Shown piece by piece: positions 1 through 32,105 of a stretch of DNA of 32,105 nucleotides. Origin of the DNA: Holophagae bacterium (lineage in GTDB: Bacteria; Acidobacteriota; Thermoanaerobaculia; Thermoanaerobaculales; Sulfomarinibacteraceae). The stretch's first letter is position 1, and every line of letters begins with the position of its first letter. The notes below the pieces were generated by a model. That model saw only the letters and a program-made list of their open reading frames with translations, was not told where the DNA came from and did no database searches. A program made the translations under genes and the position numbers. The stretch covers positions 1 to 32,105 of the forward strand of contig JAUXDC010000009.1 in NCBI GenBank assembly GCA_030618605.1, given 5' to 3'.

Positions 1-207
1 CAGGCAGTTTCCCAGGCTCAGAGCTTCGTCGTGTGTCAGAAGATCGATGCTTGCCAACATTCGCACGTGGGCAATGGATGCTCGGCAGTCAAAGGGAACG
101 AGGCGCTGATCCCAATAGACGTCATCTCCAACGGTAAAATCGAGCACCATCTGATCGAGTTCTGCCGCTCCTTCTTTCCGCCAAAGCGTTTCCTGGTATC
201 TGCTCAT
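1..207 (-). CDS. argH: Argininosuccinate lyase, N-terminal part (cut by left edge)
   Basis: Argininosuccinate lyase splits argininosuccinate into arginine and fumarate, the last step of arginine synthesis in the cytoplasm. Only the first 69 codons are in the window. The reverse-strand translation begins MSRYQETLWRKEGAAELDQM and continues with WDQRLVPFDCRASIAHVRML. This fits the family N-terminus, where a tryptophan-containing start is followed by a (F/W)DxRL-x5-D-x2-(G/A)SIAH segment. The ATG at 207-205 directly abuts the argG stop codon at 210-208, and the argG tail supplies a GGAGA ribosome-binding site. The two genes are therefore very likely translated from one mRNA. The assignment rests on the N-terminal motif plus its position right behind argG. 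The catalytic regions lie outside the window. Confidence 0.85.
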   Translation of the reverse strand, partial: MSRYQETLWRKEGAAELDQMVLDFTVGDDVYWDQRLVPFDCRASIAHVRMLASIDLLTHDEALSLGNCL

Positions 208-1440
208 TCATTCTCCTACCTTCCGATGAGAGATCGCGTGGTGCGCCATCAAACGGATCGCGTTGATCTTGATAAAGCCCTGAGAATCAGTCTGATCAAA
301 GCCCCCTTCGATCTCCATGGAAGAAAACTCCTGATCATAAAGAGAGCTGTGTGAGACTCTGCCGAGCACGGAAACATGACCCTTGAAGAGATTGAGATCG
401 ACCACGCCGTCGATCAACTCCTGGCTCTTGTCCACGGCTGCCATCAGGAACTCCATCTCCGGTGAGAACCAGAAGCCGTTGTATATCAACTCCGACAGTT
501 TGGCCGAAAGCATGTCCCGCAGCCGCATGACCTCTCGGTCCATTGCGATGCCTTCAATGTCGCGGTGGGCCAGATGCAGGATCGTGCCCCCGGGAGTCTC
601 GTAGATGCCACGCGACTTGATGCCGATGAAGCGGTTCTCGACCATGTCCAGCCGACCGATACCGTTGGCCCCGCCTATTTCGTTGAGGTAGTTGAATACC
701 GCCAATGGATCGTGTTCCTCCCGTCCGTCATCGAAGTTGGTAACCCTGATCGGAATGCCATCCTTGAACTCGATGGAAATCCGGGTCGGCGTATTGGGCG
801 CCAGCTCAGGACTGACGGTCTTGGAATAGATCTCCTCACCCGCGTGATAGGAAGGATCTTCAAGGATCCCGGACTCGTGGCTGATGTGCAGCAGGTTGTC
901 ATCCTCGCTGAAGGACTTTCCCGTCGAGGCCTTGACCTCGATACCGTGTTCTGCGGCAAAGGCCAGAAGCTCCGGTCGCCCTTTGAAATCTCTCAAGAAT
1001 TCACTGTCCTTCCATGGTGCGATGACTTTGATCTTCGGATTGAGGGCATAATAGGCCAGCTCAAACCGAACTTGGTCATTACCCTTGCCGGTCGCTCCAT
1101 GCGAAACAAAGGCCGCACCTTCTGCATCTGCAATCTCGATCTGACGCTTGGCGATGATCGGCCTGGCAATTGCCGTACCCAAGAGGTAGCGTCCCTCATA
1201 GATCGCATTGGCCTTGAATGCCGGAAAGATGTAGTCCGTCACGAACTCTTTCTTGAGATCCTCGACGAAGACCTTCGACGCCCCGGTATCGATCGCCTTC
1301 TTTCTGACCGCCTCGAAATCTTCCTCCTGACCAACGTCGGCGACGTAGGCTATGACTTCGAAACCCTTCAGACTGAGCCACTTCAAAAGAACCGAGGTGT
1401 CCAGTCCACCACTGTAGGCAAGAATGACTTTTTTGCTCAT
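208..1440 (-). CDS. argG: Argininosuccinate synthase
   Basis: This enzyme joins citrulline and aspartate using ATP to make argininosuccinate, the penultimate step of arginine synthesis. The 410-residue length is normal for the family. The N-terminal ATP pyrophosphatase signature [10 protein letters not shown] lies at residues 8-17, and the conserved [16 protein letters not shown]-type segment appears as [16 protein letters not shown]. An ATG seven codons upstream (1461) is in frame, but I chose 1440 because it gives the usual [12 protein letters not shown] start and is preceded by a GGAGG sequence. The gene is followed without a gap by argH. A possible promoter lies about 50 nt upstream. No defects are visible. 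Confidence 0.97.
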
Positions 1441-1491
1441 TGACCCTCCAATCAGCCCCACCCCTCTTCCGAACGGGGGCGATCTCAGGGG

Positions 1492-1497
1492 ATTGTA
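1492..1497 (-). promoter_or_regulatory. Candidate -10 box for argG-argH
   Basis: On the minus strand the sequence GTATACAAT gives a TACAAT hexamer about 50 nt upstream of the argG start. No good -35 sequence sits 16-18 bp further upstream, so this is a weak prediction made from position and the -10 match only. Confidence 0.35.
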
Positions 1498-1589
1498 TAC
1501 CCGTGCCTTGTTTTCGGTAGGCCGAAAATTGTGGCGGTTGAGAACCTCAAAGAGAGGACGAGCTTCAGTCGGAGTACGCGAGGCCCGGC

Positions 1590-1601
1590 TATCATGGTGC
1601 C
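1590..1601 (+). promoter_or_regulatory. Candidate leaderless -10 box (TATCAT + 6 nt) for the HD-GYP gene
   Basis: TATCAT is followed by exactly six bases and then the ATG at 1602. No convincing Shine-Dalgarno precedes this ATG. A -10 box so close would place the transcription start at or next to the start codon. The same spacing occurs at 11414, 20070 and, on the minus strand, 24577. Confidence 0.5.
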
Positions 1602-4598
1602 ATGACTTTCACACGCAGGCGCTACCCCCTGCATATCACCCTGGCCGCGACGTTCACCGCGATGTTCATCGTGTTCGGTCTGACCATCATCCTCTTCGAT
1701 CACTCACGCAGCCGCCGAGTTGCTCTTCTGGGCGCCGAGGATCAGGTGCAGAGGATCTCCGATCACCTGCGACTCAGCATCGCTCAGCTCTACCAGCCGG
1801 CACAGGCCCTGGTGGATGTGGCGGCGGAAACCCTCGACTCTTCGGTTTCCAATCTCGAGGAGAGACTCAAGTGGCTTGAGTTGTTCACCGAGGCCTTGCA
1901 GCGGAACCCTGCCCTTTCCGCAGTTTTCATCGGTTCTGAGGACGGCGATTTCTTCCTGGTGCGTTCACTGCGTGACGAAGAAGTCGCCCGCCGCCAGCTG
2001 AACTCACCACAAGGCAGTATCTACGCCGTACAAAGCCTTGATCACAACGAAGAAGGCCGACTCGACAGTCGATTGATCTTCTTCGACGACGACCTCCACG
2101 AGATAGAGTCGAGGCTGCTTCCCGATACAGATTTTGACCCTCGGGAACGCGGCTGGTTCTGCTCTGCGATGGCCGCCGAGGCTCAGATCACTACAGGTTT
2201 CTACACCTTTTTCACGACGCAAGAGGTCGGCTTGACCACGGCACGAAAACTCAGGGACGGGACCGGGGTCATCGGCGTTGATCTTTCTTTCCAAGATCTC
2301 TCTCGCCGCCTGACGGAACAACGTGTCACACCATCCTCAAGGATCGTCGCGGTCAACGCTCTGGGAAATATCATCGCGATGTCTGACCCGCCGGTGCAGG
2401 ACCTCCCAAAATCGGGTGACACCGGCGAGGTAGAGATGCCACATCTGGCTCAACTGGGGGACCCCGTCTACTCAAGGCTGGCCGAGATTATCGCCACGGG
2501 CGTTGATGACAGGCGTTTCGAAATCACCGAAGGCGGAAGGGAATGGCTTGGAGCCCTGTGTCCCCTTCCTTCACGAAAAGCGCACGGGGCGATTCTGGCC
2601 ACTTTGATCCCGCGAGATGAACTCCTGGCCGAGGTGATTCGTGCCCGAAATCAGAGTCTACTGATCTCCTTCGCGCTCCTATTGGTGGCCGTGTTGGTTG
2701 TACTCCGGGTTTCAGGAGACCTCTCAGGCTCGCTCCGCTCGCTCGCTCGTGAGGCTGAGGAGATCCGTCATTTCAGGCTTTCCAAACCCCTGACGACACG
2801 TTCCCGAATTCTCGAAGTGGACGAACTCGCCGGCACAATGGGCATGATGAAATCTTCGATACAACAGTTTTTTGAGATCTCACGAGCGTTGTCGGCGGAA
2901 AAGGACGCCAAGCGCCTGATGGAGATGATTCTGCGCGAGGCCTGCAAGGTCTCCCGCGCCGATGGCGGCGTCATTCTGATCCACAACGAGGAAGAGTCGG
3001 GGCTCGAAATCGCCGTCCTGGAAAACCCCAAAACAGGGAGTCACATCGGCGGAACCAGCGGTAATCCGCCACCACATGCGATAGTGCTTCTGCAGTCGGA
3101 AAGGAACACCCCGGCCCTCCCCCATCTGGATAGCGAGACTGCACGCCTGGGACAGACGATCGCCATCGACATCCAATCCTCTGAACCCGAGTTCGACATT
3201 TCGGAAATTCGTCGGCGTTTCGACAGCGACGATTACCGGGTTCGCTCCATTCTGAGCGTACCGCTCGTGGATCAGCAGGGAGACCTTGTGGGCCTCCTGC
3301 AGTTGGTCAACGCCCGCAATGCCGCAGGCGACACCGGAGCCTTCGACCCCGAAGTGGTGCCCTTCATCGAGGCCCTGTCATCCAACGCCGCCGTCGCCCT
3401 GGATCTGCGCCGGCTGTTGCAGGCCCAGAAGGACCTCCTGGAGTCTTTCACCCAGGTCCTGGCCGGCGCCATCGATGCCAAGTCCCCGTACACCCACGGG
3501 CACTGCAGCCGAGTACCCGAAGTGGCACGTTTGCTTGCCGAGGCTGCCGGAGACGCAGACTCCGGTCCTTTTGAAAATTTCGAGATGAGCGAAGACGAAT
3601 GGCACGAACTTCACCTGGCGAGCTGGTTGCACGACTGCGGCAAGGTAACGACGCCCGAGTATGTCGTCGACAAGGCCACCCGGCTCGAGACCATCTACAA
3701 CAGGGTGCACGAGATCCGAACCCGCTTCGAGCTCTTATGGCGGGATGCCGAGATCGAGCACTGGAGAAGGGTGGCTCTCGACTCGGCGGTCAATGACGAA
3801 TCGATGCGGCGGCTCGAGGCTCGAATCTCTGAGATTGAGGAGCAGTGGCGCTTTATCGCCGAGTGCAACCTCGGCGAGACCTTCATGGACGAGGAGCGCG
3901 TGGAACAACTTCAAAAGATCGGCGCCCAGACCTGGGTCCGCCACCTCGACGACCGTATCGGTCTGTCACACGACGAGGAACGACGCCGCGAGCAGGCGCC
4001 TGAAGTCGAGCTGCCGGCGACCGAAACTGTCCTCGCCGATCGTCTCGACCACATCATCGAACGCGACGGGGACGGCCCGGTCTTCGGCGAAAACCCGCAT
4101 GGTTTCACCATGGACGTGCCCGAGTACCTCTATAACCGCGGTGAACTCCACAACTTGAGTATTCGGCGTGGAACCCTGACCGCCGAGGAACGCTTCAAGA
4201 TCAACGAGCACATCATCAGGACGATCGAAATGCTCAAGCGAATGCCCTTCCCCAGGGAGCTTCGAAGGGTTCCTGAGTGGGCGGGCAACCACCACGAGAA
4301 GCTCGACGGCACCGGGTATCCCAGAAAGCTGGGTGCTGCCGACCTTTCAATACACGAACGAATCATGGCCATTGCGGACATCTTCGAGGCCCTCACTGCC
4401 ACCGACCGCCCCTACCACCGCTCGAAGACCGTGAGCACCGCGTTGAAAATCATGGGCGCCATGCGCAGCGACGGCCACCTCTGTCCTGAACTCTTCCAAC
4501 TCTTCCTGGAGTCAGGGGTCTACCGAGCCTATGCCGACCAACACCTCAAGCCTGAGCAGATCGACGACGTTGATGTGGCCGGACTCGTGGAGCGCTAA
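1602..4598 (+). CDS. Membrane HD-GYP phosphohydrolase with Cache-like sensor, HAMP and GAF domains
   Basis: HD-GYP proteins hydrolyse cyclic-di-GMP, so this is a candidate signal-degrading receptor (inferred from family). It has 998 residues. A membrane segment lies at about 12-32, a periplasmic sensor with a Cache-like RERGWF motif at 181-186, and a second membrane segment at about 352-371. A HAMP-like region (371-425) and a GAF-like region (about 427-603) follow. The catalytic HD pair is in WLHDCGK (H677, D678). Later ligands include H870, HH at 897-898 and the LDGTGYP loop at 901-907. About 190 residues, much of them helical and charged, separate HDCGK from H870, far more than in minimal HD-GYP domains. 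The gene is monocistronic, divergent from argG and convergent with the M23 gene, whose stop is 6 bp away. The ATG at 1602 lacks a clear ribosome-binding site. Confidence 0.9.
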
Positions 4599-4604
4599 CC
4601 TGGG

Positions 4605-6011
4605 TCAAGGGACCGGCAGAGAAGCAATTGAACCGCCAAGCCGGTTGATTTTTTCCTTGGCGTCGTTCATCACGTCGGTAATATTCAGCCGGATCCATTG
4701 CTGATCCATCCACTCCTGTGGCCGAACGTCGACACCCTGAACCAGGACCCCAAAATGGAGGTGATCGCCCAGCACCGAACCGGTGACACCGGTGTTGGCG
4801 ATCACTGCGCCGGCTTCAACCCTGTCCCCGGCCTGAACGTGAACCATCGAACAGTGTCCATAGAGCGTGTAGAGGCCCATGCCGTGATGGATGATCGGCA
4901 TATTCCCGTAGATCCCGTTTTCATCGGCAAAAACCACCTCACCGCCATTCTGCGGGGTGATCGGAGCCTGCTTGACACTCGCCATATCCAGCCCGAGATG
5001 ATAGGACTCACTGACCCGTTCCCCGTCGTAGGAGTAATAGCGGTGATCACCGAAATCGCCGAGGATCTTTCCGTTTCTCAACGGGTACATGGGATTGATC
5101 GAGAAGGTGTCGATCATCTCATCGGGTACATACGACGTCGTCTCCTGAATCAGCGTTTCATTGGTGGCGCGTACCTCTTCGTTGATGACCTTGAACTGTT
5201 CGATCCGCCCTTCCACGCCTTGCGTCTCCGGGTATTCCTCGGCCAGTTCTCGAATCTTCCCTTCAAGATACCCTTCGGAAAGTGTCAGGTCTCGCGTACG
5301 GTAGTTGACTTCTTTGAGATAGAGTGAGATCGACGCCCTGGCCACGTTGCCGGCTTTGTCCTCCGCAACAAGGGTTGCACCAAAATCTTCAACCGTAACC
5401 GGCCACGCAATCAGTGAGACAAAGAACTCATCCTTGAAAAAGCGCTGACCCTTAAATCTCTTTCCGGTCTTCGTTTCAATACGAAAATCACTCAGGTTTG
5501 GATCGGAAACGCGATAGACCACCAGTGCGGACCCGCCCTTGCCAATACCGTATGAGTTCGTGACGATGCTGACCTTTGGGCGCTTCGTATCGATGACAAG
5601 GGGAAACTCATGTTTCCGGACATTGCCCGAGAAAAAGTTCCACTTGCTTGGATCCGCGGCCTCAACGGTGATGATGACTTCATCGGTCTTGATTTGAGAG
5701 ATGCGCTTCGGCACCTCGACGCTGACCACCACATCATGCTTGGGCTCAACAAACTGTTCCTGACGAAGTTCATAGCTCGTGGCGCCGTCTTTCAGCGTGA
5801 CGCTGTAGCTTTTCAAACCGCTTTCGTCATCCAGCTTGAACACCAGGGGTTTCTTCATATTCCAGTAGCCGTTGTTGTCCACCAACGAAACCTCAGGTTT
5901 GTTCCGCTCAAAATCGGGTGATGTGAAGACAAAAAGTACGGCGCCGATGACGGCCATCAACAGCACCAGGGCAATGATTGACTTCGAGTTTCTTTTTTTT
6001 CTCATTTGCAT
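4605..6011 (-). CDS. Membrane-anchored M23 (LytM-type) metallopeptidase
   Basis: M23 peptidases cut peptidoglycan cross-bridges or, in some cases, activate amidases. The product has 468 residues when started at the ATG at 6011, which lies 7 nt after a GGAG sequence; the ATG at 6005 is an alternative. A single basic-flanked membrane segment at about 10-29 predicts an N-terminal anchor with the rest in the periplasm. The middle section is beta-rich, resembles Ig-like repeats, and lacks a recognised domain. The C-terminal peptidase keeps all zinc and catalytic residues: H338 and D342 in HLGLD, H386 in YGH, and H417/H419 in DHLHFG. It should be active. It is the last gene of the purH / LolA-like / M23 operon, 4 nt after the LolA-like stop codon. 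Confidence 0.92.
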   Translation of the reverse strand: MQMRKKRNSKSIIALVLLMAVIGAVLFVFTSPDFERNKPEVSLVDNNGYWNMKKPLVFKLDDESGLKSYSVTLKDGATSYELRQEQFVEPKHDVVVSVEVPKRISQIKTDEVIITVEAADPSKWNFFSGNVRKHEFPLVIDTKRPKVSIVTNSYGIGKGGSALVVYRVSDPNLSDFRIETKTGKRFKGQRFFKDEFFVSLIAWPVTVEDFGATLVAEDKAGNVARASISLYLKEVNYRTRDLTLSEGYLEGKIRELAEEYPETQGVEGRIEQFKVINEEVRATNETLIQETTSYVPDEMIDTFSINPMYPLRNGKILGDFGDHRYYSYDGERVSESYHLGLDMASVKQAPITPQNGGEVVFADENGIYGNMPIIHHGMGLYTLYGHCSMVHVQAGDRVEAGAVIANTGVTGSVLGDHLHFGVLVQGVDVRPQEWMDQQWIRLNITDVMNDAKEKINRLGGSIASLPVP

Positions 6012-6015
6012 TGAT

Positions 6016-6759
6016 CTACTCCGGGTCAGCGATGCAGGCGATATCCTCCGGTGGCGACGGCAACCAGGCGCTCTCCGGCGGTCCGTCAGCAGCCTGCCAG
6101 TCATTAAAATCAAAGGTACTGACGGCTCCCTGAGGATCTCTGACGACGACCTGGGCCGGCAGTCCGTCCTCACCGACGAGAATTTCTACCCTCGAAACGC
6201 CCCCAACTTCACGGGGAATGAGAATCAAACCTCGCTCCCCTTCTGCGACGATAGAAAACTGTGCAACCGCCGCCCGAGGATCCAGGACCGCAATCAGCGG
6301 AATCCTCTCCCACTCCTCAGCCGTCAAAAGATGATCGTCACAACTCAGATTCTCGAAATCCAGGAGACGGACCAATCGACCGCTGAGACCCATCCACCGA
6401 ACGACCGGACTTCCGGTGGCAAAAAGCGCCTTGTCGGGCCACGCGACCCAGACCTGACCGTTGACCTGCTCTCCAAGACTCATCCCCGGTGGAACGTACT
6501 CTTGAGTGTATGAAGCGGTCCAGGTTCCCCGGGTTTGAAGTGCAGTACCCAAAGCCTGCAGCCGTTCCATCGCCGGATCCCGGTCGGCAACTGCCGTACC
6601 GGAAACCAGAATGGCGATTACTGCAAAAACAAGAAAAAAGAAACGCAGAGGCGCAGAGACGCAGAGCTCGACGTTGAACGTTGAACCGTTGATCTTGGAC
6701 GTTCCTTTCCTAACCCCTAATCCCTCATCCCTCATCCCTAATCCCTTACTGGCTACCAT
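6016..6759 (-). CDS. LolA-like periplasmic protein with repeat-derived signal peptide
   Basis: The product (247 residues from the ATG at 6759) looks like an outer-membrane lipoprotein carrier or related LolA-fold protein. It has an exported N-terminus, then a mean-length beta-rich domain with the pattern of LolA C-terminal strands (ILVGEDGLPAQVVVRDPQG followed by STFDFNDW). The similarity is a family-level guess. The hydrophobic stretch LRFFFLVFAVIAILVSG ends with an AVA signal peptidase I site. Oddly, the coding bases for LCVSAPLR and the following phenylalanine-rich run are the dispersed CGCAGAG-type repeat read on its reverse strand. The preceding 30 codons cover other tandem repeats. I prefer 6759 over 6765 because GGAG lies 6 nt before it. 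The gene starts 10 nt after purH ends. Confidence 0.65.
   Translation of the reverse strand: MVASKGLGMRDEGLGVRKGTSKINGSTFNVELCVSAPLRFFFLVFAVIAILVSGTAVADRDPAMERLQALGTALQTRGTWTASYTQEYVPPGMSLGEQVNGQVWVAWPDKALFATGSPVVRWMGLSGRLVRLLDFENLSCDDHLLTAEEWERIPLIAVLDPRAAVAQFSIVAEGERGLILIPREVGGVSRVEILVGEDGLPAQVVVRDPQGAVSTFDFNDWQAADGPPESAWLPSPPEDIACIADPE
6642..6666 (+). repeat. Dispersed repeat, three 8-bp CGCAGAG-type units
   Basis: Three head-to-tail units ACGCAGAG, GCGCAGAG and ACGCAGAG follow an A-rich tract at 6624-6643. The reverse complement of the copy at 22680-22704 differs from this one at a single base. Here the repeat lies inside the LolA-like reading frame. Confidence 0.85.
6671..6692 (+). repeat. 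Tandem 7-bp ACGTTGA repeat
   Basis: ACGTTGA occurs twice head-to-tail, followed by ACCGTTGA. It lies between two other short tandem arrays in the 5' part of the LolA-like gene. Confidence 0.6.
6715..6749 (+). repeat. Tandem 7-bp CCCTAAT/CCCTCAT repeat
   Basis: Five 7-bp units follow one another: CCCTAAT, CCCTCAT, CCCTCAT, CCCTAAT and CCCTTAC. On the minus strand they encode a Gly/Arg-rich stretch near the start of the LolA-like gene. Confidence 0.85.
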
Positions 6760-6769
6760 CCCCATCTCC

Positions 6770-8308
6770 TCAATGCTTAAAATGCCGACGGCCGGTCAAA
6801 ACCATCGCCACTCCCATTGCATCACAGGCCTCAACGACAGCCTTGTCCCGAATGGACCCACCCGGTTGAATCACGGCCTGAATGCCCGCCTGATGCAGAG
6901 CTTCAACGCCGTCCGGGAATGGGAAAAATGCGTCCGAGGCGGCCACAGAGCCCTCAAGATCATGTCCAATTTCGATCGCCTTGGAGACCGCAATCTTGGC
7001 CGCATCGACCCTGCTCATCTGCCCGGCGCCAATACCGAGAATGCGGTCCTCGGCGCCTACGACGATGGCGTTGGACCCGACGTGTTTGACAACCCTCCAT
7101 GCCAGTTCCATGGCCCTGCTCTCGGCGTCGGAAGGCGCTCTCTTAGTGGCCACACTCCGGTTCTCGCCGTCCCACCCGTGGTCCCCCTGCTGGATCACGA
7201 AACCACCGTCAATGGCCTTGACCACGGTGGCGGTCTCGCTCGGGCGCTCAGCTTCGAGTACACGCAGATTCTTCTTAGTTGCAAAGACCTCGAGAGCCTC
7301 CTCGGAAAAACCGGGTGCGATCACGACCTCGGCGAACTGTTCGACAACCTTTTCGGCGAAGGACCGATCGACCGGACGGTTTGCGGCGATGACACCACCA
7401 AAGGCCGACAACGGGTCCGTCGCTCGGGCCTTGAGGAAGGCCTGATCCATCGCCGGATCAAGGGCGACACCACAGGGATTGGCATGTTTGATCACCGCAA
7501 CTCCCGGGCCGGGAAGGTCCCACACCAATCGCCACGCCCCGGTGGCGTCTCCCAGGTTGTTGTACGACAACTCCTTGCCCTGCATCTGCCGTGCCGAAGC
7601 CAGACCGGACGGGGGTATCGACCGAGCCAGTATGCCCCACTGGTGAGGATTTTCGCCATACCGGAGTTGTGTTTCATCCCCCATCAGGAGATCCTCTGCC
7701 ACCGCTGCGGCTTGCGAAGCCATACCACCCTGGACGAGGGCGGGAAGATGGGTCGAGATCGCCGCGTCATAAGCAGCCGTGTGGCGGTAGGCCTTGATCG
7801 CCAGCCGTTGCCGGGTTTCTTGGGTGATCACCCCAGCGGCCAATTCACTGAGAAAAATCTCGTAGTCTTCTGGATCGACGATAACCGCTACCCGCGCATG
7901 GTTCTTGGCCGCCGCCCTGATCAGACTGGGACCGCCGATATCGATCTGTTCAACCGCCTGCTCGAGCGTCACACCGTCGGTGGCCACGGTCTCCCGAAAT
8001 GGGTAGAGGTTGACCACGACCACATCGATCTCCGGGAGGTCCATTTCGGCCAATTGAGCTCGATGCGCCGTTGTCGGGGCCGCCAGGATTCCCGCGAAGA
8101 CCTTCGGATGAAGGGTCTTGACACGGCCGTTCAGGATCTCCGGATATCCAGTGAAATCACTGACCTCTGCCGGGTTACAGCCCGCCTTTTTGAGTGCCCT
8201 CGCCGTTCCACCGGTGGAGAGGATGGACCAACCCAACTCTTCGAGGCCAAGGCCAAGACGATCGAGGCCATTCTTGTCCGAAACCGAAATCAATACCGTT
8301 CCACCCAT
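6770..8308 (-). CDS. purH: Bifunctional AICAR formyltransferase / IMP cyclohydrolase
   Basis: PurH carries out the last two steps of de novo purine synthesis: formylation of AICAR and closure of the ring to IMP. The 512-residue length is standard. The N-terminal cyclohydrolase part (about 1-190) contains STGGTA, GRVKTLHPKVFAGIL and VVVNLYPF. The C-terminal formyltransferase part has the catalytic Lys-His pair K274/H275 in VIKHANPCG, the segment SDAFFPFPDGVE, and the family end GRRHFKH. A GGGAGGGG sequence lies about 6 nt before the ATG. It is the first gene of a three-gene minus-strand operon with the LolA-like and M23 genes, an unusual pairing of purine synthesis with envelope functions. Confidence 0.98.
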   Translation of the reverse strand: MGGTVLISVSDKNGLDRLGLGLEELGWSILSTGGTARALKKAGCNPAEVSDFTGYPEILNGRVKTLHPKVFAGILAAPTTAHRAQLAEMDLPEIDVVVVNLYPFRETVATDGVTLEQAVEQIDIGGPSLIRAAAKNHARVAVIVDPEDYEIFLSELAAGVITQETRQRLAIKAYRHTAAYDAAISTHLPALVQGGMASQAAAVAEDLLMGDETQLRYGENPHQWGILARSIPPSGLASARQMQGKELSYNNLGDATGAWRLVWDLPGPGVAVIKHANPCGVALDPAMDQAFLKARATDPLSAFGGVIAANRPVDRSFAEKVVEQFAEVVIAPGFSEEALEVFATKKNLRVLEAERPSETATVVKAIDGGFVIQQGDHGWDGENRSVATKRAPSDAESRAMELAWRVVKHVGSNAIVVGAEDRILGIGAGQMSRVDAAKIAVSKAIEIGHDLEGSVAASDAFFPFPDGVEALHQAGIQAVIQPGGSIRDKAVVEACDAMGVAMVLTGRRHFKH

Positions 8309-8781
8309 TGTGCCCCTCCCTGAAGGCGCATCGTATCACCGAACTCAATCAGCTGGGACGCTGGGAGACTGGGAGGGTGGGAAGCAACAAGGCTGGGGCC
8401 AAAAAACAGGGGTCGGGGCCAGAATTCAGGAGGGGATTCAGGTCACAGGCCTTAACATTTGGGGGCCACCCATCTACAGGGAACGCCTAACCCTCAAATC
8501 GGCACATGCCCGGTAGCGACTCTGTTCCTCCTGATAAGGAGAGTCTTTCGAACTCAATGGTTGGGTGAGGCTTTTTCACCGATTCCCGCGAGCATGCGGA
8601 AACCACGAGATGGCTTCCGTCACCGCCAAAGTCTATCGTAATGAACCGCGTCTCCCGAAAAGAACGCTCAGGGTCTGGGAACGTCAATGCCTTCTACGGA
8701 CTCACGTCCTCTCTTCCCCTTTCCCCAGGCTTACCCTGGCGCAAACTTGGCCCTGGCGATGCGACGTTTTAGAGGGAGGGC
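8309..8781. other. Spacer between purH and the SpeE-like gene
   Basis: About 470 bp without a gene I can support. It holds an 8-bp tandem array (8352-8383) and a purine-rich stretch at 8385-8440 with two copies of GGGGCCA. Short reading frames here (for example 66 codons on the minus strand at 8687-8487) have no recognisable features. Confidence 0.6.
8352..8383 (+). repeat. Tandem 8-bp CTGGGA-type repeat
   Basis: Four 8-bp units lie head to tail: GCTGGGAC, GCTGGGAG, ACTGGGAG and GGTGGGAA. The array sits about 45 bp upstream of the purH start. Confidence 0.8.
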
Positions 8782-10992
8782 TCATCCGCTCTGACTCAAC
8801 ATCGAGAGAAGCCCCTGTTGTGCTCTCCTCTTGGCAATGATGAATGCCAACAGATAGAACCCAATAGCTATCAGGCCCAACGAGTTGACGCCGATGATGA
8901 AAGAAAGGGCTTCGGAGAGTCCGCCGACAATGGCGCCGAGGAGATTCGACGCGAGAGCGGCGTGGGGCCGTTTTTCGGTCCTGAAGATCGAAATGAAAAT
9001 CAAGCCGGCAAAGAGAACCGGTAATGCCATGACCGTGGTGGCTACGAGTCCACGTGTGATCGCGCCAAGACCCAACAGAAGCTGCAGAGGAAAGAAATAG
9101 CTCACGAGAAGCGACCCGAGAAGCAGGGCGAACAGAGGGGCCGCCGCCAGCGGGCGTTTGACTCTGGCCGCGATCAAGTTGGCGATCAAAATCATCGCCA
9201 GGATGCCGGTGATGACAATTGAGTTGACAATCCAGGTCGTGCCAAAAAGCAGCGCCATCTTGCTGATGCCCTGGACCTCGACCAGCAAGAAACCGGCGCC
9301 GAGAAGAAAGTAGATCGGATCCATGCGGCGCAGTCCGCCCGCGATGGGTCGCGACAGCAGCACTGCGACACACAGTATCGCCAAGGTCACGACAACGAAG
9401 AGGGTCGGAATCCTTCGACTTTCAAGATACAGATATGGCCAGTCGTCTGTGGCGAGCTCGACTTCGTATCTCGGAGGCGGCAGCTTCGTGGCTGAAACCA
9501 CCCGGCGCAGACGGTCGTCTTCCGCGAGTCGGTCCTCGACCACACCGGTCCCCGCATCGATCACGAAGGTGCTTCCGCCCCCAGCGTGAGGCAGTGGCGC
9601 AACGTGATCGTGGAGGAAGGCGGTAGGCGCCGATTCAAAGGCCTCCACCAGCATCTGATAAATACGGTGCTCGATGAACGGCCGCTCCACCGCAAAGACA
9701 ATCCACAGTACTCCGCGGTCACTCAGGAGATCTCGGGCCTCACGAAAGGCCTCGACGGTATAAACGAAGTTGTCAATTCGGATGTTCGAAAACGACGAGG
9801 TCAACGTATGCGAATCAAGGGTCCCAAAAACGATGAGGTCGTACTCATACGGTGTGCGCTTAAAGAACGAGCGCGCGTCATCGATGTGCACCTGAACTTT
9901 CGGGTCGGAATATGGTTGCTCCGGGTGCTGGCGGCGTCCGAGCTCGATGATGGCGGGGTCGATCTCCACCGCGTCAACAGCCTGAGCACCGTTCCTCAGT
10001 GCTGCCGCAACGTCATTGCCATTGCCGGCGCCTACAACCAGGACTCTCCTCGGCGATGGGGCAAAGCGATATGCCAGGTTGTATGCTAGGTAATCCAGGG
10101 TCGCTTGCCCCGGCCAGAACGACGGATGGGCGGCCAGGAACTCGGGGTCGAGGTTCACGGCGTGCTGGAAGAAAGCGCCATTGACACCAACCGTGAAACC
10201 TGTCTCCACCACCGAACCGTCGGGAAGCCGCGCGGTTCGCTTGTTGACTTGAAGACGTTGGTATGGTGACCACACCTCGAACTCGGCTGTGCCTGGACGC
10301 CAAATCAGAGTGATCAATACCAGGGCAGTTGCACCGACGACCCACCCTACGTCACGTGCTCTTCTGGCGATCGGCAGGGCCAGTACGGAGGCGACAAGAA
10401 ACCAGACCCATGGCGGGACTGACTGATAGGCTACAAAAGAAAAACACCAGATACCGACGATGCTTCCTGCGATGTTGACCGAGTACGCCGCGATGCGATT
10501 GTCGATCGAGTCGAAAAGACGTCCAAGAAGCCCACCAGGAGGCACGAAAGCCAGACTGATCATGAGGAACAAAAAAACAAGAACCGACAGTGCCCCGAGC
10601 GCTGGAACGATGACGTTACCTTCGATCGCACTCTGGTTTGCCCAATTCCAGATCGGCATCTCGTTGAAGCTACCGAGCAACCGAGTAACGCTCGGGTACA
10701 GGTCGAGCCCGATTCCGTTGGGCACCACGATGGCGGCAACCAGTATTACGAGCACCGGGAAGCACAGATAGAAACGAAGCCAGCGCACTCGGCCGAGCAT
10801 ACATCCAAGGCCCATACCGAAGAAACAGGCGATCAGAGTCAAGTTCTTGAAATATGCAAAGACTCTGATCTCGGTCGAAATCCAGCGAATCAGCAGGATC
10901 TCAACATACAGCAGAAAAACGCTGAGGAAGAAGAGGCGCACGTAGTCGTGGATCCCCGCGTGGTTCTCTTCGCGGCTCCGGTCGTGTGCCAT
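8782..10992 (-). CDS. Multi-pass membrane protein with spermidine-synthase-like domain
   Basis: The protein has 736 residues from the ATG at 10992. About six hydrophobic segments (roughly residues 17-230) are followed by a soluble Rossmann domain (about 240-500), then about seven more hydrophobic segments to the C-terminus. The soluble domain resembles polyamine aminopropyltransferases: VLVVGAGNGND at 317-327, VEIDP at 342-346, IDDARSFF at 368-375. The acceptor site is altered: spermidine synthases have a DxxDP motif after the YDxI strand, but here it reads YDLIVFGTLDSHT, so the first aspartate is lost. True aminopropyl transfer is doubtful and the substrate unknown. In-frame starts exist at 11064 (TTG) and 11028 (ATG). 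I prefer 10992 because AAGG precedes it and the first membrane segment then follows after a short tail. Confidence 0.82.
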   Translation of the reverse strand: MAHDRSREENHAGIHDYVRLFFLSVFLLYVEILLIRWISTEIRVFAYFKNLTLIACFFGMGLGCMLGRVRWLRFYLCFPVLVILVAAIVVPNGIGLDLYPSVTRLLGSFNEMPIWNWANQSAIEGNVIVPALGALSVLVFLFLMISLAFVPPGGLLGRLFDSIDNRIAAYSVNIAGSIVGIWCFSFVAYQSVPPWVWFLVASVLALPIARRARDVGWVVGATALVLITLIWRPGTAEFEVWSPYQRLQVNKRTARLPDGSVVETGFTVGVNGAFFQHAVNLDPEFLAAHPSFWPGQATLDYLAYNLAYRFAPSPRRVLVVGAGNGNDVAAALRNGAQAVDAVEIDPAIIELGRRQHPEQPYSDPKVQVHIDDARSFFKRTPYEYDLIVFGTLDSHTLTSSFSNIRIDNFVYTVEAFREARDLLSDRGVLWIVFAVERPFIEHRIYQMLVEAFESAPTAFLHDHVAPLPHAGGGSTFVIDAGTGVVEDRLAEDDRLRRVVSATKLPPPRYEVELATDDWPYLYLESRRIPTLFVVVTLAILCVAVLLSRPIAGGLRRMDPIYFLLGAGFLLVEVQGISKMALLFGTTWIVNSIVITGILAMILIANLIAARVKRPLAAAPLFALLLGSLLVSYFFPLQLLLGLGAITRGLVATTVMALPVLFAGLIFISIFRTEKRPHAALASNLLGAIVGGLSEALSFIIGVNSLGLIAIGFYLLAFIIAKRRAQQGLLSMLSQSG

Positions 10993-11064
10993 CGTTTCGA
11001 ACCTTACGGGACCCGACGTATCGCCCATCAATTGAATCTTGCAGATCGGTTTGCTCTCCGACAA

Positions 11065-11425
11065 TGGAAATGCGGTCGAAGGTGAGTCAGAAACTCGTGC
11101 AGCGAGTCAAGGGATAGTGATTTCCTTTTTAGCATCCAAGCCACCCTACCACGCTCGAAGGCCCTGTAGAGCCAGATCACAGCGATGATAGGGCTTCACG
11201 AGGTGGTCTCCGCCGATGATCAGGCATCGACAGCTCCCAGAACCTCCAAGGGGAAGCTCCTTCCCTGTCGCAGCGTGGAGGGGTCATTCCAGGGTCTCTC
11301 GAATTCAGGCAAGAGTCAAGGTGATTCAAGAGGGCCAGAGGCCAGTCGGTCTTTCTAACTCTTGCCTCAACGCATAGCCCGTCAGCTTGCGCTTGGTTCC
11401 CGCTCTTCCGGGTTAGGATGGAGGC
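11065..11425. other. Divergent spacer between the SpeE-like and peptide-binding genes
   Basis: This 360-bp region separates two divergent genes and must hold at least two promoters. A TTGACT hexamer on the minus strand (near 11105) is a possible -35 box for the left gene, but no good -10 follows. A candidate -10 box for the right gene lies at 11414. I see no RNA gene. Confidence 0.5.
11414..11425 (+). promoter_or_regulatory. Candidate leaderless -10 box (TAGGAT + 6 nt) for the peptide-binding protein
   Basis: TAGGAT is followed by six bases and the ATG at 11426. A GGAGG sequence lies inside the six bases but is only one base from the ATG, too close to act as a normal ribosome-binding site. 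The spacing matches the boxes at 1590, 20070 and 24577. Confidence 0.45.
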
Positions 11426-13027
11426 ATGAAGACAACGACCATCTTCAAGACGGGAGCTCTCACTCTCGTTTACGTGGGGTTGCTGACCTGCACTGCCTGC
11501 ATTCCACCGACTGATGATCTCAGCGATACCCTCGTCATCGGGGTCCTCGCCGACATTCAGAGCTGGAATCCGTACCTTGCGGAAACGAAATTCAGCGAAG
11601 ACCTTCTGGCCCTGATCTACCCGTCGTTGGCAGTCGAAATGCCCGATTACCACGATCATCCACCGACCTTTGCCCCCGCACTTGCAACGAGTTGGGACCT
11701 TGGCGGCGATGGCCTCGGGCTGACATTCCAGCTCCGCCAGGACCTCATCTGGAACGACGGTCAACCGGTAACTGCGGACGATGTCGTTTTCACCTGGGAG
11801 GCTCAAACCTCTGAAGATGTCGGATGGTACGGCGCCTACACAAAGGACTTCATTGACTCCGTTGAAAAAATCGACGATTTCACGGTGGTTTTCCGTTTTT
11901 CCCAGGTGTATGCCTACCGGCTGATGGACGCCAACGAGGGTCTGATTCTCCCCTCCCACATCTGGGGAAAAATTCCATTCTCGGACTGGCATTCGACCGA
12001 TTGGCTGCCCCATGTCGTCGGTGCAGGCCCGTTCGTGCCGGTCGGCCACGTGCCCCAGCAGGACATCGTCTTGGGTGCAAACCCGAGCTACCGACTGGGC
12101 GCACCGGCCACGATCGACCGCGTCGTCTGGCGTATCGTCCCCGATCAACTGAGCCTGATGACTCAGTTGCTGGCAGGGGAATTCGATTTCGTCAACAGCC
12201 TGGCGCCTGAAGAGGCGCAACGGGTAGAGGCAGACCCCGATCTTCAGGTGGTGGACATTCCTCACCGCGGCTACACCCACATCTGCTGGAACACCACCCG
12301 GCCGGAACTTGCCGACCCCCGCGTCAGACGTGCGCTGGGTATGGCGATCAATCGGCAGACAATCATTGACACGGTCTACCGCGGCTATGCACGGCCGTCG
12401 GCCGGTCCAATTCTTTCGACCATGTGGGCCTTCGACAACACCCTCGAACCCCTGCCATACGACCCTCGGGAGGCCTCCCGACTGCTCAGCAGTGCCGGCT
12501 GGAGTGACACCGACGGCGACGGCACCCTGGAGAAGGACGGCCGGCCCATGACACTGGAACTCTTGACCAACGCCGAAAACCACATGAGGCAGGACATCTG
12601 CATGCTGGCGGCACGGGACCTTCGGGCCATCGGTGTGGAGGCAACTCCCAGAACCGTTGAGTGGGGTACCTTTCTCAGCCGATTGCGGGACGGCGACTTC
12701 GACGGCTCGGTCAACCGCTGGGTTGAACCTACCCAAATCGACCTGGAGGACGTTTGGCACACGACCCCGGAGGCTTTCGAGAGTTCGAACTACGGGCGAT
12801 ACTCAAACCCCAAGGTCGACCGTTTAATCGAAGAAGTGGCCGACGTGAGGGACATTGACCTCCAGAAGGAACTGTACGGGCAAATCCAGCACCTGATCGT
12901 CGCCGATCAGCCCTACACCTTCCTGGTCGAGGGTCGAAAGCTCAGGGCCATCAGCACGCGGGTTCAAGGATCGATCCAAAACGACGCCACACCCTACTTC
13001 AACCTCGAGGCATGGGAACTGCCGTGA
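11426..13027 (+). CDS. Peptide/oligopeptide-binding protein of an ABC importer (SBP family 5)
   Basis: Family 5 solute-binding proteins capture peptides or nickel chelates in the periplasm and pass them to ABC permeases. The product has 533 residues, typical in length. It starts with a lysine-containing, hydrophobic signal peptide ending near LLTCTAC (Cys at about 29), a possible but not ideal lipobox. Family landmarks are LRQDLIWNDGQPVTADDVVFTWE, the segment VGAGPFV, DPRVRRALGMAINRQTII, and DTDGDGTLEKDGRPMTLEL. Two permease genes follow, the first overlapping this gene's stop codon by 4 nt. A 527-codon frame on the opposite strand is a shadow with no family features. The ligand cannot be read from the sequence; peptide is inferred from the permeases and the downstream oligopeptidase. 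Confidence 0.93.
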   Translation: MKTTTIFKTGALTLVYVGLLTCTACIPPTDDLSDTLVIGVLADIQSWNPYLAETKFSEDLLALIYPSLAVEMPDYHDHPPTFAPALATSWDLGGDGLGLTFQLRQDLIWNDGQPVTADDVVFTWEAQTSEDVGWYGAYTKDFIDSVEKIDDFTVVFRFSQVYAYRLMDANEGLILPSHIWGKIPFSDWHSTDWLPHVVGAGPFVPVGHVPQQDIVLGANPSYRLGAPATIDRVVWRIVPDQLSLMTQLLAGEFDFVNSLAPEEAQRVEADPDLQVVDIPHRGYTHICWNTTRPELADPRVRRALGMAINRQTIIDTVYRGYARPSAGPILSTMWAFDNTLEPLPYDPREASRLLSSAGWSDTDGDGTLEKDGRPMTLELLTNAENHMRQDICMLAARDLRAIGVEATPRTVEWGTFLSRLRDGDFDGSVNRWVEPTQIDLEDVWHTTPEAFESSNYGRYSNPKVDRLIEEVADVRDIDLQKELYGQIQHLIVADQPYTFLVEGRKLRAISTRVQGSIQNDATPYFNLEAWELP

Positions 13028-13983
13028 CCCTTCTCAGACGGCTGGCACTGCTCCCGCTCCTGGTTTTGTTGGTGGCTACGGTGACGTTCGCCGTCGTCCA
13101 GGCGGCGCCCGGAACCTATGCGGACACCATCGACAATCCCCGGCTGACACCTGCCGCACGGACGCATCTCAAAGCCCTTTATGGACTGGATCAGGGGGCG
13201 CGTAGCCAGTATTTCCATTGGTTGGGGGCACTTGCCCAGGGTGATCTCGGGCGTTCCTTCCTCTTTAAACAGCCGGTGGCCGACGTCATCGCCACAGCCC
13301 TTCCACCGACGATTCTCCTGGCCGGAACGGCCCTGGCGATGGATGTGATCCTCGGGGTGCTGCTGGCACTGATCTCGGCACGGCGTCCGGGCGGCTGGAT
13401 CGACCGGATCCTGACAATCCTGTCCCTGGGGGTCTACGGCCTACCGTCCTTCTGGTTGGCGGGCCTGGCAATCCTGCTCTTTTCCTTGACCCTGGGATGG
13501 CTCCCCGCGTCGCACATGGCATCGGTCGGCGCCGACCGATGGGCCGCCGGCGCCCGCTGGTTGGACCTCGTCCGTCACCTGATCCTGCCGGCGTCGATTC
13601 TGGGAATCGTCGGCGCCGCATCAACTGCCAGGTATCTCCGGGCCTCGCTTCTGGATGTCCGCCGGTCACACCACATCCTCGCCGCCCGGGCCCGAGGAAT
13701 CAGTGAGAGCCGCATCCTGTGGACCCACACTCTGAGACCGGCTCTGGGACCTCTCGTGACCCTGATCGGCCTGTCCCTGCCGGTGCTGGTTGGCGGATCC
13801 GTGGTCGTCGAGACAATTTTCTCCTGGCCGGGCATGGGACGGATCATGTGGCAGGCCGCAGTGGCCAGGGATATTCCAGTAGTGATGGGATGCACCCTGG
13901 TCGGCGCCGTTGCCGTGATCCTCGGCTCACTCGTGGCCGACCTTCTCTATGCCTGGGCCGACCCCAGGGTGAGGCCCCAGTGA
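13024..13983 (+). CDS. ABC importer permease, DppB/OppB type
   Basis: This is an inner-membrane permease of the peptide importer class. The product has 319 residues with a first membrane segment at the N-terminus, a periplasmic loop containing LKALYGLDQGARSQYFHWL, and about five further segments. The cytoplasmic EAA loop that docks the ATPase is intact (HHILAARARGISESRILWTH), followed by the conserved VVETIFSWPGMGRIMWQA segment. I chose the GTG at 13024, which forms a GTGA overlap with the binding-protein stop. The downstream permease uses the same arrangement. An ATG at 13012 is an alternative start with poorer spacing. The intact EAA loop shows the protein expects an ATPase partner, but none is encoded in this window. 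Confidence 0.93.
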   Translation: MTLLRRLALLPLLVLLVATVTFAVVQAAPGTYADTIDNPRLTPAARTHLKALYGLDQGARSQYFHWLGALAQGDLGRSFLFKQPVADVIATALPPTILLAGTALAMDVILGVLLALISARRPGGWIDRILTILSLGVYGLPSFWLAGLAILLFSLTLGWLPASHMASVGADRWAAGARWLDLVRHLILPASILGIVGAASTARYLRASLLDVRRSHHILAARARGISESRILWTHTLRPALGPLVTLIGLSLPVLVGGSVVVETIFSWPGMGRIMWQAAVARDIPVVMGCTLVGAVAVILGSLVADLLYAWADPRVRPQ

Positions 13984-14921
13984 TCGCCCGTCGCCGACTG
14001 CCCCGCCGACTGATCGCCGGTTCCATCGGTCTCTTGATGATCTGCGGTGCGGTCATTCTGGGACCACGATTCCTCCCGCCAGGCCCACCCTCGGACCCCG
14101 CCCACAGCGCATTGGTTCCCCCCGGAACCATGCTGACCGTCCTCGAGCTCGACGACGGAAGAACTCTTGCTTCACCCTCGGTCACAACCGTCGGTGATCT
14201 CGTGATCGTCGACGGCCCCTATTCCCGCGAAGAAATCCCGGCGACCTCGGTCTCTTCACGTCGAGTCGTTCAATCCTGGCTGGGTACCGACCGCTACGGC
14301 CGTGACCTTCTTCGATTGATGCTGCTGGGAGGCCGTCTCTCCTTGATGATCGCCGCCCTGGGCGCCCTGGTCTCGTTGGTCGTGGGGCTGGCCGTCGGCC
14401 TGAGCGCCGCGACAGGGGGCCGTTGGATTGACGCCGTCTTGATGCGGAGCGTCGACGCGATGATGGCCTTCCCCACCCTTCTCCTGCTGATCCTCTGCGC
14501 CGCCGTTCTGGATCCTGGACCCGCAACCCTGGTCGTACTGCTGGGCCTGACATCGTGGATGGGGCTCGCCCGCCTGGTCAGAGGCCAGGTCCTGTCCGTC
14601 CGCGAACGTCAGTTCGTCATGGCGGCCCGAGTGAGTGGCACGCCCTGGTACAGGGTCTGGTCCTGGCACTATCTTCCCGAAATCCGGGGACCGGTTGCCC
14701 AGGATGTCGCCCTGCGGCTGGGGGATCTGGTGCTCGCGGAAGCGACCCTGTCCTACCTGGGACTCGGGCTGCCGCCGACCACCCCAACCTGGGGACTCCT
14801 GGTCAGCGAGGGTCATCGGGTCATGATGGACGCATGGTGGCCGGCAACACTTCCTGGCCTGGCCATCGCCTTCCTGGTCATCTGCTTCGCCCTGATCGGT
14901 GACGGAATTCAGGAGTTATGA
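13980..14921 (+). CDS. ABC importer permease, DppC/OppC type
   Basis: This is the second permease of the peptide importer, with 313 residues. The GTG start at 13980 overlaps the stop codon of the first permease as GTGA. The family signature LGTDRYGRDLL is at residues 101-111 and the EAA loop RERQFVMAARVSGTPWYRVW precedes the LAEATLSYLGLGLPPTTPTWG segment. The stretch between the first membrane segment (about 12-29) and LGTDRYGRD is roughly 70 residues, about twice that of E. coli DppC from memory. It contains beta-like sequence (MLTVLELDDGRTLASPS), suggesting a small extra periplasmic element. No DppD/DppF-like ATPase follows. Confidence 0.93.
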   Translation: MIARRRLPRRLIAGSIGLLMICGAVILGPRFLPPGPPSDPAHSALVPPGTMLTVLELDDGRTLASPSVTTVGDLVIVDGPYSREEIPATSVSSRRVVQSWLGTDRYGRDLLRLMLLGGRLSLMIAALGALVSLVVGLAVGLSAATGGRWIDAVLMRSVDAMMAFPTLLLLILCAAVLDPGPATLVVLLGLTSWMGLARLVRGQVLSVRERQFVMAARVSGTPWYRVWSWHYLPEIRGPVAQDVALRLGDLVLAEATLSYLGLGLPPTTPTWGLLVSEGHRVMMDAWWPATLPGLAIAFLVICFALIGDGIQEL

Positions 14922-15297
14922 GGGGAAGAACGATACTCGAGACTGGATACTGGTTCGGGTATCGACACGAGGTACCGGGGGCGCAAAACCGGATTTTTTC
15001 GAAGACATGCTCCGCCTTTTTCGGCAGTTTTCCGGCGACTCCCAACCCGAACCCCCAAATCTACCCAAGGTTGAGCAATGGATGGCACGCTATCCCAGCG
15101 GATTGGATCCACGAATCATCACTCTACGATTACCCCGACCGTCCGGATATTTTCACAAGAAAACTGACTAATTTCGGACTGGATGGGCCCAACCGATAAT
15201 CCGACGGGCACTACTCGAGCATCAACGTAATCGGGTCTGATACCTGGTCCGTGTAGACTACGCCGAGGTCCTGCCGTGCGGACCAAGGAGAGTCTTG
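14922..15297. other. Spacer between the permease and oligopeptidase genes
   Basis: This 376-bp region has no gene I can support. Two overlapping frames exist: an ATG frame at 14918-15199 (93 codons, ATGA overlap with the permease stop) and a GTG frame at 14899-15171 (90 codons). Neither has a properly spaced ribosome-binding site or a recognisable domain. A hairpin with arms GTCCG (15141-15145) and CGGAC (15175-15179) encloses TTTTC/GAAAA. A possible extended -10 (TGTAGACT, near 15252) precedes the oligopeptidase gene. Confidence 0.45.
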
Positions 15298-17424
15298 ATG
15301 TCGAAAGCAATTTTTCCGATGGCGCTCGTGCTTGTGGCAGTCTGTATTCCAAGCAGTAGTTGTAAAAGGCCGGAGTCCGCCGGACCACCCGTGGCGGCGA
15401 GAATTCCACACACCCTGACGGCCCATGGTATTGAACGAGTGGATGACTACTACTGGCTGAAGGAAAGAGACAACCCAGAAGTCATCGCGTACCTCGAGGC
15501 TGAGAATGCCTTCACAGAGTCAACGCTCGCGCATACCGAGCCGTTGCAAAAAGAACTCTTCGACGAGATCGTTGGAAGGATCAAACAAGACGACCAGTCC
15601 GTGCCCTATTTCGAGAACGGCTACTTCTACTACGACCGCTATGAATCCGGCGGGGAGTACCCGATCTACTGCCGTCGGATGAAAACCATGGACACTGCGG
15701 AAGAGATCATCCTCAACGTCAATAAACTCAGCGAAGGCCACGAGTACTTTGACGTTCGAGGCCTTCAGATCAGCACGGACAACACGCTTTTGGCATTTGC
15801 ACAGGACTCGGTTGGACGACGACTCTACTCCCTCCGATTCAAGAACCTGGACACAGGGGAGATCTACCCGGATCTCCTGCCGGAGGTCACGGGAAACGTC
15901 GTCTGGGCAGGCGACAACCGCACCGTTTTCTACACCAGGCAGGATCCGGAGACTCTCCGGTCTCACCGGGTTTTTCGACACGTCCTTGGAACCGATGGGA
16001 GTGACGACGAATTGGTGTTCGAAGAAGAGGACGAGACCTTCAGTTGCTCCGTACAAAAAACAAAGTCAAGGCAATACATCGTCATCCACTCCAGCTCGAC
16101 ACTCTCCGACGAGGCCCGATACCTCGATGCCGGTAATCCGACAGGCACATTCACGACATTCTTGCCGAGGACTCGAGGCCACGAGTATTCGATCGATCAC
16201 TTTGGGAATCGCTTTTTCATCCGAACCAATTCGGATGCCGTTAATTTCCGTCTGATGTCGGCGCCGATTGCCGAGACCAGAAAATCTCAGTGGACCGAGG
16301 TGGTTCCCCACTTGGAAGACACCTATCTCGAGACATTTGAGATCTTCAGAACCCACTTGGTCATTGCCCAACGTCAGGACGGTCTGATGCAACTGCGGGT
16401 AATCCCCTGGTCAGGAAACGATGCTTACCTCGTTGAATTTGATGATGCCGCCTATGACGCATGGATCGGCGTCAACCCGGAATTTGACACGACGACTCTG
16501 CGCTTCGACTACTCCTCCTTGACCACTCCGCATTCGGTATTTGACTTCGATATGGTGAATCGAACCCGCACTCTGTTGAAACGGGACGAGGTGCTCGGAG
16601 GATTCAATCCCGATGACTATGTTGCCCAACGGCTCTACGCAACCGCCGGGGACGGCGTTGATGTCCCGATCTCCCTGGTTCGACGAGCGGATTCGGAAGA
16701 CGGACCACAGCCTCTCCTGCTCTATGCCTATGGCTCGTATGGGTATTCGATGGATCCCGCCTTTCGATCGGACCGCCTGAGCCTGCTTGACCGCGGCTAC
16801 ACCTTCGCCATCGCCCATGTTCGCGGGGGGCAGGAGTACGGCCGGCTTTGGTACGAAGACGGCAAGTTGCTCAACAAGAAAAACACCTTCACGGATTTCA
16901 TCGACTGTGCCGATTTCCTGGTGGATCGAAGTCTGACTACCTCGGATGAACTCTTTGCAATGGGCGGCAGCGCCGGAGGTCTCCTGATGGGCGCCATTGT
17001 CAACATGCGCCCCGAGTTGTTCCGGGCCGTGGTCGTTCAGGTCCCCTTCGTCGACGTCATCACCACGATGCTCGACCCCGACATCCCCCTGACCACCGCC
17101 GAATATGACGAGTGGGGAAACCCCAACGAGAAGGAAAATTTCGACTACATGCTGTCCTACTCGCCCTACGATCAGGTGAAGGCCCAGGATTACCCCACGA
17201 TGCTGGTGACTGCTGGTCTTCACGATTCCCAGGTCCAGTACTGGGAACCGGCCAAATGGGTCGCCAAACTCCGATCGCTGAAGACTGACGACCATGTCCT
17301 CCTCCTCCATACCAACATGGATGCGGGGCACGGTGGCGCCTCGGGCCGTTTCAAACAGCACGAAGAGACGGCGCTGACCTACGCTTTTCTGTTGGACCAG
17401 ATCGGTGGGAGTCAGGGCAAGTAA
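15298..17424 (+). CDS. ptrB: Oligopeptidase B (S9A family), predicted lipoprotein
   Basis: Oligopeptidase B is a serine peptidase that cuts short peptides after Arg or Lys. The 708-residue protein has an N-terminal seven-bladed propeller region and a C-terminal alpha/beta-hydrolase domain. The catalytic triad is clear: S558 in GGSAGG, D643 in GLHDSQVQYWEPAKW and H678 in DAGHGGASGRF. The stretch WYEDGKLLNKKNTF is characteristic of PtrB within the family. Unlike the cytoplasmic E. coli enzyme, it begins with a hydrophobic signal ending SSSC (Cys about residue 22), which predicts a lipoprotein outside the cytoplasm. The start follows AAGGAG by 7 nt; the TTG codon just before it is unlikely. It lies 376 bp after the peptide importer genes, and a joint role in peptide scavenging is inferred. 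Confidence 0.93.
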   Translation: MSKAIFPMALVLVAVCIPSSSCKRPESAGPPVAARIPHTLTAHGIERVDDYYWLKERDNPEVIAYLEAENAFTESTLAHTEPLQKELFDEIVGRIKQDDQSVPYFENGYFYYDRYESGGEYPIYCRRMKTMDTAEEIILNVNKLSEGHEYFDVRGLQISTDNTLLAFAQDSVGRRLYSLRFKNLDTGEIYPDLLPEVTGNVVWAGDNRTVFYTRQDPETLRSHRVFRHVLGTDGSDDELVFEEEDETFSCSVQKTKSRQYIVIHSSSTLSDEARYLDAGNPTGTFTTFLPRTRGHEYSIDHFGNRFFIRTNSDAVNFRLMSAPIAETRKSQWTEVVPHLEDTYLETFEIFRTHLVIAQRQDGLMQLRVIPWSGNDAYLVEFDDAAYDAWIGVNPEFDTTTLRFDYSSLTTPHSVFDFDMVNRTRTLLKRDEVLGGFNPDDYVAQRLYATAGDGVDVPISLVRRADSEDGPQPLLLYAYGSYGYSMDPAFRSDRLSLLDRGYTFAIAHVRGGQEYGRLWYEDGKLLNKKNTFTDFIDCADFLVDRSLTTSDELFAMGGSAGGLLMGAIVNMRPELFRAVVVQVPFVDVITTMLDPDIPLTTAEYDEWGNPNEKENFDYMLSYSPYDQVKAQDYPTMLVTAGLHDSQVQYWEPAKWVAKLRSLKTDDHVLLLHTNMDAGHGGASGRFKQHEETALTYAFLLDQIGGSQGK

Positions 17425-17436
17425 CCGAGCGAGGCT

Positions 17437-17463
17437 GAGCCAAAGGCAGGACCTTTTTGGCTC
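17437..17463 (+). terminator. Possible hairpin after ptrB
   Basis: The arms GAGCCAAAGG and CCTTTTTGGCTC pair with a two-base bulge around the loop CAGGA, 12 nt after the ptrB stop. No T-run follows, so classic intrinsic termination is uncertain. Confidence 0.35.
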
Positions 17464-17548
17464 CGACTCCGCTGGCTGGGGTCCTTGAAACCCCTTCGAT
17501 CCGAATCCGTACCGAACAGGGAACGATTCTGAGATCAAGGAGGCTTCA

Positions 17549-19144
17549 ATGTCGAGATTTCTGCTTCCACTGCTCGTCATCCTCGCGCTTGTCGGATTCA
17601 TTTCCGCGGAGGAATCAACCCAGACGGACTGGTCTTCCGGCCCCGCCACCGCGGCCCCGAGAACCGCCTTTGAAAACGGCTTCACAGAGTCGTCCGGCAT
17701 CTCCTGGTTGACGATTCCCGGACAGATGGTTCTCTCCTCCGACCCCCTGGAAACCCCGGTCAAACACCTGATCGCCGACGGTCACGACGGCGCCTATGGC
17801 CTTTACGCCACCGATTTTGACGGTGATGGAGATATCGACGTCATCGGAACAACTGATCGTTCCCGTGAGGTGATCATTTGGTTCAACAGCGGCACCAGTC
17901 CTGTCACCTGGACCGAGCATGTCGTCGACAATCTCTATTCAGGAGGCACATCGATCCACCCCGTGGACATGGACGACGATGGAGACCTGGATCTGGTCGG
18001 CGCAGCCCAGACCCCAGGCAATAATGTGATGTGGTGGCGAAACGAGGGTGGAAACCCTCCGACCTGGACCCGCCTCACGATAGAAAGCAACCACCCTGTT
18101 GCCTGCAATCTATTTGTCGCTGATATCGACGGCGACGGTGACCCTGATGTCATCAGCACCTCGTGGAGCGGCGACTATATCGCCTGGTGGCGCAATGAAG
18201 GAGAGGGAGAGAACTGGTCCCGAATAATGATCGATGACCAGTTTCCGGATGCCCACTCGGCCTTTGCCTTTGATGCGGACGGTGACGATGACAACGATAT
18301 TGTCGGCACCTCGGCCGGCAGCGGTGAAGTGGCCCTTTTTCTGAATGACCGTGGGGACGGCACCTCATGGACCCGACAGGTCATCGGAACCGGAATGGCC
18401 GGCGTACGGTATGCGACCGTGGCCGATATCGACGGCGATGGTTTACCGGACATCGCCGCCGCAGCCGCTAACGGGCAAATTCGTTGGTGGCGGAATGAGG
18501 GTGGATCTCCTGTGGTTTGGACTGAATACTCGGTTGATCAGAGCTGTTTCGGCGGACATTATCTGATCGTCGACGACCTCAACGGGGACGGCGCCAACGA
18601 TTTGCTTGTTGCAGCGTGGGTGACCGATTCCATCTCCTGGTACATCCAGGACCCATCCGACCCGGAAGGCTGGGAGCGTATTGAGGTCGAGTCATCCTTC
18701 ACAGATGCCCTGACCGCCTTTCCGGCCGACATCGACGGGGATGGCGACCTCGACGTTGTCGGAACCTCACCGGGCCTTGGCGAGATCGCCTGGTGGGAGA
18801 TCACGGACTTCGTCCCCATCGGAACCCTCCAAAGCACAGTTCTCGACCTGGGTGAACACCAGGGTGTCAACGGGATCCGATGGACGGCGTCGGTCCCTTC
18901 AGAGAGTTCTCTCACGCTGAGCGTTCGCAGTAGCGATGATCCGTCCAACTTCGGCCCATGGTCCCCTGAATTCGGGTCGCCGGTTGGCATGCTGTTGCCC
19001 TGGAAACGTTACTTTCAGTACCGCATCATGATGACCTCTGAAGGCGCCCATACACCCCTCCTCAACGAGGTCACGAGCTTTTGGAATGGCCCGGACGGAG
19101 TACGCCCTGCCGTTCCACGGGAGATTCCCGCCACAGCAGACTGA
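17549..19144 (+). CDS. Secreted FG-GAP/VCBS seven-repeat beta-propeller protein
   Basis: This 531-residue protein starts with a signal peptide (hydrophobic residues 4-19, likely cut near FISA/EE). It has seven near-identical repeats, each with a calcium-binding-type DxDGDGxxD loop, at residues 89, 140, 192, 242, 293, 343 and 394. The spacing is a regular 50-52 residues. Most blades also carry a WWRNEG-like strand and a WT turn. Seven repeats match a closed propeller of the integrin-alpha/FG-GAP kind. The last 100 residues are a separate beta-rich tail with no recognised family. The start follows AAGGAGG by 5 nt. Surface adhesion or ligand binding is typical for the fold, but the actual ligand is unknown. 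Confidence 0.9.
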   Translation: MSRFLLPLLVILALVGFISAEESTQTDWSSGPATAAPRTAFENGFTESSGISWLTIPGQMVLSSDPLETPVKHLIADGHDGAYGLYATDFDGDGDIDVIGTTDRSREVIIWFNSGTSPVTWTEHVVDNLYSGGTSIHPVDMDDDGDLDLVGAAQTPGNNVMWWRNEGGNPPTWTRLTIESNHPVACNLFVADIDGDGDPDVISTSWSGDYIAWWRNEGEGENWSRIMIDDQFPDAHSAFAFDADGDDDNDIVGTSAGSGEVALFLNDRGDGTSWTRQVIGTGMAGVRYATVADIDGDGLPDIAAAAANGQIRWWRNEGGSPVVWTEYSVDQSCFGGHYLIVDDLNGDGANDLLVAAWVTDSISWYIQDPSDPEGWERIEVESSFTDALTAFPADIDGDGDLDVVGTSPGLGEIAWWEITDFVPIGTLQSTVLDLGEHQGVNGIRWTASVPSESSLTLSVRSSDDPSNFGPWSPEFGSPVGMLLPWKRYFQYRIMMTSEGAHTPLLNEVTSFWNGPDGVRPAVPREIPATAD

Positions 19145-19259
19145 TTCGCAATTTCCCCTCAAACACCACCAACCTTTTAAGATATGTTGACTTCGTTTGA
19201 AATGAGTGTTAGTCTCAGTATTGTTATTAATCCGAGCAATCAACTGAGGAGAACGAACC

Positions 19260-19832
19260 ATGAAAAGCAGAAATATACTCATCCTGACCCTTTTTGGCCT
19301 GACCGGTCTTTTGGCCGCCTGCGGTGGTACACCAGAGGCGGTTTCCCAAAAGACAACCACCACCGAACCGGCGGCGCAGCAGGTCAAAGTCCCCACCCCA
19401 GACGAGCAGGTCGCTGCACTCGACATAATGTGCGCTGAAGCACAGTCGGCTATGGCAGCACGGCAAGCCGAAAACTCACTCTTCAACAGAGTCGGCGGCC
19501 GGGACGGCATCTCCAAGGCGGTCGCCGAGACCGTTCGCCTCCACCAGATCAACGAGCCCATCAAGCATCTGATGGAAGGCGTCGACCCAGATCATCTGAC
19601 CGAGCAGGTCACCGATTTCCTCGTTCTGGCAACCGGCGGTCAGGCCGAGTACAACGGCCGAAACATGGTCGACGCCCATGCCCATATGAATATGACCAAC
19701 GCTCAGTTCCTTGCCGCAGGCAGTGACCTCGGAGCCGGGATGGAATTTGCAGGTTGGGGCGAAAATGAGAAACAGGAATTGCTGTGTGCCTTCGTCGGCC
19801 TGAGGCCGCAGGTCGTCACAAAAGAGAGCTGA
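19260..19832 (+). CDS. Lipoprotein with truncated-globin (group 1-like) domain
   Basis: The 190-residue product has a lipoprotein signal ending LLAAC (Cys21), a Thr/Pro-rich linker (22-70), and a C-terminal domain matching truncated haemoglobins. It starts FNRVGGRDGISKAV (75-88), then DFLVLATGG (119-127) and YNGRNMVDAHAHMNMTNAQF (131-150). H140 aligns with the proximal haem ligand. The usual B-helix Phe-Tyr pair, where Tyr B10 contacts the ligand, is replaced by VRLHQ, so ligand chemistry may differ. Truncated globins are normally soluble cytoplasmic proteins; lipid anchoring outside the cytoplasm is unusual. The gene has a GAGGAG ribosome-binding site and a weak upstream promoter (TTGACT, 17 bp, TAGTCT). 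Haem binding is inferred from the motif. Confidence 0.82.
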   Translation: MKSRNILILTLFGLTGLLAACGGTPEAVSQKTTTTEPAAQQVKVPTPDEQVAALDIMCAEAQSAMAARQAENSLFNRVGGRDGISKAVAETVRLHQINEPIKHLMEGVDPDHLTEQVTDFLVLATGGQAEYNGRNMVDAHAHMNMTNAQFLAAGSDLGAGMEFAGWGENEKQELLCAFVGLRPQVVTKES

Positions 19833-19887
19833 GCTATTTGCGACAACCTGGCGACAGCCACATGCGACAGGGATAAGCAGACGATTG

Positions 19888-19928
19888 AACCACCAAGACG
19901 GGAAGTTCGCAAAGGGAAGACCAAGAAG
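19888..19928 (+). repeat. Dispersed A/G-rich word repeat
   Basis: The stretch beginning AACCACCAAGACGGGAAG resembles an A-rich repeat word I recall from intergenic DNA of several phyla. I see only one copy here, so the repeat call is from memory and not demonstrated in this window. Confidence 0.35.
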
Positions 19929-19944
19929 GTATAGTTTATCTGGG

Positions 19945-19976
19945 CAGGGATAACCCTGGCCGGACCATATTTCCGG
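19945..19976 (+). promoter_or_regulatory. Two tandem hairpins upstream of a terminator
   Basis: Hairpin 1 is CAGGG-ATAA-CCCTG (19945-19958). Hairpin 2 is CCGGA-7 nt-TCCGG (19960-19976). The ten bases GGGATAACCC in hairpin 1 (19947-19956) are perfectly complementary to GGGTTATCCC in the terminator (19986-19995), so an alternative pairing could block the terminator stem. Confidence 0.5.
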
Positions 19977-19977
19977 G

Positions 19978-20010
19978 AAAGGCGGGGGTTATCCCCGCCT
20001 TTTTCTTTTC
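19978..20010 (+). terminator. Strong intrinsic terminator after the globin lipoprotein gene
   Basis: A perfect 10-bp stem AAAGGCGGGG / CCCCGCCTTT with loop GTTAT is followed by TTCTTTT. It ends the transcript of the globin lipoprotein and insulates the acyltransferase gene. Confidence 0.9.
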
Positions 20011-20069
20011 TCGGACGTATTTCCAAAGGCAGGCCCAGTCGCCGTCGCGGGTAGCCTCCCCATCTCCTC

Positions 20070-20081
20070 TATACTCCCAAC
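20070..20081 (+). promoter_or_regulatory. Candidate leaderless -10 box (TATACT + 6 nt) for the acyltransferase
   Basis: TATACT lies exactly six bases before the ATG at 20082, and no Shine-Dalgarno is present. No clear -35 hexamer is seen. The hexamer is identical to the one before the SprT-like gene. Confidence 0.6.
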
Positions 20082-21413
20082 ATGAACACGGCCAAAGACG
20101 AACATCCACCCCGCGGTCTCTGGGCAAAGGCCCTGTGGATGGCCGATCGAACACCCGAGAGCCGCAACCGCACCGTCGACTTCCTCCGGGCGCTCTCAAT
20201 CCTCGCAGTGGTCCTGGGCCACTGGGTGATTTCCGCACCCTATTTCTCAGATGGCAGCCCTGCCTACTCTCACATTCTGGACCTCGCGCCATGGTCGCAG
20301 TGGTTGACCTGGCTCTTCCAGGTGATGCCGGTTTTCTTCTTCGTCGGTGGGTTTTCGAACTCTATTTCGTGGCAGTCGGCACAACGAAGAAAACTCGGCT
20401 ACGGCGGATGGTTCGACAGCCGTATCCGTCGCCTGATCGGACCGGTCATACCGTTGGTCGGGATGTGGGCCGTCATGGTGGCCATCGCCCATTCCAACGG
20501 CGTCGGACCCACCATGATTTCCATCGGTTCCAAGGTCGCCCTGATCCCGGTGTGGTTCCTGGCGGTATACATTCTGGTGGTCGCGTTGGTGCCCCTGACA
20601 TTCAGGGCGTGGCAACGCTGGGGGCTCACCTCGATCCTCGTACCCGTCGCCGCCGCCGCGCTGATAGATATAGCCTTTTTTGCAGCCGACCAGCACGCCC
20701 TCGCCTGGCTCAACTACCCCTTCGTCTGGTTGGCGGTCCACCAGACGGGCTATGCGTGGCATGACCGACGACTCGCCGGTCATCGTACGGGCTTGTTGCT
20801 GTTTGCAGGCGGCCTTGCATCCCTCATTGTCCTGACCCATCTTGGGCCCTACCCCTTGAGTCTGGTCGGCGTACCCTCAGACGCCATCAGCAATACCCTG
20901 CCGCCCAAGCTGCCCCTACTTGCCCTGGCGGCCACTCAGATAGGCCTGGTCCTCACTCTGGAATCGCCCCTCAAGAGGTGGCTTTCACGACGAATTCCAT
21001 GGGCCATGACTATTCTGGTCAACGGCATGATCATGACGACTTTCCTATGGCACTCCACAGTAATGATGCTTCTGGTCGGTCTGGCATTCTGGGTGTGGCC
21101 AACGCTTCTATCGGCCCAGCCGGACTCGAACCTGTGGTGGGCTACTCGTCCTGCCTGGCTGTTGACTTACGCGATTGCCACTGTGCCATTCATTTTGATC
21201 TTCTCCCGATTCGAGCGACCGTCCAGACCTGCCGGTTCGGCGGCTGTTTGGCGTCAACTGATCGGCATTGCCGTCGTCTGCCTCGGTCTGGCCATGCTGG
21301 CCATGGGCGGCATCGGTGGTCCTGATTGGCTCGGCCTGCGGTGGATTCCACTCCTCCTGGTGCCCGCCGGATTCGCCATCGCAACCGTGACCGGCGCAGT
21401 AGGAAGAACGTGA
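20082..21413 (+). CDS. Membrane acyltransferase 3 family protein
   Basis: Acyltransferase 3 proteins move acyl groups (often acetyl) across the membrane onto sugars, peptidoglycan or other extracytoplasmic targets. The product has 443 residues and about ten membrane segments. The family signature RTVDFLRALSILAVVLGH lies at residues 30-47, including the first membrane segment and the conserved histidine. PVFFFVGGFSNS and SRIRRLIGPVIPL follow, also typical. No extra SGNH domain is present. The start has a TATACT box six bases upstream and no ribosome-binding site. Its stop overlaps the next gene's GTG start as GTGA. The acceptor is unknown; the tight link to an amino-acid dehydratase/racemase-like gene offers a context clue only. 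Confidence 0.9.
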   Translation: MNTAKDEHPPRGLWAKALWMADRTPESRNRTVDFLRALSILAVVLGHWVISAPYFSDGSPAYSHILDLAPWSQWLTWLFQVMPVFFFVGGFSNSISWQSAQRRKLGYGGWFDSRIRRLIGPVIPLVGMWAVMVAIAHSNGVGPTMISIGSKVALIPVWFLAVYILVVALVPLTFRAWQRWGLTSILVPVAAAALIDIAFFAADQHALAWLNYPFVWLAVHQTGYAWHDRRLAGHRTGLLLFAGGLASLIVLTHLGPYPLSLVGVPSDAISNTLPPKLPLLALAATQIGLVLTLESPLKRWLSRRIPWAMTILVNGMIMTTFLWHSTVMMLLVGLAFWVWPTLLSAQPDSNLWWATRPAWLLTYAIATVPFILIFSRFERPSRPAGSAAVWRQLIGIAVVCLGLAMLAMGGIGGPDWLGLRWIPLLLVPAGFAIATVTGAVGRT

Positions 21414-22360
21414 CACCGAAGGACCCCGGTTTCGGTGAAATTTTGGCTGCGGCCGAGCGCATCGCGGCCCACGTCCATCGAACGCCGGTTGCCACCTGTG
21501 CAACGTTGAACCGCCTGACCGGCACACGGCTGTATTTCAAGTGCGAACATCTGCAAAAGGTCGGCGCATTCAAGGCTCGCGGCGCCACCAATGCCGTTTT
21601 CTCCCTCAGCGACAGCGAGGCCGCACGCGGGGTCGCAACCCACTCTTCGGGAAACCACGCGGCTGCTCTATCTCGAGCGGCAGCCCTCCGAGGCATCCCG
21701 GCACACATCGTCATGCCGTCCTCCGCCCCGCCGGTCAAAAGGGCTGCGGTCGCAGGCTACGGCGCCTCGATCACCGAGTGTCAACCGACGCTTGAAGCGC
21801 GGGAGACCGCTCTCGCCGAAGTCGTTGCCCAGACCGGGGCCACCTTCATTCATCCTTACGACAATCCACACGTGATCGCCGGTCAGGGCACCGCGGCTCT
21901 CGAATTGATCGCAGACATTCCGGCGTTGGAGATCATCATGGCCCCCGTCGGTGGAGGCGGTCTGCTCTCGGGCACGGCGATCGCTGCATCCGGCCTCCGC
22001 CCCGAGTTGTCGATCCGGGGCGCCGAGCCGTCCGGGGCCGACGACGCTTCCCGCTCGCTTCGTGACGGCGTCCTCTACCCCTCAGTGAAGCCCAACACCA
22101 TCGCCGACGGGCTGTTGACTTCGCTGTCCGAGCGCACCTTCCGCATCATCAGAACACTGGTTGACGGGATTGTGACCGCCGAAGAAGAGACCATTATCCG
22201 GGCAATGCGTTTGCTGTGGGAACGGGCCAAGCTCCTGGTCGAACCGTCGGCCGCAGTCCCGTTGGCTGCGATCCTGGATCATCCCGATCAATTCCACGGA
22301 CGGACGATCGGCGTTATTCTCTCGGGAGGCAATGTCAATCTGGACGGTCTACCCTGGTGA
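21410..22360 (+). CDS. PLP-dependent serine/threonine dehydratase or serine racemase-like enzyme
   Basis: This 316-residue fold-type II PLP enzyme belongs to the group that deaminates L-threonine or L-serine, or racemises serine. The PLP lysine is K55 in VGAFKARGA. The phosphate- and substrate-binding segments are SSGNHAA (79-85) and the glycine loop VGGGGLLSG (180-188). The C-terminal SGGNVNLD motif is also present. It lacks the C-terminal regulatory domain of biosynthetic IlvA, so it resembles catabolic TdcB or eukaryotic-like serine racemase. The GTG at 21410 overlaps the acyltransferase stop as GTGA and follows AGGA by 5 nt. Dehydratase and racemase cannot be told apart by motif. Confidence 0.92.
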   Translation: MTPKDPGFGEILAAAERIAAHVHRTPVATCATLNRLTGTRLYFKCEHLQKVGAFKARGATNAVFSLSDSEAARGVATHSSGNHAAALSRAAALRGIPAHIVMPSSAPPVKRAAVAGYGASITECQPTLEARETALAEVVAQTGATFIHPYDNPHVIAGQGTAALELIADIPALEIIMAPVGGGGLLSGTAIAASGLRPELSIRGAEPSGADDASRSLRDGVLYPSVKPNTIADGLLTSLSERTFRIIRTLVDGIVTAEEETIIRAMRLLWERAKLLVEPSAAVPLAAILDHPDQFHGRTIGVILSGGNVNLDGLPW

Positions 22361-22517
22361 ACCTTGTAGATTCTGTCTCCGCTGGTCGAAAAACTCGTCC
22401 TCCAAAAAAGCTTCCAAAGGATCTGGGACATCGGCTGGTACCGCCTCAGGAAAGGAGCTTAAGCCTCAAATAGAGCAGCCACAAAAAGGCAGGAAAAAGC
22501 ACAAAAAAGGGGACAAA

Positions 22518-22534
22518 AACGCAGAGACGCAGAG
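22518..22534 (+). repeat. CGCAGAG-type repeat, left copy of an inverted pair
   Basis: Two 8-bp units (ACGCAGAG twice, preceded by A) follow an A-rich tract, as at 6642. The copy at 22680 lies in inverse orientation. Confidence 0.8.
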
Positions 22535-22679
22535 TTCAGGGAACTCTCTGCGCAAGGCGATGCCGCCGTTGCCAACCTTATCCGTCAAAGAGAAAGAAAA
22601 TGAGCCAATCCTTAAATCAAATCGGCAACCACATATTCAACGCTTCCGCCGAATTCACGGTCCACCTCCACAATTCCTG

Positions 22680-22704
22680 CTCTGCGTCTCTGCGTCTCTG
22701 CGTT
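22680..22704 (-). repeat. CGCAGAG-type repeat, right copy of an inverted pair
   Basis: Three 8-bp units on the minus strand. They match the repeat at 6642-6666 except for one base. Confidence 0.85.
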
Positions 22705-22810
22705 GATTTCTTCGTCTGACACCACCCATTTCAGGAGATTCTTGAGCCTGCATACTTCTGCTTTGGATGTGGCCAAGGGGCGCGCTGTTTTTGGTGCCGG
22801 CAGTACCCGC

Positions 22811-23587
22811 TCATATGAGCGATCTTGATTGACCACCATCGACGTTGAGGCACGCCCCTGTGATCCACGAGGCACGGTCGGAGGCAAGGAATGCCACAAC
22901 GTCACCGATCTCTTCAGCAGTACCGAATCGACCCATCGGAATTTCCGATGCAACAAATGCAGCCATGGCCTCCGGATCGGCCAAACACTTCTTGTCCCAG
23001 GAGCCACCGGGAAATCGAATTGACCCCGGCGCGATCGAATTGACTCGAATGCCGTCAGGGGCCAGCTCCAGAGCCAGGGCCTTGCTCAGCCCGATGACCG
23101 CGGCTTTGGTCGTGTGGTAGATGCTCATACCGGGGCCACCGTACTCCCGACCGAAGATCGAGGTCGTGAAGAGAATCACTCCTTGACGGCGTTTTCGCAT
23201 CGCCGGAACCACTGATCGCGTCAACTGCATATGACTCATCAGATTGAGATCGATGGTCGATTGCCAGTCCTCGTCCGTCGTATCGCAGATCCCACCGCGG
23301 CGGTTGCCTCCAACATTGTTGACCAAGACCTCAACCGGCCCCAGTCGATCCCCTATTTGCGTCATCAATCGTTCCCGATCATCAGCCGAGGTGACATCAG
23401 CGACTACCGCCAGGACCGTGGCACCGGTCCCGGCTATCGTCTCAGCGGTCTGACCCAGAGTCTCCTCGTCGCGCGCACAGATTGCAACTTTCGCGCCCTC
23501 GGCCGCCATCGCCGTCGCCATCGCTTTTCCCAGACCACGGCTTGCGCCAGTGACCAGAACTACTCGTCCGATCAGCCCCAAATCCAT
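22811..23587 (-). CDS. Short-chain dehydrogenase/reductase (FabG-like)
   Basis: A classical SDR of 258 residues. The NAD(P)-binding motif TGASRGLG is at residues 13-20, NNVGG at 90-94, and the catalytic residues are N115, S143, Y157 and K161 (YHTTK). The tail follows the family pattern PMGRFGTAEEIGDVVAFLASD and ends ITGACLNVDGG. A basic residue after the glycine motif (R17) and R39 suggest NADPH preference, a soft inference. The start follows GAGGAGG by 5 nt. Substrate unknown; 3-oxoacyl reductase or sugar/alcohol dehydrogenase are both possible. A perfect 14-bp palindrome (22808-22821) covers the stop codon. Confidence 0.93.
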   Translation of the reverse strand: MDLGLIGRVVLVTGASRGLGKAMATAMAAEGAKVAICARDEETLGQTAETIAGTGATVLAVVADVTSADDRERLMTQIGDRLGPVEVLVNNVGGNRRGGICDTTDEDWQSTIDLNLMSHMQLTRSVVPAMRKRRQGVILFTTSIFGREYGGPGMSIYHTTKAAVIGLSKALALELAPDGIRVNSIAPGSIRFPGGSWDKKCLADPEAMAAFVASEIPMGRFGTAEEIGDVVAFLASDRASWITGACLNVDGGQSRSLI

Positions 23588-23729
23588 GCCAACCTCCTCA
23601 GAATCAGCGGCTATCTTAGCAACTTATTTTGGTTCCGGCTCCGCCGGGTTGGAATATGATAAACGAAGGCGATATCGGCCTTCACCGTATTGCGTCTCAA
23701 TGCTGCCCACCGAATGCAAGGGGGAAACG

Positions 23730-24114
23730 ATGACGGAATCCGGCAACCGACAACGCTCCAAATGGTCATGGGCCGATCTCCCGGTTTTATGGAGGGTCGC
23801 TCTTCCGATCTGCGTCATGGGCCTTCTGGGTACTCGAGAATGGCGCTGCCGGCCTGGCAGAGGGAGATCTGACATTTCGGCTTGAAGGCAACGCCAGTGC
23901 CCTCGAGCAACAAAGTGCAACTACTGCCGAGATTGGGAGAATGGTCAACGAGGCAGCAACCGGTAGCCTCGAGATCGCTGAAGGCATCGCCACGGTCGCC
24001 GGCGCCGCCCAAACCACGGTTCAAGGCTCAGAATCAACGGACCGGGCCGCCCGCCAACTGCTCGAAGTTGCCGATGACCTTAAAAAGCTGGTCGATCAGT
24101 TTACGATCGAGTAG
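23730..24114 (+). pseudogene. Chemoreceptor (MCP) remnant with large internal deletions and a frameshift
   Basis: The ATG at 23730 has a GGGGG ribosome-binding site and encodes a basic tail with the beginning of a membrane segment (LWRVALPICVMGLLG). That frame then runs to a stop at 23885. In another frame, from about 23837 to the TAG at 24112-24114, the sequence reads GAAGLAEGDLTFRL, like the end of a HAMP domain. It then passes directly to ALEQQSATTAEIGRMVNEAA and a C-terminal helix LLEVADDLKKLVDQF, like the end of a chemoreceptor. The sensor region, most of HAMP and the signalling hairpin are missing. A receptor of usually 500 or more residues is thus reduced to about 128 codons in two frames. 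No other chemotaxis genes are nearby. Confidence 0.8.
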
Positions 24115-24118
24115 GCGC

Positions 24119-24565
24119 CTACCAGCGAATCAGAGCAACAGCGGCTCGTGCGAGAGCCGATCTGCGCCGTCGGCGGCGAGGTGCTGGCATGGGCGGAGGA
24201 TTGGGCAACGGGATTCGGACCCTCGGGGCCATACCGGCCAGGCGCATCAGTGCCTGCCACTCCCGGCCGTGGGGTCGAAGACCCACCCCGTGGAGATAGT
24301 GGACGACCAGATGGGCGGCTTCGTGGCAGAGAACTTCATCGATGATCGCCTGGGGCTGTTCAAACAGCCAAGCTGCAAGAGTAATGCGATTCTTGGCCGG
24401 ATTGGCGCTCCCGATGGTGCGGGTCATCCGTCTGCTGAGCCGCATATCGATTTCCGGAGCGAGTTCGTCAAGCTGCCACAGGCGCAAGCAGGATTCGAGA
24501 TACGACCTGAGCCTCTCAACGTGCTCGGACGCAATTTCTGTCTTTCGGGGTACACCTGATGCCAT
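24119..24565 (-). CDS. SprT-like zinc metalloprotease domain protein
   Basis: This 148-residue protein has the SprT/gluzincin core EVLCHEAAHLVVHYLHG, with zinc ligands H81 and H85, catalytic E82 and a third histidine H99 in PHGREW. SprT-like proteins are small metallopeptidases; a role in protein-DNA crosslink repair is known for eukaryotic SPRTN, but bacterial roles are unclear. The C-terminus lacks the cysteine zinc ribbon of longer SprT proteins and ends in a Pro/Arg-rich basic tail (120-140), which could bind nucleic acid. I placed the start at the ATG at 24565 because TATACT lies exactly six bases upstream. A longer frame beginning at 24607 would run across that box. Confidence 0.85.
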   Translation of the reverse strand: MASGVPRKTEIASEHVERLRSYLESCLRLWQLDELAPEIDMRLSRRMTRTIGSANPAKNRITLAAWLFEQPQAIIDEVLCHEAAHLVVHYLHGVGLRPHGREWQALMRLAGMAPRVRIPLPNPPPMPAPRRRRRRSALARAAVALIRW

Positions 24566-24577
24566 CGCCGGAGTATA
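24566..24577 (-). promoter_or_regulatory. Candidate leaderless -10 box (TATACT + 6 nt) for the SprT-like gene
   Basis: On the minus strand TATACT (24577-24572) is followed by six bases and the ATG at 24565. No Shine-Dalgarno is present. The hexamer and spacing are the same as at 20070. Confidence 0.6.
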
Positions 24578-24597
24578 GAGGGTTTGCCTCGAAATCC

Positions 24598-24619
24598 GGG
24601 CGGACACCGGGGTCCGCCC
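24598..24619. repeat. Palindromic GGGCGGAC repeat
   Basis: Arms GGGCGGAC and GTCCGCCC enclose a 6-nt loop. The form resembles dispersed palindromic repeats known from other phyla; only one copy is in this window. Confidence 0.6.
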
Positions 24620-24642
24620 CTACAGTTCCCTGTCGCATTGCA

Positions 24643-24670
24643 AACTTCACACTTCAAACTTCACACTTCC
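24643..24670 (+). repeat. Tandem 7-bp AACTTCA/CACTTCA repeat
   Basis: Four 7-bp units are head-to-tail: AACTTCA, CACTTCA, AACTTCA and CACTTCC. They sit in the 270-bp spacer between the SprT-like and DUF4136 genes, next to the palindrome at 24598. Confidence 0.85.
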
Positions 24671-24837
24671 TCCCCTCCCCCTGTCCCCGAAACGAGACGA
24701 TCAGTCCTCTCTGGTGGGCAGATCGTTTTCAGTCATAACCTCAAACGAACGACTAACCGGGCATTGAAATTGCAAGTCAAACTGTGAACGAGGCTGGTAA
24801 CCGGGCCTCACGTTTGGACTGAGAAGGGAGATGACTC

Positions 24838-25395
24838 ATGAAAAGGTGGACTCTTATCGTTACGGTGGGAGCTTTAGCGGTACTGCTCGGAAGCTGTTCG
24901 TCGGTCAGTTATGTCACCGACTGGGACACCCATTTTGATTTTTCTCGCGCTCAAAACTTCGCGTGGTATGAGCTTCCTGAGAGGCCGGATCGCGGCAACC
25001 CCTCCCCTGCGCCCAACGCGTTCGTTGCCGCCCGCATTCGAAGTGCGGTGAGCGGTGAACTCGCCCTCAAGGGACTCGATCCTGCCAAACCCGGCGAAGC
25101 AGACCTCCTGGTGACCTACCACATCACCCTGCAACAGAGTATGCAGATCTACTCCAGCGGCTGGGGATACCCGTACCGCGGCTACTGGGGATGGGGCGGT
25201 GGATGGGGCGGCGGCGGCTACTCCTCGGCTCGTATGGTGACCAGGGGCACACTGATCGTAGACGTCCTGGACGGCAAGAAACGCAGTCTCGTATGGCGCG
25301 GAATTGCTGAGGGCGCTTTCAAAAAGCCCAACCCGTCGGAGGCTGACGTCGCGAAGATTGCGTCTCGGTTGTTGGCTGAGTTCCCCGTGCGATAG
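24838..25395 (+). CDS. DUF4136-type lipoprotein
   Basis: A 185-residue lipoprotein whose signal ends VLLGSC (Cys about residue 20). The pattern matches DUF4136: a tyrosine/aspartate start VTDWDTHFDFSRAQNFAWYE, the segment ADLLVTYHITL, then a Gly/Tyr/Trp-rich loop (GYWGWGGGWGGGGYSS), and the strand RGTLIVDVLDGKKRSLVWRG. The family is widespread in the outer membrane or periplasm and its function is unknown. The start follows AAGGGAG by 7 nt. The stop codon sits inside the left arm of an inverted repeat (25388-25472). Confidence 0.88.
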   Translation: MKRWTLIVTVGALAVLLGSCSSVSYVTDWDTHFDFSRAQNFAWYELPERPDRGNPSPAPNAFVAARIRSAVSGELALKGLDPAKPGEADLLVTYHITLQQSMQIYSSGWGYPYRGYWGWGGGWGGGGYSSARMVTRGTLIVDVLDGKKRSLVWRGIAEGAFKKPNPSEADVAKIASRLLAEFPVR

Positions 25396-25472
25396 ACGGG
25401 GGTGTGCTTGGTTCTCGGTCATCACGGAGATTTCATTGGCACGGACGACCAACCACCCACCCGCCTATCGCA
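25388..25472 (+). repeat. Long imperfect inverted repeat after the DUF4136 gene
   Basis: The left arm at 25388-25404 (TGCGATAGACGGGGGTG) and the right arm at 25458-25472 (CACCCGCCTATCGCA) pair with small gaps. Inner segments GGTTCTCGGTC and GACCAACC extend the pairing. The left arm overlaps the stop codon of the lipoprotein gene. Function unknown; it may be a terminator-like or mobile-repeat structure, with no T-run. Confidence 0.5.
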
Positions 25473-25534
25473 GATGCGCTTCGCGCAGGAGGAGTGGGAC
25501 CAAGCAAGGGCAAAAAGGACTCCAGGCATTGAGG

Positions 25535-25563
25535 TTGACATTAAGGCTGTAGGTTCATACCAT
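25535..25563 (+). promoter_or_regulatory. Promoter of the toxin-antitoxin operon
   Basis: A perfect -35 TTGACA (25535-25540) is followed by a 17-bp spacer and a TACCAT -10 (25558-25563). It is the best sigma70-type promoter in the window. Transcription would start near 25570, just before the inverted repeat over the antitoxin start. Confidence 0.75.
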
Positions 25564-25573
25564 ACTTTCTATA

Positions 25574-25592
25574 CATAAGGAGGTGCCTTATG
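25574..25592 (+). promoter_or_regulatory. Perfect inverted repeat over the antitoxin ribosome-binding site and start codon
   Basis: Arms CATAAGG and CCTTATG (7 bp, perfect) flank AGGTG. The element contains the AAGGAGG Shine-Dalgarno and the ATG at 25590. It could be a repressor operator for the antitoxin or an RNA hairpin hiding the start site. Confidence 0.65.
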
Positions 25593-25862
25593 AGTGAAGG
25601 TACGGCCCGAAAAGTGACCTATTCCCTCCCAGACGATCTGCTCAACGAGATGGAAACTGCCGTCAGGGAGGGTGCAGCCCCGTCCTACAGTGCCTTCGTT
25701 GCCCAGGCAGTTCGAGAACAGCTTCACCGGCAATACGAGCAGCGTCTGAAGGACGAATTCTCGGCCGCTGCAGAGGATCCCCTGTTCCTCGAGGACGTTG
25801 AGGAGACGATGCGGGCCTTCGGCGAAGCCGACCGAGAGCTCGAAGGAACCCCAGAAGAATGA
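25590..25862 (+). CDS. Ribbon-helix-helix antitoxin
   Basis: This is the predicted antitoxin of a type II toxin-antitoxin pair. The product has 90 residues. The N-terminal part has the ribbon-helix-helix pattern: a beta strand (RKVTYSLP), helix 1 (DDLLNEMETAVRE), a turn, and helix 2 (YSAFVAQAVREQLHRQYE). This motif forms a dimer that binds DNA. The acidic C-terminal half (EDPLFLEDVEETMRAF) is typical of the toxin-wrapping tail. Its end overlaps the toxin start by 4 nt (ATGA), giving translational coupling. The start is set by a strong AAGGAGG sequence. The inverted repeat at the start codon makes autoregulation plausible (inferred). Confidence 0.88.
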   Translation: MSEGTARKVTYSLPDDLLNEMETAVREGAAPSYSAFVAQAVREQLHRQYEQRLKDEFSAAAEDPLFLEDVEETMRAFGEADRELEGTPEE

Positions 25863-26212
25863 CCCGGGAACAGCTTCAGTGGTCCGTGTGGTTGGTGGAC
25901 CTTGACCCAGTCGTTGGTTCTGAGCAAGCCGGACGCCGCCCTGTGGTCATTGTGTCGAAGGAAGCAGCCAACTCCGTTCTTCCCGTAGTAACGGCCCTGC
26001 CCCTGACCTCCCGGAAGGCCGGCCGCAGGATCTATCCGAACGAGGCTCTGCTTGACGAGGGATGTGCCGGCCTGACCAGAGAATCGGTGGCGATGGCTCA
26101 CCAACTCCGGACTCTATCCAAACATAGTTTGGCGCAGAATCTCGGTCGGGTGGACGATCCAGAAATTTTGGCAGCATTGCGCGAGGCCATGAGAGTGCAA
26201 TTGGATATATAA
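25859..26212 (+). CDS. MazF/PemK-family mRNA endoribonuclease toxin
   Basis: MazF toxins cleave single-stranded RNA at short sequences and arrest growth when freed from antitoxin. The product has 117 residues, a normal length. The family signature WLVDLDPVVGSEQAGRRPVVIVS lies near residues 11-33, with the conserved arginine in GRRPV and the catalytic-type threonine in VVTALPLTS. The start ATG at 25859 overlaps the antitoxin stop. The partner is a ribbon-helix-helix protein, a combination also known in mycobacterial MazEF pairs. Its stop is 3 nt from the stop of a convergent RelE-like toxin gene. Confidence 0.93.
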   Translation: MTREQLQWSVWLVDLDPVVGSEQAGRRPVVIVSKEAANSVLPVVTALPLTSRKAGRRIYPNEALLDEGCAGLTRESVAMAHQLRTLSKHSLAQNLGRVDDPEILAALREAMRVQLDI

Positions 26213-26215
26213 GAC

Positions 26216-26479
26216 CTACCGATAGACCTCTCTCCGATGCCCGATCCGGACAACAGAAATCAGCAGTTGGGTTCCATCAAAAGTATAGGCAACGCGAAAC
26301 TCCCCTACCCCCAGCCTGCGAAGGCCTTCCCATTGGGCCGACAGCATCGTTCCCTTCAGTGGCTGCTCGACCAACTGCTCGACGGCTATCACGATACGCC
26401 GTTGGGCATCCTTGTCGACGGCCTTGAGTTTTTTGAGCGCGCGCCGTTCCCGCCGAATCTCAATCAATGCCGAGGTCAT
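26216..26479 (-). CDS. RelE/ParE-family toxin, no antitoxin seen
   Basis: The 87-residue product fits the RelE/ParE fold. It opens with a helix-rich part (RRALKKLKAVDKDAQRRIVI), then the loop WEGLRRLGVGEFRVAYTFD and the C-terminal strand VRIGHRREVYR, all family hallmarks. RelE toxins cut mRNA on the ribosome, while ParE poisons gyrase. The conserved basic end fits the RelE branch better. GAGGTG lies about 5 nt before the ATG. The gene begins only 38 nt after the RND pump gene ends. There is no room for an antitoxin upstream, and the convergent mazF gene lies on the other side. It is therefore an orphan here, or it relies on an antitoxin elsewhere. Confidence 0.85.
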   Translation of the reverse strand: MTSALIEIRRERRALKKLKAVDKDAQRRIVIAVEQLVEQPLKGTMLSAQWEGLRRLGVGEFRVAYTFDGTQLLISVVRIGHRREVYR

Positions 26480-26517
26480 GCTTCACCTCAGCATGGTCAA
26501 TCCACTGTGAACCAAGG

Positions 26518-29500
26518 TCACGCAGGTGACTGGGCCTTCACCTTTCGGCGGCTGATCTTCCGGAAAACCCAGGCAACTCCACGTCCAATGCCCCCAAAGA
26601 GATCCTCAGCCAGGGCGGTTGTCGTCGGCAGCAGGACGGCGGTCAAGACGGTCGAGACCGCCAGCCCGCCCATGATGACCAGCGCCATCGAGTAATAGTA
26701 GATTCCGGCCAACGCGGGGCGTTGAATTACGATCGGCACCAGTCCGACCAGGGTCGTAATTGCGGTCATCAGGATTGGCCGCAGGCGTTCCCGGCCTCCT
26801 CGCATCATGGCTTCGGTTCGCTCCATGCCGCTACGCCGGTAGGCGTTGATGTGCTCCAGCATGACAATGCCGTTGTTGACGACGATGCCGATAAGGAGCA
26901 GCAGTCCGATGGCAGCCGGCTGGTCGAAGTCGGTACCGGTTATCCAAAGGGTCCAAAATGCCCCGGAGACCGCAAAAGGCAGAGAAACCATCAGACCAAT
27001 CGCCTGCCGCACGCTTTCGAACAGGCCGGCCATCACCGCGAAGACCAGTAGGAGCGCCAGCGCCAGATCAATCAGAAAGTCCCTGGACTGATCCTGCTGC
27101 CGATTGATCCATTCGGACATCGTCCAGTGGTAACCGTATGGAAACTCCATCGAATCCATCGTTTGCTTCACCAGCGGCAGATAGTCCGCCATCGTGCCCT
27201 CTTCATACCGTCCGCCGACCCAGACGCTAGTTCGTCGGTTATCCCGACGGATCCGTTCCGGGCCTGGGGCCAGACTGAATTTGGCCAGGGAAGCCAGCGG
27301 GATCTTCTCGCCGTCTGCCCCCCAGACCGGCAAATTTCTCAGCTGCGACATGGTCTCCTCATCCTGTTCGTCCAGGGTCAGGCGCATTTCTCTCTCACCG
27401 TCGGCGGTTCTGAAACGTTGCAGCCGCCGCCCCCGAAAGGTCAAGGCGACGACCTCGGCCGGCTGGTTGAAGGCGACGCCATATCGGGCTGCAAGTTCAC
27501 GATCGAGATCGACCGAGAGCTCCATCTGCCCGCTCTCGGTCGAGGCCCACGAGTCGACCAAGCCGGGAATCTCAGAGATCCGCAGCTTCGCCTCCTCGGC
27601 CAGCTCCGACAACACTCCGGTGTCTTCACCGACGATCTGGAATGCAACGCGCTTCCCACCCCCGCGCCGCCAACCCATGCCGCCCTGATCTTGCACCTCA
27701 AGTTTCAGGCCCGGAATCTCCGGAACCAACTCTCTCAGAAGCCGCCGGGTTCCTTCCATGGCCGCATCATTGGCGAACCCCTCCTTCATGTAGATCCGGG
27801 TCAAGCTGAATCGGTCGGACCAGAAGCTGTAGATGTGCTCGGCGTTGAGCTCCTCCCGGTGCGGAAGCAGGGCCGCTTCGACCAGGTTGATCACTTTCTC
27901 CTTGCGTTCCAGGCTCAAGGGTTCTGAGAATTCGTACCGGGCCTGCACGAAGACTTCTGAGCGATTGGCGTCAAAGTTCTTGTCGATACGGTTGAATGGG
28001 AAGACAACCGACGCGACGACACCCAGCCCAACGACGACCGACAGCCACCGATGCCGCAAATTGAAAGCCAGTACCCGGTCATAACGCCGTTCAATCGCCA
28101 GCATCAGCGGCGCCCGGCGGGGCGGACGCAGCCGAATCAACCGCGAGGTCGCAAGGGGAATCAACGTCTGAGAAATGAAGAGCGAGGCCACCAGCGTCAG
28201 GCATGCGGTGATCGCCAACTCCCGAAGGTAGATATTCATCTGACTGGGCTTGTTGAAGACCATCGGCAGGAAGACGATCACCGAGGTGACGGTGGCCGCA
28301 ATGACCGCCATGGAGACTTCGCGCGCACCCATTCGCGCCGCTTCGGCTCGGCCCAGACCCATCTGCTGGTGCCGATAGATGTTCTCCATGACAACGACGG
28401 CGTTGTCGACAAGCATGCCGATTCCGACGATCAAACCAAGCAGGGTCAGAGTGTTCATCGTCTTGCCCATCGCCCAGATCGCCCCACATGCAACGATCAG
28501 GGAAAAAGGGATGCAGGCGACGACGATGAAGGTCATGCTGAAGCGCCTGAGAAAAACGTACAGAACGATGCTGGCCAGGAGGGCGCCAAAAATCCCGGTG
28601 AAGAGCAGACTCCGCAGAGTCTTGCGAATTTCCTCGCCCTGATTGAACCAGATCAGAAACTTGACACCCTCCAACTCCGGGTCAACCTCCATCGCTGCCA
28701 CGCGCCGTTGGACCTCATCACAGATGTGTACGGCGTTGGCGTCGGCCTCACCAGCGACGGTGACACCGACGGCAAAATTCCCATCGAGATGCCGGCCGTA
28801 TTCCAGGGGCGGTTCTTCGTAAACCACCTCGGCAACGTCACCCAGACGCAGTCCGTCAGCCCGCAGAGGCAATTGGGAAATCTCCTCGATCGTCTGAAAC
28901 GCACCCACCGTACGAACGCTGAATCGCCTTTCGGAGGACCGGATGACACCAACGCTGAGGTCAAAATTGCTCGATCGGAGAATCTGAACAACCGAGCGCA
29001 CATCGACGCCGTGAGCCTCGAGATCCTGCAGACGCAGATTGATACGGACTTCCTTGGGATTGACACCGTCCAGGCGCACGGAGGCAACACCGTCAATCCG
29101 CTCCAAAGGCCGCACGATCTTGCGATCCAGGAGATCGTAGCTCTCGGAAAGGTCCCGATTGGATGACAGACGCCCCTCGAGCACAGGTATCTCCTCGTCA
29201 CGGGAGTTCCAGCTGCCACTGATGGTGATGTCACCGATGGTATCCGGCAACTCACCTCGGATCCGATCAACCCTTTCCAGGACCTCCGCCCGCGCCAGAC
29301 TCATCTCGTGTCCCCAGGAGAATTCCAGATTGATCCTACCGTTGGCCGCATCACAGTTGGATCGCATCGAGGTCACGCCCTTGACCGAACCCAAAGCTTC
29401 TTCGATCGGCCGCACGATCAGCCGTTCGGTCTGCTCAGGCGTGGAGTTGGGGAAAGGCACCTGAACGAAGAGGACAGGTCTCTCGACCTCGGGCATGAAG

Positions 29501-29604
29501 CCCAGGGGCAAGCGAACCAAAGCCACCGAACCCAGGACCACCAGGCTGATAATCACAGTCAGCGTGGCAACCGGACGGCGGATGGCCAGCTCAGGCAATG
29601 TCAT
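26518..29604 (-). CDS. RND efflux pump inner-membrane subunit (second of a tandem pair)
   Basis: RND pumps use the proton gradient to export drugs, lipids or metals through a periplasmic adaptor and outer-membrane channel. The protein has 1028 residues with the typical two halves, each with a large periplasmic loop. N-terminal landmarks are RRPVATLTVIISLVVLG and EALGSVKGVTSMRS. The proton-relay motif in TM4 reads GMLVDNAVVVME (Asp-Asn instead of AcrB Asp-Asp), and TM10 reads GIVVNNGIVMLE (Asn in place of the AcrB Lys). The same layout occurs in the upstream partner. The ATG at 29604 overlaps that gene's stop by one base (TGATG), so the two are coupled, like MdtB/MdtC. The substrate cannot be predicted. 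Confidence 0.95.
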   Translation of the reverse strand: MTLPELAIRRPVATLTVIISLVVLGSVALVRLPLGFMPEVERPVLFVQVPFPNSTPEQTERLIVRPIEEALGSVKGVTSMRSNCDAANGRINLEFSWGHEMSLARAEVLERVDRIRGELPDTIGDITISGSWNSRDEEIPVLEGRLSSNRDLSESYDLLDRKIVRPLERIDGVASVRLDGVNPKEVRINLRLQDLEAHGVDVRSVVQILRSSNFDLSVGVIRSSERRFSVRTVGAFQTIEEISQLPLRADGLRLGDVAEVVYEEPPLEYGRHLDGNFAVGVTVAGEADANAVHICDEVQRRVAAMEVDPELEGVKFLIWFNQGEEIRKTLRSLLFTGIFGALLASIVLYVFLRRFSMTFIVVACIPFSLIVACGAIWAMGKTMNTLTLLGLIVGIGMLVDNAVVVMENIYRHQQMGLGRAEAARMGAREVSMAVIAATVTSVIVFLPMVFNKPSQMNIYLRELAITACLTLVASLFISQTLIPLATSRLIRLRPPRRAPLMLAIERRYDRVLAFNLRHRWLSVVVGLGVVASVVFPFNRIDKNFDANRSEVFVQARYEFSEPLSLERKEKVINLVEAALLPHREELNAEHIYSFWSDRFSLTRIYMKEGFANDAAMEGTRRLLRELVPEIPGLKLEVQDQGGMGWRRGGGKRVAFQIVGEDTGVLSELAEEAKLRISEIPGLVDSWASTESGQMELSVDLDRELAARYGVAFNQPAEVVALTFRGRRLQRFRTADGEREMRLTLDEQDEETMSQLRNLPVWGADGEKIPLASLAKFSLAPGPERIRRDNRRTSVWVGGRYEEGTMADYLPLVKQTMDSMEFPYGYHWTMSEWINRQQDQSRDFLIDLALALLLVFAVMAGLFESVRQAIGLMVSLPFAVSGAFWTLWITGTDFDQPAAIGLLLLIGIVVNNGIVMLEHINAYRRSGMERTEAMMRGGRERLRPILMTAITTLVGLVPIVIQRPALAGIYYYSMALVIMGGLAVSTVLTAVLLPTTTALAEDLFGGIGRGVAWVFRKISRRKVKAQSPA

Positions 29605-32105
29605 CAGCCAACCTCACCCTGGCCCTGACCTGGGGAAAGCTCGATATTTCCCTCATCCAAAGTACGAACGCGAGAAGGCACGACCATGTAGAGCGCCGGA
29701 ATAACGACCAGAGTGAGAAGAGTGCACAGGACCAACCCGAAAGACACTGTGATTGCCAAAGGCGCCCGCAATTCAGCCCCCTCGCCCAGGGAAAGGGCCA
29801 TCGGAAACAGCCCCAGCACGGTCGTCAGGGTCGTCATCAGAATAGGACGAAGCCGAAGGCGCCCTCCCTGAATCACTGCCTCCAGTTTCTCGAGTCCGGA
29901 GCGCCGCAACTGGTTGACGGTGTCGATCAGGACGATTGCATTGTTGACGACGATACCGACCAGCATGACGACGCCGATGAAGACAATGATGCTGACCGGC
30001 GTGCTGGTCACCAATAGCCCAAAAACGACACCGATCAAGGCCAGGGGCACACTGAAGAGTACGATCAGCGGGTGTACGAAACTCTCAAACGTCGCCGCCA
30101 TCACCAGGTAAACCAGGAAGACCGCAAGAATCAAGGCAAAGCGCAGGCCGTCAAACGAGACCTCCATCTCCTCGATCTGCCCGCCCAGTTCAGGGCTGAC
30201 CCCGGCCGGCGGCATCTCCTCGGCCAGAACCTGGCGAATGTCGGTGACAACCGCACCGAGGCTGCGACCTTCGAGGTTGGCACTGATCACCGCAGCACGC
30301 TGCTGTTGGATCCGATGGATTTCGGCGGGACCGCGATCCTCGACGATATCGGCCACGGTCAACAGCCGCAGCGGCCGTCCATCCGGACCGTCGATGACCA
30401 GTTTCCTTACATCCTCGAACGTCTGCCGGAAGGGTTCAGAGTTCCGAATCCGGATGTCGATCTGACGGTCTTCTTCGCGGAAACGGGTCGGAACGGCGCC
30501 CAACACGCGGTCACGCAGGGTTTCGGCCACAGAGCGCATGTCAAGCCCCAAGGCAGCCAGCCGAGTCCGATCGAAAATGATTTGGAACTCGGGATTGCCC
30601 TCTTCCAGCGATGAACGCAGGTCGACAAGGCCGTCGATCGCACCGAGCGCCCGTTCGAGCCGTCCGGTGTAGCGAGTCAATGCTTCCAGGTCGTCACTGA
30701 ACAGGATAATCTCAATCGGTGTCTTGAGGCTGAAGTAGGTTGGTTTGCCAAACTTCGCCGTCAGATCCGGAATCCGGCCGAAATGGTCACGCAGCCCGGC
30801 GGCAACAGCCTCTTCCAACTCTTCGTCACGCCGATCCGAAAGAACAACATTGAGCTGCCCGTAATGTTCCGCCTTGGTGCTCAGTGAAAGACCACCCGAC
30901 ACCAGACGGCTGCCGGCCGTCGAATAGAACACCGACACGCGATCATCGTCTTTGAGAATCTCGCCCATGGCGACGACCGTTCGATCGGTCGCTCCAACCG
31001 TCGTGCCCTCAGGCAGGGTCGCCTCGAAGAAGAACTCACCCTCTGAGATCTCGGGAATCAGCTCGGTCTCGAGTGCGCCGACACCGACAAGCGCAACACC
31101 AAACACCAGCGCCGCCACGATCAGGGTCAGCCATCGTCGGCGCAGGGCCAGACGAAGCAGGCGGTCATAGCCGGAGGCAAACAGGCCCAGGCCCGGCCCG
31201 GCAGCTCCCGCCTCGGATTCTCTCTCCACACCCTGATCGGATCGGCCTCCCCCAATCGCACTGAGCATCGGAATCAGCGAAATCGCAACCACCAGGGACG
31301 CACCAAGGCTCAAGCTGACGGTCATGGCCATGTCGCCGAAGAGCTGTCCCGCAATGCCCTCAATGAAGACGATCGGCAGGAAAACCGCCACCGTCGTCAG
31401 GGTCGAGGCGACGACGGCGCCTCCAACCTCCGAGGCGCCCTCAACCGCAGCCCTGGTCAAACCGAGGCCCTCATCCCTCTTGCGGTGAATCGCCTCGAGC
31501 ACGACGATCGCGTTGTCCACCAGCATGCCGACTCCCAGGGTCAGGCCACCGAGGCTCATGATATTGAGCGAAATATCCAGTCGGTACATCGCCATGAAGG
31601 TGAAGAGCACCGACAGGGGAATCGAAGTTGCAATGATGATCGTTGCGCGTGCACTGCGAAGAAAGAAAAGGAGCACCAGGACCGCCAGGATACCGCCGAT
31701 GATCGCTGCGGAACGGACCTCGCTGACCGCCTGTTCGATGAAACGGGACTGGTCGAAAAGAACAGTCAGCCGAAAGCCGTCAGGCAGCAAATCTTCGAAC
31801 TCCCCAAGCCGCTCCCGAACCGATCGTGCCGTGGCGACAATGTTTGCGTCGCCCTCCTTGTAGATGGCGATCTCGATGCTCTCTGAGCCGTTGACCCGGG
31901 TAATCTCTTCCCGCTCACGGGCGCCCCACCGGATCTCAGCCACTTCTTTCAACCGTACGGCCGAGCCCTGATTCCAGCTGATGACCAGATCACCGATCTC
32001 CTCCAGATCCTGGTACTCGTTGACCGTGCGAATCAGGTACTGAGTGTCGACGCCCCTGAGCGAACCGCCCGGGAGATTGATATTGGAAATGCCGACGACC
32101 TCGCG
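29604..32105 (-). CDS. RND efflux pump inner-membrane subunit (first of a tandem pair, cut by right edge)
   Basis: The last 833 residues of an RND transporter are visible; the frame stays open to the window edge and about 180 N-terminal residues are missing. Landmarks are LKEVAEIRWG, the TM4 motif GMLVDNAIVVLE (Asp-Asn), TSIPLSVLFTFMAMYRLDIS and GGLTLGVGM, and the TM10 motif GIVVNNAIVLID (Asn for Lys). An Arg/Glu-rich segment (around 31200) lies in the central loop. It overlaps the next gene by one base and likely forms a heteromeric pump with it. The adaptor protein is probably encoded further to the right. Confidence 0.94.
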   Translation of the reverse strand, partial: REVVGISNINLPGGSLRGVDTQYLIRTVNEYQDLEEIGDLVISWNQGSAVRLKEVAEIRWGAREREEITRVNGSESIEIAIYKEGDANIVATARSVRERLGEFEDLLPDGFRLTVLFDQSRFIEQAVSEVRSAAIIGGILAVLVLLFFLRSARATIIIATSIPLSVLFTFMAMYRLDISLNIMSLGGLTLGVGMLVDNAIVVLEAIHRKRDEGLGLTRAAVEGASEVGGAVVASTLTTVAVFLPIVFIEGIAGQLFGDMAMTVSLSLGASLVVAISLIPMLSAIGGGRSDQGVERESEAGAAGPGLGLFASGYDRLLRLALRRRWLTLIVAALVFGVALVGVGALETELIPEISEGEFFFEATLPEGTTVGATDRTVVAMGEILKDDDRVSVFYSTAGSRLVSGGLSLSTKAEHYGQLNVVLSDRRDEELEEAVAAGLRDHFGRIPDLTAKFGKPTYFSLKTPIEIILFSDDLEALTRYTGRLERALGAIDGLVDLRSSLEEGNPEFQIIFDRTRLAALGLDMRSVAETLRDRVLGAVPTRFREEDRQIDIRIRNSEPFRQTFEDVRKLVIDGPDGRPLRLLTVADIVEDRGPAEIHRIQQQRAAVISANLEGRSLGAVVTDIRQVLAEEMPPAGVSPELGGQIEEMEVSFDGLRFALILAVFLVYLVMAATFESFVHPLIVLFSVPLALIGVVFGLLVTSTPVSIIVFIGVVMLVGIVVNNAIVLIDTVNQLRRSGLEKLEAVIQGGRLRLRPILMTTLTTVLGLFPMALSLGEGAELRAPLAITVSFGLVLCTLLTLVVIPALYMVVPSRVRTLDEGNIELSPGQGQGEVG

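Follow-up and report, generated by a model that had tools for sequence, protein, structure and literature searches.

In a Holophagae bacterium from an uncultured acidobacterial genus, dispersed repeats of the intergenic kind were probably captured neutrally at the tight junction between purH and a lolA-like gene, where they would serve as a translated leader. We consider the chance slightly better than even that this junction captured two unrelated dispersed repeats as a translated start within one genus, with 38 codons each. The window, i.e., the whole stretch of 32,105 nucleotides that was analyzed, is contig C195 of the genome G000 (3.83 Mb, 396 contigs) and was compared with the sister species G001, G002, and G003, with the nearest outgroup genus (G004), and with more distant relatives. 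The locus offers a concrete example from a free-living bacterium of how noncoding dispersed repeats may become protein sequence, with the ancestral state visible in relatives. If the reading is true, short overlapping gene junctions would be recurrent sites at which mobile or repeat DNA turns into N-terminal protein, and the n-regions of signal peptides would be tolerant landing sites for such DNA.

The lolA-like gene and the repeats at its start

The gene of interest lies directly downstream of purH (Table 1). Its first ATG (6765) opens a coding sequence of 750 nt for a product of 249 aa, and the ATG at 6759, which gives 247 aa, is the likely start. The Shine–Dalgarno-like motif overlaps the purH stop codon TGA (6772-6770), which adjoins lolA, and a motif is present at the same position in G002 (GAGGAG) and G003 (GGGAG). 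With 28.1 bits, the product passes the gathering threshold of Pfam PF03548 (cut-off 23.6), and 22 of the 23 aligned orthologues match this family with an E-value of 0.001 or better. A profile built on these 23 sequences retrieved 13 PDB chains (best E 2.6e-14), all of them LolA. The mature part belongs to the LolA family, and sequence profiles suffice to assign the fold family. Orthologues were identified in 42 of 60 relatives. As the score against the LolA equivalog model TIGR00547 (NCBI/NCBIfam) stayed below the cut-off (36.7 vs 112 bits), we use the name LolA-like and do not treat the product as a certified LolA equivalog.

Table 1. Features around the lolA start and intergenic copies of the repeat R1 in the window.
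Feature	Position	Strand	Basis
purH (AICAR transformylase/IMP cyclohydrolase)	6770..8308	-	Pfam PF01808, PF02142
Shine–Dalgarno-like GAGGAG	6766..6771	-	sequence; 6 nt before ATG 6759
LolA-like outer-membrane lipoprotein carrier CDS	6016..6765	-	Pfam, PDB profile match, orthologues
7-mer array, GGGATTA-type in gene sense (CCTAATC on plus strand)	6709..6746	-	Tandem Repeats Finder
7-mer array, TTCAACG/GTCCAACG-type in gene sense (TTGAACG-type on plus strand)	6670..6704	-	pattern search
Dispersed 8-mer repeat R1, CTCTGCGY in gene sense	6644..6666	-	pattern search
Hydrophobic signal core FFFLVFAVIAILV	6604..6642	-	homologues in G001 and G004, both without R1 in lolA
A-V-A before mature start (DRDPAM...)	6586..6594	-	read from sequence; in 4/4 genus members
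R1 copy, intergenic, one of an inverted pair	22520..22534	+	pattern match
R1 copy, intergenic, opposite orientation	22680..22702	-	pattern match

Three stacked tandem repeats fill the space between ATG 6759 and the signal core, so that the N-terminus reads MGMVASKGLGMRDEGLGVRKGTSKINGSTFNVELCVSAPLR, then FFFLVFAVIAILV, and then SGTAVA|DRDPAM. The GGGATTA-type array (5.4 copies, score 55) codes for GLGMRDEGLGV, and related arrays are present elsewhere in the G000 genome. The TTCAACG-type array, whose 7-mer has seven matches in the genome when one mismatch is allowed, codes for GTSKINGSTFNV. R1 reads CGCAGAGR on the plus strand and codes for LCVSAPL(R) in the sense of lolA. From the start codon to the core boundary, the extension comprises 114 nt or 38 codons (6646-6759), and it would encode peptides such as INGSTFNVELCVSAPLR and DEGLGVR. 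A preliminary description of the window had read the CGCAGAG repeat on the reverse strand as LCVSAPLR and had regarded about 35 codons ahead of the core as tandem repeats as well; the arrays listed in Table 1 bear out both statements.

Orthologues and the proposed origin of the extension

The repeat block of G000 recurs in G002 and G003 with identical length, without frameshift and within the same 750-nt coding sequence, and the LolA-like proteins of these two species are 89-93% identical to that of the window. The three genomes are separate MAGs (the loci of G002 and G003 stem from GenBank JAUWTC01 and JAOZPW01), which led us to reject an assembly artefact. In G004, lolA starts 8 nt past the purH stop without any repeat and encodes a short signal peptide (MNRSFHCFFFAGLTALL..., MNRSFH-CFFFAGL); likewise, the lolA ATG follows purH by 3-7 nt in several order-level outgroups, again without the repeat. 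The comparison of orthologues that had been proposed as a check supports the earlier suggestion that the repeat extended or replaced the original N-terminus, as the outgroups begin right after purH and shortly before the core.

The fourth member of the genus, G001, also carries an extension; this one aligns to a dispersed MITE-like family, termed R2, and not to the R1 stack. Full copies of R2 measure 186 bp (range 181-186), with 19-bp terminal inverted repeats (TIRs; GGGTYCGCGCAAGAATAAC) and TWA duplications (TAA...TAA, TTA...TTA); the same TAA or TTA stands on both flanks in 5 of the 12 full-length copies. R2 resembles MITEs in its TIRs, its target-site duplication, and its length of about 186 bp, which is too small for a transposase; accordingly it holds no transposase gene, and a transposase driving R2 was not found. 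Neither the window nor the R2 loci L065-L067 showed an RNA family in a search of Rfam. Recognizable copies or fragments of R2 number 2-5 per genome (loci L147-L160 in G000-G004, e.g., G001:C241:7866-8051). The copy in G001 lolA differs from a typical MITE in being truncated and in supplying a start codon: R2 adjoins the purH stop codon TAA, its 3' end is missing, and the ATG inside it is the sole in-frame ATG/GTG/TTG before the core. At the boundary, R2 and the core share the letters GTTTC, which would be compatible with a deletion at microhomology. The window element, in contrast, is a stack of tandem repeats and not a MITE. All four species (L018, L019, L017, and the window) have exactly 114 nt from start codon to core boundary, with unrelated sequence in G001; that two unrelated elements gave extensions of equal length may be chance.

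From these comparisons, we infer the following order of events. The ancestor would have had a short lolA signal peptide starting a few bases past the purH stop, and repeat DNA of the intergenic kind would then have invaded the purH–lolA junction within the genus. In G000, G002, and G003, the 7-mer arrays and the CGCAGAG 8-mer would have settled just downstream of a start codon preceded by a Shine–Dalgarno motif, while in G001 the 3' end of the MITE-like R2 at the purH TAA would have disappeared along with the original start of lolA, and R2 would now provide the start codon. Because the frame of the junction is open in each case, ribosomes would read 38 repeat-coded residues, then the old hydrophobic core, and then the A-V-A site. 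The extension would act as a permissive, unconstrained n-region that is cut off by signal peptidase.

Probable translation of the extension, and the signal core

Several observations bear on whether the repeats are translated from the ATG upstream of them, as we suppose. The start codons M1/M3, located upstream of the repeat, are the sole ATG/GTG/TTG ahead of the core common to G000, G002, and G003. A mis-called start with the true one further downstream was rejected, since G000 has no ATG/GTG/TTG between M11 and the core, and M11 itself is absent in G002. In all three species, only the lolA frame is open through the block, while each of the other two frames holds 2-4 stops; this avoidance of stops is weak evidence, as only 4-4.5% of single changes create a stop. 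Variable sites at the first, second, and third codon position amount to 13/5/67 in the mature part and to 6/7/9 in the extension (Fisher p = 0.001). The mature LolA-like part is hence under strong purifying selection, and the extension lacks constraint at the amino-acid level, with no residue-level function visible.

The missing amino-acid-level selection also fits an untranslated spacer, and it is unlikely, though worth weighing, that lolA starts at a non-canonical codon beside the core. Such a codon exists, as G000, G002, and G003 have a CTG (6648-6646) next to the core, directly ahead of the conserved R-F-F; initiation there (MRFFFLVFAVIAIL...) would drop the extension, leave a short n-region resembling the outgroup signal peptides, and account for substitutions without codon-position bias. 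However, CTG starts are rare, the repeat ahead of the CTG contains no Shine–Dalgarno motif, G001 shows CTAC in place of CTG, and three species retain a good Shine–Dalgarno motif with ATG at the 5' end. Still less probable is an extension selected for a function, e.g., leader-based control of lolA translation or targeting by a long n-region. The 114 nt shared by four of four species in spite of two unrelated elements would speak for it, as would the constant length of the block, given that a nearby intergenic repeat block has 42 nt in its place in G003. These points are set against the absent amino-acid constraint, the chance that may explain the equal length in G001, and a sample of four species only.

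Neutral capture as a translated leader leaves the export signal to be considered. Sec signals combine a positive n-region, a hydrophobic h-region, and small residues at -3 and -1, and the leader, read from the sequence, shows a net charge of +4 by a crude count (0 in G003), a core with a maximum Kyte–Doolittle 11-mer average of 3.49, and A-V-A before D. The A-V-A is a probable signal peptidase I site, and it is plausible that the repeat-extended leader still functions in export. Simple Sec signals rarely have an n-region as long as the present one (about 40 residues), which counts against the capture reading. The tolerance suggested by this case is that of an n-region nearly free of sequence constraint and removed after export.

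The core residues are encoded directly outside the R1 array. The preliminary description had held that R1 itself made part of the hydrophobic core, which would amount to a new export signal, and the A-rich 5' flank usual for R1 (GAAGAAATTAA-CGCAGAG) does look like the antisense of core codons; this version is refuted, and we give it almost no credence, since G001 and G004 carry the same core start GTTTCTTT without R1. At the core position, G001 has R-FFVSVLAAITLLVSGTAVA with the DNA CGTTTCTTTG, and the core of G004 starts with the T-rich DNA GTTTCTTTTT; the T-rich start common to both shows that the core is ancestral and not repeat-derived. The resemblance between the core and the R1 flank is older than the repeat, and R1 supplies the n-region (LCVSAPL), not the h-region.

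Dispersal of the repeats and comparison with known systems

R1 is far more frequent in the window than expected by chance, with five matches compared to none in 200 first-order Markov resamplings. The 3.8-Mb genome holds 15 overlapping matches at 8-9 places; the backward-pattern control of this search lacks independence, since the tandem array, when reversed, still matches itself in part. Between 8 and 25 matches per genome were counted in G001-G004, and R1 was found in all members of the genus and in many relatives. About 58 of the 61 sites examined are intergenic, an approximate fraction as gene calls were crude (codon log-odds), and lolA is among the few exceptions. The intergenic occurrences reported earlier at 22518 and 22680 were recovered as the two copies given in Table 1. 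Both belong to a block (22366-22812) in place of which G003 has 42 nt; intergenic blocks of repeats are therefore not stable from one species to the next.

A second gene provides a parallel case of an R1-coded N-terminal extension. In G003, thpR (TIGR02258; RNA 2',3'-cyclic phosphodiesterase; L113:1498-2112, G003:C358) encodes MKGNKERNAETQRRREKNEEQ ahead of LRAFVAIELP, which corresponds to the opposite-strand reading of the CGCAGAG repeat (NAETQRRR). The closest orthologue, in G001, has a candidate TTG about 4 codons ahead of RAFVAIE. The start codon of the G003 gene overlaps the upstream stop as ATGA. In lolA and thpR alike, the repeat directly follows a start codon at a place where two genes adjoin closely. 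Together with the different element in a sister species, this parallel makes the idea of a general route to N-terminal extensions testable across genomes. For annotation, it should be kept in mind that stretches such as LCVSAPLR or NAETQRRR may precede genuine genes. A literature search for the repeat string CGCAGAGACGCAGAG or the peptide NAETQRRR gave no match.

The in-frame capture of dispersed repeats is already known, and what is new is the form it takes with lolA, R1, and R2. The best-known examples are Rickettsia palindromic elements (RPEs), i.e., palindromes about 150 bp long whose reading frame is conserved and that are located throughout proteins (PMC10969869). As with RPEs, short dispersed elements have apparently turned into translated in-frame parts of housekeeping proteins (PMC10969869), and in-frame insertion into a protein-coding gene was found for lolA in G000, G002, and G003 and for thpR in G003. 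R1 nevertheless falls outside the RPE class, as it is a short non-palindromic tandem array of an acidobacterial lineage with strand and frame varying by gene. The elements described here are octamer or heptamer arrays or a TIR element in arbitrary frame and strand (LCVSAPLR in lolA, NAETQRRR in thpR), and they are limited to the gene start, where they would form the n-region of a signal peptide. In Beggiatoaceae, TAACTGA heptamer repeats occur in intergenic regions upstream of start codons and are untranslated (PMC4679880). These share with the lolA arrays the 7-mer direct repeats at translation initiation regions (PMC4679880); the lolA 7-mers, however, come after the start codon and are apparently translated. 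The lolA case thus departs from the known ones in the elements and the lineage involved, in being restricted to the gene start, and in its signal-peptide context.

Regarding other occurrences of these repeats, the open frame of a GxxExxY-family gene in G001 (L126:1075-1491, G001:C178; TIGR04256, 133.8 bits) starts within a CGCAGAG array. Inverted CGCAGAG pairs are frequent in intergenic regions, with the copies about 160-400 bp apart and mostly unrelated sequence inside (window 22520-22702; L004 1501-1689; L012 1501-1684; L104 1455-1858; L106; L124). The most abundant repeat observed in this analysis was of the CACAAAAAGGC-type, which is intergenic at 22461-22511 of the window and has dozens of matches over the four related genomes searched.
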